From NCBI RefSeq assembly GCF_003330725.1, contig NZ_CP030840.1, positions 4,464,001 through 4,528,000 on the forward strand: 64,000 bases of DNA, given 5' to 3'. This document shows, in pieces, positions 1 through 64,000 of the stretch. Below the pieces are notes generated by a model that worked only from the letters and a program-made list of their open reading frames with translations, was not told the DNA's origin and searched no databases. The translations under genes were made by a program, and so were the position numbers. Source of the DNA: Acidisarcina polymorpha. Its GTDB lineage: Bacteria > Acidobacteriota > Terriglobia > Terriglobales > Acidobacteriaceae. Each line of letters begins with the position of its first letter. The first letter of the stretch is position 1.

Positions 1-1191
1 GCCCCAATGCATGTTGACGAGCTGCTCCTCCTGATAGAGCTCGAGCCCGAACTTGTCCTCAGAGATAGAGGAGGGAATCATCAACTGCAGATTTTCGGCA
101 AGATCCGTTCCTAGCAAAGGAGTGGAGTGTTGGCTGGCATCCAGCAGGTCGGCAAAGTAGCCTAAATCGAAGCTGCGAATTGCCGCGTTTTCTCCTAAAA
201 GCTGGATGACTTGGGCGGGAGTGTGACTATGCATCGTCTCGACCGCCATGCTGATCCGTGCGCCCAATGGAACATCCGCTTTATGTCCGTAGCCCGCAAC
301 CCGCAGGTAGAGGAATGTGACTGCCGCGGCGAAGATCACAACCGCGGCTGCAACGCCAACGAGGACCTTCTGGAGCAGAGACAGGTGACTCCGAAAACGG
401 CCGAGTTGAGAGGCCAGCAACGCCAGCAGAACCGCATAGGTGAGGTTTCTTCGCCCCAGTGGAACGATTGCCAGAAACTGAACGATCGCACAAAGTCCCA
501 CCAGGAAGCGGGTGGCGCCCTTAGTGTTCAGAGCTGCGCAGACAGAATAGGCAAAAGCGGGTGCGGACCACCAGATGATCAAGGAAGCCATCGGGCTTAT
601 ACGGCCGCTTTCGTCGTGAGCGATGCCCATGAAACCAAGACGGCCGGTGGCAAATGCGAACAGGAGAAGAGCGGTGCTCACCAGCACGAGCACGATCGAG
701 CGCGGCTGGAAGTTAATGTGAAAATCCCGACCAAAAATAGGCCGCTCGTACATCTCGCCTACAGCGAAGAGCAGGGCACAACTAATCATCACCGCGGCAG
801 TGCCGCGGGCGAGGCTGTCGACGTCGCGAGCGAAATACTCGGCAATAGTAAGTCCGCCCCTAGGTATCGAGAACCAGCTGTTGAAGGCGCCAAGGTTATA
901 GCCGAACAACAAGCTCGTGCCCAGAATAGTCGACAGGCGGAGCGGCGTCCCGCGAAACAGGATATCGAACAGCACGTAAAGACTGGCGAAGCCACCCAAT
1001 GCAGAGCCAAGAACGAAGGTGATATTCGAGGCGAAAAGCCAGGTCACCAGCCCGAAAAGAAGCAATATCAGCGGCAAATACAGCAGGTAAATCGGGCTCT
1101 GTCCAGCCAGATCTGAGCCGAATGGCCGTGCTTGCTCGGCGAAGACGGCGTTCAGGTTCCGCGATGCAGGACTGAATTCAAGTTTCGACAC
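1..1191 (-). CDS. Multispanning membrane protein, probable exopolysaccharide polymerase (Wzy-like), 3' end outside window
   Basis: Reading the minus strand from a GTG at 1191 gives an uninterrupted frame of 397 codons to the window edge. The product has a short polar start and then about nine hydrophobic stretches (for example around residues 34-55, 58-75 and 185-200) separated by short loops, with a longer hydrophilic segment near the visible end. A purine-rich stretch (GGAGAAAGG, 1210-1218) precedes the GTG, which lies 8 bases after the stop of the upstream glycosyltransferase, so the genes are probably co-transcribed. Topology and position at the end of a wzc-wza-glycosyltransferase operon suggest a repeat-unit polymerase or ligase of the exopolysaccharide; I see no sequence motif that proves it. 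The ORF on the other strand (211-1116) has the composition of an antisense shadow. Confidence 0.75.
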   Translation of the reverse strand, partial: MSKLEFSPASRNLNAVFAEQARPFGSDLAGQSPIYLLYLPLILLLFGLVTWLFASNITFVLGSALGGFASLYVLFDILFRGTPLRLSTILGTSLLFGYNLGAFNSWFSIPRGGLTIAEYFARDVDSLARGTAAVMISCALLFAVGEMYERPIFGRDFHINFQPRSIVLVLVSTALLLFAFATGRLGFMGIAHDESGRISPMASLIIWWSAPAFAYSVCAALNTKGATRFLVGLCAIVQFLAIVPLGRRNLTYAVLLALLASQLGRFRSHLSLLQKVLVGVAAAVVIFAAAVTFLYLRVAGYGHKADVPLGARISMAVETMHSHTPAQVIQLLGENAAIRSFDLGYFADLLDASQHSTPLLGTDLAENLQLMIPSSISEDKFGLELYQEEQLVNMHWG

Positions 1192-1199
1192 GGCGTTGA

Positions 1200-2282
1200 C
1201 TATCCGGCCCTTTCTCCGTCAGTTGGCACGAAAGTTGAGAGGAGTTGGTTAGAAGTCGCAGCACTCGCTTGTGCGGCTTCGTCAAGAATAGCCTGAACGA
1301 CTAACATGTTCTGCCACGGATTCTGCAGGTAGCGCTGGTGGCCGGCCGCCGCGATCGCCTGGCGCCGAGACTCATCGGCTAGCAGCGCGAAGCACTTCTC
1401 GGCACACTCTTCGGGGCTGCTCCAGAAGACCGCTTCTTCATCTTCCCGATATAGAGCCGAGTGCTCACTGGTTTGTTGCGCGCACAAGAGGCTACCCAGT
1501 GAAGGGATTTCCATACTGCGGGTTGTGTGCAGGTCCCTGTTTCCTTTAGAGAGAAGTCCAAGACAGACTTTTGCGGCGATGATCGCCATCGCATACCGGT
1601 CATCGGCGCTGGCGGCGGCGGCGCGCCAATGCGGCTTGAGCAGCGCCCACTCGCGCAGCCGTCGATAGCGATTGCCGTAGATCGTCAGCGGAACTCCTAG
1701 TTCAACCAGGCGAGCAAGGAAGGGTCCTCGCTCCGGGAAAGCGGTTCCGACAAAAAGGACCTCGGACCGCCATTCCCGGTACTGAAGCTCGGTCAGTTGG
1801 CGGGGAGCATGTGCAACTTCGTCGGCGGACATGTAGACGCGCATCACTCTTTTCGCGCCGCGTTGTTTGGCTTCACCGACATTGGCAGGACGTACGACCA
1901 CGAGCAGATCGTAAAGAGGCAGCGCTTTGAAGAATTCACGCCAGAGCATGACGTCGCGCCCACCGAAGGGATCGTCGATGTTGTAGCAAAGGACAAATGG
2001 GATGCGAGCTTTCAAGTCGCGAACCAGTCCCGCACTGACTAGTTCCCCATGGTCGATCCAGGCGAGGTCGAAGGTGGCGTCGCCGATTGCCCGGATCGCG
2101 CGGCGTCGAATAACCTCTACCATGCCGAAGCCGCCGGTGAGCCATCTCCACCGGATAGTTACCCAGTTTGCAGGAATGATGTTGTGCGCATCGATAAGTG
2201 TCACTTGATGGCCGAGCCGCCGGAGGGCTGCCATCCGATGCCCGGAGGTCCCATGCGGACGGCCGAAGTAGAGGATCCTCAT
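1200..2282 (-). CDS. Glycosyltransferase, CgeB-like family
   Basis: A 360-residue cytoplasmic protein without membrane segments. It starts MRILYFG like Rossmann-fold glycosyltransferases, and its C-terminal half carries the CgeB-type signature (SKGNRDLHTTRSMEIPS, then LCAQ and an acidic loop EDEEAVFW), the pattern used by this family for nucleotide-sugar binding. Expected role: transfer of a sugar onto the growing exopolysaccharide repeat unit; donor and acceptor cannot be read from sequence. Its ATG overlaps the TGA of the upstream GT4 gene by four bases (ATGA at 2279-2282), implying translational coupling. Confidence 0.82.
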   Translation of the reverse strand: MRILYFGRPHGTSGHRMAALRRLGHQVTLIDAHNIIPANWVTIRWRWLTGGFGMVEVIRRRAIRAIGDATFDLAWIDHGELVSAGLVRDLKARIPFVLCYNIDDPFGGRDVMLWREFFKALPLYDLLVVVRPANVGEAKQRGAKRVMRVYMSADEVAHAPRQLTELQYREWRSEVLFVGTAFPERGPFLARLVELGVPLTIYGNRYRRLREWALLKPHWRAAAASADDRYAMAIIAAKVCLGLLSKGNRDLHTTRSMEIPSLGSLLCAQQTSEHSALYREDEEAVFWSSPEECAEKCFALLADESRRQAIAAAGHQRYLQNPWQNMLVVQAILDEAAQASAATSNQLLSTFVPTDGERAG

Positions 2283-3532
2283 GAGGAAACCTCATTCCCG
2301 GGTACCGGGGCCGCTCGCAAAGATTTCGTGACGTTCCGGGTCTTCATCATTGCTTGCAAGGCCTGACGCAAACCTGTGATGTCTTGTTCGAAACTGTAGT
2401 TCTGAATGAAACGAAGACTCTCCCGGCCCATACTCGTCAAGCCTTCTCCCGCCTCCAGGGCACGGCTTAATACCGTTGCAAGCGCGTCTACATTGAGCGC
2501 TTCGAAGACGTAGCCATTCAGACCGTCGCAGACCAGATCGGGTTGGCAGCCGACTTGATCGGAGACGATAACCGCGCGACCTGCGTTCATCACTTCGTTG
2601 ATCACAAGACCCCAGGGCTCGTGGATCGACGGCAGCACGAAGACATCGCAGAGATCGTAAAAGCGCGGTAGTTCCCCTTGATTCCGGAAGCCGAGCATGC
2701 GGATGTCACGATTGCCGGCAACACGCTGTTCTATCTCCGCGCGCTGCTCTCCGTCTCCGATGATGACTAAGTACGGAGGTCGAGAGAAGGAGGCGGAATT
2801 TGTCACCCGCAGGAAGGCTTCCACCAGATCGATACAGCGTTTCCGCTCCTGCAGTTTGGAGGCAAAGAGAACAACAGGGCGGCCGGATTCGAGTCCCAGT
2901 TCCGAGCGTAGTTGCTCTCGATGAAGGGAGGCCTTTTGTGCTTGGCAGCGAAAGAACTCGTTGTCGACCGCGTACGGCATATCAAAAATCGGTAGGTCTT
3001 TTCCGGCGTAATGCTCCCAATATTTCCGATTCAACTTGCCGATCGCTAGAACTCCCCAGATCATGCGGGCGAGCACCTGCAGGAAGGTCGACTTAATGCG
3101 CGATCTCATGGCCGACCGAGGTCGATCCTGAAGGTGCGATTCGGCGCGGATTAGCACCGGTACCCCGACTTGGCGGCACGCTACTAAAGCCTGGATGGCA
3201 TCGAATGTGTGATAGCCGTGAATCCAGGCAGCATCGAAGCCACCATGTTTGAGCCGGCGCGCGATGCCGGAGCTAATCTGGTGGTCGGGGTGGGCGTTCT
3301 TGAACAGGCGCTTCGGTAGGAACTCATGGCGATAGCCGCCCAGGAGCGGAATGTCCCACTCGACATTCACCAGAAAGCCTTCGTCGACGTAACCGCGAAC
3401 GGAAAAGTCGGCGGTAAAGAAAACAGTCAAGTCGATGTCGGGTTGGGCGGCGATATGCCGCAACAGCGGCGCCTGGTATTGGATCGGGTGAGAGACGAAG
3501 TAGGCCAAGCGGATTTTGCGGCCGTCATCCAT
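2279..3532 (-). CDS. Glycosyltransferase family 4 protein
   Basis: A 417-residue GT-B fold enzyme. The N-terminal acceptor domain begins IRLAYFVSHPIQYQAPLLR, a common start for family 4 enzymes of exopolysaccharide loci. The C-terminal donor domain shows VVLFASKLQERKR, then the loop DVFVLPSIHEPWGLVINEVMNAGRAVIVSD, whose E-x7-E-type arrangement binds the nucleotide sugar. The frame is open upstream to 3601, but I chose ATG 3532 because GAGGAAAG stands about 9 bases before it and the extra 23 residues look non-coding. It ends in a four-base overlap with the next glycosyltransferase, so the two probably add consecutive sugars. The sugar specificity is not deducible. Confidence 0.88.
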   Translation of the reverse strand: MDDGRKIRLAYFVSHPIQYQAPLLRHIAAQPDIDLTVFFTADFSVRGYVDEGFLVNVEWDIPLLGGYRHEFLPKRLFKNAHPDHQISSGIARRLKHGGFDAAWIHGYHTFDAIQALVACRQVGVPVLIRAESHLQDRPRSAMRSRIKSTFLQVLARMIWGVLAIGKLNRKYWEHYAGKDLPIFDMPYAVDNEFFRCQAQKASLHREQLRSELGLESGRPVVLFASKLQERKRCIDLVEAFLRVTNSASFSRPPYLVIIGDGEQRAEIEQRVAGNRDIRMLGFRNQGELPRFYDLCDVFVLPSIHEPWGLVINEVMNAGRAVIVSDQVGCQPDLVCDGLNGYVFEALNVDALATVLSRALEAGEGLTSMGRESLRFIQNYSFEQDITGLRQALQAMMKTRNVTKSLRAAPVPGNEVSS

Positions 3533-3597
3533 ATCTATGGCTTTCCTCAAACGCTGATTCCGGAGATGGCCAGAGCTGTAATATTCGCCAACTCGGA

Positions 3598-4599
3598 TCA
3601 ATTCCTGTAGATAATCAATCCGCTCGTGATCGCAATGGCCGCCTCGATTCCACGATATCCGAAGGTCTTGAACTGACTCGACGGCACCCAGATGATGTCA
3701 CCATCGTTGAGCTTCAGATCCGCCTGTTCCCCTTTGAGGAGCTTGGCCAGGTCGAGCATATATTCCTCTCGGCCGCCCGCCACTTTGCGGATAAGCCGGG
3801 TCTTGCTAAGCGAGGCAGTCCGGTTCGGACCACCGGCCAGCGCTAACGCCTGTGCGGTCGATAGCCGTTCGTTGTTATCAACGAGAAAACCACCGGGTTT
3901 GCCGACATCGCCCACAATGTAGACGACCCCCGCCTTACCAACCACGATAGTATCTCCAGGCAGAATTTGGGGATTCTCTTGAGCGTTCAGATTGGCGGCC
4001 GTGCCTTGCAGCGGAACCAGAACCGGATGGGTTGGATCATCGCGATGGATTATTGAGACGGTCTTGCCCGCAGTAGGCGAGATGCCGCCGGCGATAGCCA
4101 ACATATCCAACAGCCGGCGCTTTCCCAGGGTGGGGTAGATCCCGGGCTGCCGAATTTCGCCCGAGATCGTCGCGCCCTGCGAAGCATACTCCACAATGAA
4201 CACCGTCACATGTGGCTCGAGAAGCAGGTGTTGTTTGCGGAACTGCTGCTCTAAATAGCGCGCTGCTTGATCGGCATTCAGGCCGTTTAGATCGACACGT
4301 CCGATGACCGGCATATTGGCGGAACCATCCTGGGCGACGCGGACGTGGCTCGAGAGCTCCGGGGTGTCGAAGACCACGACGTCGAGCAGGTCGCCCGGTC
4401 CGATGTTGATGGCGGCCGGCTGGGGATTCGATGGTTGGGCGTCGGGGACATTCGGGGGTGTACTAGTTTCCTGTCCCTGCGCAGATGCGAGGAGCAAGCA
4501 GGCAGCGCATGAGATTGCAGCTGCCGTGGGATAGGGGAGCAGCCAGCTGCACTCAGACCGGAATGGCGAGCGCATACGCAAGAGCTTACTTTTCCGCAT
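3598..4599 (-). CDS. Polysaccharide export protein (Wza/SLBB type)
   Basis: A periplasmic or outer-membrane export protein. After a signal-like hydrophobic segment (about residues 15-40) comes the Poly_export domain (INIGPGDLLDVVVFDTPEL...VRVAQDGSANMPVIG...), followed by two SLBB-like beta-grasp repeats (ISGEIRQPGIYPTLG and VYIVGDVGKPGGFLVD). These line the channel through which the polymer leaves the cell. The start is uncertain: the frame opens at 4695 inside the upstream kinase gene. I prefer ATG 4599 (GGGGAAACGG just upstream), overlapping the kinase stop by 14 bases; ATG 4575 is the alternative and gives a cleaner signal peptide. No lipobox cysteine is obvious, unlike E. coli Wza. Confidence 0.87.
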   Translation of the reverse strand: MRKSKLLRMRSPFRSECSWLLPYPTAAAISCAACLLLASAQGQETSTPPNVPDAQPSNPQPAAINIGPGDLLDVVVFDTPELSSHVRVAQDGSANMPVIGRVDLNGLNADQAARYLEQQFRKQHLLLEPHVTVFIVEYASQGATISGEIRQPGIYPTLGKRRLLDMLAIAGGISPTAGKTVSIIHRDDPTHPVLVPLQGTAANLNAQENPQILPGDTIVVGKAGVVYIVGDVGKPGGFLVDNNERLSTAQALALAGGPNRTASLSKTRLIRKVAGGREEYMLDLAKLLKGEQADLKLNDGDIIWVPSSQFKTFGYRGIEAAIAITSGLIIYRN

Positions 4600-6847
4600 C
4601 CGTTTCCCCATAACCGCCCCCGTAGTTGGTGGCGTAATCGTATCCGTACTGCTTGGAATAGGTGTAATAATTTTCCAGGCGAAGGTCGACGTCATTCACC
4701 ACAATGCCTGTCACCCTGGCTCTAGCCCGGCGCAGCAGTGACCGTACGCGAAGCAGCGCCTTCTTCCGGGTGATCGCGGCACGGACAACGATGATGGTGG
4801 AATCCGCCCCCGGCGCTAGACTCAGGGAGTCCGCTACCGGAAGCACTGGCGCCGAATCGAGGATGACGTGATCGTATTCCGTCTTCCAGCCCTCCATCAG
4901 GGATTCCATGTGGCGGGAGGCGAGGATTTCTCCGGGATTGGGCGCAATCGGCCCACGAGTCAGGACAAAAAGGTTTGGTAAATCGTCGATAGGCGATTGG
5001 TACGCGCTCGAGCCCGATTCGCGCACGAGCAAAGTCGAGAGCCCTTCGCGATTGGGTAGCCGGAACTTGAGATGCAGGGTCCCCCGTCGAAGGTCGGTGT
5101 CTACCAACAGGACGCGTGCATCGCGCCGGGCGAAAGAGATAGCGAGATTCGCGGCGATTGTCGACTTCCCTTCAGCCTCAAGACTGCTGGTGATCAAGAT
5201 CAACCGCGCTTCGTTGTCGGCCGAGGAAAGCAGGATCGACGAGCGCAAGGTACGAAATGCCTCGGCGCCGACCGTCTGCGGTGTCAGGTAAGAGACCAGA
5301 TCGGAGGGGAATTGCGAGTCGGCCGGTGTGATTGGCTTGGCCTGCTGACCATAGGTCGACCTCGCCTCCTTGGCGGCGGTGGTGAAACGCGGAACAACTG
5401 CTAGCGAGGGAAGGCTCGAGATGGCTTCAGCATCTTCGGAGGTGCGGATCGTGTCGTCCAGGGTTTCGAGGAAGAGCGCGGCAGCGATGCCGATGAACAA
5501 ACCGATCAGCGCGCCGAAGCCATAGTTGGTCCGCTTTTTCGGCGCCACTGCAAACGCCGGAACTTCAGCCTTGTCCACGAGGTTCACGTTGTTGGAATTC
5601 AGCCCGGCGGTGACACTGGCCTCCTTCAACTTCATTTGCAATGCATCGTAGAGATCGGTCGTCGACTGGGCTTCGTGCTTAAGGATCTCGAAATCGGCCG
5701 AGGAGTCGCTCACCCGGAAGGCTTCCTGCTTGACCTGCTCAAGCCGTCCTTTGAGAAGCGCCTCGGTATTGACGGCCGCGTTGTATTCTTCCTCGAAGCG
5801 CTTCAAGAGATTACTGATCTCCGCGTCAATGTCCGTCTGGACGGCGGTCAACTGCTTCTCGACCTCTCGAACGCGCGGGTAATCGAAACCATATTTCGAT
5901 TTCAGCTCGGCGGATTGCACGAGCAACTCGGCCTGTTGAGTTCTCAAGCTGACCAGAGTCGTCGTCGGCGCAACCGAGACCAGCAGCTCCGGATTTCTGG
6001 TTTCGGCCAGGTGGTACCGGGCCTCCTTAACGATGCGATCTGCCTCTGCTTGTATCAACTGCTCGTTGACCAGACGAAGGCTATCGCTTACCAAGTTGCC
6101 GCCTTCAGCGTCCATCCCGATCAAGTTGTTAGCTCGCTGGAATTGGGCTATTTTGCGCTGTGCGTCGGCGGCATGCGCCTTCAGTTCAGTGAGTTGGCCG
6201 GATAGCCAATTGGAAATGCGCAATGTTCCTTCATAGCGGGAGCGCAGGTCGAGCTCCAAATATTGGTCGACGACTGCCTGGGCAATCCGGCTGGCTTGAT
6301 TGGGATCGGGGTCGCGATAGTGGATCTCGACAAGGTCGGTATTGGGAATTACCACAACCTGCAGATTGCTTCTGAGCAGCCGAATGAGAGGGATCCGCTG
6401 GGCAGGAGTCAGAGGCTTGCCTAAAACGTAGGGCTGTTTCTCAAATACCTTGGAGAACGGTTTTTTTGCGAAAAGATTTTCAGATTCTATGACTGCGAAG
6501 ATGACCGAATCGCTCTGGAGGATACGGGCCTCAGTCAACAGCCGCGTTGATTCATCATTCCCTCCAGCCTTGCTGTTGAGCAGATCGGAGATTCCAAGAT
6601 TGGTGGATCGATCCGGATTAATGTCGATTCGCGCAGTTGACTCGAAGACGGGGGTCGTGAAGAAGGTGATCACCGCACCAAGAATCAGACCAGTAGCGAG
6701 GCAAGCCAGGATAATGAACTGACGCTTAATGAGGATTTTGCGGAAGTCCGCGGGGGTCAGGATAAAATCCTGCCGGTCGGAGCCCGCCGGCTTACCTGCC
6801 ACCGAGGTGCCTTGTTGCCGTTCGGATGCTGGATCCGGCCCTTGCAT
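4586..6847 (-). CDS. Polysaccharide co-polymerase / tyrosine autokinase (Wzc-like BY-kinase)
   Basis: A 753-residue inner-membrane protein. Order: cytoplasmic tail, membrane helix 1 (about residues 43-65), Wzz periplasmic domain with coiled coils, a PxxP-containing second helix (about 440-462), then a cytoplasmic BY-kinase domain. The kinase shows Walker A SSLEAEGKST (about 550-560), Walker A' VLLVDTDLRRG and Walker B HVILDSAP. The last 30 residues hold eight tyrosines (ENYYTYSKQYGYDYATNY...), the autophosphorylation cluster that controls chain length and export in this family. It is the first gene of the exopolysaccharide operon, with AGGAG close before its ATG. Fused co-polymerase and kinase is the Gram-negative arrangement. 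Confidence 0.93.
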   Translation of the reverse strand: MQGPDPASERQQGTSVAGKPAGSDRQDFILTPADFRKILIKRQFIILACLATGLILGAVITFFTTPVFESTARIDINPDRSTNLGISDLLNSKAGGNDESTRLLTEARILQSDSVIFAVIESENLFAKKPFSKVFEKQPYVLGKPLTPAQRIPLIRLLRSNLQVVVIPNTDLVEIHYRDPDPNQASRIAQAVVDQYLELDLRSRYEGTLRISNWLSGQLTELKAHAADAQRKIAQFQRANNLIGMDAEGGNLVSDSLRLVNEQLIQAEADRIVKEARYHLAETRNPELLVSVAPTTTLVSLRTQQAELLVQSAELKSKYGFDYPRVREVEKQLTAVQTDIDAEISNLLKRFEEEYNAAVNTEALLKGRLEQVKQEAFRVSDSSADFEILKHEAQSTTDLYDALQMKLKEASVTAGLNSNNVNLVDKAEVPAFAVAPKKRTNYGFGALIGLFIGIAAALFLETLDDTIRTSEDAEAISSLPSLAVVPRFTTAAKEARSTYGQQAKPITPADSQFPSDLVSYLTPQTVGAEAFRTLRSSILLSSADNEARLILITSSLEAEGKSTIAANLAISFARRDARVLLVDTDLRRGTLHLKFRLPNREGLSTLLVRESGSSAYQSPIDDLPNLFVLTRGPIAPNPGEILASRHMESLMEGWKTEYDHVILDSAPVLPVADSLSLAPGADSTIIVVRAAITRKKALLRVRSLLRRARARVTGIVVNDVDLRLENYYTYSKQYGYDYATNYGGGYGETDAEK

Positions 6848-7214
6848 CCTCAGGCTCCTTCAACAGTTGTCATGTAGGTTGCAGACGCTCTCCGGTCTGA
6901 TGAGATTACCAAAGCTTGCGTCTCGTGCGTGATGCTTAGGGAGAATGCTGCCCGCTTACGGCGCGCCCAGAGCCTATTTTGTACTCGCGTTGCGAGTCCT
7001 ACCCGAGGCTACCACAACAAAAGCGGCTAGCCGGTGGAGTTGCCTGACGCCGGCAAAATTCCTGGGACGAACGTCGTGTCAGAGAAACCTTCGTTCTGGC
7101 TATTGTAGATACTCAATTCCGATGTACGATTGATTTGGTCGCATTTGAGATAAACTAGCGGAAGGCAGCCAATTTGGGCTGGCCACTGCGTTTGACGCCG
7201 AGGCAGGCAAGTTG
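6848..7214. other. Divergent intergenic region between the exopolysaccharide operon and feoA
   Basis: This 367-base gap must contain the promoters of the two divergent units. I see no convincing ORF, no GATAAT-type Fur box and no strong inverted repeat. A weak promoter-like pair, TTGATT (7130-7135) and TAAACT (7151-7156), stands before feoA but with a 15-base spacer, too short to be trusted. Confidence 0.4.
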
Positions 7215-7463
7215 ATGGCATTGAGCCAACTGGAGATTGGTAAGGTAGGGGTGGTTTCTACGTTAGATCTGCCGGACGATGTGCAGCACCACTTGATGCA
7301 CATGGGGTTCGTTCCCGAGGCCCGGGTAATTGCATTGCGTCGAGCACCGGCTGGAGATCCTACCGTTTACGCAATCGATGGACTGGAGATTGCTCTTCGT
7401 CGAGATACGGCGTGTTCGATTCACATTCGCCGGGCTAGTGACGATCTAGAAGGACAGCCATGA
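7215..7463 (+). CDS. feoA: Ferrous iron transport protein A
   Basis: An 82-residue SH3-like cytosolic protein. It matches FeoA in size and pattern: LSQLEIGKVGVV near the start, then HHLMHMGFVPEARVIALRRAPAGDP, and the closing strand DGLEIALRRDTACSIHI. FeoA binds FeoB and supports its ferrous iron uptake. A TTG three bases upstream is in frame, but ATG 7215 is the natural start. Its TGA overlaps the feoB ATG by four bases (7460-7463), so the pair is translationally coupled. Confidence 0.9.
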   Translation: MALSQLEIGKVGVVSTLDLPDDVQHHLMHMGFVPEARVIALRRAPAGDPTVYAIDGLEIALRRDTACSIHIRRASDDLEGQP

Positions 7464-9349
7464 GTTGCTGCACACCAGTCAGTATCGAGATACCTCCCAC
7501 CCCGAGGGTGCCCGGGAAGATACGCACCATCGCGCTCGTAGGACCGCCGAACTCCGGCAAGTCGACCTTATTCAATCGGCTCACGGGTTTGCGCCAGAAG
7601 GTCGCCAACTATCCCGGGGTGACCGTCGAGCAGCGGGTCGGCAAGCTGGCCGGGATCGGTCGCAGCGATTTGATCCTGATCGACCTCCCCGGAATCTACA
7701 GCCTCAGCTCCTATTCGGAAGATGCGCGCGTTGCCGTTGAAGTGCTGCACGGCACTATGCCCGGCTCCCCCGCACCCGATGCCGTGTTGCTGGTTCTGGA
7801 CTCCATGCATCTGAGCCGACAACTCATGCTCGCTGGACCAGTGCTCGCGCTCGGACTGCCGACCCTGATCCTGCTCAACATGACCGATGTCATGGAAGCC
7901 CGCAACGGCGAAGTAGACTCACTCGCCCTGGCACAGGAACTCGGTGCGCCCGTGGCCAAGATCAGCGCCACCAAGGGCACCGGCCTCGATGCCATCGGAA
8001 TATTCCTGGCCCGCAAGAACGCGGAAATCCAGCGTCCGCTCGAGCTGCCGATCATGGGGAATGCCGCCTCCTACCGGCAGTGGGCGACCGGCGTCAGTAC
8101 GCGCACGAAATACAAGGCGCCGCTCTCGTCAGAGACAACCCGCAAACTCGACCGCGTTCTGCTACATCGAATCTGGGGACCGCTGCTTTTCCTGGCGGTG
8201 GTCATCACCCTTTTCCAGGCAGTGTTCACCCTTGGCCAGCCGTTGAGCGACGGTTTCCAAGCGATTCTGGATCAAGTTGGCGTTCGCGTCGGCGGCTTGC
8301 TTCCCCCGGGGTGGATCCAGTCGCTGGTGGTCGATGGCGCCTGGAAAGGCGTCTCGTCCATTCTCGTTTTTCTGCCGCAGATTTTATTGCTCTTTCTTTT
8401 TATCGGAGTGCTGGAAGACTCGGGCTACCTGGCCCGGGCTGCCTTGATCGCCGACCGCGTGATGCGGTCCATCGGGTTAAATGGCAAGGCTTTCATCCCG
8501 CTGCTTTCGGCTTATGCTTGCGCCGTGCCGGCAATTATGTCCACCCGCACCATCGAGAACAAGCGCGACCGGATCGCCACCATCTTGGTAACGCCGTTCA
8601 TGACCTGCTCGGCCCGTATCCCCATCTATCTATTGATGATTGCGGCCTTTATTCCCAATCGTCCGCTCCTTGGGGAATTTTTCGGGATGCGTGCAGCAGT
8701 GATGCTTGGGCTCTATCTGCTCGGTTTCGTCGCTGCGCTGGCGACCGCCCGGCTGCTCAAATCTTCTATCCTGAAGGCTTCTTCTGCGCCATTCATTCTG
8801 GAGCTGCCCCAGTATCGGCTCCCAACCCTGCGTTCGTTGGGGTTGAGACTCTTTGATCGGGCCAAGGTCTTTGTCAAGCAAGCCGGGACGGTGATCCTGG
8901 CGGTGACGCTGGTGTTATGGCTGCTCAGCCACATCCCCGCCCACGGCGGTTCGTTTCCGCAACTCGCGAACAGCTTCATTGGAAAACTGGGACTCTTCAT
9001 CGAGCCGGTCATTCGGCCGCTCGGCTTCAATTGGAAGATCGGCATCGGCTTATTGACCTCCGTTTTGGCCAGGGAGGTCATTGTCGGTACGCTGGGTACG
9101 CTCTACGGAGCCGATCCGGCCACCCAGAGCATGACCCTGCAATCGGCCCTCAGGCACGATATGCATCTAGGCGGAGCGATCGCCCTGGTGGTTTATTTTG
9201 CCCTTGCCATGCAATGTACATCCACACTCGCCGTCGTCAAGCGAGAGACCAACAGCTGGAAGTGGCCAGCGGTACAATTTGTATATATGACCGCGCTGGC
9301 CTATGTGGCGGCCCTGGCGACGAATCAGATCATTTCGCGCTTTTTCTAA
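7460..9349 (+). CDS. feoB: Ferrous iron transporter B
   Basis: A 629-residue inner-membrane Fe(II) transporter. The N-terminal G domain is complete: G1 GPPNSGKST (28-36), G2 NYPGVTVEQ, G3 DLPG, G4 NMTD and G5 SATKG. A short helical spacer follows, then two Gate domains with about eight membrane helices, including the conserved cysteine in FMTCSARIPIY and a second gate around LLTSVLAREVIVGTLGTLYG. It is shorter than E. coli FeoB (about 770 residues), mostly through a shorter region after the G domain and the lack of a long C-terminal tail. No feoC is seen downstream. Confidence 0.96.
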   Translation: MSCCTPVSIEIPPTPRVPGKIRTIALVGPPNSGKSTLFNRLTGLRQKVANYPGVTVEQRVGKLAGIGRSDLILIDLPGIYSLSSYSEDARVAVEVLHGTMPGSPAPDAVLLVLDSMHLSRQLMLAGPVLALGLPTLILLNMTDVMEARNGEVDSLALAQELGAPVAKISATKGTGLDAIGIFLARKNAEIQRPLELPIMGNAASYRQWATGVSTRTKYKAPLSSETTRKLDRVLLHRIWGPLLFLAVVITLFQAVFTLGQPLSDGFQAILDQVGVRVGGLLPPGWIQSLVVDGAWKGVSSILVFLPQILLLFLFIGVLEDSGYLARAALIADRVMRSIGLNGKAFIPLLSAYACAVPAIMSTRTIENKRDRIATILVTPFMTCSARIPIYLLMIAAFIPNRPLLGEFFGMRAAVMLGLYLLGFVAALATARLLKSSILKASSAPFILELPQYRLPTLRSLGLRLFDRAKVFVKQAGTVILAVTLVLWLLSHIPAHGGSFPQLANSFIGKLGLFIEPVIRPLGFNWKIGIGLLTSVLAREVIVGTLGTLYGADPATQSMTLQSALRHDMHLGGAIALVVYFALAMQCTSTLAVVKRETNSWKWPAVQFVYMTALAYVAALATNQIISRFF

Positions 9350-9591
9350 GCCGAATGGGAGCCGCGCTGCTCGAGCCGGACGATTCGCTGACCATGATCG
9401 CCAAACATGTTCAGCAGGCCTATGTATTCCTCATTCATTTGTTTTCGGAGGGCGCGCTGCTCGTCCTCAATCCGCTCCATGCGGCGCTCCAATCGATCGT
9501 TGCCCCTTTGCCCGAGCAATATCCCAAGCAGCACCGTGAAGGTGGGTACGGAGAAGACTGTTAGCAGCTGCCAGACTGGAAGTCCGTTCAT
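9346..9591 (-). CDS. Small membrane-anchored coiled-coil protein, function unknown
   Basis: A predicted 81-residue protein: one hydrophobic helix near the start (WQLLTVFSVPTFTVLLGILLG) followed by a charged heptad-like helix (RLERRMERIEDEQRALRKQM). Small anchored coiled-coil proteins of this layout are frequent in acidobacterial genomes without known role. I chose ATG 9591 because the further upstream part of the frame (to 9678) looks non-coding. It converges on feoB and overlaps its stop by four bases. The ribosome site is weak, so translation is not certain. Confidence 0.5.
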   Translation of the reverse strand: MNGLPVWQLLTVFSVPTFTVLLGILLGQRGNDRLERRMERIEDEQRALRKQMNEEYIGLLNMFGDHGQRIVRLEQRGSHSA

Positions 9592-9699
9592 CTTCTTGAT
9601 GATAGACGACCTGAGGGCGACCGCCCCGAGGATTCGGAAACTTCCGCTCTTCCAGGCCCGATTTAGAACGAGAACCAAGTAAACTCAATAGAGATAAAC

Positions 9700-11334
9700 A
9701 TGATTTCAGTCAGCAATGTGAGTATGCGGTACGGGGCGAAGGTCCTCTTCGACGACGTCTCGATCAACTTTATTTCCGGTCGCCGCTACGGCTTGACCGG
9801 ACCGAATGGCGCCGGAAAGTCGACCTTTATGAAGGTCCTTACCGGTGAAATTGACGCCCAGAAGGGCAATGTCGTTCGCCCCAAAAAGCTGGGTATCCTG
9901 CGTCAGGACCAGTTTGCCTTTGACGCCTTCCGGGTGATCGACACCGTCATCATGGGCAACAAGGGCCTGTGGTCTGCACTTGAAGAGCGGGACAAGATCT
10001 ACGAGAAGTCCGAGCTCACCGATGAAGATGGCATGCGGCTCGGCGAACTCGAGGGCATTGTCGGCGAAGAGGACGGCTATACCGCCGAGAGCGACGCCGC
10101 CATCCTGTTACAGGGGCTTGATATTCCCGACGAGATTCACGACCGCAAGATGGGCGAACTTCAGGGGGGGCAGAAGGTCCGGGTGCTGCTCGCTCAAGCG
10201 CTCTTCGGCAAACCCCAGGCGCTGCTGCTTGACGAGCCTACGAACTATCTCGATCTCGATTCGATCCACTGGCTGCAGGATTTCCTGATCAACTTTGAAG
10301 GCACGCTGATCACCATCTCGCATGATCGGCATTTCCTCAACAGCGTCTGCACGCACATCGCCGATATCGACTACGAGACCATCATTACCTACACCGGCGG
10401 CTACGACGATATGGTGATGGCCAAGACCCAGATCCGTTCCCGCCTCGAGTCTCAGAACGAACAGCGCGAAAAGAAAATCGCTCAGTTGAACGAGTTCATC
10501 GCCCGCTTTGCTGCCGGCACCCGTTCCAGCCAGGTTACCAGCCGCAAGAAGGAAGTCGAGCGGCTGCAGACCACAGATCTGGCCCGGTCCAATATCGCCC
10601 GGCCCTACATTCGCTTCGACATGATGCGGCCCTCCGGCAAGCACATCCTCGAGGTGGAAAAACTTTCGAAGGGTTACGGCGATCTGGAAGTTATCAGGGA
10701 CTTCAGTGCGAGCGTCACCCGGGGCGAGAAGATTGCCTTGATGGGCCGTAACGGTCTAGGCAAAACCACGCTGCTGAAGGCGCTCCTGGTTGGAGATAAA
10801 GAGATTGACAAGGCGATGCGCAGCGAACTTCATGACCCCGAGTTCGCCAACGATGGCGGCACGGTCAAATGGGGCCACGAGGCGCAGATAGGCTACTTTC
10901 CGCAAGACGTGTCGAATGTCATTGAGAAAGGTCTGACCGTCGCCGACTGGCTCTATCAGTTCGATCCGAAGGCGACTAAAGAGGACATTCGCGGCATTCT
11001 CGGGCAGATGCTTTTCCGCGGCGAAGAGGGATTGAAGAAGACCGACGCGCTCTCCGGAGGCGAGGCCGCCCGTCTGATCTTCTGTAAGCTGATGCTGGTC
11101 AAGCCGAACATCCTCATCTTCGACGAGCCCACCAACCACCTTGATCTTGAATCGATCAACGCGCTCAACCAGGCCATCCAGAAATACGAGGGGACGGTGC
11201 TGCTCGTCACCCACGACCACGACTTGATCGACGAGGTTGCCACCAGAATCTGGCACTTTGACCAGAGCGGCGTCGAGGACTTCAAGGGGCCTTACGAGGA
11301 ATACGTGTCCGCCACTGCTGCGAGTGCGCGTTGA
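9700..11334 (+). CDS. ABC-F family ATPase, YbiT-like
   Basis: A 544-residue soluble protein with two ATP-binding cassettes and no membrane domain, as in ABC-F translation factors. Cassette 1 has Walker A GPNGAGKST, signature LQGGQKVR and Walker B LLLDEPTNYLDL; cassette 2 has GRNGLGKTT, signature LSGGEAAR and LIFDEPTNHLDL. Between them is the linker typical of the class (about residues 240-305, rich in R, K, Q and E) that reaches toward the ribosomal P-site tRNA. The insert after the first Walker A and the lack of a C-terminal extension match YbiT rather than EttA or Uup. The exact physiological role of YbiT remains open. Confidence 0.92.
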   Translation: MISVSNVSMRYGAKVLFDDVSINFISGRRYGLTGPNGAGKSTFMKVLTGEIDAQKGNVVRPKKLGILRQDQFAFDAFRVIDTVIMGNKGLWSALEERDKIYEKSELTDEDGMRLGELEGIVGEEDGYTAESDAAILLQGLDIPDEIHDRKMGELQGGQKVRVLLAQALFGKPQALLLDEPTNYLDLDSIHWLQDFLINFEGTLITISHDRHFLNSVCTHIADIDYETIITYTGGYDDMVMAKTQIRSRLESQNEQREKKIAQLNEFIARFAAGTRSSQVTSRKKEVERLQTTDLARSNIARPYIRFDMMRPSGKHILEVEKLSKGYGDLEVIRDFSASVTRGEKIALMGRNGLGKTTLLKALLVGDKEIDKAMRSELHDPEFANDGGTVKWGHEAQIGYFPQDVSNVIEKGLTVADWLYQFDPKATKEDIRGILGQMLFRGEEGLKKTDALSGGEAARLIFCKLMLVKPNILIFDEPTNHLDLESINALNQAIQKYEGTVLLVTHDHDLIDEVATRIWHFDQSGVEDFKGPYEEYVSATAASAR

Positions 11335-11402
11335 AGACTTGTGCCGGACACGTTTACGCGCCGGATGAACTAGGTGTGAAACTGGAGATGAGAGGTACTG
11401 TC

Positions 11403-11642
11403 ATGACTGAGATCGACTGGTCCGATTGTCCTATCGTTGAAACCAATCCCGAGAAGATGGGCGGAGTGCCGACCTTGCGCGCGTGGCGGCTTTCTGCGGA
11501 TTCCATAGTGGATAACCACGACTACGGTGCGACGGCGCAGGACATCCACGACTGGTTCCACGTCCCCTTGGCCGATGTTGAGTCTCTTTTTGCTTACGCG
11601 GAAGCGGCACGGGACTGGGCCGATGCGCGTTCTGTTCGATAA
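11403..11642 (+). CDS. DUF433 antitoxin-like protein
   Basis: A 79-residue protein with the DUF433 winged-helix pattern: WSDCPIVETNPEKMGGVPTLRAWRLSADSIVDNHDYG, then AQDIHDWFHVPLADVESLFAYA. DUF433 proteins are the small DNA-binding partners of DUF5615 PIN-like proteins in putative type II toxin-antitoxin pairs. The frame is open from a TTG at 11331 that overlaps the ABC-F stop, but ATG 11403 is preceded by AGAGG at good spacing and gives the family's normal length. The downstream toxin frame begins inside this gene (11623), the usual overlap of the module. Its partner is broken (see next entry). Confidence 0.82.
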   Translation: MTEIDWSDCPIVETNPEKMGGVPTLRAWRLSADSIVDNHDYGATAQDIHDWFHVPLADVESLFAYAEAARDWADARSVR

Positions 11643-11975
11643 GAATGTGCCTTACCCATTGCGACATCATTTGCGTTTCCACGCGGTTCAGTTTGCTGAA
11701 GACCTTGGTTGGGACCTGATCTCCAATGGCGAACTTCTGAGCGCCGCGGAGGCGACATGCTTCGACCTGATGGTCACCGCCGATCAGAACATCCGCTATC
11801 AGCAGAACTATCGGAGCGTCGGATCGGGTTGGTCGTGCTTGGCTCCAACCAGTGGCCTTTCCTAAAAGAACATCTGCCGAAGATCGTCTCAGCAGTAAGT
11901 TCGTCGGGAGTCGGCAGTTATACCTTCATCGAAATATCATTGCCGCCGAAGCCCAAATACATCCGGGCCGGCTAA
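11623..11975 (+). pseudogene. DUF5615 PIN-like toxin, frameshifted
   Basis: Frame 1 from ATG 11623 reads MRVLFDKNVPYPLRHHL ... GELLSAAEA ... VTADQNIRYQQN, the start and middle of a DUF5615 protein with acidic residues of the PIN-like active site (D6 and the D of TADQN). After codon 62 (ending 11808) this frame loses similarity and stops at 11865. The expected continuation, LSERRIGLVVLGSNQWP followed by a final strand, is found directly in the next frame and runs to 11975. Adding one base after AAC at 11806-11808 would join the two into one 117-residue product. So the gene is either inactivated by a single-base deletion or carries a sequencing error. Confidence 0.8.
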
Positions 11976-12004
11976 GGCCGAACGAAAGAGCGAAGTAGAA
12001 AAAA

Positions 12005-13825
12005 ATGCCGCCTGCAACCCCAATTCTCAATGCCCAAAGCCTCGCCAAGTCCTTCGGCGCGACGACCCTCTTCCGTGGCATCTCCTTCACCATCGGCGAG
12101 GGCGACCGCATCGGCCTGATCGGTCCGAACGGTTCGGGTAAGTCGACGCTGCTCCGCATCCTCGCCGGCGAGATCGACTCCGATGCCGGAGAGGTTGCGG
12201 TTCGTAAGCGCGCGCGGTTGAGCTACGTGACCCAGGAATCGCAGTTCTCCCCCGGCGATTCGGTGCGCGACGTGATTCTGAAAGCCCTGAAACGCAGCGG
12301 CGTTCCTGAGGGCGACTGGGAAGGCCGTCTGCGCGATACGCTCGGCCGGGCCGGCTTTGAAGATTTCGCCACCGAGGCGGTTACATTTTCCGGCGGCTGG
12401 CGGAAACGACTGGCGATCGCCGAGGCGCTGGTCCAGAATCCAGACGTCCTGCTCCTCGACGAGCCGACCAACCATCTCGATCTTGCCGGAATTGAGTGGC
12501 TCGAGGCGCTGCTCGCCGGCGCGTCATTCGCCTGCGTCGTCGTCAGCCACGACCGTTATTTTCTTGAGGGCGTTGCTACCGAGGTCTGTGAACTGAACCG
12601 CGCCTATCCTGACGGGGTGCTCCGCTTCTCCGGCAACTACAGCAACTTCCTTGAGAAGAAGGAAGAATATCTTCACGCGCAAGGCAAGCGTCAGGAAGCG
12701 CTCGAAAACCGGGTCAAAGTCGAGAAGGAGTGGCTGCGCCGCGGACCCAAGGCCCGGACGACTAAATCGAAGGCACGCATCGATAAAGCCAATGAACTGA
12801 TCGGCGAACTCAGCGGGATGCGCAACCGCAGCCAAACCTCGACCGCCGGCATCGACTTTGTCGCCACCGATCGCCAAACCAAGCGGCTGGTGGAGTTCCT
12901 CGATGTCGACTACTCGATCGATGGAAAGAAGCTCATTCAAGGACTCAACTTTCCCATCACTGCCGGAATGCGCGTGGGCCTGGTCGGGCCGAATGGCAGC
13001 GGTAAGACCACCTTGTTGCGCCTCTTACGCGGCGAGATCACGCCCGACGCAGGCGAGATTCGCAAGGCCAACCTGCTGCGGACCGTCTACTTCGACCAGA
13101 ACCGCATCCTCGATGGCAACCAGACTCTTCGCCGCGCGCTCGCGCCTGACAGCGATTCGGTCATCTATCAGGATCGCGTGATCCATGTCGCCTCCTGGGC
13201 TTCGCGTTTTCTCTTCACCGGCGAACAACTCAATCAGCCAGTGGAAAGGCTCTCTGGGGGCGAGCGCGCCCGCGTGCTCATCGCCAACCTAATGCTGCAG
13301 CCCGCCGACTTGCTTTTGCTCGATGAGCCGACCAACGATCTGGACATCCCAACGCTCGAGATCCTTGAAGAAAGCCTGCTCGAATATCCCGGTGCGCTGG
13401 TCCTCGTGACCCATGACCGCTTCATGCTCGACCGTGTCTCTACGGTCGTGCTCGGCCTCGACGGCCTAGGCAATGTCGAACGCTTCGCCGATTACAGCCA
13501 GTGGGAGGAGTGGCAGGCAACACAACAGCAGACCGCCAACCGCGATCTCCAGCCAACCGCGCCAGCAGCGAACAAGAACGGTGCTGCTCCCGCATCCTCC
13601 AAGAAAAAGCTGTCGTATATCGAAGCGCGGGAGTTCTCTACCATCGAGGAGCGGGTCGAAAAGGCAGAAGAGGCGCTACAGGCCCGGCGCGAAGCAGTCG
13701 ACGATCCATCCGTGGCCGTTGATCCGGTCAAGCTGCAGGCTGCCCTTGCTGAACTCGACACCGCCCAAGAGGCGGTAGACGCCCTCTACGCGCGCTGGGC
13801 GGAGCTCGAAGCCAAACGTGCCTAA
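12005..13825 (+). CDS. uup: ABC-F family ATPase, Uup-like
   Basis: A 606-residue soluble twin-cassette ATPase. Cassette 1: GPNGSGKST, signature FSGGWRKR, LLLDEPTNHLDL. Cassette 2: GPNGSGKTT, signature LSGGERAR, LLLDEPTNDLDI. The interdomain linker contains the Uup/EttA-like RRGPKARTTKSKARI. A C-terminal coiled coil follows a low-complexity A/N/Q/T segment (about 505-525), starting KKKLSYIEAREFSTIEERVE; this extension is diagnostic of Uup, where it binds branched DNA. Uup affects precise excision of transposons and also ribosome function. The start ATG follows AGAAAAAA with only a weak ribosome site. It converges on the DUF6526 gene. Confidence 0.92.
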   Translation: MPPATPILNAQSLAKSFGATTLFRGISFTIGEGDRIGLIGPNGSGKSTLLRILAGEIDSDAGEVAVRKRARLSYVTQESQFSPGDSVRDVILKALKRSGVPEGDWEGRLRDTLGRAGFEDFATEAVTFSGGWRKRLAIAEALVQNPDVLLLDEPTNHLDLAGIEWLEALLAGASFACVVVSHDRYFLEGVATEVCELNRAYPDGVLRFSGNYSNFLEKKEEYLHAQGKRQEALENRVKVEKEWLRRGPKARTTKSKARIDKANELIGELSGMRNRSQTSTAGIDFVATDRQTKRLVEFLDVDYSIDGKKLIQGLNFPITAGMRVGLVGPNGSGKTTLLRLLRGEITPDAGEIRKANLLRTVYFDQNRILDGNQTLRRALAPDSDSVIYQDRVIHVASWASRFLFTGEQLNQPVERLSGGERARVLIANLMLQPADLLLLDEPTNDLDIPTLEILEESLLEYPGALVLVTHDRFMLDRVSTVVLGLDGLGNVERFADYSQWEEWQATQQQTANRDLQPTAPAANKNGAAPASSKKKLSYIEAREFSTIEERVEKAEEALQARREAVDDPSVAVDPVKLQAALAELDTAQEAVDALYARWAELEAKRA

Positions 13826-13874
13826 GCTCAAATCGAGCTGGCAAGAACGAACGCGCGAGAACCACAAAAGTGGA

Positions 13875-14312
13875 TTAAACCCTCCAATAGTCCGGCCTCC
13901 AACTGCGGATCGACTGCTTAATCGCCTTCGCTTGCAGACCCTCTCGCAGGGTTCTGTCTGTCAACTCGGAAAGCTCTTCATCCGAGGCAAAACGCAGCGC
14001 GATTAGCTGTCCTTCGCTCAGCTCCAATGTCCGCGCTTGGAGCGCCGCGGGCAACAGCGCCGCCAAACGAAGGCGCTCTTCCAGCCGAATGACCCGGTCC
14101 TGCACCTTCGTCGCGTACCTGCGACAGTGCAGAGCCAGCAGTAGCACGATAAACGAGAAAACATCCAGCCAGATATGCGTCGGACTCGCCCGGCGGATTG
14201 TGAACCAGATCGCGAAACCGAAGCAAAGCAGTAAGGCGGGAATGAGCACATAGTGAAACATCGGATCGATCCTGCCGTGATTGGCCAGCGTCTGGGGTAC
14301 TTTTTCGCTCAT
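13875..14312 (-). CDS. DUF6526 family membrane protein
   Basis: A 145-residue protein with two closely spaced membrane helices near the N terminus (FHYVLIPALLLCFGFAIWF and WLDVFSFIVLLLALHCR). A long amphipathic, charged C-terminal segment follows, with QDRVIRLEERLRL and LRFASDEELSELTDRTL, as in DUF6526. No biochemical role is known. ATG 14312 was chosen over the open frame to 14372 because AGGAG stands 6 bases before it. Convergent with uup, 49 bases apart. Confidence 0.8.
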   Translation of the reverse strand: MSEKVPQTLANHGRIDPMFHYVLIPALLLCFGFAIWFTIRRASPTHIWLDVFSFIVLLLALHCRRYATKVQDRVIRLEERLRLAALLPAALQARTLELSEGQLIALRFASDEELSELTDRTLREGLQAKAIKQSIRSWRPDYWRV

Positions 14313-14501
14313 GCGTTTCTCCTGTTCAGGATGTTCTCCGAATGCGATGCGGGCACCCTGGTTATACAGCATGGATGGCAGCCGCGCGGGACGAGCGTCT
14401 CTTAAAAAGATTCCTATGGCATAGAAACCGGATTCCGGTTAGACTTCGGCTGTTTTCCCTTTCGTGTTTCTGCTTACTCCAAAACAATCAGGAGCTCTCG
14501 C

Positions 14502-15230
14502 GTGCCACTTATTAAGAAACTGGGTGCTGAATTCCTCGGAACCTTTTGGCTAGTCTTTGGGGGTTGCGGCAGCGCAGTATTGGCGGCTGGCTTCCCGAAG
14601 TTGGGAATCGCGTTCGCTGGCGTCGCTCTCGCCTTCGGACTTACCGTGTTGTCCATGGCTTTCGCTGTCGGCCATATTTCCGGAGGTCACTTCAATCCCG
14701 CCGTGACGGTGGGGCTATTTGTTGGCAAGCGATTTCCAGTGGGCGACGTTTTGCCCTACATTCTCGCTCAGGTAGTCGGCGCAGTCGCTGGTTCTGGCGT
14801 GCTCTACCTGATCGCGAGCGGGGTGCCGGACTTCAGCCTGGCCGGCGGTTTTGCTTCCAATGGCTATGGCGCCCACTCGCCCGGCGGGTATTCCCTGGTA
14901 GCGTGCCTGGTAGCCGAGATTGTGCTGACGGCGTTCTTCCTGATCGTGATCATGGGCGCAACCGACAAACGGGGGGTCCCGGCCGGCTTTGCCCCGATCG
15001 CCATCGGTCTGGCGTTGACCTTGATTCACCTGATCAGCATTCCGGTGACGAACACTTCAGTCAATCCTGCGCGAAGCACCGGTCCGGCCTTATTTGTGGG
15101 TGGATGGGCATTGCAGCAGTTATGGCTCTTCTGGCTTGCTCCGATCCTGGGCGGCGTCATCGGCGCGGTTCTGTATCTGCTCATCGCCGGCGACCATGAT
15201 CCAAAGCTCCCGCAAGGCAAAGCTCTCTAA
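14502..15230 (+). CDS. aqpZ: Aquaporin Z-like water channel
   Basis: A 242-residue inner-membrane channel with six membrane helices and both half-helix NPA motifs (HFNPAVTV around residue 65 and SVNPARSTG around residue 187). The residues around the second motif ([15 protein letters not shown]) are of the water-selective AqpZ type rather than the glycerol-facilitator type, which has NPARD. GTG start at 14502 with AGGAG 7 bases upstream. It appears monocistronic, with a stem-loop 24 bases downstream. Confidence 0.95.
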
Positions 15231-15253
15231 CTACCTGGGAAGGATGCATAGTT

Positions 15254-15280
15254 ATAGGGGCGACCGTATGTCGCTCCTAT
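15254..15280 (+). terminator. Stem-loop downstream of aqpZ
   Basis: Inverted repeat ATAGGGGCGAC (15254-15264) / GTCGCTCCTAT (15270-15280) with a 5-base loop and one G-U pair. There is no uridine run directly after it, so it may be a weak terminator or an mRNA-stabilising hairpin. Confidence 0.5.
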
Positions 15281-15289
15281 GAAACCCAT

Positions 15290-15323
15290 GATTCTCTTAT
15301 CAAATCCACGATTTCCTTATCAA
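15290..15323 (+). promoter_or_regulatory. Tandem 14-base direct repeat upstream of the CPBP protease gene
   Basis: GATTCTCTTATCAA (15290-15303) and GATTTCCTTATCAA (15310-15323) match at 12 of 14 positions with a 20-base period, close to two helical turns. Tandem sites on one DNA face are typical for dimeric response regulators. The repeat is 49 bases before the gene at 15372. The protein that would bind is unknown. Confidence 0.35.
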
Positions 15324-15371
15324 TTGAAAGCAGGAACGAATTAAGATCGACCACCTTGCGGATCGGTTTGT

Positions 15372-16145
15372 ATGATCGCTGGGATGCTCCATTTAGCGCC
15401 ATCGGAAGCGCGAATCTTCTTTCATCTGCTGGCGTTCGTGCTCGTCATTGCCGCGCCGGGTGTTGGGTGGATCGTCGCCGGCCGCATTAAGGCTGCGCCT
15501 TCCTTCGGTTCGAGAGTGCTGGGCTACAAACTTGTGAGCCTTGGTCTTTTCCTGGCCAGCCTGGCGGTCTTCCTCCTGATACCACCCGCGACCTTCTTTG
15601 CGGCGCAGATCAAGAATCGGGGCGTCACGTGGCTTCCCAGTCGAGAACTGATCAGCGCGCTGGCGATAGTGCTCGTTCTCTTAACGGCTGTTCCGGCCCT
15701 CCTTGCACGTACGAACGGAAGCTTTCAGGCAAATTTCAAGCGCCAAATTTCTGAGATACGAAACTTGCTCCCCCACAGCGGGGTAGAACGGCTCTGGTTC
15801 GGCTTGGCCGCGGTCATTGCCGGCGTTTGTGAAGAGGTGCTGTACAGGGGCTTCCTGCTGCACTATTTGCACGTGTTTCCGTGGCGCTTGAATATCGGGA
15901 CGTCGCTGCTTGTCGCTTGTACAGTTTTCGGCATTTTTCACCTTTATCAGGGAGTAGGTGGGGTGTTACAGACCCTCCTGCTGGCGCTCGGTCTATGCGT
16001 GCTGTTTCTGGCGACTCGCTCATTGCTGATTCCCATCTTGCTGCACGTGCTGGTGGAGTTACGCATCTTTCTGGTCTTACCGATCATCTTGCCGTCGGAG
16101 GGGCGGCAGCGAACGTCATCGGTGAAAAATCATCCCGATGGTTGA
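15372..16145 (+). CDS. CPBP family intramembrane glutamic endopeptidase
   Basis: A 257-residue polytopic membrane protein with about seven helices. The CPBP (Abi/Rce1-like) motifs are present: motif 1 EEVLYRGFLL (about 155-164, with paired catalytic glutamates and the arginine), motif 2 FHLYQG (about 195) and motif 3 HVLVELR near the end. In Rce1 relatives the glutamate and histidines activate water for cleavage inside the membrane. Bacterial members work in peptide maturation, self-immunity or stress responses; nothing nearby (no bacteriocin gene) indicates the substrate. ATG 15372 is used; a second ATG four codons later is equally possible. Confidence 0.85.
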   Translation: MIAGMLHLAPSEARIFFHLLAFVLVIAAPGVGWIVAGRIKAAPSFGSRVLGYKLVSLGLFLASLAVFLLIPPATFFAAQIKNRGVTWLPSRELISALAIVLVLLTAVPALLARTNGSFQANFKRQISEIRNLLPHSGVERLWFGLAAVIAGVCEEVLYRGFLLHYLHVFPWRLNIGTSLLVACTVFGIFHLYQGVGGVLQTLLLALGLCVLFLATRSLLIPILLHVLVELRIFLVLPIILPSEGRQRTSSVKNHPDG

Positions 16146-16351
16146 GGGAAAAACCGTCCCGGAGGCCGAAGACATGATTTGGCCGCTCCTTTATTCTCAG
16201 TCTTGTTTACAGCCTCCCAAATGCCTCGATACTCACCCAGCGATCGGGGCATCTCTTTTTTTGGGCAGCGAACCCGCTATGCTGCTTCGATCAGGTTTGT
16301 GCATCGGGATTGACTCCGTAGTAAGCTGTCTCTGCATTCATTCAGAGGGCT

Positions 16352-17242
16352 ATGAACAGATCAGGGGTATCGCGACGCGCATTTATGAAGACCGGTGTGA
16401 AGGCTGGGGTGACGGCAGGAATGGCTGCAAGCGCCGGACTGGCAAGCGCCCAAGCAGCTGCCGATACCGGCGCAATGATACGAAAAGGAAATATTCGTCA
16501 GTCGGTGAGTCGCTGGTGCTACAAAGATGTGCCGCTTGACGATCTTTGTGCCTACTCGGCTAAGATCGGCCTCAAGGGAGTCGATCTGCTCGAGGTCAGC
16601 GAGTGGGACGCCCCCAAGAAGTACGGACTCATCTGCACCATGGGCTATGCCGGGGGCGGCTCGATTCCCGATGCGCTGAACCGGCTCGAGAACCACGCCG
16701 CAATCGAGGCGGCCTTCCGCAAAAACATTCCTCTCGCGGCAAAGGCGGGTGTACCGAACGTGATCACCTTCTCAGGCAATCGTCGGGGCATGTCCGATGA
16801 AGAGGGGGCGAAGAATTGCGTGATCGGGCTCAACCGTCTCAAGAAAATTGGCGAAGACAACGGCGTCACCATCTGCATGGAGTTGCTCAACAGCAAGGTC
16901 AACCATAAGGACTACATGTGCGACCACACCGCCTGGGGGGTTGGCGTCATGCAGGAGGTCAATTCTCCTAATGTCAAATTGCTGTACGACATTTATCACA
17001 TGCAGATTATGGAAGGTGATCTCATCCGGACCATCACCGACAACCAGAAGTGGCTGGGTCACTTTCATACCGGCGGCGTTCCTGGCCGTCATGAACTGAA
17101 CGATCAGCAAGAGGTGCAATGGGACGGAGTGATGAGGGGAATTCTTGCGACCGGGTACAAAGGCTACGTGGCGCACGAGTTTGTACCTACCGGAGATCCA
17201 TTGACCAGTCTGAGGCAAGCCGTCGAACTCTGTGACGTATAG
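16352..17242 (+). CDS. Tat-exported TIM-barrel protein, hydroxypyruvate isomerase-like
   Basis: A 296-residue protein with a twin-arginine signal (SRRAFMKTG, then a hydrophobic Ala/Gly-rich stretch ending ASAQA). The mature part is an AP-endonuclease-2-type sugar isomerase barrel. Metal-binding and catalytic positions of hydroxypyruvate isomerases are visible: ICMELLN with its glutamate, LLYDIYHMQIMEGDL, HFHTGGVPGRHEL and the closing AHEFVPT glutamate. Cytoplasmic Hyi converts hydroxypyruvate to tartronate semialdehyde. The exported acidobacterial versions have no proven substrate; oxidation or epimerisation of plant sugars is a guess. The next gene starts 10 bases after its stop. Confidence 0.85.
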   Translation: MNRSGVSRRAFMKTGVKAGVTAGMAASAGLASAQAAADTGAMIRKGNIRQSVSRWCYKDVPLDDLCAYSAKIGLKGVDLLEVSEWDAPKKYGLICTMGYAGGGSIPDALNRLENHAAIEAAFRKNIPLAAKAGVPNVITFSGNRRGMSDEEGAKNCVIGLNRLKKIGEDNGVTICMELLNSKVNHKDYMCDHTAWGVGVMQEVNSPNVKLLYDIYHMQIMEGDLIRTITDNQKWLGHFHTGGVPGRHELNDQQEVQWDGVMRGILATGYKGYVAHEFVPTGDPLTSLRQAVELCDV

Positions 17243-17251
17243 GGTCCTCTG

Positions 17252-18055
17252 ATGGCCCTCGGCATCCGAGTTCGGGCCGAAGAGCGAACAATTAGAACCG
17301 GGATGAAAGCCAGCGGCGCGCAACAAACTGCAATCCAGCTGCAGCGTGCGTACTACGCCCAGACTGCAAATAGATATGATGAGATGCATCTCCATGAAGA
17401 TGATGAGCATTCCTTTGCGCTGCGGTACATGCTCTCCATCCTTTCTTCCTGGGGCATCCGTTCCATCCTCGACATCGGGAGCGGCACTGGCCGTGGTCTG
17501 TTGGAAACTATCAAAGAACAGCCTGAAGTCTTTGTCATAGGGGTTGAGCCCTCTGCTGAACTACGTGCAATTGGACATTCAAAGGGGCTATCGAAGACCC
17601 AGCTGATCGATGGTGATGCCCAGATGTTAGCGTTCAAAGACCGCTCCTTTGATCTTGTTTGCGAATTTGGCGCTCTGCATCACATCCCCGATCCGCACCG
17701 GGCGGTTGCCGAAATGTTGCGAGTCGCACGCAAAGCCATCTTCATCTCCGACAGCAACAATTTCGGCCAGGGCAGCAAACTCTCCCGGACACTGAAGCAA
17801 GTCATCAACGCGGCGGGTTTGTGGCCATTCGTCAACACGATAAGAACGAAAGGGAAGGGATACTTCTTATCAGAAGAGGACGGAGTCGGCTATTCCTACT
17901 CGGTCTTTAATAACTATCGTCAAATAAGAGATGCGTGCGAATCGGTGCATATGCTGAATACTGCCAGTGGTGGTCCGAACCTTTACCGGACTGCCGCCCA
18001 CGTGGCGCTATTGGGAAGAAAACGGGAAGACGTGGAGCCTCCAGTCAAGCAGTGA
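17252..18055 (+). CDS. SAM-dependent class I methyltransferase
   Basis: A 267-residue cytosolic protein of the Methyltransf_11 type. Motif I is ILDIGSGTGRG (around residues 71-81), motif II acidic residue IGVEPSAE, post-motif region DGDAQMLAFKDRSFDLVCEFGALHHIPDPHRAVAEMLRV. The C-terminal third carries a substrate cap with GYFLSEEDGVGYSYSVFNNYRQI, but the acceptor cannot be named. ATG 17252 has AGGG at fair spacing; ATG 17303 is possible and would remove a less convincing N-terminal segment. Confidence 0.85.
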   Translation: MALGIRVRAEERTIRTGMKASGAQQTAIQLQRAYYAQTANRYDEMHLHEDDEHSFALRYMLSILSSWGIRSILDIGSGTGRGLLETIKEQPEVFVIGVEPSAELRAIGHSKGLSKTQLIDGDAQMLAFKDRSFDLVCEFGALHHIPDPHRAVAEMLRVARKAIFISDSNNFGQGSKLSRTLKQVINAAGLWPFVNTIRTKGKGYFLSEEDGVGYSYSVFNNYRQIRDACESVHMLNTASGGPNLYRTAAHVALLGRKREDVEPPVKQ

Positions 18056-18141
18056 ACTGATGTCTGGAAGTGGAGTGACCGGACAACGATCCTCAATGTG
18101 CGAGCTTCTTAACAAGGGTAAGGCAACACACGAGGTGAAAA

Positions 18142-18651
18142 ATGGGTCTGTTAACTCCGAATCAAATCAAAGGTTTCGAATCGCTTTACACACTCCAACT
18201 CAGATATCTCCTGTCGACGGAGAACCAGATCATCAAGGGTCTCGAGAGCATGATCGATGCGGCCTCGGATACGCAGCTTCGGGAAGCCTTCCAGTCGCAC
18301 CTGCAGGAAACAGAGGTGCATGCTCAACGTATCGAGCAGATCCTGCAGAGTTTTCAGGGCGGCGTGGACGATAAGAAGTGTTCGGTCACGGCGGCCCTCA
18401 TCTCCGCTGGCGAAAACATCGTCAAGGAGTCGGACGAGGGGCCGGTGCGCGATGCTGGCTTGATCGCAGGAGCTCAGAAGATCGAGCATTTCGAGATTGC
18501 ATCTTACGGTTCTGCACGCGATTGGGCGACTTTACTCGGGCGATCGGAAGATGCTGCATTGCTCCAGAAGACGCTTGATGAAGAAAAACATGCAGACTCG
18601 TTGCTGAACAGTATCTCCAAGCGCGCCAATCAGGAAGCAGTTGCTGCCTAG
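18142..18651 (+). CDS. YciE/YciF-like ferritin-family protein (DUF892)
   Basis: A 169-residue all-helical protein of the DUF892 family. Four helices carry the di-iron type carboxylates and histidines: YTLQLRYLLSTENQIIKGL, LQETEVHAQRIEQIL, KIEHFEIASYGSARDWA and LDEEKHADSLLNSI. Family members are induced by osmotic and general stress and are thought to store metal or protect against oxidants. A good ribosome site (GAGGTGAAAA) precedes ATG 18142. A stem-loop lies 38 bases downstream. Confidence 0.88.
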   Translation: MGLLTPNQIKGFESLYTLQLRYLLSTENQIIKGLESMIDAASDTQLREAFQSHLQETEVHAQRIEQILQSFQGGVDDKKCSVTAALISAGENIVKESDEGPVRDAGLIAGAQKIEHFEIASYGSARDWATLLGRSEDAALLQKTLDEEKHADSLLNSISKRANQEAVAA

Positions 18652-18689
18652 CGCTCTCTACCCGGTGATTCGTAATGACTATTGTGGAT

Positions 18690-18715
18690 CCCAGGCTTCC
18701 CGTATGAGGCCTGGG
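18690..18715 (+). terminator. Stem-loop after the YciE-like gene
   Basis: CCCAGGC (18690-18696) / GCCTGGG (18709-18715) with a 12-base loop, flanked by further pairable bases (GGAT.../...TACC). No clear T run follows. The stem shares CCCAGGC(T) with the hairpin at 31551-31583. Confidence 0.45.
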
Positions 18716-18790
18716 TACCGCTCTCGAGACTCTTCAGTTGAATCGTGAGCCTGTAAGATAGAGCAAATCCGCAATCTTGCCGGAGGACGT

Positions 18791-19927
18791 TTGCTCTACT
18801 GGCTGCTCTACCAGAAGCTTTTTCCGTATTTTCGCCCCTTCCGCATCTTTCGCTACCTGACGTTCCGAACCGCCTTCGCCAGTTTGACCGCACTCCTGAT
18901 CACATTGATTATCGGTCCCTACGTGATCGAAAAACTGCGCGAGTTTCAGATCGGCCAGTACGTCCGCGACGATGGCCCGAAGGCCCACCAGAAGAAGGCC
19001 GGCACCCCCACGATGGGTGGACTGCTTATCTGCATCGCCATCTTGCTGCCGACGCTGCTCTGGTCCGATCTTTCGAATCCATTCGTTTGGCTGGTGATGG
19101 GGTCTACCATTGCCTACGGAGCTATCGGATTCATCGATGATTACACCAAAGTGGTGCAGCGGCGAAGCCTTGGCCTCACTGCTCGAGCCAAGATGCTTCT
19201 GCAGATCCTGGCAGGGATCGCGGTAGCGGTTGCGCTGATTGCGATGCAGGAGCAGGGGTCGTATTCAACCCATCTTATGGTGCCTTTCGTGAAGAGGTTC
19301 CGGCCCGACCTCGTGTGGCACTTTCTCGGCGGAATTCCTCATCTCAGCGCCTTGGCCTTCCTGCCGTTTGTCGTCTTTGTCGTGACCGTGCTCGTGGCCT
19401 CAAGCAACGCTGTCAATCTGACTGATGGACTCGATGGCCTCGCGATCGGGTGCACGATCATCGCGGCGAGTGCGCTTACTGTCCTCACCTATGTCAGCGG
19501 CCACGTGGTCTTTTCCGACTATCTCGAATTGCAAAGAATGCCGATGGTCGGCGAGCTCACAGTCTTCTGCGGCGCCATGGTGGGAGCGAGCATTGGTTTC
19601 CTTTGGTATAACGCCCATCCGGCTGAAATCTTTATGGGGGACGTAGGTTCGCTGGCGCTCGGAGGCGCCATCGCTACGGTCGCGGTGGTAATCAAGCAGG
19701 AGCTGCTATTGCCTTTCATCGGCGGCATCTTCGTGCTCGAAGCGCTCTCAGTCATTCTGCAGGTGGGCAGTTACAAGCTTCGCAATGGCAAGCGCATCTT
19801 CAAGATGGCCCCGCTGCATCATCATTTCGAATTGTTGGGCTGGTCGGAGTCGAAGGTCATAGCACGATTTTGGATTGGGGCGCTGGTGTTTGCACTCTTT
19901 GCACTTACGACTCTGAAACTGCGCTGA
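18791..19927 (+). CDS. mraY: Phospho-N-acetylmuramoyl-pentapeptide transferase
   Basis: A 378-residue polytopic enzyme that transfers phospho-MurNAc-pentapeptide to undecaprenyl phosphate, giving lipid I. Signatures: KAGTPTMGG, the aspartate pair GFIDDYTK, NLTDGLDGL, NAHPAEIFMGDVGSLALGG and the C-terminal HHHFELLGWSE. It uses a TTG start at 18791 with GGAGG (18782-18786) a few bases upstream, which fixes the start; the length equals the family norm. In most bacteria mraY follows murE and murF; here a ferritin-like gene precedes it. Confidence 0.97.
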   Translation: MLYWLLYQKLFPYFRPFRIFRYLTFRTAFASLTALLITLIIGPYVIEKLREFQIGQYVRDDGPKAHQKKAGTPTMGGLLICIAILLPTLLWSDLSNPFVWLVMGSTIAYGAIGFIDDYTKVVQRRSLGLTARAKMLLQILAGIAVAVALIAMQEQGSYSTHLMVPFVKRFRPDLVWHFLGGIPHLSALAFLPFVVFVVTVLVASSNAVNLTDGLDGLAIGCTIIAASALTVLTYVSGHVVFSDYLELQRMPMVGELTVFCGAMVGASIGFLWYNAHPAEIFMGDVGSLALGGAIATVAVVIKQELLLPFIGGIFVLEALSVILQVGSYKLRNGKRIFKMAPLHHHFELLGWSESKVIARFWIGALVFALFALTTLKLR

Positions 19928-20073
19928 CACTCGATTGAGCAAACTTGCACAGGCGATCGCTATGGGAGAATGGACTGGGCAGCGAAGTTACTAGTCTCCG
20001 CCGGGTTTGGAACTGACAGGCAAAAGTCCGGCGCATCCAACACGCTCTCAGACCGGGAAGATAAACGAAGTTT

Positions 20074-21453
20074 ATGGAATTGAAGGGTAAGAAAATCCTG
20101 GTCGTAGGTTTGGGCAAGTCGGGCCTGGCTGCGGCTTTGTTTCTCCGGCGCCGCGGCGCACAGGTGACCGTCTCCGATGTGCGCAGCGCGGAGGCCTTAG
20201 CAAAGGAGATCCCGGCTCTGCTTGAAGAGGGCATCGCGGTTGAGGCCGGCGGCCATGGACTGCTGACCTTTCGGCGTCAGGACTTGATCGTTGTCAGCCC
20301 CGGTGTTCCACTCGATACTCCAGAGATTGTTCAAGTAAAGAGCTTCGGCCTGCCGGTGATTGGCGAAGTGGAACTCGCGGCCCGCTATCTCAAGGGTAAA
20401 GTGCTGGCCATTACCGGGTCGAACGGGAAAACGACAACAACGAGCCTTTGCGGTGAAATTCTGGCAAGAGGTGGCTTGCCGGTTGGCGTCGGGGGCAATA
20501 TCGGCTTGCCGGTCATCGCCCTGGTGGACGATAGCCGCGACGATGGCTGGTCGGTGCTGGAGATTTCAAGTTTTCAATTGGAGACCACCGAGCAGTTTCG
20601 GCCGGATATCGCCGTCATTCTCAACGTGACTCCCGATCACTTAAACCGGCACCATACGTTTGAGAACTACCTGGCTGCCAAGGAGAAGATCTTTGCCCGT
20701 CAGCGGCCTACTGATGCCCTTGTGTTGAATTGGGATGACCCGGTAACGCGGGACTCGGCGAAGCGGGCTGCCTCGGGCGTCTTCTGGTTTAGCCGGAAGA
20801 GCGTTGTGGAGCGAGGCGCCTATGTCTCAAATGGGGAGATTGTCTTCAAGCCTGACGCCGGCGGCGCTGCCGAGGGCATTATCGGAATTGCAAAAATCTC
20901 GCTCAAAGGCGAGCATAATGTCGAGAATGTACTCGCGGCGGTGTGTGCCTCCCGTCTCGCTGGGGTCTCGCCGGAAGCGATTCGCTCGGCAATCGAGAGC
21001 TTCCACGCGGTTGAGCACCGGCTGGAGTTCGTCCTTACCTTAAATGGGGTCGATTTCTACAACGATTCGAAGGCGACGAATGTGGACGCCACTGCGAAGG
21101 CAATCTCCTCGTTTGCTGGCGGGGTTCATCTAATTATGGGTGGCAAAGACAAAGACTCCGACTATACGCAGCTGACCGCGCTCTTGCAGGAGCGCGTCAA
21201 GGCCGTTTATACGATTGGATCGGCGGCGAAGAAGATCGAGGGCCAACTTCGAGGCGCCGTGCCTATCAGGAGCGCTGAGGTGTTGTCTGAGGCCGTAAAT
21301 TTAGCCAGCGAAGCGGCGAAGCCAGGCGAAGTTGTCTTGCTGGCACCCGCCTGCTCAAGCTTTGATCAGTTCGCCGATTATGAAGAGCGCGGCCGGGTCT
21401 TCAAGGAGATCGTCATGGCGCGACGAGGATTGCCGGAATGGCAAAGCGCGTAG
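20074..21453 (+). CDS. murD: UDP-N-acetylmuramoyl-L-alanine--D-glutamate ligase
   Basis: A 459-residue cytosolic Mur ligase adding D-glutamate in peptidoglycan precursor synthesis. Domain 1 begins GKKILVVGLGKSGLAAALFL (binding of the uridine nucleotide); the ATP loop is ITGSNGKTTTTS (about residues 111-122); domain 2 has NVTPDHLNRH; domain 3 holds HRLEFV...FYNDSKATN and APACSSFDQF, the MurD-specific C-terminal pattern. A 146-base gap separates it from mraY, and its end overlaps ftsW by 16 bases. Confidence 0.97.
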   Translation: MELKGKKILVVGLGKSGLAAALFLRRRGAQVTVSDVRSAEALAKEIPALLEEGIAVEAGGHGLLTFRRQDLIVVSPGVPLDTPEIVQVKSFGLPVIGEVELAARYLKGKVLAITGSNGKTTTTSLCGEILARGGLPVGVGGNIGLPVIALVDDSRDDGWSVLEISSFQLETTEQFRPDIAVILNVTPDHLNRHHTFENYLAAKEKIFARQRPTDALVLNWDDPVTRDSAKRAASGVFWFSRKSVVERGAYVSNGEIVFKPDAGGAAEGIIGIAKISLKGEHNVENVLAAVCASRLAGVSPEAIRSAIESFHAVEHRLEFVLTLNGVDFYNDSKATNVDATAKAISSFAGGVHLIMGGKDKDSDYTQLTALLQERVKAVYTIGSAAKKIEGQLRGAVPIRSAEVLSEAVNLASEAAKPGEVVLLAPACSSFDQFADYEERGRVFKEIVMARRGLPEWQSA

Positions 21454-22529
21454 GAGTCGACAAAGTGCTCTTCTGCACCACGCTGATCCTTGTGGTGCTT
21501 GGACTTGTCATGGTCTTCAGCGCTTCGGCAATCACCGCCAAGGCGGCATTCGGGTCGCCCTACAACTTCCTGATCCGGCAATCGATCTGGGCGGTGCTCG
21601 GGCTGGCTGCGATGACCGTGTTGATGCAGGTCGATTATCGAAAATACAACCAGCCGCGGATCGTATTCCCTCTGGTTGCGATCACGGCGGTGTTGTTGCT
21701 GGGGGTTTTCGCGATGCGCGTCTCGCATGGAGCGCATCGCTGGCTCACTCTCGGCCCGCTGTCATTGCAGCCCTCTGAGTTTGCGAAGCCGACGTTGGTG
21801 CTATTCCTGGCCTGGTTCTTGCAGAACAAGCTGCACATGATCAACGACTGGCGCGCTACCCTCGTTCCAGCCGCATTGCCTAGTCTGCTGTTCATCGGGC
21901 TGATTATGAAAGAACCCGATCTGGGCACTGCCTTGGTCTGTGCTGGAGTCACCGCCCTGATGTTGTATCTCGCCGGCATGGAATTGAAGTACCTGGCGCT
22001 GGCGGGGGCCGCGGCCGCACCGGTGCTCGCCTACATGCTGCTCTTCGTCAAGTTCAGGCGCGACCGGCTCCTAGCTTTTCTTCATCCGAACGCAGACACG
22101 CTGGGCACGGGCTATCACATGAACCAATCGCTGATAGCTGTGGGTACGGGCGGCGTCTTCGGTCGTGGCTATATGGAGGGCCTCCAGAAACTTTTCTACC
22201 TGCCGGAGTCGCATACCGACTATATCTTCGCGAACATCTCAGAGGAGCTGGGGCTTGCGGGAGCGCTGGTTGTCGTCTCGCTGTTTGTGGTGCTCGGCTA
22301 TCGAGGATTGCGAGCCGCCCTGCTTTCGCAGGACACTTTTGCGCGCTTCCTGGCGTTTGGCATCACAACGACAATCCTGATTCAGGCGTTTTTCAACATC
22401 AGCGTGGTGCTGGCGCTAGTGCCCACCAAGGGAATTACCCTCCCGTTTGTCTCGTATGGAGGAACGTCGCTGTTCATCACCCTGCTTTCGATGGGTGTGC
22501 TGCTGAATATCACGCGGGAGATTGACTGA
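21438..22529 (+). CDS. ftsW: Peptidoglycan glycosyltransferase FtsW (SEDS family)
   Basis: A 363-residue polytopic SEDS protein with about ten helices that polymerises septal glycan together with a class B PBP. Seen: the ASAITAKAAFGSP...FLIRQSIWA start, SHGAHRWLTLGPLSLQPSEFAK, EPDLGTALV, the catalytic-side aspartate region PESHTDYIFANISEELG and the end FVSYGGTSLFITLLSMG. The choice of FtsW over RodA rests mainly on its place between murD and murG. It starts inside murD (16-base overlap), implying coupling. Confidence 0.94.
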   Translation: MAKRVGVDKVLFCTTLILVVLGLVMVFSASAITAKAAFGSPYNFLIRQSIWAVLGLAAMTVLMQVDYRKYNQPRIVFPLVAITAVLLLGVFAMRVSHGAHRWLTLGPLSLQPSEFAKPTLVLFLAWFLQNKLHMINDWRATLVPAALPSLLFIGLIMKEPDLGTALVCAGVTALMLYLAGMELKYLALAGAAAAPVLAYMLLFVKFRRDRLLAFLHPNADTLGTGYHMNQSLIAVGTGGVFGRGYMEGLQKLFYLPESHTDYIFANISEELGLAGALVVVSLFVVLGYRGLRAALLSQDTFARFLAFGITTTILIQAFFNISVVLALVPTKGITLPFVSYGGTSLFITLLSMGVLLNITREID

Positions 22530-22649
22530 GCTGGCGTTCTTCGTTTTGATCGTGGATTCCATTGCGGATGACTCGCTTGTCTACTCTTCATTCGAGTGCG
22601 GTCGGGACCAGTGCTCCGAGATTTGCAGTCTTGTTGGAGCCGCTGCCCG

Positions 22650-23804
22650 ATGAGCGCCCCTCGAGTGCTGATCGTTGGCGGCGGAACCGGCGGGCACGTG
22701 ATCCCTGCTCTCGCCATCGCCGACGAGCTTCGCCAGAGTTATGGCGCCCATGTTCGATTTCTCGGGACCGAGCGGGGCTTCGAGACGCGGCTGGTTCCGG
22801 CGGCTGGATACCGGCTAGAGCTCATTCAGGTTGGGCAATTGAAGGGCGTTAGCCTGAAGACCCGGCTGCGAACCCTGCTCGACCTTCCACTAGGCATTCA
22901 GCGTTGTCTCTCCATCCTCAAAACATTTCGACCCGATGTGGTGGTTGGAGTGGGCGGCTATGCTTCAGGCCCCGGAATGGCCGGCGCTCTGTTGAAGGGA
23001 ATTCCAACTCTCGCCTTTGAACCGAATGCGGCTCCAGGATTGGCGAACAGGATCGTCGGCCGACTGGTGAGTTCGGCTGCCGTCAGTTTTGCTCCGGCTT
23101 GCGCCTACTTCCGGAATGCCAGGGTTACAGGTATTCCAGTCCGCAAGGAGTTCTTTACCATCAAGCCTCGCATAGGCCCACCGGAAGAAACTCTGCCAGA
23201 TTCCCAAGCCACTTCAACATCCGATTCCGTCCACTTATCCAAGCAAAATCTGTTGGTCTTCGGGGGCAGTCAAGGTGCGCAAATCTTCAATCAACTGATG
23301 CCTCGGATTGCTCCACAGCTCTTAAGGTTGGTTCCTGATTTGTTCATTCTTCATCAGTCGGGAGCCAAGCAGGAGGAGACGACCAGGGCTGCCTATGTGG
23401 CATCGGGCGCCGAACCTAACCGCTGGGAGGTCCGCGCCTTTCTGGACAATATGCCAGAGCGGTTCGCCTGGGCTGACCTGATTCTCGCTCGCAGCGGCGC
23501 AAGCACCGTTGCTGAGTTGTGTGCAGCTGGCAGGCCAGCTTTGCTGGTGCCATTTCCCCTGGCAGCCGACGATCACCAGAGGAAAAATGCCGAAGTGATG
23601 GTCTCGGCACATGCCGCCGAGATGCGCTTGCAGACAGAGGTTGGAACGGGGGAGCTTCTCCTTGATGCCTTGTCGCGACTGCTTCTGGCGCCGGCGAAGC
23701 TGATCGAGATGGGTAATCGTGCAAGGACGCTGGCGCGGCCCAATGCGGCCGCAGATATCGCGGCGATGGTGGCGGCATTGGTTCGGTCGCCGTCACACCT
23801 TTAA
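22650..23804 (+). CDS. murG: UDP-GlcNAc--lipid I N-acetylglucosaminyltransferase
   Basis: A 384-residue peripheral GT-B enzyme that turns lipid I into lipid II. G loop 1 is VLIVGGGTGGH (about 6-16), followed by LGTERGFETRLVPAAGY and G loop 2 VVVGVGGYASGPG. The donor domain has LLVFGGSQGAQIFNQ and the UDP-GlcNAc site ILARSGASTVAELCAAGRPALLVPFP with ADDHQRKNA. I chose ATG 22650 over 22596 because homologues start about 5-6 residues before the first glycine loop. An insert of about 20 residues rich in P, S and T (near residue 178) precedes the donor domain. The murC/ftsQ/ftsA/ftsZ part of a typical cluster does not follow. Confidence 0.96.
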   Translation: MSAPRVLIVGGGTGGHVIPALAIADELRQSYGAHVRFLGTERGFETRLVPAAGYRLELIQVGQLKGVSLKTRLRTLLDLPLGIQRCLSILKTFRPDVVVGVGGYASGPGMAGALLKGIPTLAFEPNAAPGLANRIVGRLVSSAAVSFAPACAYFRNARVTGIPVRKEFFTIKPRIGPPEETLPDSQATSTSDSVHLSKQNLLVFGGSQGAQIFNQLMPRIAPQLLRLVPDLFILHQSGAKQEETTRAAYVASGAEPNRWEVRAFLDNMPERFAWADLILARSGASTVAELCAAGRPALLVPFPLAADDHQRKNAEVMVSAHAAEMRLQTEVGTGELLLDALSRLLLAPAKLIEMGNRARTLARPNAAADIAAMVAALVRSPSHL

Positions 23805-24230
23805 CCTGTCTGGAGGTGGCTTCGGTTGCAGCACATCCGGTGGTTGAGTGCTCCTCCATCCGGCATCTAGTCTCCAACATCACGACGGCTCAGAAGTGCG
23901 GACGTTTGGGAGGCGGGCGCTACCGCGGGGACTAAGGTAATTACCTGTAGAGCAAAACGGCATTAAATTTCGTGTTTTGTGTGCACTTACTGTTTGCTTT
24001 CAGCGAAGATGGTTTTCAAAGGCGTCACTGCTGAGCAACCGAGCCGATCCCCCCAAAGATATAAAAGAATACACATTGGAATTGCTCAGTGCATTCACTG
24101 GGACGGTAGGTTGTGCTGCAATCATCTTCGACTTCGTAGAGCAATCCAAGGTTGATTCAGGAAGTGACCGAAAGAAGGCGAGCTCGTAAAGATGCGGGCC
24201 CGGTTTGCGATCGTGGAACAAGGACACATG
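23805..24230 (+). other. Intergenic region between murG and the diguanylate cyclase gene
   Basis: This 426-base stretch has lower GC in its second half. It contains a 12-base perfect palindrome (AGGTAATTACCT, 23935-23946) and a 70-codon open frame with a TTG start (23977-24189) whose product has a hydrophobic patch but no family I know and no ribosome site. I regard the frame as non-coding or remnant sequence. Confidence 0.35.
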
Positions 24231-25163
24231 ATGGCACATGAGCCGATCGATATTGCGATGAAGGTCGTAGATAACGTGGATGTACTGCTTGGTTATTGGG
24301 ACCGGGACTTGCGCTGCCAATTTGCTAACTCTGCATATCTAGTCTGGTTTGGTAAGTCCCGGCAAGAGATGGTAGGTACTTCCATGGAGGACCTGCTGGG
24401 TCCTGTGTTTGAGAGTAACCTGCCGCATATCTTAGCTGTGCTTCGCGGCGAGACGCAGGTATTTGAAAGGACCATTACTCTTCCTGATGGCAGCATCCGC
24501 CATAGCCTCGCCTGCTACTATCCCGATATTTCGGACGGGGAAGTGATCGGCTTCAGCGTTCAGGTTGCCGATGTTACAAGATTGAAAAATCTTGAGTTTG
24601 AACTTGAGGCTGCCAAAAATCGAGCTGAACAGCTGGCGACCCACGATTTCCTGACGGGTCTGCCCAACCGCGTTCTTCTCTTAGACAGAATCTCGACAGC
24701 CATGGCGAACGTTCAACGTCGAGGCGGCCTAGTCGGCGTGGTGGCTATTGACGTTGATGACTTCAAGCAAATCAACGACAGCCACGGGCATGAAACCGGG
24801 GACGCAGTGCTCAAAGAGATCGCCAGCCGTATGAAGGGCGTCGTCCGGGCAGAAGACACGGTCACCCGGCTGGGCGGGGACGAGTTCATCTATTTAGCTC
24901 GAGAAGTAAAGACGCTATCGGGCGTCCAAACCGCAATCGAACGATTGCGGGAGGCTGTATGCCGACCGGTACCGCTACAGAAAATCTCGCTGATGCCGAG
25001 CATCAGCTGCGGCGCTGCCCTTTACCCTCACCACGGAGCCAGCGCCACCGATCTCCTCGCCGTCGCGGACAGTGCCCTCTATCGAGCGAAGTGGCGCGGC
25101 AAGGGCTGTACCATCTTCGCGGATTTGGGTGATCAAGCAAAAAGTCCCGCTTACCCAGAGTGA
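24231..25163 (+). CDS. PAS-GGDEF diguanylate cyclase
   Basis: A 310-residue soluble signalling enzyme. An N-terminal PAS domain (VDVLLGYWDRDLRCQFANSAYL ... GEVIGFSVQVADVTRLKNLE, about 15-135) is linked by a short coiled coil to a GGDEF domain starting HDFLTGLPNR. The active-site loop is intact (RLGGDEF), and an RxxD inhibitory site (RAED) lies exactly five residues before it, so it should make c-di-GMP and be product-inhibited. The PAS domain holds no obvious haem or flavin residues. ATG 24231 is preceded by AAGGA at 6 bases; starts at 24192 and 24228 are also open. Confidence 0.9.
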   Translation: MAHEPIDIAMKVVDNVDVLLGYWDRDLRCQFANSAYLVWFGKSRQEMVGTSMEDLLGPVFESNLPHILAVLRGETQVFERTITLPDGSIRHSLACYYPDISDGEVIGFSVQVADVTRLKNLEFELEAAKNRAEQLATHDFLTGLPNRVLLLDRISTAMANVQRRGGLVGVVAIDVDDFKQINDSHGHETGDAVLKEIASRMKGVVRAEDTVTRLGGDEFIYLAREVKTLSGVQTAIERLREAVCRPVPLQKISLMPSISCGAALYPHHGASATDLLAVADSALYRAKWRGKGCTIFADLGDQAKSPAYPE

Positions 25164-25241
25164 CAGGAATGCAGAGCAGACCGGATGTCGATCAGACTGT
25201 TCAGCCAGATTACCTCTTATGCCGCAGAGGACAAGAAAGGC

Positions 25242-27110
<1,869 letters not shown>

Positions 27111-27116
27111 CTAGGT

Positions 27117-27149
27117 CCGCAGACCTTTTTCTGAGGAAAAGGCCTGCGG
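27117..27149 (-). terminator. Stem-loop between the ferritin-like gene and pyrG
   Basis: Interrupted inverted repeat CCGCAG-A-CCTTTT (27117-27129) / AAAAGG-C-CTGCGG (27137-27149), 12 pairs with one internal mismatch and a 7-base loop. It lies about 48 bases beyond the stop of the ferritin-like gene. No T run follows on the minus strand, so termination strength is uncertain. Confidence 0.55.
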
Positions 27150-27197
27150 AACGTGTTCCCTGTATAAGGTAACCGTAGTTTTGCTCCAGCCGAACTC

Positions 27198-28103
27198 TTA
27201 GCCCATGATGGTGGTGATGGCGCCGTTCAAACCGTCTGGGAAGAAGGCTCCCTTGCTGGTTCCCTTGGCGCTGTTACCGTAGATAATTGCAAGGACCTGA
27301 TCAGTCGTGCGGGTGGTGGCGAGGGCGTTCGGCAGGCTGACGTTGAAGTACCGGAAGCCGGCCGGTGGCGGCACAACATCGAGAGAGTCGAGCGCCGGAA
27401 CTTTAACGTCTGTGAGTGCGCAAAGATAGCGGAGGAGCCCGGAGTGGTTGGATTCGGTAAGGGCGATCTGGGCCGCTGTTGCCAAATAGGCTTTGCTGGT
27501 GATCAAGGGCACGGCGCCGTTGTAGGCGGAGAGTCCAGTGTCTTCAAAGGCGCGGGCAAGGGTGATGAATTGCGCCACATTGGCGAAACCAATCCCGAGA
27601 GCGCCCAGGTTGATTGCCGGCTTGGCGATGCCTGAGGTGCTGAGTGCGGAGCGAAGCAGTTTCACATGAGCTACTTCGTTTTCATACAGCTCAGTCGCGA
27701 TATTCGTGATCTGGCTGGTCAGGGCAGGGTCCCCAGGGATAGTGAAGTTGACTTTGTTGCCGCCGGTAGTCGGGCCGTAGCTTCCTGTTCCGGTTCCGGA
27801 GATGCCGATGTCGGCGATACGCTTACCAGTGACGGCGACAGTATAGAACTCAGCTTCCAGATATTCGAGGTTCAGAGCGAAGTTCAGGATAGCGCCATCG
27901 ATGTCAGCGTTCTCAGCGGCCATTACCGATGTGGGCTTCATGCCCAGTGCCTTGGAAATCGGGCTCTTGTCGAAAGCGCCCATTTGTCCCGCCAAGATGC
28001 CGGCGCTCGCCAGGCCGAGTCCGGTGAATCCTGCTGATTTTAGAAAGGCGCGGCGGTCGGCAACTTTCTGGTTGATTGCTTGTACTTCCTCTTCGTTGGT
28101 CAC
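27198..28103 (-). CDS. Tat-exported ferritin-like domain protein (Ferritin_2 / desiccation-related type)
   Basis: A 301-residue protein with a twin-arginine signal (DRRAFLKSAGFTGLG) and a Ferritin_2 four-helix domain. The first helix reads ILNFALNLEYLEAEFYTVAVTG, and the second metal-like motif is ELYENEVAHVKLL; a third helix has ALTESNHSGLLRYL. The plant desiccation protein Pcc13-62 and many exported acidobacterial proteins share this fold; their metal chemistry is not established. The GTG start at 28103 is supported by AAAGGAG 8 bases upstream. Confidence 0.87.
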   Translation of the reverse strand: MTNEEEVQAINQKVADRRAFLKSAGFTGLGLASAGILAGQMGAFDKSPISKALGMKPTSVMAAENADIDGAILNFALNLEYLEAEFYTVAVTGKRIADIGISGTGTGSYGPTTGGNKVNFTIPGDPALTSQITNIATELYENEVAHVKLLRSALSTSGIAKPAINLGALGIGFANVAQFITLARAFEDTGLSAYNGAVPLITSKAYLATAAQIALTESNHSGLLRYLCALTDVKVPALDSLDVVPPPAGFRYFNVSLPNALATTRTTDQVLAIIYGNSAKGTSKGAFFPDGLNGAITTIMG

Positions 28104-28628
28104 GAAAGATCTCCTTTAATTGATTGGCAAGAGTTCATCTGGATAGAGCAAGTCGGATATGCAGCCAGAGAGTCTTGTTCAGCCTAGTGAAGGCGGAGAC
28201 AGGTCGAGTTCACCAGTCTTCGCGATGTCTTTAAAGCATTCCTGTAGAGGTTTGTTCTTGCCTCCACCACGGGAACGCTTAATTTCGTGGAACTGGATCT
28301 ATAGGGTAAGAAGTTTTTTCGGGATGTTTTACTAAGCCATAGAAGATCAGTGGCCGGAAAGACAAACGCGGCGCCGTCTCGCGGAAGGACGAGATCGGCG
28401 CCGCTCGGGGTTGCGGGCCGGGGGGACCGCTTCTTCCCGCTATCAATGGAACGAAGGCTGCTAGGAAACGGTTTTGTGAAACACGCAGAATCTTGCTCCC
28501 CGCGCTAGACCGGTTCCATATCTGCGGGCAGGGACAACCTATCCGAAACGACAATCGTCACTGGAGGCTACTTCAGGCGGCGCCATTGCGAGAAACATCA
28601 ACCGCAGTGCGATGGCGTTGCGGACAGG
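28104..28628. other. Intergenic region between the ferritin-like and MBL-fold genes
   Basis: A 525-base gap between two minus-strand genes. It holds the strong hairpin at 28368-28404 (listed separately) and presumably the promoter of the ferritin-like gene. The minus-strand 91-codon frame at 28279-28554 has no family resemblance and runs through the hairpin, so I do not call it. Confidence 0.4.
28368..28404 (-). terminator. GC-rich hairpin, probable terminator of the MBL-fold gene
   Basis: GCGGCGCCG-TCTC (28368-28380) pairs with GAGA-T-CGGCGCCGC (28391-28404): 13 pairs, a one-base bulge and a 10-base loop. Read on the minus strand the hairpin is followed by GTTTGTCTTT, fairly T-rich, as expected for an intrinsic terminator. 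It is about 225 bases beyond the stop of the gene it would serve, which is unusually far. Confidence 0.5.
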
Positions 28629-29633
28629 TCACTTTCTGCGCCACCATTCCGACCGTAACTCGACGCCAGGCGTCACCTCCGTGGGGAGGCCGGGCTCGGG
28701 TGACCAAATCTTTAGATCATCGATCGAAGATATTCGCTCGATAGGTTCGAACCATGGGTGGAGGGCGAGATCAAAGAGTCCCCAGTGAATGGGCATTAAC
28801 AATCCCTTCCCACCCAGGGCCCTGAACACCCGCGCTGCCCCATCGGGCCCCATGTGGATGTCCGCCCAGGCAGCATCGAAGGCCCCGATCTCGAGCATGA
28901 CCAGGTCGAAAGGGCCGAACTGCCGCCCAATCTGCTCGAAGCCAGTCCAATCTCCAGAGTCGCCGCCGTAGTAGATTTTTTTCCGCGGTCCTGCAAGGCA
29001 AAACGAAGCCCAGAGTGTCTGGTAGCGATTGAAGGCGCTGCGACCGGAAAAGTGCCGCGCCGGCAGGGCAGTGATTTCAATCTCTGCGACCCGCTTGGCT
29101 TCCATCCAGTTCAGTTCGGTAATGGATCGCGGTTTCACGCCGAGGCTTGCAAGCACTTTACCGACCCCGAGCGGCGCCACCCAACTTGCCTCGGCTGCCG
29201 ACGGAAGCCCAGAGAGTTGCCGGACGGTGCCCGCGCCGAGATGGTCGTAATGATCATGGGAGAATAACACTACATCAATGTGAGGAATCTCCTCCAATTG
29301 CAGAGGCGCCTCGAAGAACCTCTTCGGGCCAGCCCATTGGACCGGCGCAGCGTATTTCTCCCACACCGGATCGACCAGGACGCGAACGCCGTCAATCTCG
29401 ATCAGCATCGAGGAATGACCGATCCAGGTAACACGCAGTCCATTTGTCGAAGGTTTATCGAAGATGCGTATATCGGTGCGGAAGGGCCCCAAGGTGCGCT
29501 TTGGCGTGCGTTCCGCCTTATTGGTCAGGTAACGCGGTAACACCTTGAGCATCGTCGACCAACTGCCGACGGTGGTTGGCACCGGGTTCTGATACCGCTT
29601 GCCGATGCGTACCGACGGCTTGATCAAATTCAT
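28629..29633 (-). CDS. MBL-fold metal-dependent hydrolase, UlaG/NAPE-PLD-like
   Basis: A 334-residue cytosolic protein. Signature residues: VTWIGHSSMLIEIDGVRVLVDPVW at the start of the fold, the metal motif FSHDHYDHLG, ALPARHFSGRSAFN, YYGGDSGDW with the bridging aspartate and MPIHWGLF near the end. This set (GHSS and HxHxDH) fits the L-ascorbate-6-phosphate lactonase/NAPE-phospholipase D branch. Bacterial members of the long form act on phosphodiesters or lactones; the substrate here is unknown. It shares no obvious operon with its neighbours. Confidence 0.88.
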   Translation of the reverse strand: MNLIKPSVRIGKRYQNPVPTTVGSWSTMLKVLPRYLTNKAERTPKRTLGPFRTDIRIFDKPSTNGLRVTWIGHSSMLIEIDGVRVLVDPVWEKYAAPVQWAGPKRFFEAPLQLEEIPHIDVVLFSHDHYDHLGAGTVRQLSGLPSAAEASWVAPLGVGKVLASLGVKPRSITELNWMEAKRVAEIEITALPARHFSGRSAFNRYQTLWASFCLAGPRKKIYYGGDSGDWTGFEQIGRQFGPFDLVMLEIGAFDAAWADIHMGPDGAARVFRALGGKGLLMPIHWGLFDLALHPWFEPIERISSIDDLKIWSPEPGLPTEVTPGVELRSEWWRRK

Positions 29634-29706
29634 GTTTGTCCAGACGCTCCCTCGACTATGGTCTCATCTGGTGACAAACGCGGTTTTCTTATCCGTCTTA
29701 AGCAGG

Positions 29707-30255
29707 CTATTTCTCACTGCTTGGCGGTACTTGCCCCTTAAGTCGCATATAGATGGCCAAGGTTGCATATTGTTCATTGTCGTGTGCCACGTTACCCCAT
29801 AGAAGTCCCAGGCGGGAGCGCTTAAAGGGACCAGCGTCAATGACTTCCCTCATGTTGGCATCGGTGAGCGATGCGTACGCCTTGTCACACTCGGCAAAGG
29901 AGGACTTGAGAGCGTCGACGATAGCTGCCTTGTCGGCCGTTTCCGCCGGAACTGTAGAAGCGCTTTGCTTCGTCTGGTTAATGGCTCCGCAGATCCGATC
30001 CTGTGCCTCCGTAACGTGGTTAACCACGCGCGCGAAGGTGCGGATGTCGGCAGTAGGCTTGAAGCTGTAGTCCTCGGCCGGCATCTTGTCGGCTGCCTTG
30101 ATGACATTGGCCTTTATGCGCTCATAGTTGGTCTGCACTTCCTTCGAGAGCGAGTCCGCAGCGCTTGGGCTTGCAGAATTTGCCGGCTGCTGTGCGCCTG
30201 CCATTACGGAGAGAGTCACACCCGTCACCACATACGCCATCCAAATCCGCCGCAT
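29707..30255 (-). CDS. Exported DinB-family protein
   Basis: A 182-residue protein with a signal peptide (MRRIWMAYVVTGVTLSVMAGAQQ). The DinB four-helix bundle has ARVVNHVTEAQDRICGAI and, near the end, LWGNVAHDNEQYATLAIYMRLKG, supplying the histidines that normally hold a metal. DinB proteins of this group include thiol transferases such as the bacillithiol and mycothiol enzymes; exported versions have no proven activity. AGGAGG directly before ATG 30255 decides the start over the frame open to 30390. Confidence 0.85.
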   Translation of the reverse strand: MRRIWMAYVVTGVTLSVMAGAQQPANSASPSAADSLSKEVQTNYERIKANVIKAADKMPAEDYSFKPTADIRTFARVVNHVTEAQDRICGAINQTKQSASTVPAETADKAAIVDALKSSFAECDKAYASLTDANMREVIDAGPFKRSRLGLLWGNVAHDNEQYATLAIYMRLKGQVPPSSEK

Positions 30256-30503
30256 TCTTCCTCCTTGCAATTGCTTCAACAGCGTACCACCTGGATTTTC
30301 TTTCCGCTTGTCCAGAAAAAAGGACGTAGATGAGGCCAACTTTGTTTCCAGTAAGAGTGACTTTGGCTTGCTGAGAGTTGTCGAATACAAAGGCGAAGAT
30401 GGTTTCTACAAAACTCCAAATTGAGAAGGCTTTTTCTCGAGAAAGGCCCTCATAACAGTCGCGAAAAGCTTCCCGCGGACTTCGTTTTTGCTCTAATAGC
30501 CAA

Positions 30504-31505
30504 ATGAAGAACCTTCGACTCGTTTCGATGTCTCTGCTCTTGGTTTGCTGTTCATGGATGGCTTCGGCACAGGCCTCAAACCAGCGCTTGATATTGAAGG
30601 ACGGTTCCTACCAAATTGTTCACAAGTATGAGGTGGTTGGCGATCGAGTCCGGTACATCAGCGCTGAGCGTGGCGGAGATTGGGAGGAGCTCCCTGCAAG
30701 CCTTGTGGATTGGAGCGCGACGAACGCCTGGGCGAAGGCGCATGCTCCTGGAGCCCCCGGGCCAGTCGTCACGAGTCCGATTGCCGTTCCCGCAGGAAGC
30801 CAGGATGCGGCTCAGATCGACAAGGAGGCCAAAGCTGAGCACGATGAAGAGGTGGCGAGAATGCCGACTGTGGCGCCCGGTCTACGGCTTCCGGATGCGG
30901 ACGGGGTTTTCATTCTCGATACCTTTCACGATCAGCCGGAACTGATCGAAGTGCCGCAGAACAGCGGCGGCCTGAATACCAGCACACCCCACAACGTTCT
31001 GCGAGCAGCGATTCCCGGCGGAGGCACCAAGCAACTCATCCAATTGGAAGGCTATAAGGCTAAAGTCCAGCTGCACGTGAGCCAGCCAGTGATCTATGTG
31101 AGCCTCGATGATCCGAAGGAGCGCACCGAGGCCGATGATTCGGCACTCACCGTCGACACCCGTGGAGCAAGTTCAGTGAAGGACAAGTCGCATAGCTCAG
31201 CGACCAGTCGCTACGCGATCATCCGGGTACAGGTGAAACGTGAGACGCGCGTGATTGGCGCACTCAAAATCAGCCTGTTAGGAAAGGCAGAGCAGTCGGT
31301 GGATATCGTTGAGACCACATCGGAGATTTTGCCGGGAAATCATTGGATGAAATTGACTCCGAAGCAGCCATTGGACATCGACGAATATGCCCTCATGGAG
31401 GTCCTCGCACCAGGCCAGATCAATCTGGCGGTTTGGGATTTTGGAGTAAGTCCGCGAGACCCAGAAGCGAAGAATGCGATTACGCCGGTTGAAGGAGTGA
31501 AGTAA
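30504..31505 (+). CDS. Exported protein of unknown function
   Basis: A 333-residue protein with a signal peptide (LVSMSLLLVCCSWMASAQA). The first 60 mature residues (LILKDGSYQIVHKYEVVGDRVRYISAERGGDWEELPASLVDW) resemble the small beta-barrel seen in acidobacterial secreted proteins in which a setting is read from ISAERG-type strands. The middle is rich in D, E and A; the C-terminal half is predicted beta sandwich (LQLEGYKAKVQLHVSQPVIYVSL, IRVQVKRETRVIG). I recognise no enzyme motif. It stands alone, with a bidirectional terminator after it. Confidence 0.8.
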   Translation: MKNLRLVSMSLLLVCCSWMASAQASNQRLILKDGSYQIVHKYEVVGDRVRYISAERGGDWEELPASLVDWSATNAWAKAHAPGAPGPVVTSPIAVPAGSQDAAQIDKEAKAEHDEEVARMPTVAPGLRLPDADGVFILDTFHDQPELIEVPQNSGGLNTSTPHNVLRAAIPGGGTKQLIQLEGYKAKVQLHVSQPVIYVSLDDPKERTEADDSALTVDTRGASSVKDKSHSSATSRYAIIRVQVKRETRVIGALKISLLGKAEQSVDIVETTSEILPGNHWMKLTPKQPLDIDEYALMEVLAPGQINLAVWDFGVSPRDPEAKNAITPVEGVK

Positions 31506-31550
31506 AGGAAGTGATTTAAGAGGAAAAGTTAAGTCAGGGAGCAAGTGAGT

Positions 31551-31583
31551 CGTCCCAGGCTAAGGTTCGGCAAGCCTGGGACG
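31551..31583. terminator. Bidirectional terminator hairpin
   Basis: Perfect 11-base inverted repeat CGTCCCAGGCT (31551-31561) / AGCCTGGGACG (31573-31583) with an 11-base loop, placed between the convergent ends at 31505 and 31601. T-rich sequence (CTCATCTTCT) follows on the plus side. Confidence 0.7.
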
Positions 31584-31600
31584 CTCATCTTCTAACTGGG

Positions 31601-31981
31601 CTAGGCCGCGCGGACAGGATCTTCCAGTTCGCCGTTTTCGATCTTTTCCTGACAATTTATGCAATAAGGAGTCCATGGCAGGGCTTCAAGGCGCTTGATA
31701 CCGATGGTCTCGCCACATTGCAGACACTCACCGAAAGTCCCATCGGAAAGGCGATCCAGCGCTGCCCGCACCAGCGTCAGTTGCACGTGCCCGTTCGTTC
31801 CTTGGCTAAACAGCAATTCCTTCTGATAGGAGGCGACCGCCTGATCGGCGACATCCTGGGTGTCATCGGTGCTGGTTTCACGGCCCTGCTCGACGGCGGA
31901 GAGCATGGCGCGCTGGAGGTCCGCCTGTTGGCGCAACAGTTTGTCTTCAAACTGGCGGACGGTTTCTGGCGAATGGGTCAC
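31601..31981 (-). CDS. DksA/TraR-family zinc-finger protein
   Basis: A 126-residue protein with a long N-terminal coiled coil (ETVRQFEDKLLRQQADLQRAML...) and a C-terminal four-cysteine zinc finger: CLQC, 17 residues, CINC. The layout is that of DksA-like factors entering the RNA polymerase secondary channel, but the coiled-coil tip here (STDDTQDVADQA) has DxxDxA-like acidic residues (DDTQDVADQA) as in true DksA. I chose GTG 31981 because AAGGAG stands 8 bases before it, whereas the open ATG at 32023 has no ribosome site. Confidence 0.88.
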   Translation of the reverse strand: MTHSPETVRQFEDKLLRQQADLQRAMLSAVEQGRETSTDDTQDVADQAVASYQKELLFSQGTNGHVQLTLVRAALDRLSDGTFGECLQCGETIGIKRLEALPWTPYCINCQEKIENGELEDPVRAA

Positions 31982-32143
31982 TTCGAGTGCTCCTTCAAAG
32001 TATCGAGAATCGTTTGTCCTCATGTTGGACGCGAGATTTCAGAAATAGATGTTTCCGCATCCAGCAGGGCGAAAGTATTTCTGTCTTCAACAGACGGTCG
32101 AGGGGCTTGCCACGATGCACTCATGTCAATAGGCTAGGAACAT

Positions 32144-32575
32144 ATGTACGAAGATTTCCAGGTAAGAGACCGCTGGACAGGTGAAGATCTCCACTGCCAG
32201 TGGAAAGCCAACATTGTCGCGATCGCCACCCGGCATGCCGATGCTGTTGATGTGAGATTCGAAGTCAATGAGCGGCCAGTGTGGATCGCGATGCCGGCCG
32301 TGGCATGGGTTGCCCAGAAGAAGCGGAGCGGGGGCGTCATCACGGATGCACTAGCCGCTCAAATAGCCGGTCATTACCTGAAAGAAGCGGTTGAATCCGG
32401 GTATGACAACGGTCGAGAGATGTACACCATGACCGTGACCGAGGTGTTGGAGCACCTCGACGCAGTGATGTCCGAAGCGAAGCATACCGCCAAGCTACCA
32501 GTGCTCCCGATTTTGTCAGAGGAGACGGGCTCGGTCGATTATGTCCCTAGTCGGAATACGGAAATTTCTGAATGA
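32144..32575 (+). CDS. Conserved-type protein of unknown function
   Basis: A 143-residue soluble protein with no signal or membrane segment: a beta-rich first half (DLHCQWKANIVAIAT, AVDVRFEVNERPVWIAMPAVAW) and a helical second half (ALAAQIAGHYLKEAVESG, VTEVLEHLDAVMSEA). AGGA at 5 bases before ATG 32144 and codon use like the neighbours support translation. I recognise no domain. Confidence 0.7.
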   Translation: MYEDFQVRDRWTGEDLHCQWKANIVAIATRHADAVDVRFEVNERPVWIAMPAVAWVAQKKRSGGVITDALAAQIAGHYLKEAVESGYDNGREMYTMTVTEVLEHLDAVMSEAKHTAKLPVLPILSEETGSVDYVPSRNTEISE

Positions 32576-32863
32576 GCTTCTGGGGTGGTGACAGACCCTT
32601 CAAAGCAACCTAATCGCCCAAGGCGTCGACAAACATGGATGCATCGCAATCCACTTGCGCAAGGCGGCTGACTTCTCTCCTACATCAAGGTATTTGCCCA
32701 AATTGAGCTGTGAACGCGCTTACACGAAGTCTGCCGGTGTTCATTTCCTGAAAATTGGAACAACTTCTGAGGCCATTGATGCAACTTAATGGTAACCAAG
32801 AGTTTACACAAGCCGCCCCCCTGCGGCGGGCGACTTCTGGCGAGCACGTTTAAGGAGAAAGAG

Positions 32864-33016
32864 ATGTATTTAATTATCGGGCTGGTTCTGGTATTGCTCT
32901 GGCTGGGTGGATTTTTCGTGTTCCACACGGCAGGATTCTTGATCCATATCTTGTTGATCTTCGCGGTCATTTCGATCGTCTTCCACTTTTTGCGAGGCGG
33001 GACGCGAGCCGTTTAA
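32864..33016 (+). CDS. Small lmo0937-type membrane protein
   Basis: A 50-residue protein made of two adjacent membrane helices, YLIIGLVLVLLWLGGFFVFHT and IHILLIFAVISIVFHFLRG, ending in basic residues. It fits the lmo0937/DUF5670 family, whose pattern is helix, HTAG, LIH, helix and RG(R). Role unknown; members are often stress-induced. A strong AAGGAGAAAGAG before ATG 32864 fixes the start. The frame upstream to 32789 is not needed. A perfect intrinsic terminator follows, so it is a single-gene transcript. Confidence 0.85.
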   Translation: MYLIIGLVLVLLWLGGFFVFHTAGFLIHILLIFAVISIVFHFLRGGTRAV

Positions 33017-33031
33017 GAAGTGTCTGAGTTC

Positions 33032-33064
33032 CGAAAAGGGCGCGGAGTGCGCCCTTTTCGTTTT
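33032..33064 (+). terminator. Intrinsic terminator
   Basis: Perfect 12-base stem CGAAAAGGGCGC (33032-33043) / GCGCCCTTTTCG (33049-33060), 5-base loop, then TTTT. Textbook form, 15 bases after the small membrane protein gene. Confidence 0.9.
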
Positions 33065-33162
33065 GCCCAGAATTAGGGAACAGCTCAACCGCCTTCGCCC
33101 TGGGCATTCCTGCGAGTCCCGGTCAAACCCACACTTCGGCATGTGGGTGTTCCGGCAGGGAA

Positions 33163-33705
33163 TTATTCGTCGTAGTGAAGCAGGCTGAAGACGTCGTAAT
33201 GTGCAAACTTCTCTCGTCCCCTAAGGAAATCAAGTTCGACGGCAAAAGCCAGCCCCGCGATCTCGCCGCCAAGCTGTTGGACAAGCTTGATTGTCGCCTC
33301 CATGGTACCGCCGGTGGCGAGCAGGTCATCGACGAGAATGACCTTCTGCCCCGGTTCGATGGCATCCACGTGGATTTCCAGCGAATCACTGCCATATTCA
33401 AGGTCATAAGTAACCTTGGCGGTGGGAGCGGGGAGCTTGCGCGGCTTGCGGACGGGCACGAATCCGGCATTCAGGCGATAGGCAAGCGCCGGGCCGAAGA
33501 TGAAGCCCCGAGCCTCAATTCCTAGTACCAGATCGACGTCTGAGCCGATGTAGTGTTGCGCAAACGCGTCGATCATCTCGGCGAAGCCTTTGCGATCTTT
33601 CAGCAGCGTAGTGATGTCGTAAAAGAGGATGCCTGGTTTGGGGAAATCAGGAACGGTGCGGACAAGGGCCTTCAGCGGCTCGCAATCAATGGGGGGAAGA
33701 GGCAT
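33163..33705 (-). CDS. apt: Adenine phosphoribosyltransferase
   Basis: A 180-residue cytosolic enzyme salvaging adenine to AMP with PRPP. It opens with the family pattern [20 protein letters not shown], has the base-recognition stretch [43 protein letters not shown], and the PRPP loop [14 protein letters not shown]. The length is normal. It lies 31 bases after the acylphosphatase gene on the same strand, probably one transcript. Confidence 0.96.
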
Positions 33706-33736
33706 AAAATTGGGGACAAACTCCTTAAATGGAAGG

Positions 33737-34018
33737 CTACCAAGCTCCTTCGATGTGAAACGGCCCGAAACCTTCAGCCTCGGTCTCCGCTAATTCCTGC
33801 CGCAATACAGCGTCGACCCGACTGCCTCTCGAGCCCTTCCGGAGCGCCTGTTGTAGCAGTTCAAGGTTCTTTGGCTCTCCGGCGGCCACGATCTCGACAT
33901 GGCCATCTTCAGTGTTGCGCACCCAGCCTCGCAAGTTGAGTTCCGCGGCCTCGCGATGGACAAACCAGCGGAAACCTACTCCTTGAACGCGGCCCTTGAC
34001 TAGGTAATGGTGGACCAT
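33737..34018 (-). CDS. acyP: Acylphosphatase
   Basis: A 93-residue enzyme hydrolysing acyl phosphates. Both catalytic residues are present: the arginine in [16 protein letters not shown] and the asparagine in [18 protein letters not shown] 34018 gives the family length of about 90 residues; the frame continues upstream to 34141 but overlaps the region before the divergent amylase gene and has no family similarity. No strong ribosome site. Confidence 0.93.
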
Positions 34019-34332
34019 TGCTTCTAGGTCAGTGTTGCAGATGATGAAGTGGGGCGCAACCCAGCCGGATTTGTGCTTTTTGTAACGTAAGGGCCCGGTG
34101 GATTCCCGTGCAAAAGTTCTCGCCTGCTGTCGCGCGAGCAAGGCTTTCCTCCCTTAAACAAGACTTTCCACCTAAACAATCAATAGACACGCGGAGCGAT
34201 CGAGAGCAAAATGGGTTGATTTCGCAGTATGGTTCCCATGGTTCCCATGTCTCCCCGAGCCAACCTGTCCTTTGCAGAAGATTTTTACAGCTCGCTGGCC
34301 GGTTAATTTACAAGCTCCCTTCGAGGTGGAAA

Positions 34333-36060
34333 GTGACGAAGTGCTTCTTATCGCTCGTTTTTCTTTTGCTCGTGCGGAACTCGATTTGGGCGCAGCAACC
34401 AGTCGACTACCGCTCGCGCACGATTTACTTCGCGGTCACCGACCGTTTCAACCCCCAACATCCTTTCCATCCGTACATCGATCCGGAATACCCAGACGCC
34501 ACAAATACCTCTGATTGCTTCACTACGAGCTGTCCGCAAGAAGATCAATGGCGGAAATACTGGGGCGGTGACATTCAAGGTGTGAAAGAAAAGCTTAATT
34601 ATCTCGACCAGCTCGGGGTCTCGGCGGTCTGGCTGACGCCCTTGATGGAGAATGTTCGCGCCTATGAAGGAGGAACCGGGTATGGTACCGGATACCACGG
34701 CTACTGGGTGCAGAATTATGACAAAGTCAATGCGCATTTCGGAGACTGGGACGACGTGAGTTCACTGGGTTCGCACTTGCGAGCCCATGGCATGCGCTAT
34801 ATGCAGGACATTACCCTGAACCACTCCAACCCGTACGACAATCACGTTTTTGGGAGGCTCTTTCAAGGCGAGAACGACGAAATCCTGGTGAAGACCTACC
34901 AAGATGATTTCGATAAGCAGAATGGTGTCCGTGCGTACAAGCATTATCAAGATACCCAACAATGCAAGGACGCAGAGAAGAAAAGCGATGCCGATTGGAG
35001 TTACTGGCAACTCCATCATTGCCTGCTCGCGGATCTGAGCGGCTACAACCAACACGATATCCGCATTGCCGACTATCTGATTGATGCTGGAAAAATCTGG
35101 ATGGATCACGGCGTTCAGGACTTCCGCCTCGACGCGGTCAAGTTCCCCTTTCCCGACTTCATCTCGAAATTCACCCACGAGATGATCGAACATGCAGGAG
35201 ACATAAATAGGCGTACGCCGCCCTACATTGTTGGAGAGTGGTCAGGAGGCGGAGTCGGCGACCAGAGGTCCCTCGCTTTCGCAAACGATTATGACTACTT
35301 CCGGACCAACATTCTGGACTTCACGCTGTCTCTGGCACTGAATCGGTTCATCGGCGGAAGCTACGAGTATTCGAGTGAAGTGTTCGATGGGGTGATGCTG
35401 AACGATCTATTGAAGGAGCGAGTGACAGCCTTCGAAGGCCGGGATACCTGGCAGGGGACTTTCATCGACAATCACGACCAGATTCGAACCATGGTGCGGC
35501 TGGACAAGATCGGAATCTGCAGCGAAGCCGAACGGGAAAGGAGGATGGACCTCGCAACGGTGCTCCTGATGACGGTGCGGGGTATCCCAATCATCTATTA
35601 TGGCGATGAGCAGTATCTCGCCAACTACGATCTCTATGAGCAGAATGGACACTCCTACAGCAAGGAGTCGATCAATGCTTTTGGTGACGATCCATTCAAT
35701 CGCCCAGGGATGAAGAGTTGGGAAGAAGACACGTCGGCGTTCCAGATTATCAAGATCTTAGCCGCATTGCGAAAGGCAAGTCCCGCCATCTGGAAGGGCG
35801 CCTATATCCCCTTATATGCCAGCGCCGATGTCCTGGTCTTCGAACGGAAGGAACAGAACGATTGCGTGCTCGTCGCGGTTAATCGCGGCGGCGCGAAGGA
35901 CATCACCGTACCTTCCGGCTGCGGCCTGGCACCGGGTCGGCAATACGGGCTGCTCGAAAGGGCAAATAAGAATAATCAGAAGAGCTATGTGGACATCAAT
36001 TCGGGCTCATCGTATATACACCTGGGTGAGTTGAGTTCCCTGGTGCTCTCGTCAAAGTAG
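34333..36060 (+). CDS. Secreted alpha-amylase-family glycoside hydrolase (GH13)
   Basis: A 575-residue exported enzyme. Signal peptide: VTKCFLSLVFLLLVRNSIWAQQ. The GH13 barrel shows region I MQDITLNH, region II FRLDAVKFP (nucleophile Asp), region III IVGEW (acid/base Glu) and region IV FIDNHDQ (transition-state Asp). The start DYRSRTIYFAVTDRF is of the extracellular CGTase/maltogenic-amylase type. Small Cys pairs (CFTTSC) suggest a disulfide. A C-terminal beta domain closes the protein. GTG 34333 with GAGGTGG just upstream was chosen over the frame open to 34108, since only this start puts the signal peptide at the terminus. Probable role: breakdown of external starch or maltodextrins. Confidence 0.9.
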   Translation: MTKCFLSLVFLLLVRNSIWAQQPVDYRSRTIYFAVTDRFNPQHPFHPYIDPEYPDATNTSDCFTTSCPQEDQWRKYWGGDIQGVKEKLNYLDQLGVSAVWLTPLMENVRAYEGGTGYGTGYHGYWVQNYDKVNAHFGDWDDVSSLGSHLRAHGMRYMQDITLNHSNPYDNHVFGRLFQGENDEILVKTYQDDFDKQNGVRAYKHYQDTQQCKDAEKKSDADWSYWQLHHCLLADLSGYNQHDIRIADYLIDAGKIWMDHGVQDFRLDAVKFPFPDFISKFTHEMIEHAGDINRRTPPYIVGEWSGGGVGDQRSLAFANDYDYFRTNILDFTLSLALNRFIGGSYEYSSEVFDGVMLNDLLKERVTAFEGRDTWQGTFIDNHDQIRTMVRLDKIGICSEAERERRMDLATVLLMTVRGIPIIYYGDEQYLANYDLYEQNGHSYSKESINAFGDDPFNRPGMKSWEEDTSAFQIIKILAALRKASPAIWKGAYIPLYASADVLVFERKEQNDCVLVAVNRGGAKDITVPSGCGLAPGRQYGLLERANKNNQKSYVDINSGSSYIHLGELSSLVLSSK

Positions 36061-36100
36061 AGTCGAAGGGCCATCCAGGCCGCGGAGCTTCGTAACCGAA

Positions 36101-36139
36101 GAAAACCCCACGGAGTTGGAAGACTCGAGTGGGGTTTTC
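36101..36139. terminator. Bidirectional terminator between the amylase and efp genes
   Basis: GAAAACCCCAC (36101-36111) / GTGGGGTTTTC (36129-36139), 11 perfect pairs with a 17-base loop. The A and T runs within the stem make it usable from both strands, as its place between two convergent genes would need. Confidence 0.75.
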
Positions 36140-36182
36140 CAGATTTCAGGAGGCAAGTCTGTCGTTAATCGCGCTCTGCCAA

Positions 36183-36743
36183 TCACGCTCTGCTTAGATA
36201 AGCGCCTTCAGCCGTATCTACCCTGATCTTCTCCCCCTCGTTGATGAACGGTGGCACCTGTACGACCAGCCCGGTCTCGGTCTTTGCCGGCTTGGTCACT
36301 GACGAGGCGGTCGCCGACTTGATGCCGGGTTCCGTCTCGACCACCGTCATCTCGACCGTGCCCGGGAGCTCGATGCCGACCGGAATTCCGTCGAAGTACG
36401 AAACCTTAATCTGAAGATTTGGAGTGAGGTACTCGACTGCATCCCCTAGCGTGGATTGCTTCAACGTCGTCTGCTCGTAATCCTGCGGATTCATGAAGTA
36501 GTAATCGTCGCCGTCCGCGTAGAGAAACTCCATCGGAACTTCGTCGACTACGACGCGCTCGATCGGGTCCGGGGAGCGAAAGCGGTGCTCAAACATCGCG
36601 CCGGTGCGCAGATTACGCAGCTTCGCCTGAATAAAGGCGCGAAGGTTGCCGGGGGTGCGATGCTCGACGGCAAAGACCGCGTGAAGTTCATTATTGTGCT
36701 TGATAATCATGCCCGGACGCATCTGGGTGGCGGGAATCGCCAT
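36183..36743 (-). CDS. efp: Elongation factor P
   Basis: A 186-residue translation factor that rescues ribosomes stalled at polyproline. It has the KOW-like domain I (residues 1-63) and two OB domains ending VPPFINEGEKIRVDTAEGAYLSRA. The loop that reaches the P-site tRNA reads RTPGNLRAF, so Asn33 stands where E. coli has the modified Lys34 (KPGKGQAF). ATG 36743 has AAGGAG at good distance and gives the standard length; the frame open to 36812 is not used. No modification gene (epmA, epmB, earP, ymfI) lies in the window. Confidence 0.95.
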   Translation of the reverse strand: MAIPATQMRPGMIIKHNNELHAVFAVEHRTPGNLRAFIQAKLRNLRTGAMFEHRFRSPDPIERVVVDEVPMEFLYADGDDYYFMNPQDYEQTTLKQSTLGDAVEYLTPNLQIKVSYFDGIPVGIELPGTVEMTVVETEPGIKSATASSVTKPAKTETGLVVQVPPFINEGEKIRVDTAEGAYLSRA

Positions 36744-37245
36744 AAAAAGGCTCCTTAGTGCTGATTGCTGGATTTGGCCGAAGGCCGGCGGGACAGGACC
36801 GTGAGTCTGCACCTAAAAGCCTATTGTATCGCAGGGGTTGCGTCGCCAACGCGAACCAAGCTCAAGGAGCAAAGTGAGGGAGTTTGACGGTCGTTGGCTA
36901 ACGGTCATCGCTCGACGATCACGGGGTGTAGATCGGGCAGGCGATCGCAAGGTGACAGATCCTCACTCACAAGCCTGCTCGAAGCGTCGTTCAGACTGGT
37001 CGTGGTTCAGGTTGACCGAGCTAGCTGACTGTGAGCTAACCGTTGCTCACCTATTGGTAGAGGGGATCAACTGCCATAGTGAATGCAGCAGATGCCATCG
37101 TGAATTGAACCGCAGCAACGAGTGAGGAAGGCAATTCGGATCTGAGTTCTTTCACGCCGCTGCGCAAGACTGCGTTAGAAGGCTAGTGGAGCACGCGCCC
37201 GAAGTAGGCGATCCAAACATTCAACCTAAGGGACATGGCAACCTC
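36744..37245. other. Divergent intergenic region between efp and the ECF sigma factor gene
   Basis: About 500 bases. A plus-strand frame at 36838-37125 is Arg- and Ser-rich without family likeness and is not called. One short inverted repeat is present, GTGAGC-N8-GCTCAC (37031-37050), plus a weak TTGACC/GCTAAC promoter-like pair at 37012-37040. Nothing else stands out. Confidence 0.35.
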
Positions 37246-37848
37246 ATGAATCAACTGTCGATGATCGAAGGCAATGCCCAGCCGCCGGCCCCTACGAGGG
37301 AAGAGATGCTCGTGGAACTGGCGAAGCGCGGGGAGGCAAGCGCCTTCGTTGAACTTACTGACCGCCATTACGGACCGATATTTCGCAAGACCTACCAGAT
37401 CACCGGCAATCGCGAGGATGCTGAGGATGCGTTGCAAAGTGCGCAGATGAAGGCCTTCATGCATATCGGTTCGTTCGATGGACGCTCGCTGTTCTCGACA
37501 TGGATGACTCGCATTGCCATTAACTCTGCGCTTGGGATACTTCGCAAGAAGCGAGCGCTGCGGGAAGTTCCTTTTGAGGCTAAGCTGGATGACGACAATG
37601 GCTTGACATGCATTCAAATTCCAGACACAAGGTTTTGTCCTGAGGCACTTTACGCAGATTATGAGAGGGGTGCACAGATGCAGCAGGCGGTCGGCCGGCT
37701 ACGGCCGAATCTCCGCAGGGTTATTGAACTCCGTCAGAGCCAGCATCTGTCCACGGTGGAGATAGCGGAACGACTGAGTATCTCCGTCTCGGCCGCCAAG
37801 TCACGGTTGTCCCGCGCCCGCAATATCCTTCGCAGGAGCATGCCTTAG
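37246..37848 (+). CDS. ECF-type RNA polymerase sigma factor
   Basis: A 200-residue sigma-70 group 4 protein. Region 2 runs AFVELTDRHYGPIFRKTYQITGNREDAEDALQSAQMKAFMHI...FSTWMTRIAINSALGILRKKR; region 4 is LRPNLRRVIELRQSQHLSTVEIAERLSISVSAAKSRLSRARNILR, with the recognition helix in ISVSAAKSRLSRA. Linker between them carries a cysteine (TRFCPEAL). No anti-sigma gene follows; the next gene is a Crp/Fnr regulator. The start is uncertain between GTG 37186 and ATG 37246. Confidence 0.88.
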   Translation: MNQLSMIEGNAQPPAPTREEMLVELAKRGEASAFVELTDRHYGPIFRKTYQITGNREDAEDALQSAQMKAFMHIGSFDGRSLFSTWMTRIAINSALGILRKKRALREVPFEAKLDDDNGLTCIQIPDTRFCPEALYADYERGAQMQQAVGRLRPNLRRVIELRQSQHLSTVEIAERLSISVSAAKSRLSRARNILRRSMP

Positions 37849-38035
37849 GTGCACGCAAACCAGCGCCAAACCGGCTGAGGGCGGCGATGCCTGATTGCCT
37901 GCTGGATTTATGGATCGATGACAGTACGAGGCGGCGCGCAGCCTCGTCAGAGTGACGATCTATCAGCGATTCAGGAGCGAGAAAGGAGACTGCATGGCGT
38001 GGTTTTCTCTCTGAAGGCACCATCGAGGTTGTGAA

Positions 38036-38749
38036 ATGCAGCATTTCGGTAGAGTCACCCAGATCATGGACTGTGGAACATGCCCTTATCGTACTTCAAG
38101 GATGTTCTGTAATCTCTCTCCTCCCAGCCTCGAAAAATTCAAAGCAATTGGGTCAAATTGTGACGTCAGCAAGGGCGTTACTCTGTTTCGGGAGCAGGAA
38201 GCGTGCGATGAGATATTCGTGCTTTGTACCGGGCAGATCAAGCTCTTCTGCACTTCGAAGGCGGGGAAAAGAGTGATTCTTAAAGTTGCTCAACCTGGGG
38301 ATGTTCTTGGACTCAGCGCGATGATCGCCGGCGCCCGACACGAGGCCACGGCGGAGGCCATCGAATCCGTGCAGTTCAAACGAGTTCGAAAGGCAGAGTT
38401 CAACGAGTTTCTGCACGAGCATATCGAGGCAAGTTTGCATGCATCTCATGCGCTTTCGCTTGAAAGCAATAGGGCGCTTATCAACATCCGGCGTCTCGCC
38501 GTTTCCGCCTCAGCAGCAGGAAAATTAGCGGCGGTTTTGCTGAATTGGGGCTGCGGGGCAAGCCACCGGGAAGGCGAGTCGCGCTTCGCCATGACGCTTA
38601 CACACGAGGAACTTGCCGCTTTGGCCGGGACCTCGCGGGAGACGGTGACCAGGACTTTACGCCGTTTCCAGGATGAACAGCTTATTCAGATCGCCGGCTA
38701 CTCGATCCGCATCCTCTCCCCCCGTGGGCTTGAGGAATTATCCGGTTAG
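38036..38749 (+). CDS. Crp/Fnr-family transcriptional regulator with N-terminal cysteine cluster
   Basis: A 237-residue regulator. It begins with C13-x2-C16-x8-C25 (CGTCPYRTSRMFC), then a cyclic-nucleotide-type beta barrel with further cysteines at 42, 57, 64 and 72, a dimer helix, and a winged helix with LTHEELAALAGTSRETVTRTLRRF. The E-x2-S-R recognition helix is that of Fnr. Fnr holds a 4Fe-4S cluster on C-x2-C-x5-C plus a distant cysteine, so an oxygen- or NO-sensing role is possible, though the spacing differs and the fourth ligand is not certain. Its target is unknown; the glycogen genes lie downstream on the same strand. Confidence 0.87.
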   Translation: MQHFGRVTQIMDCGTCPYRTSRMFCNLSPPSLEKFKAIGSNCDVSKGVTLFREQEACDEIFVLCTGQIKLFCTSKAGKRVILKVAQPGDVLGLSAMIAGARHEATAEAIESVQFKRVRKAEFNEFLHEHIEASLHASHALSLESNRALINIRRLAVSASAAGKLAAVLLNWGCGASHREGESRFAMTLTHEELAALAGTSRETVTRTLRRFQDEQLIQIAGYSIRILSPRGLEELSG

Positions 38750-38880
38750 CGCTGGAGAGTTATGCCGAGGAGCTACTCCTCTCGAGGTAGCAGGGAGTCA
38801 ACACGTTCTTGCCTTCCCGGCGATTTGATTGGAACATGTGGAAAGCCGCAAGAAGACTGAACACTTGAGGGGAGAAAATC

Positions 38881-39543
38881 ATGAGCAAAGTCCTTCCAAC
38901 GGTATACCTGGCGCGTCACGGCGATACCGCATGGACTAAGTCGGGACAGCATACGGGTCTCACCGATCTGCCCCTGACTGCAGACGGCGAGATCAACGCA
39001 CGGCGACTCGGAGAACGTTTGAAGAACATCACGTTTGCGAACGTTTTTACCAGCCCATTGCAGCGTGCTAGGCGAACCTGTGAATTGGCCGGATTTCAAG
39101 GCCCGGCGAAAATTGATCGCGATCTTGTGGAGTGGAACTACGGCCGCTACGAGGGGCTGACGTCGGCCGAGGTGCTCGCTGAACGTCCGGACTGGCAGCT
39201 GTTCCGTGACGGCTGTCCGGAGGGAGAATCGCCCGCACAGGTTGGCGACCGCGCCGACCGGGTTGTCGGCCTGGTTCGATCCCTTACGGGTAATACGCTT
39301 CTATTTTCGAGCGGTCACTTCCTTCGCGTTCTTGCCGCCCGCTGGCTAAGCCTTGATCCCGGCTCCGGCGCACATTGGATACTGAACACCGCGAGTCTAA
39401 GCGCGCTCAGCTACGAGCACAACCTCTCCCGACCGGTGATTCAACTCTGGAACGACGATCATCATGTGGCTCGGGACGTTGATGAATCGCTCGCCGGAAG
39501 ATCTTCGGCTCTTAATCAACCGCAAATATTATCCCGTACATAA
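38881..39543 (+). CDS. Histidine phosphatase superfamily protein (phosphoglycerate-mutase-like)
   Basis: A 220-residue cytosolic protein. The catalytic RHG motif is LARHGDTAW (R12, H13), followed by TSPLQRARRTCELAG, the acidic VEWNYGRYEGLTSAEV and the second histidine LFSSGHFLRVLAARWL. This is the broad phosphatase pattern (SixA, CobC and sugar phosphatases) rather than true Gpm, whose inserts are missing. A good ribosome site (GAGGGGAG) precedes ATG 38881. Its place 73 bases before glgP suggests a sugar-phosphate substrate, but that is inference. Confidence 0.87.
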   Translation: MSKVLPTVYLARHGDTAWTKSGQHTGLTDLPLTADGEINARRLGERLKNITFANVFTSPLQRARRTCELAGFQGPAKIDRDLVEWNYGRYEGLTSAEVLAERPDWQLFRDGCPEGESPAQVGDRADRVVGLVRSLTGNTLLFSSGHFLRVLAARWLSLDPGSGAHWILNTASLSALSYEHNLSRPVIQLWNDDHHVARDVDESLAGRSSALNQPQILSRT

Positions 39544-39616
39544 TCATCGAGAATTAATGGCCAGCTCGTAAGGTGACACACAAACGAGTTATGACACTCA
39601 GCCTAAAGGATCTTCG

Positions 39617-42142
39617 ATGAGCACACCGGCGTTAAGGGAAGAGAAATCCGCGGCACCCGAGAAGTCGAACCAGAACCCAGCCAATCTGTCACAGCTTCTT
39701 GAATCCTACGGGAGCCTAAGCCCTTACATCGGGGCGGATCACGCGTTTTACGAGCACCACCTGCTCTACGATCGGGTGATCGATCCGGCGGTCGCGAGCG
39801 CCCGTGAGCAGTTTGAAGCCTTTTCCCGTTCTATCCGGGACATCCTCGCGCAGCGCTGGGTGTCAACCAAGAAAACCTATGAACAGCAGAATGCCAAGCG
39901 CGTCTACTATCTTTCTCTAGAGTTTCTAATTGGCCGCTCCCTGGCCAACAATGTCAGCAACCTGTTACTCGATCCGGCCGTGCAGCAAGCGGCCGAGGCA
40001 AAGGGGCTAGATTGGCTGGGGTTGATCGAACAGGAGCCGGATGCCGGGCTGGGCAACGGAGGCCTCGGCCGTCTGGCAGCTTGCTTTCTCGACTCGATGG
40101 CTATGATGCAAATTCCGGCCACGGGCTATGGACTGCGGTACGAATACGGCATGTTCAGGCAAACCATTGCGAATGGCTGGCAACAGGAGAATCCGGACAA
40201 TTGGCTACGAGACGGTGATCCGTGGGAGGTTGCCCGACATCACGAGAAGGTGGAAGTCAAGCTGAATTGCTCTTTTCAGTTGCGAGCGGGAAACATTGAA
40301 ACCGTTAGAGATAGGCCCTCCACTTTAATTGGCATACCCTTCGATCGTCCTGTAGTGGGCTATGGAGGCAAGACGATTAACACCCTCCGGCTATGGACGG
40401 CAGCGGCGCCTGATTATTTCGATTTCAAGGAATTTGGGACTGGCGACTTTGTCGGTGCGCTCAGTGACACCTTGGAAGCGGAATCGCTGACTCGGGTGCT
40501 CTACCCTGATGATTCCACGACGGCGGGGCAGGGACTACGTTTTTTGCAGGAGTATTTTCTGGTCGCCTGTTCGCTCGCCGATATCATTCGCCGCTTCAAG
40601 CGGTACAACACGGATTGGGAAAAACTGCCCGAAAAAGTGGCGATCCAGCTCAATGATACTCATCCTTCGATGGCGGTCGCTGAGTTGCTGCGCCTCCTGC
40701 TGGACGATGCTCACCTTGGATGGGACCAGGCCTGGGAGCTGACGAAGAAAACGCTTGCTTATACAAACCATACGCTTTTGCCGGAGGCCCTGGAGAAGTG
40801 GCCGGTGGCCTGGTTTGACGTACTGATTCCCCGCCACCTGGAAATTATTTATGAGATCAACCGCCGTCTGCTTGATGAGGTCCGCGTTCGCTTTCCGGGA
40901 GATAACGGGCGGGTTGAACGGGTGAGTCTCGTTGAAGAGGGCGAGCGGCGCAAGATCAGGATGGCGAACCTCGCGATTGTCGGCTCGCACAGCACCAACG
41001 GCGTGGCGGCAGTCCACTCGAGACTGCTGCGGACAACGACGGTTAAGGACCTTGCCGAGGTGTTTCCCGACCGCTTTAACAATAAGACGAACGGCGTCAC
41101 GCCCAGGCGCTGGTTGTTGCAGGCTAATCCCGCGCTGGGTCAAGAGATTACTCAAGCGATTGGCAAGGAGTGGGTCACCGATTTAAGCAGGCTCAAGGAA
41201 CTTCGCCGGTTTGCCGAGGACGGCGGGTTTCGCGAGGCGTTTCTCGCTTCCAAGCGGCAGGCGAAGCAGCGGTTTGCCGATTGGCTCCAATCGACGACCG
41301 GGCAGATTATCGATCCGGGCACTCTCTTCGACTGCCATGTCAAGCGTATTCATGAATACAAGCGGCAACTGCTGAACGCGCTCCGGATCATCGTGGTTTA
41401 TAACCGGCTGCGCTCAAATCCGGAGCTCGACGTAGTGCCGCGGACCTTCATCTTCGCCGGAAAAGCGGCCCCCGCGTATCGATTGGCCAAACTGATCATC
41501 AAATTTCTCAATAACCTGGGAGCCACGATCGATGCAGACCCCGTGGTAAAGGGCCGGCTTAAAGTCCTATTTGTGCCCGAGTACAATGTTTCTCTGGCAG
41601 AGAGATTGATTCCGGCGAGTGATGTTTCCAACCAAATCTCCACTGCCGGTTATGAGGCCAGTGGGACGAGCAACATGAAATTCATGATGAATGGGGCACT
41701 AACCGTTGGTACCCGAGATGGGGCGACGATTGAAATGGCCGAAGAGGCAGGCGAAGAAAATCTTTTCCTGTTCGGGCTGACCGTGGAACAGGTCGTGAAC
41801 AGCCGCAGCTGGTACAGCCCGTACTGGCACTATGATCATGACGCGGAGACCCGCGAAGCGCTCGACCTAATCTTCTCCGACCACTTCAGCCCCGATGAAC
41901 CGGGTATATTCGCACCCTTGCGCGAAACGCTCCTGACCATGGGAGACCACTATATGCACCTGGCGGACCTAAAATCCTACTGCGAAGCGCATCACCAAGT
42001 CGGGATTTTATATGCCGATCCTGAGGCGTGGGCGAAGAAAGCTATTCTGAACGTTGCGAGCTCTGGTAAGTTTTCGAGTGATCGCACGATCGCTGAATAT
42101 GCATCCGATATCTGGAAGGTGGAACCATGCCCAGTCATCTAG
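39617..42142 (+). CDS. glgP: Glycogen/maltodextrin phosphorylase
   Basis: An 841-residue GT35 enzyme releasing glucose-1-phosphate from alpha-1,4-glucans. It shows [34 protein letters not shown] (substrate loop), [17 protein letters not shown], and the PLP site [20 protein letters not shown] with the Schiff-base lysine near residue 688. Typical length of the family is 800-850. The ribosome site AAGGA precedes ATG 39617. The end overlaps pgm by 16 bases, giving a phosphorolytic two-step pathway to glucose-6-phosphate. Confidence 0.96.
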
Positions 42143-43824
42143 AGACGCAATCGCCGCCAAGCGCGAGCGAAAAGATTTCGCCGCTCGCCGGCAAACCGGC
42201 CCCAAAAGAATTGCTCGTGGACCTGGCTCGCCTGGAGGCGGCGTATTTTGAGCGCCATCCGGATCTGGCAGATCGCAACCAGCTCGTCGTCTTTGGCACC
42301 AGCGGCCACCGTGGCTCGCCATTGCGCGGCACCTTTACCGAAGCCCACATTCTCGCCATAACCCAGGCAATCTGCGACTACCGGCGCGCCCAGGGCACCG
42401 ACGGGCCGCTCTATATGGGGAAAGATACCCACGCCTTGTCTGCACCCGCCCAGCAGACCGCGCTCAGCGTTCTGGCGGCAAATCGTGTGGAGACGGTGAT
42501 CCAGGAAGGTGATGGCGTCACTCCGACTCCGGTGATCTCGCATGCGATTCTGGTCTATAACCGGGGCCGCAAGGAGCATCTCGCGGATGGAATCGTCATC
42601 ACGCCGTCCCACAATCCACCCGAGGATGGAGGGTTCAAGTACAACCCGACCAATGGCGGCCCCGCGGACACCGAAGTCACGAGATGGGTTGAAGATCGTG
42701 CGAACGAATTGTTGCGGGGCGGCAATGCAGGCGTCAAGCGAATTCCTTACGGAGAGGCCCTCCAAGCGGCGTGTACTCATCAGCAAGATTTGATCTTGCC
42801 CTACGTTCGCGATCTCAAGAACGTCGTTGACATGGATGCCATTCGCGCCGCCGGGTTGAAGCTCGGGGTGGACCCGCTGGGGGGAGCCGCCCGGCCTTAT
42901 TGGGAGCCGATCAACACCATCTACGGATTGGACATCAAGGTCGTCAACCCGGTGATCGACCCGACATTTTCGTTCATGACGGTGGACCACGACGGCAAAA
43001 TCCGCATGGATTGCTCGAGCCCCTATGCGATGGCGAGTCTGGTCGGTCTGAAAGATCAATATCAGGTCGCATTTGCCAACGATCCGGATTCGGACCGTCA
43101 CGGTATCGTCACTCCATCTGCGGGATTGATGAATCCAAATCACTACCTTGCCGTGGCCATTCGCTATTTGCTGACGCACCGTCCGCAGTGGTCCAAAGAT
43201 GCGGTGGTCGGAAAAACCCTGGTGAGCAGCGGCATGATCGACCGAGTCGTCGAAAACCTGGGCCGTAAGCTGAGTGAGGTTCCAGTAGGCTTCAAGTGGT
43301 TTGTCTCAGGTTTGTATGACGGCTCTTACTGCTTCGGCGGGGAAGAAAGCGCCGGAGCCAGTTTTCTGCGCCTCGACGGTACCGTATGGACAACGGATAA
43401 GGACGGCCCGATTATGGACCTGCTGGCGGCAGAGATTACCGCTCGCACAGGCAAGGATCCCGGGGAGCACTACCGCGAACTCACCGAGCAGTTCGGCACT
43501 CCGTATTACACGCGCATCGATGCTGCCGCGACGCCGGAGCAGAAAGCCAAGTTGCAGAAGCTCTCGCCGGAGTCCGTCAAAGAGTCGGATCTGGCAGGCG
43601 AGCCAATCACTGCCAAGCTGACCAGCGCTCCAGGCAACCACGCTGCTATAGGGGGTTTAAAGGTAGTGTCGAACAGCGGTTGGTTCGCGGCCCGTCCTTC
43701 CGGCACCGAGAATATCTACAAGATCTATGCGGAGAGTTTCAAGAGCCAAACACACCTGGATGCGATCGTTAGCGAGGCCCAGGAGATAGTCAACAACGCT
43801 CTGGGTTCAGACGGCGGTTCATAG
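42127..43824 (+). CDS. pgm: Phosphoglucomutase, alpha-D-glucose specific
   Basis: A 565-residue enzyme interconverting glucose-1- and glucose-6-phosphate. The phosphoserine loop is [11 protein letters not shown] with Ser161; the N terminus has [16 protein letters not shown], the metal loop DPDSDRHG, the sugar loop [11 protein letters not shown] and the phosphate-binding end [17 protein letters not shown]. It matches the Pgm class of E. coli (546 residues), not the GlmM or ManB class. It starts within glgP with GGAAGG before its ATG, so the two are co-translated. Confidence 0.96.
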
Positions 43825-43892
43825 TTGAACTCAGTGTGGGGCATTTCAGTGAATGCTAAGTGCGATGCTTATTTTAGGAGCAGTCTACCCGC

Positions 43893-43918
43893 CCTCGCCA
43901 TGCGTTTGCATGGTGAGG
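43893..43918. terminator. Stem-loop between convergent pgm and the gene at 43946
   Basis: CCTCGCCATG (43893-43902) / CATGGTGAGG (43909-43918), 10 pairs with one G-U and a 6-base loop. No T run, so probably a modest bidirectional terminator. Confidence 0.45.
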
Positions 43919-43945
43919 CTGGATTGCTCCGAGTGGGGGTACGAT

Positions 43946-44425
43946 TCAAGTGCGGAGGGTCGCCGAGAGTTTTCCCCTTCGAAGAATATCGCGCAACTCC
44001 TTGCGGCAGGCGAAGCTGAAGCTTTCTAACGGATCCGCCCCGGACGTAAGCGCGGCAGTCCGCATCTCTTCGACGGTAAGGTTCGGTTCTCCATAGTGCA
44101 TGACGATCCGTTTGATCAGGGTCTCGGCTGCCTGCAAGACTGGCTCCGTCGCGAGCAGGCGGATTCGGCTCACGATCGCAAAAAGCGCCACCACTTCATC
44201 GATATCTTCCAGGGTGTTGGTTAACGACTTACCATAGAGGCGGGATGCTTCGTTGATGAAGTCGGAATAGAGCGTCTCTCGTTGAGAGATTTGGCTGGTC
44301 AGAAGGTCCCGTTGTGTCGCACTGCGTTGGAGAATGAAGTTGCTTAAAATAGGGGCGAGCGCCCCGACTGATGAGCCTCCGAGGGCTGCCACGGCGCTAA
44401 TGACGGCTGGATTTGCAGAGTACAT
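43946..44425 (-). CDS. Small membrane-anchored protein of unknown function
   Basis: A 159-residue protein with one N-terminal hydrophobic helix (AVISAVAALGGSSVGALAPIL) followed by a helical cytoplasmic-type body (QRDLLTSQISQRETLYSDFINEASRLY, VVALFAIVSRIRLLATEPVLQAAETLIKRI). Similar anchored helical proteins occur widely as hypothetical genes. ATG 44425 is chosen; a TTG at 44443 is in frame. It may be co-transcribed with the exporter operon upstream, 60 bases away. Confidence 0.7.
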   Translation of the reverse strand: MYSANPAVISAVAALGGSSVGALAPILSNFILQRSATQRDLLTSQISQRETLYSDFINEASRLYGKSLTNTLEDIDEVVALFAIVSRIRLLATEPVLQAAETLIKRIVMHYGEPNLTVEEMRTAALTSGADPLESFSFACRKELRDILRRGKLSATLRT

Positions 44426-44485
44426 ACTGATACCCGTCTTCAACTAAGATAAGGGCTAGTCGTCTCGATGCGAAGGCTCTTTGAC

Positions 44486-45868
44486 TTATCGAGGCAACTG
44501 ACCGAGAGTGCGCTTGAGTTCGCCCTGGGCCAGCGACAAACCGAGGGTAGCCTCGAGCAATGAAGCTTTAGCCGAAGTAGCCTTTGCATGGGCCTCGACC
44601 CGCGCCGACGCAAGCGCGGCGTTTTGTTCATATTGACGATCTGTCAGGCGGGCGGCTTCCGTTCTCACCCCTAGTGCTTCTTCCGCCACTCCAACCATGC
44701 TTTTCAGTTGTTCCACCTTGTCGTAAGCTGCCTCTACTTGTACGGTCACCTCGTCGTCTATCTTGGCGAGATTGAGTTCTGCTTGAGAGAGTACTGTCTG
44801 TGCGTCTCGAATCTCCGCGTTGCGGCGGCCGCCATCGAACAAGTCATAGCTGAAATTAAGGCCGAAGGTCCCGAAGTTATGAACTAAGAGCGGGACGCCG
44901 CTCTGATAGCTGTACCGGGCTAATCCAGTTACGTCGGGAATATAGGCGTCCTTTGCTGCTCCCAGGGCAGCCTTTGCTTTGATAACTGCTTGCTGTGCGA
45001 CTCGGATCTCAGGACTTTGCTGCCGTGCGATGCTGATGCATTCTTCACGGCTGGGAGTCGAAATGGACGCCGCTGAAGTGTCCGGATCGAGTTGCAGCTC
45101 TGTCTTCAGCGGGATCCCGAGAATGTCATTGAGTGTAAGCGTGAGATCGTGAATTTGGAGAGTCTGCGTCAACTCGGTCTGCTTAGCGTCGAGTAGCGTT
45201 GCCCGGCTTTCAAGCGCCACAACATCGAGGGCGCGTCCTTGCGTCACGGCGTCTGCACTCTCCTGGACCTTCACCTGGTTGGCGTTCACTTCATCGGCTG
45301 CCGCCTGAAGTCTCAGCTGACCGATCAGCAGGCCGTAGTAGAGTTGTCTAACCTTGAGTGCGATTTCATCCTCAGCCTGATTTACCTGGATCTTCGCGGT
45401 ATTGATATCAGCGATGGCGGCGCGGTTTGATTCGTGAATCTTGAACATCTGGGTGAATGGCTGCGCCAAGCCGGTTCCGCTGGTATAACTTGTCAGCGAT
45501 CCTTGGCCGATAAATAAGCTCCTGGCTGGAATCGGGCCGGTGGCTGGCGGCACACCAAAGGCTCCGGCAGGAACATCCACCCCGGCTAGTTCAGTCAAGT
45601 GCAGGACGCTGGACTCGTTCTTGATGTGGGGAAAGTAATCGGAGCGGGCAATCTCTTTCTTATGTTCCTTGTCGATCACTGAGAGCCGGGCGAGCAGAAG
45701 ACTACGGTCTTGTTTGAGCGCCAAGTCGATGGCCTGGGAGAGAGTTAGGGACAACGGAGCCGCGGTCTGAGCATTTGCCGCGCCGGGCAAAGATATTCCA
45801 GTCACAAACAAAAAGATCGGCAGGATGACTTTGCGCGACGAGCGCCGGTTTTTCTTTAACTGCTGCAT
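44486..45868 (-). CDS. TolC-like outer membrane efflux protein
   Basis: A 460-residue outer-membrane factor with a signal peptide (KVILPIFLFVTGISLPGAANAQ). Two OEP repeats each give a long helical hairpin: LTLSQAIDLALKQDRSLLLARL ... and ECISIARQQSPEIRVAQQAVIKAKAALGAAKDAYIPDVTG; the second strand region FSYDLFDGGRRNAEIRDAQ is the classic hallmark of TolC proteins. No lipobox. ATG 45868 (AAGGA 7 bases upstream) is preferred to GTG 45883. It is the last gene of the emrA-emrB-tolC set, 29 bases after emrB. Confidence 0.9.
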   Translation of the reverse strand: MQQLKKNRRSSRKVILPIFLFVTGISLPGAANAQTAAPLSLTLSQAIDLALKQDRSLLLARLSVIDKEHKKEIARSDYFPHIKNESSVLHLTELAGVDVPAGAFGVPPATGPIPARSLFIGQGSLTSYTSGTGLAQPFTQMFKIHESNRAAIADINTAKIQVNQAEDEIALKVRQLYYGLLIGQLRLQAAADEVNANQVKVQESADAVTQGRALDVVALESRATLLDAKQTELTQTLQIHDLTLTLNDILGIPLKTELQLDPDTSAASISTPSREECISIARQQSPEIRVAQQAVIKAKAALGAAKDAYIPDVTGLARYSYQSGVPLLVHNFGTFGLNFSYDLFDGGRRNAEIRDAQTVLSQAELNLAKIDDEVTVQVEAAYDKVEQLKSMVGVAEEALGVRTEAARLTDRQYEQNAALASARVEAHAKATSAKASLLEATLGLSLAQGELKRTLGQLPR

Positions 45869-45897
45869 CTTCGATTCCTTCACCCTGCTTCGCCCTC

Positions 45898-47526
45898 TCA
45901 GGCCGGCACGACGGGAGCAGATATAACTTGCTTATATTGCGTAGGCACTCGCTGCATGCACGCAATGACCAACAAACAGCAGATGACCGAGGAGGCCACC
46001 AGCAAAAAGCCGTCGGTGATCGCCAAAGTGAACGCCTGCTGCCTCACCTGCAACCCGAGAATCTCTGCAGCTCTCGCCGTCGCGGTCGCCAATCCGGGAG
46101 AGTGACTCGCCATGGCTGCCCTTAGACCGAGCAAGCGTTGATCTGTGGTCGAACGGCCGAGGTCGACGCCGAGACCGAGGATATTGGAGTGGAACTGCTC
46201 GCGCACGGGGATGAAATGTTGCATATAGGCGGCCCCGATTTCTCCGCCCAAAAGACGAACAGTTTGGAAGTAGCCGGCAAAAGTAAGAACATCGATCGGC
46301 CGGCTGAGAGCTCCGGTGTTGATGACCTCGAGAATGATCGCTCCCACCATGCCGTTAAAGGCAAACGCGAAGCCCATCGCCAAAACCGCCTGAGAGAACC
46401 AAAAATTGCCGCCCGACCACTCCGAGGAGAGATGGGCATTCACAAGGCAACCCATTGCTACCATGGCGAAGCCGGCGGTCAGGATCAGCCTGGCATCCAC
46501 GTACTGTAGTAGATACATTGCCAGGAAACCGCACAAAATCTGCGGAAGAGCAACCCAGAGCAGGACCGGGCCGGTCTGCAATGCAATATACCCTTTGGCC
46601 GAGGAAAGATAGCTCGGGATCAGGACGACGGTCGACAGCATGATGAAGCGAAAGAAAAACAAGACTATGCCGAGCAGCAGGGTGTTCCGTCTGGCGAGGA
46701 ATTTGAAATTCACCATGGGATTGGGCATTACGAGCCTGCGTATCACCGTAACGAGAATGAGGAAGGCGCCCGATACGATCAATCCAATAATGGTGCCGGA
46801 GTGCAGCCAGTCCAATCGTTGACCCTGATCGAGCGCCATATACAAGAGCGAAAGGCCCAGGCTCGCGTATAGGAATCCTCTCCAATTTGGTTTCGGCTGA
46901 CCCTCCTTCGGCTGCGGCAGCGGCTGCCACGGAATTCCAAAGTAAATCAGGACCATCATGACTGGAGTTAGCGCCGCGCCGCTCCAGAAGATCCAATGCC
47001 AGGAGAGATGGTCCATATACCAAGCTTCCAATGTGGTCGCGAAGTTGGTCGTGAAGACGATGTCCATCGCATAGGTCGCAATCCCAATCAGGACATATCG
47101 CATTGGCAGGTTGCGCAACACGAAGGAAAGGGTCAACGGATAAAAGGTGCCGGCCGTTAGCCCTGCGAGCACCAGCAACGCAAGCATGATCGGGAGGTTG
47201 GCAGCAAAGGGAAGTAACAAGCTGACCACCGTAAACAACGATGCGCAAGCTAAGAGCACTCGACGCGCACCAAGCAGGCCACCCAGGTAGACGGAGAAGG
47301 GGCCGATGAACATGAGGGATGCATTAAATGCCGTGCCGATCCACGACGCCTCGTCGAAGCCGAGGTGCAGAGCGCCTCTCAGGTCTGCCAATCCGACGCT
47401 GATCAGGCGGCCTGTACAGGTGGCAATCATGGCACCAAACAGAACGCCGAAGACCCCGAGCATCGGGTGAGTGGTAATCACCCTCGATGCAGGAACTGCT
47501 GACGGCGGGCTTGCGGGATCGCTCAA
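45898..47526 (-). CDS. MFS drug exporter, DHA2/EmrB family
   Basis: A 542-residue inner-membrane antiporter with 14 predicted helices, as in the DHA2 group. Seen: FGVLFGAMIATCTGRLISVGLADLRGALHLGFDEASWIGTAFNASLMF and the antiporter motif C-like stretch LAGLTAGTFYPLTLSFVLRN. Works with a periplasmic adaptor and an outer-membrane channel to push toxic compounds out of the cell with proton exchange. The ATG overlaps the adaptor's TGA by four bases (47523-47526). No dedicated regulator lies next to the operon. Confidence 0.9.
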   Translation of the reverse strand: MSDPASPPSAVPASRVITTHPMLGVFGVLFGAMIATCTGRLISVGLADLRGALHLGFDEASWIGTAFNASLMFIGPFSVYLGGLLGARRVLLACASLFTVVSLLLPFAANLPIMLALLVLAGLTAGTFYPLTLSFVLRNLPMRYVLIGIATYAMDIVFTTNFATTLEAWYMDHLSWHWIFWSGAALTPVMMVLIYFGIPWQPLPQPKEGQPKPNWRGFLYASLGLSLLYMALDQGQRLDWLHSGTIIGLIVSGAFLILVTVIRRLVMPNPMVNFKFLARRNTLLLGIVLFFFRFIMLSTVVLIPSYLSSAKGYIALQTGPVLLWVALPQILCGFLAMYLLQYVDARLILTAGFAMVAMGCLVNAHLSSEWSGGNFWFSQAVLAMGFAFAFNGMVGAIILEVINTGALSRPIDVLTFAGYFQTVRLLGGEIGAAYMQHFIPVREQFHSNILGLGVDLGRSTTDQRLLGLRAAMASHSPGLATATARAAEILGLQVRQQAFTLAITDGFLLVASSVICCLLVIACMQRVPTQYKQVISAPVVPA

Positions 47527-48671
47527 GGCTGTGCGCCTTCCGCTCTGGCGGTTTTGCCGGAGGCATGTACAGTGACTACGACAGAGAAGCCGGGACGCAG
47601 CATGCCTTGCAGCGGATGGTCTGGATCAAGGGCAATCTTGACCGGGATTCGCTGCACGACCTTGGTGAAGTTGCCGGTCGCATTGTCGGGCGGCAACAGC
47701 GCGAATTGCGAACCACTTGCCGGCGCTATCTCAACAACTCTCCCATGGAGCACAGTTCCAGGAAACGTATCGACGCTGATATCGGCGACGTCCCCCTTCC
47801 GAATGTTGGTCAGCTGCGTTTCCTTGTAGTTCGCTTGAATCCATACGTCGCCCTTGACCAAATCGATGGCCTGCATCCCAGGTGCCACTAATTGACCTTC
47901 CTGCACGTGGCGTTCCCCGACTGCACCTGCCGTCGGTGAAACGATTCTGGTGTAGCCAAGATTGACGTTGGCAACGACGATCGCTGCTTGCTTGGCCTGG
48001 ATATCGGCGCGGTAGACGTTGTCTTTGATGTCGAGCGCCTCGCGCTGCCGCTTCTCGGCTTCGAGCAGGCTGTGGCTGCTTGCGAGCGAAGCCTCAGCGC
48101 GTTCCAGATCGGCCTGGCGACTGGCGAGCATGCTAGAGAAACGAGTTGCGTCTGCAACGGCCTGTTCTACCTGCTGATGAGTTGCTGCCTTGGAAGAGAG
48201 GAGAGCCTCCTGGCGCTTTCGTTCCAAGTCGGTCCGCAGAACATCCGGCTCAACAGCGGCTACGCCGGCCTTGGCTGCGGTGACCGCCGATTCAGCCTGC
48301 GTAACAACCGTTCCCGCATTTTCAATCTTGGTGTCTTCGATCCGCTTTGCGGCCTGGTTGTCTTCCAACTGCGCGCGCGCGCCGGCCAAGGCTGCATTTG
48401 CTTCCGCGAGCACTGCGCGGTAGTCCTCGTCGTCAAGCTGCACCAGCACTTGCCCGGGTTGGACCGTTTCGTAATCGCCGACTTCCATTTTCCGCACCGT
48501 GCCCGAAATACGTGTGCTTAGCGGCGTCATGTCGGCGCGCACATAGGCGTCGTCCGTGCGCTGCTCGGCGCTTCCACCTTCCCAGGAAGTCCAGCCATCT
48601 CTGATCGCGAAAAGCAGCACGGCGGCGACTCCTAGCGTGATTACCGGAAAGATGACAGCTCGTTTCGACAT
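47523..48671 (-). CDS. HlyD/EmrA-family periplasmic adaptor
   Basis: A 382-residue adaptor anchored by an N-terminal helix (VIFPVITLGVAAVLLFAIR). It contains the lipoyl half-motif RISGTVRKMEVGDYETVQPGQVLVQLD, a long coiled-coil hairpin (about 90-210, A/E/Q/R-rich), the second lipoyl half NLGYTRIVSPTAGAVGERHVQEGQLVAPG and a beta-barrel domain. The first gene of the emrAB-tolC operon. Substrates cannot be deduced. Confidence 0.9.
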   Translation of the reverse strand: MSKRAVIFPVITLGVAAVLLFAIRDGWTSWEGGSAEQRTDDAYVRADMTPLSTRISGTVRKMEVGDYETVQPGQVLVQLDDEDYRAVLAEANAALAGARAQLEDNQAAKRIEDTKIENAGTVVTQAESAVTAAKAGVAAVEPDVLRTDLERKRQEALLSSKAATHQQVEQAVADATRFSSMLASRQADLERAEASLASSHSLLEAEKRQREALDIKDNVYRADIQAKQAAIVVANVNLGYTRIVSPTAGAVGERHVQEGQLVAPGMQAIDLVKGDVWIQANYKETQLTNIRKGDVADISVDTFPGTVLHGRVVEIAPASGSQFALLPPDNATGNFTKVVQRIPVKIALDPDHPLQGMLRPGFSVVVTVHASGKTARAEGAQP

Positions 48672-48826
48672 GTCTTAATTGCCCCTCGCATGGGAGATTG
48701 CAGATGCAAGTCCGTTGTTCCCGGCTTTCGATGTCGCCAAGGTGGGCACTTCCGGCAAGACGGAAATGGTCATCCGCCTAGCAATCGAAAGCCGACCACA
48801 TCCGGAGCGGTGCGCTACCACTTTGA

Positions 48827-49261
48827 TCAATGAACGCCGAGGATGCTGCAAGGCGCCTCCTGAGCAAGTTCATAGACAGTGCTCCATAATCTCGCTATGT
48901 ATAAGTCGCGCTGGTGCAGGCCAATCACCAGGAGGTCCGCATGCTGTTTGCGCAGGAAGTCGACGATGGCGGCGACATCGTGGCCTTCTACGATGTGACT
49001 GGTGACCTCAACGTTGTGGTCGTGCGCCATCGCTAAGGCCTTCCGTTGCAATCCCTCGTAAAAGTCGAGTCGGTCATCTTTCAGAACTCTCGTCAGATCC
49101 GGGTCGGTTGCTGAGGCGAAAGCGGTATAAGCGGGTAGATCCGCAGCAACCGTGATCGTGCTCAGTTCCGCTGCGAGGCTCTTTGTTAGCCGAATGGCGG
49201 AGAGCAGCGCACGCTCGGATTCGGGGGATTCGTTGTAAGCGACGGCGATCTTTCTGAACAT
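48827..49261 (-). CDS. Universal stress protein family
   Basis: A 144-residue UspA-fold protein: RKIAVAYNESPESERALLSAIRLTKSLAAELSTITVAA at the start and LVIGLHQRDLYIARLWSTVYELAQEAPCSILGVH at the end. The ATP-binding loop of ATP-type members (G-x2-G-x9-G-S/T) is not kept: only the first glycine is present, so this is likely a non-nucleotide-binding or altered member. The ribosome site AGGGAG is 5 bases before ATG 49261. A palindrome-like repeat shared with the next locus lies about 150 bases upstream. Confidence 0.85.
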   Translation of the reverse strand: MFRKIAVAYNESPESERALLSAIRLTKSLAAELSTITVAADLPAYTAFASATDPDLTRVLKDDRLDFYEGLQRKALAMAHDHNVEVTSHIVEGHDVAAIVDFLRKQHADLLVIGLHQRDLYIARLWSTVYELAQEAPCSILGVH

Positions 49262-49410
49262 ACAACTCCCTGAACTTCGCGGATCAAAGCTTCGTTGAAC
49301 ACGTTAAGTGCAAGCAGCGAAAAGGTCCTGGCGCTCCGTTCGTCAACGCCCTAACTATATAGCTGCGTAAGAAAGACTCGCATGCCTCAACTGGAATCAC
49401 AACGTATCTC

Positions 49411-49431
49411 ACCGCTAGCTAACAGTGATGA
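49411..49431. promoter_or_regulatory. Putative operator copy A (imperfect palindrome)
   Basis: ACCGCTAGCTAACAGT (49411-49426) differs from the perfect palindrome at 50077-50092 at two positions, and TAGCTAACAGTGATGA (49416-49431) is identical in both. It stands 150 bases upstream of the uspA start. Confidence 0.45.
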
Positions 49432-49535
49432 AGGGAGACGAAGAACTGTCTGAGATCGTCTCTTTAAATCTCTTAGGAAGAACTTCTCCTAGAGATGTGC
49501 GTTGGGTTTGGCCCGACTCCAAATAATGGGTCTAC

Positions 49536-49551
49536 CCCCACGAAAGTGGGG
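49536..49551 (-). terminator. Small hairpin downstream of the receiver-like gene
   Basis: CCCCAC (49536-49541) / GTGGGG (49546-49551) around GAAA on the plus strand. On the minus strand it follows the receiver-like gene by about 50 bases and is followed by GTAGACCCATTATTTGG, moderately T-rich. GTCTAC occurs on both sides (49530s and 49551-49556). Confidence 0.5.
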
Positions 49552-49601
49552 TCTACGCGGCCCTCTGGATCCTCGTAGCCTCCAGGGTCTTCCTCGCTAG
49601 C

Positions 49602-50015
49602 TTATTCCTGGTAGGGGCCTTCCGACGAGCGTTGCGCAAAACTTTCGGCAGCGCGCAGCACTGCTCCCTTGAGCTTCTCGTCGGTGAACGGCTCCACGAT
49701 GACGTCATAGCCTCCTGCCTCGAGAACTCCAGACCACAAGGGGAAGCTAGCCGTATGGGCATAGACCAAAATTGCGGGCTTTGGATTGAGCAGGGCTAGA
49801 TCTCCCCAGATCGACCACCAGTCGCTATCCTGAAGAGCTGCGGGAATCAGGGCGACTTGGTATATTTCTCCGTGTCGAACGTAGTGTGCGAGCTCCGCCG
49901 CACGGCTTACAAGGACTGGAGACATACCGAAGGAAGTCAGCTTACGCCGAAAATCCTCTCGCATCTCAGCGCCTGCGACAGTAAGTATTCGTATCTGTTC
50001 ATGGTTCTCCGTCAC
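49602..50015 (-). CDS. Receiver-like (CheY-fold) protein without phospho-acceptor
   Basis: A 137-residue protein with the alternating beta-alpha pattern of a response-regulator receiver: IRILTVAGAEMREDFRRKLTSFGMSPVLVS, then YQVALIPAALQDSDWWSIW, PAILVYAHTAS, and the end GGYDVIVEPFTDEKLKGAVLRAAE, close to the usual xxKPFxxxxLxxxVxxxL. The strand-3 aspartate is replaced (VALIPAAL), so no classic phosphorylation is expected. GTG start at 50015. It is divergent from the CadC-like gene, sharing a 245-base upstream region with a perfect palindrome. Confidence 0.7.
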   Translation of the reverse strand: MTENHEQIRILTVAGAEMREDFRRKLTSFGMSPVLVSRAAELAHYVRHGEIYQVALIPAALQDSDWWSIWGDLALLNPKPAILVYAHTASFPLWSGVLEAGGYDVIVEPFTDEKLKGAVLRAAESFAQRSSEGPYQE

Positions 50016-50076
50016 TATTGTCCTCGCACTACATACACGCGAGAATGACAGAGTTTGTTGGTTACGTGAGTATGCA

Positions 50077-50092
50077 ACTGTTAGCTAACAGT
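50077..50092. promoter_or_regulatory. 16-base perfect palindrome, putative operator copy B
   Basis: ACTGTTAGCTAACAGT is a perfect palindrome in the divergent region, 62 bases upstream of the receiver-like gene and 168 bases upstream of the CadC-like gene. Its right half and five flanking bases are repeated at 49416-49431 upstream of uspA. Confidence 0.5.
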
Positions 50093-50259
50093 GATGAGAA
50101 ATTCAGTTCAGTTTGATCCAAAGCCATCCAAGGCTAAAATGGCCCCATGGTGGCCACTGCTCGTTCTGCAACAGCCCGCTCCGAATTCCAGCTTCCCTTT
50201 GGGCAGCAAAGACCTGCCGGGACGACGCCCGAATTCAAGCCGCACGGAGCTGTGAAAAA

Positions 50260-52053
50260 GTGAACACGGTCAACGAAAATACGGCTTCGAAAGACACGAT
50301 CCGCCAGGAGCTTACCAGAATCCTGCAAAGCCCGATCTTTGCGCAGTCGGATCGTCTCGGCCGCTTCCTTCGATTCACGGTGGAACACGCTCTCAGCGGC
50401 AAAGACGAGGGCCTCAAGGAATATATCATCGGCACTGAGGTTTACGATCGCAAGCCGCCTTATCATCCGAGCCAGGACTCGATCGTTCGCACTGAAGCAC
50501 GCCGGCTGCGGTTGAAACTGAAGGAGTATTACGAATCGGAAGGTAAGGAAGACCCGGTCTTCATCTATTTCCGTCCGGGTAGCTACATCCCTGTATTTCG
50601 ATCCAAGAGTGCGCCGTCCGATGGGCCGTCGGGAGTTGCAAGCTCTAGTGAAGACTTGTTTGTAGAAGGTTCGGGAATAGCCATCGCCGTCATACCGTTT
50701 CTCGATGTATCGGGGCAGCCCTTATCCTCCACTTATGCAAGGGGCGTCACCGATGAACTGGTTCATGAACTCATGCATTGCGACGGCTGCCGGGTAATCG
50801 CGGCCAGTTCGATCGCTCAGCTTGGACTTCAAGTCCCTGATATTCCCGCGCTAGCTCGTAAGCTGGGAGTTCAGATCGTATTCGAAGGAACAGTGAGGGA
50901 AGAAGGAAATCGGATCCGCGTCACTTCCAGAATCGTGCATGCAGATGGCTTTCAACTCTGGTCTCAGCGATTCGATGCCGCCGTCGATTCGTCGAGCCTG
51001 TTCACCGTGCAGGAGCAGTTCGCCTCCGCTCTCGTGAACCGCGTGCGTCCACAGCAGTCTATCATTCGCTCGGCGGAGGCATCGGCAGGGCCATTCCTAT
51101 TCTCCGTGTATCCTGCCATCCTGAAAGGAGAGGCACTTCTCGAGGAGGGAACCGCTGCCGATGTTCAGGCTGCCCTGACGAAATTCCGCGAGGTGACCGA
51201 GATCGCTCCGGGATTTGCTCGGCCTTATTGCGGGATTGCGCAATGTTATTCGTGGATGGCCCTGCACGACGTACTGCGGTCAGTGGATCTCGTCTCGCTC
51301 GCCAGGCATGCTGCTGAACGGGCCATCGAACTCGATAGTGAAATGAACGAATCTCTCGCCGCTCTGGGAAACGTCTTAGCGCTGGAATGGGATTGGAGCG
51401 CCGCGGAAGACAGTTTTCGGCAGGCCACTGCTTCAGGGTCGCACTCAGTCAGTAATCGCCAGTATGCTATGCTTCTGACCTTGCTGGGGCGCTTCGATGA
51501 GGCTTGGCTCTACCTGGAAAATGCACAGCAGACTGATCCTTTTTCCTATCTTCAGAAAGTCGCTTGTTCCAAGTTTTTCTTTCTGAGCCGGAGGTATGAT
51601 GAGGCACTTGGGCATTTCTCGGAACCGCAGAAATATGGACCATTGCCGCTCGAAGTGCTGCTGTACCAGGCGCTGATATATGTTCAACTCGGTCAGCTGG
51701 AGGAGGCGAAGAAGTTGGCCAGGATGGTTCAGCGCAGCGCAGGCGCACAACTATCTTTGCGCGCCTGGATCGCCGAGTTGCTCGCCCGCTGTGGAGAAAT
51801 CACCGCGGCGTTGGCTATCGTCGATGAGTTCAAGCTCGTGGCGCCGGGGAAGCCTTTCAGCAAATTTCGACAGGCGTCGCTCTTGATGGCGCTTGGGGAC
51901 TCTGAAGCCGCACTCTCCTCACTTGCCTCGGCCTTTGCGGACAAGGAGCCCGAGTTGCCATGGCTTGCGGTCGATCCACGATTCGACTCGATCCGAAGTA
52001 TTCCGAAATTTCAGGAAATCGTGAGCAAACTCAAGTTAGTCAATTCTGCCTGA
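50260..52053 (+). CDS. CadC-like regulator: acidobacterial N-terminal domain, TolB/FlgO-like domain, TPR repeats
   Basis: A 597-residue protein. Residues about 8-115 form a domain very common in acidobacteria: IRQELTRILQSPIFAQSDRLGRFLRFTVEHAL, GTEVYDRKPPYHPSQDSIVRTEARRLRLKLKEYYE, FRPGSYIPVF, often annotated as a winged-helix-like or cyclase-linked domain. A TolB/FlgO-like domain follows (IAVIPFLDVSGQPLSSTYARGVTDELVHELM...GVQIVFEGTVREEGNRIRVTSRIV), then about six TPR-like repeats. No membrane helix. Function in signal integration is inferred only. GTG 50260 with GGAG 10 bases upstream is chosen; the frame is open to 50113. Confidence 0.82.
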   Translation: MNTVNENTASKDTIRQELTRILQSPIFAQSDRLGRFLRFTVEHALSGKDEGLKEYIIGTEVYDRKPPYHPSQDSIVRTEARRLRLKLKEYYESEGKEDPVFIYFRPGSYIPVFRSKSAPSDGPSGVASSSEDLFVEGSGIAIAVIPFLDVSGQPLSSTYARGVTDELVHELMHCDGCRVIAASSIAQLGLQVPDIPALARKLGVQIVFEGTVREEGNRIRVTSRIVHADGFQLWSQRFDAAVDSSSLFTVQEQFASALVNRVRPQQSIIRSAEASAGPFLFSVYPAILKGEALLEEGTAADVQAALTKFREVTEIAPGFARPYCGIAQCYSWMALHDVLRSVDLVSLARHAAERAIELDSEMNESLAALGNVLALEWDWSAAEDSFRQATASGSHSVSNRQYAMLLTLLGRFDEAWLYLENAQQTDPFSYLQKVACSKFFFLSRRYDEALGHFSEPQKYGPLPLEVLLYQALIYVQLGQLEEAKKLARMVQRSAGAQLSLRAWIAELLARCGEITAALAIVDEFKLVAPGKPFSKFRQASLLMALGDSEAALSSLASAFADKEPELPWLAVDPRFDSIRSIPKFQEIVSKLKLVNSA

Positions 52054-52092
52054 TCACGCTTACACCTACGAGAGCTACTGCCTGCTTCGCTG

Positions 52093-52776
52093 TTACTTTG
52101 AAGCCATACTTTCCGGCCAAATGCTCCCTGCAGTTCCTTCGAGTGGATTGCATGGAGCAAGGTCCATCTTCTCTGATTCGTAGGGACGCAAGAGGTCAAC
52201 TGGTGGTTGATCCTCTTCACGCTCGAGCCACCTGCTGTAGTCAGCCGGATGCAGAATGACCGGCATGCGCGTATGCACCTGAGACGCCAGTTCATTGGCT
52301 TCAGTGGTGACAATGGCGAATGACTGTAACCAATTGCCACTGGGTTCCCTCCAGGCATCCCAAAGGCCTGCGAACGCAAATGGCTCGCCATTCGTAAGTC
52401 GAAAGGCGAAGGGCTGTTTTGTTTTGGCGTCTAGCCGCTTCCACTCGTAAAAACCGTCGGCGGGCACAAGACAGCGCCTCTTCTTGAATGGAACCCTCCA
52501 TGTGGGGCTCTTCTCGACAGATTCCGCACGCGCATTGATCGTGGAAATACCCTTTACATCCGATAGCTGCCTGGTGAAGTAGGGAACTAGACCCCAGCGC
52601 ATGAGGACAAGCTCACGTTCCCCGGTCTCCTTGTCATTTCGTATGACGGGTTGAAATGTCGTCGGAGCGACGTTGTAGTCTGCCTCAGAGATGATGAGGC
52701 TGGAAGGCAGATCGCGAATGTTGAACGCGTCCCCTATGCGCTGTTTGTCACTATGCCGGTAGTATCGTCCACACAT
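52093..52776 (-). CDS. yedK: SRAP/HMCES-type DNA-protein crosslink protein (YedK)
   Basis: A 227-residue SOS-response-associated protein that traps abasic sites in single-stranded DNA through its N-terminal cysteine. The catalytic Cys2 is present (MCGRY), along with INARAES, PADGFYEWKR with the active-site glutamate, and the histidine in HTRMPVIL. Length is standard. It converges on the CadC-like gene, 39 bases apart. A short palindrome lies about 86 bases before its start. Confidence 0.95.
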   Translation of the reverse strand: MCGRYYRHSDKQRIGDAFNIRDLPSSLIISEADYNVAPTTFQPVIRNDKETGERELVLMRWGLVPYFTRQLSDVKGISTINARAESVEKSPTWRVPFKKRRCLVPADGFYEWKRLDAKTKQPFAFRLTNGEPFAFAGLWDAWREPSGNWLQSFAIVTTEANELASQVHTRMPVILHPADYSRWLEREEDQPPVDLLRPYESEKMDLAPCNPLEGTAGSIWPESMASK

Positions 52777-52861
52777 GTGCGTCCAGGCTAAATCATCCTC
52801 TTTAATCTACCCACGGCGAGGCGCGATTTCTAGAACGTCTGAACTGCAACCTTCACCGTTG

Positions 52862-52876
52862 AGCAGGATTCCTGCT
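52862..52876. promoter_or_regulatory. 15-base palindrome upstream of yedK
   Basis: AGCAGGA (52862-52868) / TCCTGCT (52870-52876) around a single T. Placed 86 bases upstream of an SOS-type gene, it could be an operator. It does not match the LexA boxes I know (CTGT-N8-ACAG or GAAC-N4-GTTC). Confidence 0.3.
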
Positions 52877-53066
52877 TCGTGGCAGAACTTCGATAGCAGC
52901 GGTGCGATTCTCCTCGTGCACCCCGGCCATTAATTTTGTGCGGGTGGGACCGCCATTCTGTTGACTTATCGGACGATCGACGCAAGCGCCGGGGCTGGCA
53001 GCAGAAATTTCTACGGTCCCCATTCAAAAGGCCCACTGGGAGATCAGGCTGTCTTTTCCAGAGAGG

Positions 53067-53975
53067 CTATAGCGACGCTATGGCCGATGCTTTTCGCCTT
53101 TTTCTGGCGAGTTCGAGGAATGCTTGGAGGATGGGACTTTCGTGCTCCGGAGCCCAGGCAATCACCAGGTCGATGTAAGCGGTTCGATCGCCGAGCGGGA
53201 TAAAGACCAATTCATCGCTGATCAGGACCTTGGATCCTTGCGGCAGGACTGCAACCCCCTCACCGGCTTCGACCAAGGCGATGACGCCTGAGCCGACCGT
53301 CGCGGTGGCGCCGATCCGAGGAGAAAAGCCCGCCTCTCCGCAGAGGGTAATCACCTTGTCGAATGCCGCGGGCGAGTACTTCCGCTCGTTCAGCACAAAT
53401 CGTTCATCGGCAAGTTCGCGGATGAGAAGGGTCCGCTTCTTGGCGAGCGGATGGTTCTTCAGCAGCACCGCGTACATCGGCTCGGTCAAGAAGTACTCGG
53501 ACCTCAGCGTGGTTGCGTCCGAGGGCTGTACCGGTCGGGTGAAACCAATATCGATCGCTCCGGATTGAAGAGCACGGTGCTGCATGCCTGGCGCCATTTC
53601 GGCAAGGGAAACTTGCACGTCGGGAAAGCGGTTCCTGAACTCCTTGATGATGGCGGGGAAGAAGGTACCGGTACCGCCGACGAAAAATCCTACCGTCAAG
53701 GTGCCAATCTCGCCGCGGAGCGCCTTCTTGATGTTGGCAACCGCTTTCTCGGCGGAGGCAAGGACGCTGAGGGCATCTTCCAGAAACTGCTCGCCGTGCT
53801 CTGTCAGTCGAACACGTCGGTTTGTCCGATCAAAGAGAGTGACGCCTAATTCAAACTCCAGATCTCCAATTTGTTCGCTAATTGCAGACTGCGAGACGTT
53901 GAGCAGCCGCGCTGCACGGGCGAACCCTCCATTTTCCGCGACCGCTTTAAAATAGCGTAAATGTCTTAACTCCAC
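53067..53975 (-). CDS. LysR-family transcriptional regulator
   Basis: A 302-residue regulator. The winged helix-turn-helix is MELRHLRYFKAVAENGGFARAARLLNVSQSAISEQIGDLEFELG (1-44), followed by the linker helix and the two-lobed inducer domain (GTLTVGFFVGGTGTFFPAIIKEFRNRFPDVQVSL ... VNERKYSPAAF ... GEGVAVLPQGS). GTG start at 53975. It is divergent from the RND efflux operon with a T-N11-A palindrome between them, the typical arrangement for a LysR controlling its neighbour. Confidence 0.93.
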   Translation of the reverse strand: MELRHLRYFKAVAENGGFARAARLLNVSQSAISEQIGDLEFELGVTLFDRTNRRVRLTEHGEQFLEDALSVLASAEKAVANIKKALRGEIGTLTVGFFVGGTGTFFPAIIKEFRNRFPDVQVSLAEMAPGMQHRALQSGAIDIGFTRPVQPSDATTLRSEYFLTEPMYAVLLKNHPLAKKRTLLIRELADERFVLNERKYSPAAFDKVITLCGEAGFSPRIGATATVGSGVIALVEAGEGVAVLPQGSKVLISDELVFIPLGDRTAYIDLVIAWAPEHESPILQAFLELARKRRKASAIASL

Positions 53976-54000
53976 GATCCGTATTGTACCTGGCGGGATC

Positions 54001-54017
54001 GATCGGTATTTCCGATC
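54001..54017. promoter_or_regulatory. Putative LysR binding site (T-N11-A palindrome)
   Basis: GATCGG (54001-54006) / CCGATC (54012-54017) with a 5-base spacer; T54003 and A54015 give exactly the T-N11-A form of LysR boxes. It is 26 bases upstream of lysR and 97 bases upstream of the RND gene, suiting both autoregulation and activation. Confidence 0.65.
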
Positions 54018-54113
54018 ATCACGGACGGAACAAAATGCGAATCTGTTCTGCCTGCAAACGAGTCAACCCATAGACTGCCTTTTCCAGGTGGTCCGGTTAG
54101 GAGGCCTTCTAAC

Positions 54114-57100
54114 GTGTGGATCGTCAAGCTAGCGCTGGATCGCCCATATACCTTCATTATTCTGGCGTTGCTCATCATGATTCTGAGCCCAGTGGTGATC
54201 CTGCGAACTCCCACCGATATTTTTCCGAACATCAATATTCCAGTGGTCGCCGTAGCCTGGCAATACACCGGCTTAAATCCGGAGGAGTTGGAGGGACGAC
54301 TCACGACGCCTTACGAGAAGGCGCTTACTACCCTGGTCGATAACATTGAGCATACCGAATCCACTACTTATAACGGCGTAGCAGTAGTCAAAGTCTTTTT
54401 GCAGCCAGGCGCGAGCCTGGACACGGCGAACGCACAGGTCACTGCAGCCTCTCAGTATCTCCTCCGTCAACTTCCTCCAGGCACCCTTCCCCCGGAGATT
54501 ATTAACTTCAGTGCATCGAGCGTTCCGATTCTCCAGCTAGGCATCTCCGGCAAGGGCCTCGACGAACAGCAACTTGCCGATCTCAGCCAGAACTCGGTGC
54601 GACCCCCTCTAGTGACGGTCCCTGGCGCTGTTTTGCCCCTGCCTTACGGTGGCAAAACGCCACAGATTTCGGTGAGCATGGATCAGGACAAGATGCAGTC
54701 GAAGGGAGTTTCTCCGGGCGACATCCTGAACGCCTTGAACGCGCAAAACGTCGTCATGCCCTCAGGAACGGCAAAGATCGGTGAAGCGGAGTATGACGTC
54801 CGCACCAATGCTGCCCCACGCACGCTGGATGAACTCAGCGTGATGCCGATTAAGCAGGTGAACGGCGCGATCGTCTATTTAAGAGACGTTGCCACGGTGA
54901 GCAGCGGGTCGGCATTTCAAACGAACATCGTGCGGCAGGACGGTCATCGTGGTGTGTTGATCACCGTCCTCAAAGCCGGTAATGCATCGACATTAAGCGT
55001 GGTTCAGGGCATTAAGGACTTACTGCCTCGGGTGGCGCAGACGGTGCCTCCGAGTCTGAAGATGACGCCGTTGAGCGATCAGAGCGTCTTCGTGCGCGCC
55101 GCCGTTTCGGGCGTCATTCGAGAGGCGGTCATAGCGGCGGCGCTCACCGGCTTGATGATTCTGCTGTTCCTGGGGAGTTGGCGCTCGACCCTGATCATCG
55201 CGGTTTCGATACCGCTCTCGATTCTATCGTCGGTCATTGTGCTTAGCCTGCTCGGCGAAACCATCAACACGATGACCTTGGGCGGCCTGGCGTTGGCGGT
55301 AGGCATCCTGGTAGACGATGCCACGGTGACGATCGAGAACATCGAGCGGTTTCTTGAGAATGGCTACGAGCTGCGTCAGGCAATCCTCGATGGCGCTGCG
55401 CAGATTGCTGTGCCGGCGCTGGTTTCCACCCTCTGTATTTGCATCGTTTTTCTGCCGATGTTCTTCCTGCAGGGCGTCTCGCGTTATCTGTTCGCGCCAC
55501 TGGCGGAGGCGGTCATGTTCGCCATGATTGCTTCCTACATCTTGTCGCGAACTCTTGTTCCCACACTGGCCATGTACTTGTTACGCGAGAAAAACCACGG
55601 TCCCACGCGGAACCTGCTGGTAAAGTTTCAGCGGGGCTTCGAAAACGGATTTGAGCGCGTACGCAGTGCTTATCAGATCCTGCTGACCAGGCTGGTCTTT
55701 TCGCGAAAATTATTTGTGCCTGCCTTTCTCGCTGCATGCTTGTGCGCCTTTCTGCTGCTGCCGTTCTTAGGGCAAGACTTCTTCCCGAACACCGACTCCG
55801 GCGAATTCATTCTTCATGTTCGCGGCAAGAGCGGGCTTCGGATCGAAGAGACTGCCCGGCTGGCCGATCTGGTGGAGACCTCAATCCGGAACAAGATTCC
55901 AGGTAGGGAGTTGAACAACATTCTCGACAATCTCGGCCTACCTTATAGTCCGATGAATACCATGCATAGCACCTCCGGCCTGATTGGTGCCGCGGACGGA
56001 GACGTCATGGTGACCTTGAATGAGAACCATCATCCAACCGCGGATTATGTGCGGGAGCTTCGGCGAACGCTGCCCCGCGAGTTTCCCGGAGTGCTTTTCT
56101 ACTTCCTGCCGGCGGACATCACGACGCAGATTCTGAACTTCGGATTGCCAGCGCCGATCGACGTCCAGTTTCAGAGCAACGATGTCGTCGCGAGCACAGA
56201 GCAAGCTACAGCGATACTAGAACAGTTGCGGCAGGTGCCGGGCTTGACAGACCTTCGTATTCAGCAGCCCACCGATTATCCTACGCTCGAAGTCAACCTG
56301 GATCGAACCAAGGCGGAGCAGGGTGGATATACGACCCGCGACGTAGCGCAAAGCTTGTTGAACAGCCTCAGCGGGAGCTTCCAAATTACCCCCATGTTCT
56401 ATTTGAACTACAAGAACGGGGTGAACTATAACCTGGTGGCGCAGACGCCGCAGTACCGAATGGATACGCTTCAGGATTTGCAGAATATTCCCGTCAACTC
56501 CGCTTCGGCGGTGCCTCGGTCGACCCCTGAAGTCGTGGGTGACTTGACGTCGATCAAGCGCGATCGCGAACTGGCAGTGGTTTCCCACTACAACATCCGC
56601 CGAGTGGTCGATATTTATGGTTCGGTTCAGGATCGGGATCTGGGCGCGGTTTCGAAGGATGTTGAAGCGATCGTTCAGCAGCATCAGAAGGGCCTGCCTC
56701 GCGGCATGTTTGTATCCGTCCGTGGACAGGTGCAGACGATGCGCAGTTCCTACATCTCGCTATTGGGTGGATTGGTCTTTGCGGTCGTGTTGGTTTACAT
56801 GCTGATTGTTGTGAATTTTCAGTCGTGGCTCGACCCATTCATCATTATCACCGCGCTTCCAGCGGCTCTCGGCGGGATCGTGGTCTTTCTCTTTCTCACT
56901 CACACGTCGCTGAGCGTCCCGGCGTTGATGGGCGCCATTATGTGCATGGGAGTAGCGACTGCTAACAGTATCCTGGTAGTCTCCTTCGCCAAGATTCGCT
57001 TTGCCGAGCATGGGGACGCAATTCTGGCGGCCATCGAAGCGGGGGCGACACGCTTTCGGCCGGTGTGCATGACGGCGCTTGCCATGATTATCGGTATGGT

Positions 57101-57296
57101 GCCGATGGCACTCGGGCTGGGCGATGGCGGGGAACAAAACGCACCCCTGGGGCGGGCGGTGATCGGCGGCCTGCTCTGCGCGACTGTAGCCACGCTGGTT
57201 TTTGTGCCATCGGTCTTCGGGCTGCTTCACGGATCGAAGCAGGGCGGTTCGCCGGTAAAAGACCAGGCATTAGACCCGCACCCACTACACGCGTAA
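54114..57296 (+). CDS. RND-family efflux pump inner-membrane protein (HAE1 type)
   Basis: A 1060-residue proton-driven exporter. Layout: helix 1, a porter/docking domain, helices 2-6, a second porter/docking domain, helices 8-12. The proton-relay aspartate pair of AcrB is kept in VGILVDDATVTIENIERF. Other hallmarks: PTDIFPNINIPVV, TESTTYNGVAVVKVFL and the end ILVVSFAKIRFAEHGD...RFRPVCMTALAMI. GTG start at 54114 with AGGAGG 9 bases upstream. The adaptor gene follows after 30 bases. Pump substrates are unknown. Confidence 0.93.
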   Translation: MWIVKLALDRPYTFIILALLIMILSPVVILRTPTDIFPNINIPVVAVAWQYTGLNPEELEGRLTTPYEKALTTLVDNIEHTESTTYNGVAVVKVFLQPGASLDTANAQVTAASQYLLRQLPPGTLPPEIINFSASSVPILQLGISGKGLDEQQLADLSQNSVRPPLVTVPGAVLPLPYGGKTPQISVSMDQDKMQSKGVSPGDILNALNAQNVVMPSGTAKIGEAEYDVRTNAAPRTLDELSVMPIKQVNGAIVYLRDVATVSSGSAFQTNIVRQDGHRGVLITVLKAGNASTLSVVQGIKDLLPRVAQTVPPSLKMTPLSDQSVFVRAAVSGVIREAVIAAALTGLMILLFLGSWRSTLIIAVSIPLSILSSVIVLSLLGETINTMTLGGLALAVGILVDDATVTIENIERFLENGYELRQAILDGAAQIAVPALVSTLCICIVFLPMFFLQGVSRYLFAPLAEAVMFAMIASYILSRTLVPTLAMYLLREKNHGPTRNLLVKFQRGFENGFERVRSAYQILLTRLVFSRKLFVPAFLAACLCAFLLLPFLGQDFFPNTDSGEFILHVRGKSGLRIEETARLADLVETSIRNKIPGRELNNILDNLGLPYSPMNTMHSTSGLIGAADGDVMVTLNENHHPTADYVRELRRTLPREFPGVLFYFLPADITTQILNFGLPAPIDVQFQSNDVVASTEQATAILEQLRQVPGLTDLRIQQPTDYPTLEVNLDRTKAEQGGYTTRDVAQSLLNSLSGSFQITPMFYLNYKNGVNYNLVAQTPQYRMDTLQDLQNIPVNSASAVPRSTPEVVGDLTSIKRDRELAVVSHYNIRRVVDIYGSVQDRDLGAVSKDVEAIVQQHQKGLPRGMFVSVRGQVQTMRSSYISLLGGLVFAVVLVYMLIVVNFQSWLDPFIIITALPAALGGIVVFLFLTHTSLSVPALMGAIMCMGVATANSILVVSFAKIRFAEHGDAILAAIEAGATRFRPVCMTALAMIIGMVPMALGLGDGGEQNAPLGRAVIGGLLCATVATLVFVPSVFGLLHGSKQGGSPVKDQALDPHPLHA

Positions 57297-57326
57297 TGGC
57301 GGTATTCGAGAGAGGGACGAAAGACA

Positions 57327-58619
57327 ATGCAATTGAATGATCAAACTGCTGAGGGATCTCCTAAAGAGCTGAGGGACACGCGAGAAGTCGGCGTACCGGA
57401 AGGCTCTGTTGTCGCGGCGGATCACGGTCACCCGGCTCATGAGTCGCAAACCGCGCCTCCGATCGTTCTCGATCCGAAGAGTAAACTGGGTCGCGGTCCG
57501 ATCCTGGCTGCACTTCTGGCAGCGCTGGTGCTCGGGGTATTCATCGTCACCGGAATCCGCGCTCGCGTGCATGCCGAAGAGACTCTGACCCAAAATACTA
57601 GACAGGATGCGATCCTGTCGGTCGCGGTCACGAACCCGAGCCATGGTGCGAACGCCCTGGAGATTACTCTGCCCGCCAACACTCAGGCGTTTATCGATAC
57701 GCCCATCTACGCGCGCACCAGCGGCTACCTGCGGCATTGGTATGCCGACATTGGCCAGCACGTCAAGAGTGGACAGGTGTTGGCCGACATCGAAACCCCC
57801 GAGCTCGACCAGCAGGTGCAGCAAGCCCAATCGGATCTTGCGACGGCACAAGCGAATCTGCAGATCGCGCAGATTACCGCTGAACGATGGAAGAAGCTGC
57901 TGGCGAAGAACGCGGTCTCCAAGCAGGAGGCCGATCAGGCGACGAGCGACTTCAGCGCCCGCCAGTCGGCGCTTTCTTCGGCGGAGGCGAACGTGCGCCG
58001 CTTGCAGCAGTTGCAGGGTTTCGAGAAGATTTACGCGCCTTTCGATGGCGTCGTGACGGCCCGCAACGTCGACATCGGTTCGCTGATTCAGGCCGGTGAC
58101 AGCAACTCGCCGCGGGCTGAACTCTTTCACCTGGCAGCGACCGACAAGCTGCGCCTCTTCGTTCCGGTGCCTGAAGTGTATGCCAATACAGTTCACACCG
58201 GCGACCGCATCGTTGTGACTTCCGATGCAGCGCCGAACCAGAAATTCATGGGAACGATCGTTCGAAACTCCGATTCAATTGATTTGGCCAGTCGTACGTT
58301 GAACGTGGAAGTGGATGTCGTCAATGCTGAACATAGACTGCGGCCTGGACAGTATGCTTTTGTTCATCTGCCACTACCGCCATCCACTGCTTCGATGACC
58401 CTACCGTCGAACGTCTTGCTTTTTCGAGCGGAAGGTCTCCGCGTAGGAGTGGTGCGCAATGGACGCGCGGAGTTGGTGCCGGTTGAGATAGGTCACGACT
58501 ACGGAGCCACCGTCGAGATCACAGCCGGCCTGCGGCCGCAAGATGAGGTGATCTTGAATCCCTCCGACTCGCTTGCGCAGGGAGAGCGCGTACAGGTCGA
58601 GAAGGGGGATGTGCAGTGA
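57327..58619 (+). CDS. RND efflux periplasmic adaptor (membrane fusion protein)
   Basis: A 430-residue adaptor with an unusually long cytoplasmic head (about 55 residues, acidic and His-containing: ADHGHPAHESQ) before the anchor helix ILAALLAALVLGVFIVTG. Then come lipoyl half LRHWYADIGQHVKSGQVLADIETPELD, a coiled-coil hairpin (about 155-215), second half YAPFDGVVTARNVDIGSLIQAG, and beta-barrel and membrane-proximal domains. Its TGA overlaps the GTG of the next gene by four bases. Confidence 0.92.
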   Translation: MQLNDQTAEGSPKELRDTREVGVPEGSVVAADHGHPAHESQTAPPIVLDPKSKLGRGPILAALLAALVLGVFIVTGIRARVHAEETLTQNTRQDAILSVAVTNPSHGANALEITLPANTQAFIDTPIYARTSGYLRHWYADIGQHVKSGQVLADIETPELDQQVQQAQSDLATAQANLQIAQITAERWKKLLAKNAVSKQEADQATSDFSARQSALSSAEANVRRLQQLQGFEKIYAPFDGVVTARNVDIGSLIQAGDSNSPRAELFHLAATDKLRLFVPVPEVYANTVHTGDRIVVTSDAAPNQKFMGTIVRNSDSIDLASRTLNVEVDVVNAEHRLRPGQYAFVHLPLPPSTASMTLPSNVLLFRAEGLRVGVVRNGRAELVPVEIGHDYGATVEITAGLRPQDEVILNPSDSLAQGERVQVEKGDVQ

Positions 58620-60082
58620 ACAGGAAAGGCTACGCTGCGCTCGGGCTTACCTTAGCGCTCAGCGCTCTAACCGGATGCATGGTTGGACCGAATTACAAGA
58701 CGCCCGCCGCAGCCGCAACGCCGGCCTTTAAGGAGGCCCCTCCGACCTCATTTACCGAACAGGATGGATGGAAACCGGGACAGCCGAGCGACACCCAACT
58801 GAAAGGCGACTGGTGGTCGCTCTTCAACGATGCGCAATTGACGGCGCTTGAGGTGCAGGTCGACACGGCTAATCAGACGCTCAAAGCGGCAGAGGCGAAC
58901 TTTCGCGCGGCTCGAGGCCAGATCGGTTATGCGCGTTCCAACGAAGCGCCGACCATTGGCGTAGGTCCCTCAATCAGTGCGACCCGCTATTCAGCGAACC
59001 AGCTCTATTTTCCACCCGCGCTTGCCAACAACGGCGAAGGCAATTTCCAGCTGCCAGTCGACCTCAACTACGAGATCGATCTCTGGGGTCGGATCCGGCG
59101 TGGTGTCACCTCGGCCCGGGAGCAAGCGCAAGCGAGCGACGCCGACCACGAAAACGCGAGACTTAGTCTGCATGCGGAACTCGCCATGGACTACTTCGGG
59201 TTGCGAACCGCCGACGCGCAGATCAAACTGCTTGACGATACGGTGAAGGCCTATGAGAGCGCCTTGCAGTTGACGCAGGACCGTTTTGAGGGCGGAGCCG
59301 CGCCCCAGTCGGACGTGGCGCAGGCCAGAACCCAACTCGATCAGGCACGAGTGCAGCGGACCGATATCGAAGTGCAGCGAACCCAGTATGAGCATGCCAT
59401 TGCTGTCCTGGTAGGGAAGCCGCCGTCAGAGCTGACAGTCCCGGTGCTGCCTCTGAACTCCCAGGCGCCTGCCATACCCCGAATCCCGGGCATGTTGCCG
59501 GCGACGCTGCTTGAGCGCCGGCCCGACATCGCTGGCGATGAGCGCCGGATGGCTTCAGCCAATGAGCAGATCGGTATCGCCGAGGCAGCCTATTATCCAA
59601 CCTTGTCACTGAGCGCGATCGCCGGCTTCCAGGGGACTTCAGCACTGAATTGGTTCACTTGGCCGAGCCGCTTCTGGGCCGTCGGTCCAACCTTCTCAGA
59701 GACGCTCTTCGACGCTGGACGCCGCCGCTCTGCTAAGAACATTACCGAGGCGCAATACGATTCGACTGTGGGCAACTACCGGCAGACTGTACTTACCGCA
59801 TTTCAGCAAGTGGAAGACAACCTCGCCGCTTTGCGCGTGCTTGAGGATGAAGCGCGGCAACAGCACGAGGCTACGGCCTCGGCAGAGCAGTCCCTGGATC
59901 TATTTCAGACCAGGTATGAAGGCGGAGTGGACACCTACCTGCAAGTGGTCACATGGCAGACCGCGGCTTTGAACAATCAGCGTAACGACCTGGATATCTT
60001 CGAACGTCGTCTCGACGCCAGCGTATTGTTGATCAAGGCCCTGGGCGGAGGATGGGACACGACCAAGTTGCCACCAGTCTAA
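58616..60082 (+). CDS. RND efflux outer-membrane lipoprotein, NodT/OprM family
   Basis: A 488-residue outer-membrane factor. The signal peptide ends in a lipobox (LSALTGC), followed by the family's first strand MVGPNYKTPAA. Two OEP repeats are seen: DWWSLFNDAQLTALEVQVDTANQTLKAAEANFRAARGQIGYARS and LLERRPDIAGDERRMASANEQIGIAEAAYYPTLSLSA. Also typical are RFEGGAAPQSDVAQARTQLDQARVQRTDIEVQR and YEGGVDTYLQV. GTG start overlaps the adaptor stop (58616-58619), completing an RND-adaptor-channel operon. Confidence 0.93.
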   Translation: MNRKGYAALGLTLALSALTGCMVGPNYKTPAAAATPAFKEAPPTSFTEQDGWKPGQPSDTQLKGDWWSLFNDAQLTALEVQVDTANQTLKAAEANFRAARGQIGYARSNEAPTIGVGPSISATRYSANQLYFPPALANNGEGNFQLPVDLNYEIDLWGRIRRGVTSAREQAQASDADHENARLSLHAELAMDYFGLRTADAQIKLLDDTVKAYESALQLTQDRFEGGAAPQSDVAQARTQLDQARVQRTDIEVQRTQYEHAIAVLVGKPPSELTVPVLPLNSQAPAIPRIPGMLPATLLERRPDIAGDERRMASANEQIGIAEAAYYPTLSLSAIAGFQGTSALNWFTWPSRFWAVGPTFSETLFDAGRRRSAKNITEAQYDSTVGNYRQTVLTAFQQVEDNLAALRVLEDEARQQHEATASAEQSLDLFQTRYEGGVDTYLQVVTWQTAALNNQRNDLDIFERRLDASVLLIKALGGGWDTTKLPPV

Positions 60083-60222
60083 GAGTGACGTACAGGCGCC
60101 GTTCCGATGGAGTTGTGTAAGCTTCTTATGGCTGGAGAAAGGTACAGGAGCTTCAATCCTCCAGTTGACTATGGCCGATTTAATTCGACCAGAGCTTGCC
60201 ATCCACACCACAGGAGAAATGA

Positions 60223-61455
60223 ATGTCATTGCAGCAACTTGAGGCGGGGTACGCCGCTCTGAGAAAGCGCGGCCTCAAACTCGACCTGACCAGAGGAAAA
60301 CCATCTCCGCAGCAGCTTGACCTCAGCAACGATCTTCTCAGTCTGCCCGGCGCCAAGGATTATCTCGCGGAGAACGATGTTGATATTCGCAACTACGGCG
60401 GCCTGCAAGGATTGAGCGAGGCGCGCCGTTTATTTTCCGGTCTCCTTGACGCTCCCGCTGAGCAAATAGTTGTGGCGAACAATGCGAGCCTGGCGTTGAT
60501 GCATGACACTCTAGTATTTGCGCTGATCAAAGGCGTATGTGATGGCCCAGAGGCTTGGTCGCGGCAAGGAGAGATCAGCTTCCTCTGTCCGGTACCCGGA
60601 TACGACCGGCACTTCAGAATCTGTGAAGACTATGGCATCCGCATGGTTCCAGTCCGCCTTAACGACGATGGACCGGACATGGATCAAGTTGAAGCGCTAG
60701 TCGACAAGGACTCTTCGATCAAGGGAATCTGGTGCATCCCGAAGTACAGTAATCCGACCGGCGCCATTTATTCGGATTCCGTAGTCGAACGACTGGTCGC
60801 AATGGAGACTGCCGCGAACGACTTTCGGATCTTCTGGGACAACGCCTATGTTGTGCATCACCTCACCGAGGACCGGATTTCGATTGCCAACATACTGGAA
60901 CGCAGCGCCGCACATGGGAATCCCAACCGGCCCTTGGTCTTCGCTTCTACCTCTAAAATCACCTTAGCCGGCGCGGGCCTTAGCGCCGTGGCTGCATCCG
61001 CGGCAAACGTGAAATGGCTGCTGGAGCGTTTGACGCCGCGCACGATCGGTCCGGATAAGGTTAATCAGTTGCGGCATGTTCGCTTTCTAAAGAACCAGCA
61101 AGGTATCTTCGAGCTGATGGAGAAGCACAGACAGTTGCTAGCGCCGAAGTTCAATGCAGTCCTCGAGACGTTCGAAGCCGAGTTAGCAAATCTTCCTGAC
61201 GTGAAGTGGACCACCCCGAAGGGTGGCTACTTTATCAGTCTGGAAGTTCCACAAGGCTGTGCGAAGCGCGTGGTGACTCTGGCTAAGGATGCAGGCGTAG
61301 TGTTGACTCCCGCGGGCGCGACCCACCCCTATGGAAAAGATCCAGAAGATCGCACGATTCGAATAGCCCCATCATTTCCAGTTCTGGCAGAGGTCCAGGA
61401 GGCTGCGAAGGCGGTGGCAATATGCGTTCAACTCGCCGCGATGGAAAGGGTCTAG
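60223..61455 (+). CDS. PLP-dependent aminotransferase, aspartate aminotransferase Ic-like
   Basis: A 410-residue fold-type I enzyme. PLP residues: the tyrosine-type base-stacking region VPGYDRHF, the N and D of PKYSNPTG and FWDNAYVVHHL, and the Schiff-base lysine in FASTSKITLAGAG (about residue 245). The C-terminal arginine that holds the substrate carboxylate is in DRTIRIAPSFP. The start GYAALRKRGLKLDLTRGKPSP is characteristic of the actinobacterial/acidobacterial aspartate aminotransferase subgroup. AGGAG 6 bases before ATG 60223. Amino-acid specificity for aspartate is inferred from family. Confidence 0.88.
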   Translation: MSLQQLEAGYAALRKRGLKLDLTRGKPSPQQLDLSNDLLSLPGAKDYLAENDVDIRNYGGLQGLSEARRLFSGLLDAPAEQIVVANNASLALMHDTLVFALIKGVCDGPEAWSRQGEISFLCPVPGYDRHFRICEDYGIRMVPVRLNDDGPDMDQVEALVDKDSSIKGIWCIPKYSNPTGAIYSDSVVERLVAMETAANDFRIFWDNAYVVHHLTEDRISIANILERSAAHGNPNRPLVFASTSKITLAGAGLSAVAASAANVKWLLERLTPRTIGPDKVNQLRHVRFLKNQQGIFELMEKHRQLLAPKFNAVLETFEAELANLPDVKWTTPKGGYFISLEVPQGCAKRVVTLAKDAGVVLTPAGATHPYGKDPEDRTIRIAPSFPVLAEVQEAAKAVAICVQLAAMERV

Positions 61456-61499
61456 GAACCATGCATGGGCTCGAACTCTCGAGTCGCGCAACTGGTTTC

Positions 61500-61523
61500 G
61501 GGATCATCCCTTCGATTGATCCC
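61500..61523 (+). terminator. Stem-loop after the aminotransferase gene
   Basis: GGGATCA (61500-61506) / TGATCCC (61517-61523), 7 perfect pairs with a 10-base loop, 45 bases past the stop. No T run. Confidence 0.4.
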
Positions 61524-61620
61524 AAGCAGAATGTTGCCCGGTATACTCTCTGGTGACTTGGTTTCCTTCTAAAAGCGCTGCTCCGCAGTGTTCGAAGTCG
61601 GATGCTGCGAGAGGATTGGA

Positions 61621-62421
61621 ATGGGAGTTGCCACGGAGGTGCAAGGTGAAGCGAGGCAGCCTGCCAGGCTGCTGATCGCACTTCGTCCCGTGGCATTTGT
61701 GGCTGTCCTACTTTTTGTCTGGCAGATTGCTGCCGCTCGCCATCCGGATCAGCTGCTCCCCGGTCCCGTTGCGGTAGTTCACGGTATCGTCGAGTTACTT
61801 CGTCAAGGACTTCTATTGAAGTATGCGGTGGCCTCACTCTTTCGCGTTACCTGGGGCTTTCTGCTGGCGGCGGTGATGGCGGTTCCGCTTGGCTTGGCGA
61901 TCGGATGGTATCGCCGGGCGGAGCTGGCGATTAACCCCCTGCTCCAGATATTCCGCCCGATCTCTCCGCTTGCCTGGATACCAATCGCGATCCTATGGTT
62001 CGGAGTCGGCGATCTAGCTGCGATTTTCCTTATATTCGTCGGCTGCTTCTTCCCCTTGCTGCTGACAGCCATGAGCGCAGTGCATAACGTTCCCGCCACC
62101 TATATCGATGCCGGGAGAAATTTCGGATTAAGTACAAGCGACTTTGTCCTGCGTGTCTTATATCCGGCAGTCATTCCACAACTCATCACCGGCTGCCGGA
62201 TCACGCTAGGCATCGCCTGGCTGGTGGTGGTTGCGGCGGAGATGATTTCAGTGAACTCGGGATTGGGATTTCTGATCATCGATGCTCGTAACGCAGGGAA
62301 CCGCTATGACCTGGTCATCGCAGGCATGGTTATCATCGGTTTGATTGGGCTGCTCTTGGATTTGGGCATGCGCCAGATGGAGCGGGTCAAGTCGGTTCGC
62401 TGGAGTTATGCTGGGGAATGA
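61621..62421 (+). CDS. ABC transporter permease, NitT/TauT (SsuC) type, copy 1
   Basis: A 266-residue inner-membrane permease with six helices and the ATPase-coupling loop DAGRNFGLSTSDFVLRVLYPAVIPQLITG (EAA-loop type). RPISPLAWIPIAILWFGVGD and VVVAAEMISVNSGLGFLI are the family's hallmarks. GAGAGGA precedes ATG 61621, which is preferred over 61588. It is closely similar along its full length to the next permease. Family substrates are sulfonates, nitrate, cyanate, bicarbonate and thiamine precursors; none can be assigned here. Confidence 0.91.
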   Translation: MGVATEVQGEARQPARLLIALRPVAFVAVLLFVWQIAAARHPDQLLPGPVAVVHGIVELLRQGLLLKYAVASLFRVTWGFLLAAVMAVPLGLAIGWYRRAELAINPLLQIFRPISPLAWIPIAILWFGVGDLAAIFLIFVGCFFPLLLTAMSAVHNVPATYIDAGRNFGLSTSDFVLRVLYPAVIPQLITGCRITLGIAWLVVVAAEMISVNSGLGFLIIDARNAGNRYDLVIAGMVIIGLIGLLLDLGMRQMERVKSVRWSYAGE

Positions 62422-62538
62422 ATTTGCAGACTACAAACGAGACCAGTCGGCAGGGGATCAGCAAAACGCTTGAAGATCTTCGAGCTACCTCGAACGTCGA
62501 GGTGAATTTTTGAAGAGGATCAGAGTGGCCTTTTCAGG

Positions 62539-63321
62539 ATGACATCGTCGGCAAAACCAGCGTTGTGGGAGCAGTTCTTCTGGCCGCTCGTCGCGGCCGG
62601 ATTGCTTCTAGCAGTCTGGCAGTTCTCCGTTGTCTGGACGGGAACCAAAGTCTTCCCGTCGCCAGTCAGCGTCGAGAAAGGACTCATCGGTCTACTGCAG
62701 AAACATGTGCTCTGGTCAGACATTGGCGACTCGCTCCGGCGCGTCGCCCTAGGGTTTGGATTCGCTACGGTCGTGGGCGTGCCGGTGGGCTTAGCGCTCG
62801 GATGGTATCCGGCAATGAACCAGGTCGTGAACCCGGTCCTGCAGGTCCTGCGTCCAATTAGTCCAATTGCTTGGATTCCCATAGCCATCATCTTTTTCGG
62901 TGTCGGAGATAGAGCTGCAATATTTCTGATTTTTCTCGCAGCGTTCTTTCCGATCGTCGTCGCCTGTATCAGTGGCGTCTCCAGCGTCCCTGCGATCTTC
63001 CGACGCGCGGGACGCAATTTTGGGCTCTCTCCAGTGCATATCCTCTCCAAAGTGATCTTCCCGGCTGCGCTTCCGCAAATTCTCATCGGATTGCGGCTCG
63101 CGCTTGGCGTCTCCTGGCTGGTGGTCGTCGCAGCGGAGATGATCGCGGTCGATTCGGGCTTAGGATATCTGGTGATCGACTCGCGCAATTCCGGCAAACG
63201 GTATGATCTGGTCGTCGGGGCGATGCTCATCATCGGTCTCATTGGGCTGGCACTCGATACCGGCATTCGGCGGCTGGAGAAGATCCGATCGGTTCGATGG
63301 GGGTTCCGTCATGGGTCTTAG
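62539..63321 (+). CDS. ABC transporter permease, NitT/TauT (SsuC) type, copy 2
   Basis: A 260-residue paralogue of copy 1: RPISPIAWIPIAIIFFGVGDRAAIFLIF, RRAGRNFGLSPVHILSKVIFPAALPQILIG, SWLVVVAAEMIAVDSGLGYLVIDSRNSGKRYDLVV. Divergence is strongest in the first 60 residues. Two related permeases in a row suggest a heterodimeric channel, whereas most members of the family work as homodimers. Separated from copy 1 by 117 bases. Its end overlaps the binding-protein gene. Confidence 0.92.
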   Translation: MTSSAKPALWEQFFWPLVAAGLLLAVWQFSVVWTGTKVFPSPVSVEKGLIGLLQKHVLWSDIGDSLRRVALGFGFATVVGVPVGLALGWYPAMNQVVNPVLQVLRPISPIAWIPIAIIFFGVGDRAAIFLIFLAAFFPIVVACISGVSSVPAIFRRAGRNFGLSPVHILSKVIFPAALPQILIGLRLALGVSWLVVVAAEMIAVDSGLGYLVIDSRNSGKRYDLVVGAMLIIGLIGLALDTGIRRLEKIRSVRWGFRHGS

Positions 63322-64000
63322 AGGCAAGATCGCCGTGATCGCGCTCGGATGGCTTGTCCTTATTTCAAGCCTGCATGCGTATCTAAACGTGAACTGGGCA
63401 GCCGTGCTCAACGACTATCGTCCTGCCAGCAAGCGAAAGATCACGGTCGCTTATCTGCCCGTGACCTGCCAGCTTACGTGTCCGGTGACCGACTACATCT
63501 CAAAATATTCGCTATCGGGAGAAGAGTTTCTGCCGCGTATGTTCCAGGGGTTTCCGGAGATCAAAGAAGCGTTGATCTCAAACCGGGTGCAGGCGGCCTT
63601 CATCGTCGCGCCTTTGGCTCTCGCGCTCAAGTCGCAGGGAGTTCCGATCAAAGTCGTCTATCTTGGGCATCGTTACGGATCGGCGGTCGTCGTCCGCAAG
63701 GACGGCCCCATCAAGACATTCGCCGACATGCGCGGTAAGACAATCGCCATTCCGAGCCGCTTCTCCGACGAACGGCTGCTCCTTTTTCGAGCGATGAAAG
63801 TGTGGGGAATAAAGCCAAGCGAAATCAAAATGGTCGAGATGGCGCCTCCCGATGTCTCCGGAGCACTCGCCGCTCATGCTATCGATGCCTTTGTCATGGG
63901 CGAACCATTTCCATCGCAAGCGGAGATGGCCGGCTTCGGCCGCGTGCTTTTCCAGGCTCGGGAATACTGGCCCGATTACATGTCGTGCATCCTGGTCGTG
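63311..64000 (+). CDS. ABC transporter substrate-binding protein (NMT1/NrtA-like), partial
   Basis: ATG 63311 lies inside the permease gene (11-base overlap) and the frame is open for 230 codons to the window end. An uncleaved or cleaved N-terminal helix (KIAVIALGWLVLISSLHAY) is followed by KITVAYLPVTCQLTCPVTDYI, with cysteines spaced C-x3-C, then LISNRVQAAFIVAPLALALKSQGVPIKVVYLGHRYGSAVVV and FADMRGKTIAIPSRFSDERLL, the fold of NitT/TauT binding proteins (PF13379-like). The C terminus, and the ATPase expected with the permeases, lie outside the window. Confidence 0.87.
   Translation, partial: MGLRGKIAVIALGWLVLISSLHAYLNVNWAAVLNDYRPASKRKITVAYLPVTCQLTCPVTDYISKYSLSGEEFLPRMFQGFPEIKEALISNRVQAAFIVAPLALALKSQGVPIKVVYLGHRYGSAVVVRKDGPIKTFADMRGKTIAIPSRFSDERLLLFRAMKVWGIKPSEIKMVEMAPPDVSGALAAHAIDAFVMGEPFPSQAEMAGFGRVLFQAREYWPDYMSCILVV

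Follow-up and report, generated by a model that had tools for sequence, protein, structure and literature searches.

Three described systems come closest to the locus presented here. Regulators of the HilA/EilA, CadC type (ToxR-like, with an OmpR/PhoB winged helix) have the same domain order and size as one of its proteins, and here too the gene stands beside its likely targets. The Pho box, recognised by PhoB, is built of direct repeats about 11 bp apart at the place of the -35 element; the box described below shares the repeats and, by prediction, the placement. In the enterobacterial EmrR-EmrAB system, an EmrA/EmrB/TolC pump is accompanied by a local regulator, which is likewise true for our cassette.

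The cassette and its palindromic sequences

The cassette is located in a 64,000-nucleotide stretch of the Acidisarcina polymorpha genome, referred to as the window. The relevant genes are:

50260 to 52053, plus strand: CadC/HilA-like regulator with unrecognised N-terminal domain, HilA/EilA-similar region and TPRs; proposed binder of the box (GTG start placed by inference from homologues)
49602 to 50015, minus strand: pseudo-receiver (REC), weak response-regulator similarity
48827 to 49261, minus strand: universal stress protein (Usp, uspA), PF00582
47523 to 48671, minus strand: EmrA-like periplasmic adaptor, PF16576/PF13437; EmrA-family model E 1.6e-62, below curated cut-off
45898 to 47526, minus strand: EmrB-like DHA2 MFS transporter, PF07690; DHA2/EmrB model E 5e-45, below curated cut-off
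44486 to 45883, minus strand: TolC-like outer membrane efflux protein, PF02321
43946 to 44443, minus strand: 165-aa protein of no family, last in the pump operon; homologous stretches lie beside TolC in two relatives (L016, L036)
37186 to 37848, plus strand: ECF sigma factor, putative regulon member by its box

Genes of adaptor, DHA2 MFS permease and outer-membrane factor, the three parts of an EmrAB-TolC tripartite pump, are adjacent, on the same strand and downstream of Usp. REC scores 13.8 bits against the receiver model PF00072 and does not reach its curated cut-off of 30.2; none of the 14 aligned homologues has Asp at the position normally phosphorylated. Another receiver-like protein, of weak similarity by eye, is encoded elsewhere in the genome (L003:871-1344), divergently from a Crp-family gene. 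Downstream of the ECF gene, and sharing its strand, lie genes for Crp-like and SixA-like proteins, glycogen phosphorylase and phosphoglucomutase.

The original prediction described a perfect palindrome, ACTGTTAGCTAACAGT, and two identical copies of a 16-mer, TAGCTAACAGTGATGA, which could mark a single regulon made up of the stress protein, the receiver and the CadC-like regulator. Both sequences were located as claimed, the palindrome at 50077-50092 and the 16-mer, intergenic in both copies, at 49416-49431 and 50082-50097. With up to 3 mismatches, the palindrome matches the window 3 times against 0.05 expected, a number reached by none of 100 shuffles. At the same threshold, a loose one for TAGCTAACAGTGATGA, the 16-mer has 2 matches against 0.24 expected and 3 of 100 shuffles reach 2; both real copies are exact. 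The palindrome also has an imperfect third copy, at 37028-37043, which was absent from the original list.

The 14-bp core CTGTTAGCTAACAG occurs, with up to 2 mismatches, at 5 places in the 7.6-Mb genome, 3 of them inside the window, while the backwards control pattern occurs at 26. The two copies outside the window are found within an ORF (L003) and in the gap separating two ORF ends (L002). With 0-1 mismatch, 7 of 60 other genomes also contain the core, in surroundings unrelated to these and partly within short AGCTGATAGC-type repeats. This would suit copies that are remnants of interspersed repeats, or chance duplications, devoid of regulatory role. Such an origin is extremely improbable, since copies are few per genome, their orientation and distance to gene starts are fixed, and the same places carry them in different genera despite diverging flanks. 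By itself the core palindrome is unspecific, and specificity belongs to a 30-bp box of which it is a part. As an operator in its own right the palindrome was ruled out, being too unspecific (the 7 of 60 genomes) and surpassed in conservation by other features. Short AGCTGATAGC/AGCTAACAGC-type repeats with core TAGCTAACAG, observed near position 1501 of L006, L011 and L013, are a different thing.

A box of three direct repeats

In intergenic alignments of relatives, conservation extends past the palindrome. The consensus, read toward the controlled gene, is TCATCACnGTKAGCTMACnGTTGCTCACKY (30 bp). Boxes and associated blocks in the window are:

50068 to 50097, minus strand: box before the REC gene, TCATCACTGTTAGCTAACAGTTGCATACTC, including the palindrome; own-genome E 3.8e-5
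49402 to 49431, minus strand: box before uspA, TCATCACTGTTAGCTAGCGGTGAGATACGT; own-genome E 0.0079
37023 to 37052, plus strand: third box, before the ECF sigma factor gene, AGCTGACTGTGAGCTAACCGTTGCTCACCT; own-genome E 2.1e-4
50046 to 50051, minus strand: CTGTCA block, 16 nt beyond the REC box, that may be a -10 region
37071 to 37076, plus strand: CTGCCA block, 18 nt beyond the ECF box, that may be a -10 region

The REC box lies about 53 nt from the start of the receiver-like gene, and about 160 nt separate it from the GTG at which the divergent CadC-like gene probably starts. The distance from the second box to the uspA start is about 140 nt, and the ECF box is about 13 kb away from both. Upstream of the ECF box, between EF-P and ECF genes, a half-box-like sequence is found at 36894-36915, CGTTGGCTAACGGTCATCGC.

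The box contains three direct TMAC repeats, at columns 4, 15 and 25, so that spacings are 11 and 10 bp and the repeats fall on one helix face. Its best direct-repeat periods are 21 and 11 (offsets 4-23 compared) and its best symmetry centres 7.0 and 12.5. The box is thus both a repeat and, partly, a palindrome. Each TMAC unit is nearly symmetric, therefore the first two units together resemble a palindrome. The shared palindromic element of the original prediction is accordingly real and conserved, and it turns out to be only the middle part of a three-repeat box.

Conservation was examined by a leave-one-locus-out matrix scan with 30 boxes, L037:10331 included; by their length, L035 is the L014 contig and L041 the L015 contig, and each was counted once. 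In 15 of 15 loci, the top match is a listed box (scores 17.7-41.8). The highest unlisted match in any locus, 19.8 at L043:7859, is a candidate box before EmrA, and all others score at most 18.7. Since the box list came from an earlier matrix, the cleanest cases are L040, L045 and L047, which had given no site to it. With the first matrix (17 rows, two of them out of register with scores -17.2 and -15.4), their top matches are 27.2, 16.4 and 19.4, respectively; random matches of at least 12 occur 6 times per Mb on both strands. The model used for genome scans (A1/R1) comprises 29 of 35 candidate boxes. Omitted were five weak or out-of-register ones (L043:7859, L043:9804, L044:9735, L045:6536, L047:17182) and also L037:10331.

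A strong box precedes REC in 10 of the 15 loci (window, L014, L016, L036-L039, L041, L042, L046); that of L045 is moderate. The copy upstream of REC scores poorly in L043 and L044 (about 4.0 and 8.4), where boxes precede EmrA and ECF, while boxes of L040 and L047 are located elsewhere within the locus. Two near-identical boxes (L016:3818, L037:7819) are situated 3' of the CadC-like gene and point away from it; no target gene was recognised for them at these loci. A coding-like ORF starts within 300 nt downstream of 27 of 32 boxes and of 1020 of 1920 random places, a weak test owing to the lax ORF criterion. Of 30 boxes, 13 have the CTGYCA block 16-18 nt downstream, against about 0.04 expected (background 0.00042 per nt and strand), for a pattern picked after viewing the alignment and boxes that, where orthologous, are not independent.

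Two outcomes had been named as fatal to the original prediction, namely no conservation in relatives and random scatter inside genes. Instead, the box is conserved in all 15 loci and strong genome-wide matches cluster at the same cassette. These sequence comparisons lead us to regard the box as a genuine conserved cis-element of what appears to be a small, mostly local regulon.

Distribution of boxes and of the cassette

In the own genome, where 150 of 1122 first-look candidates were scored with model R1, four matches reach E<=0.03. Three are those of the window; the fourth lies 5' of an EmrA paralogue beside a CadC-like paralogue. Boxes at E<=1 are present in 10 of 11 cassette genomes scanned, mostly no farther than about 25 kb from the cassette.

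The scan of 250 family genomes, in which 29 of about 1000 first-look candidates were scored per genome and weak boxes were consequently missed, found a box at E<=0.03 in 18, with about 7 chance matches nominally expected at this threshold. G183, for example, has a box scoring 29.3 with the first matrix, yet reaches only E 0.062. Matches in G215 and G111 overlap ORFs. The clade of the CadC N-terminal domain (N-domain; E<=1e-35) is present in 15 of the 250 genomes, REC homologues in 16 and close ECF homologues (E<=1e-40) in 10. Their overlaps with the 18 box genomes are 13 (p=5e-16), 12 (p=3e-13) and 7 (p=3e-7), respectively, shared ancestry being uncorrected. Boxes thus follow the regulator's N-domain clade somewhat better than REC or ECF. 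Most of this co-occurrence comes from genomes that also gave training sites. Outside the training genomes, the clade is found in 2 of 6 box genomes (G064, G131) and in 3 of 237 overall (p=0.0016), and neither REC nor ECF is found in any of the six. In G131, further weak boxes (E 1.09) lie about 0.8 kb and 6 kb from the CadC-like gene, before a TolC-like ORF and before a pair of isochorismatase-like and amidohydrolase-like genes; a FUSC-family gene is a neighbour. The correspondence has exceptions. G160 carries the regulator clade and no box at E<=3 (its assembly is 77% complete), and G151, where no box reaches E<=1, encodes the domain (E 1.5e-35) within a frame of 603 aa. In G224 and G225 a box occurs and no close regulator domain, and G233 combines a box with a domain at 6.8e-33, slightly past the clade cut-off.

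These counts also bear on the ECF sigma factor. The box might be the promoter of this linked, auto-regulating factor: its gene is headed by a box in the window, in L043 and L044 and, unlinked, in G164, and the second conserved block stands at a nearly constant distance. We consider this quite unlikely. Close ECF homologues are missing from 11 of the 18 box genomes, while G173 and G244 possess one without a good box, and the box, with its three helically phased repeats over 25-30 bp, exceeds the usual length of an ECF -35 element.

Three named records contain REC homologues, two Acidobacteriales MAGs and Granulicella sp. S190, the source of L015/L041. In 20-kb stretches of relatives, the CadC-like gene is divergent from REC, which is often followed by Usp and then by EmrA-EmrB-TolC. 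Among 13 such stretches (window, L036-L047), CadC-like genes are present in 13, REC in 12 (a count that is not independent, as the stretches were selected by REC), TolC and EmrA in 11 each, EmrB in 10, Usp in 6 and ECF in 4. Other genes headed by a box in relatives encode a thiamine-pyrophosphate decarboxylase family enzyme, aldehyde dehydrogenase, cytochrome oxidase subunit II, a VTT/DedA-type membrane protein, an isochorismatase-domain enzyme and a class III CoA transferase. Such a set points to a role in detoxifying harmful compounds, aromatic or other, and, as a guess, to an inducer of this kind. The regulon of stress protein, receiver and CadC-like regulator that had been proposed from the window is supported by these comparisons, and its predicted membership is wider, extending to the EmrA-EmrB-TolC operon and the ECF sigma gene, as well as to catabolic genes of relatives.

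The putative regulator and known systems

Residues 180-498 of the CadC/HilA-like protein match positions 158-475 of the HilA/EilA profile NF009037 (E 6e-21; 74.4 bits, curated cut-off of 589 not reached). The N-domain of about 120 residues occupies the position of the HilA winged helix. Compared with Pfam, it (window 50260-50679) matches no family at E<=5, hence no Trans_reg_C (PF00486) is detectable. An hhalign comparison of 25 N-domains with 28 Trans_reg_C domains of the own genome is collinear with a score of 20.3, at a probability of only 9.7; none of 200 column shuffles reaches this score, the best attaining 19.8. Likeness of the N-domain to OmpR/PhoB winged helices is therefore weak. The AlphaFold2 model of the domain, built from 4 sequences, is poor (pLDDT 65) and displays helices followed by two short strands. 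Searched with this model, Foldseek returned nothing at E<=0.001, and VIA-align gave rows at Z 2.1-2.7 only, among them, at Z 2.1, the DNA-binding domain of ArlR, a match that carries no weight. Both matches of a PDB sequence search are at chance level, and no further N-domains were found among viral contigs.

The own genome contains 11 copies of the N-domain and one relative about 30. Eight more distant own-genome paralogues (L099-L106), most of which adjoin TonB-type/carboxypeptidase-regulatory-domain-like genes (by eye), have no box in their 3.3-kb loci, which indicates that box and clade belong together.

Taken as an operator or activator box of about 25-30 bp, the element is most likely bound by the divergently encoded CadC/HilA-like protein through its N-domain. 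Binding would proceed as a cooperative head-to-tail oligomer on one helix face, in the manner of PhoB on the Pho box. Should CTGYCA be the -10 region, the -35 position would lie under the third repeat, and the bound regulator would activate, rather than repress, REC-Usp-EmrA-EmrB-TolC and an ECF sigma gene. In this way the cell would export and detoxify small toxic molecules, possibly aromatic acids. That this protein binds the box cooperatively and activates an efflux and detoxification regulon, itself a computational prediction, we consider probable. The original prediction had listed the CadC-like protein among the regulon's members; its gene does belong to the cassette, and the protein is more likely to be the binder of the box than a mere member.

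The box could also be the operator of a different regulator encoded outside the cassette, for instance a MarR-, TetR- or LacI-type repressor acting on a GTKAGCTMAC palindrome, with the CadC-like gene merely another target. The core is strongly palindromic, as in many repressor operators, some boxes are on contigs with no CadC-like gene in the fetched stretch, and another unlinked regulator could equally use REC and Usp boxes. On the other hand, several boxes lose palindromy and keep the TMAC spacing (e.g. L016:6457 and the G131 boxes), and box presence follows the CadC N-domain clade. Besides CadC-like and receiver-domain proteins, the only candidate DNA-binding family that recurs in at least 3 of 13 loci is the ECF sigma factor (4 of 13). 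A regulator from outside the cassette is thus improbable. The MarR type in particular was rejected, as no such gene was recognised among the window proteins scanned or among families common to at least 3 loci.

Beyond the preferred reading, in which the CadC/HilA-like protein acts on the box, a broader one appears plausible, if slightly less likely to hold than to fail. The N-domain may define an unnamed acidobacterial DNA-binding family reading triple helically phased repeats, whose TMAC box in this clade would run the efflux and detoxification regulon with pseudo-receiver and Usp as possible modulators. Few regulons have been described in such organisms. The present one offers a concrete candidate operator and target list for a large acidobacterial regulator group without a Pfam-recognised DNA-binding domain, and it would tie a universal stress protein and a pseudo-receiver to an efflux pump of the drug/aromatic-acid type.

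At the level of titles and abstract openings, no earlier description of the motif or regulon, the string GTTAGCTAAC included, was found among the papers listed. The kind of system is familiar, while domain and box are new to the libraries and literature listings searched. In contrast to HilA/EilA and other CadC-type regulators, the N-domain is not recognised by Pfam as Trans_reg_C, and the regulator is linked to targets that comprise an efflux pump and stress genes; the likeness to HilA is one of proteins. Unlike the Pho box, our box has three units, TMAC sequence and near-symmetric units, and its proposed binder has no phosphorylatable receiver. Compared with EmrR-EmrAB, a CadC/HilA-like regulator, a pseudo-receiver and Usp take the place of the MarR-type gene, none of which is found among scanned cassette proteins.
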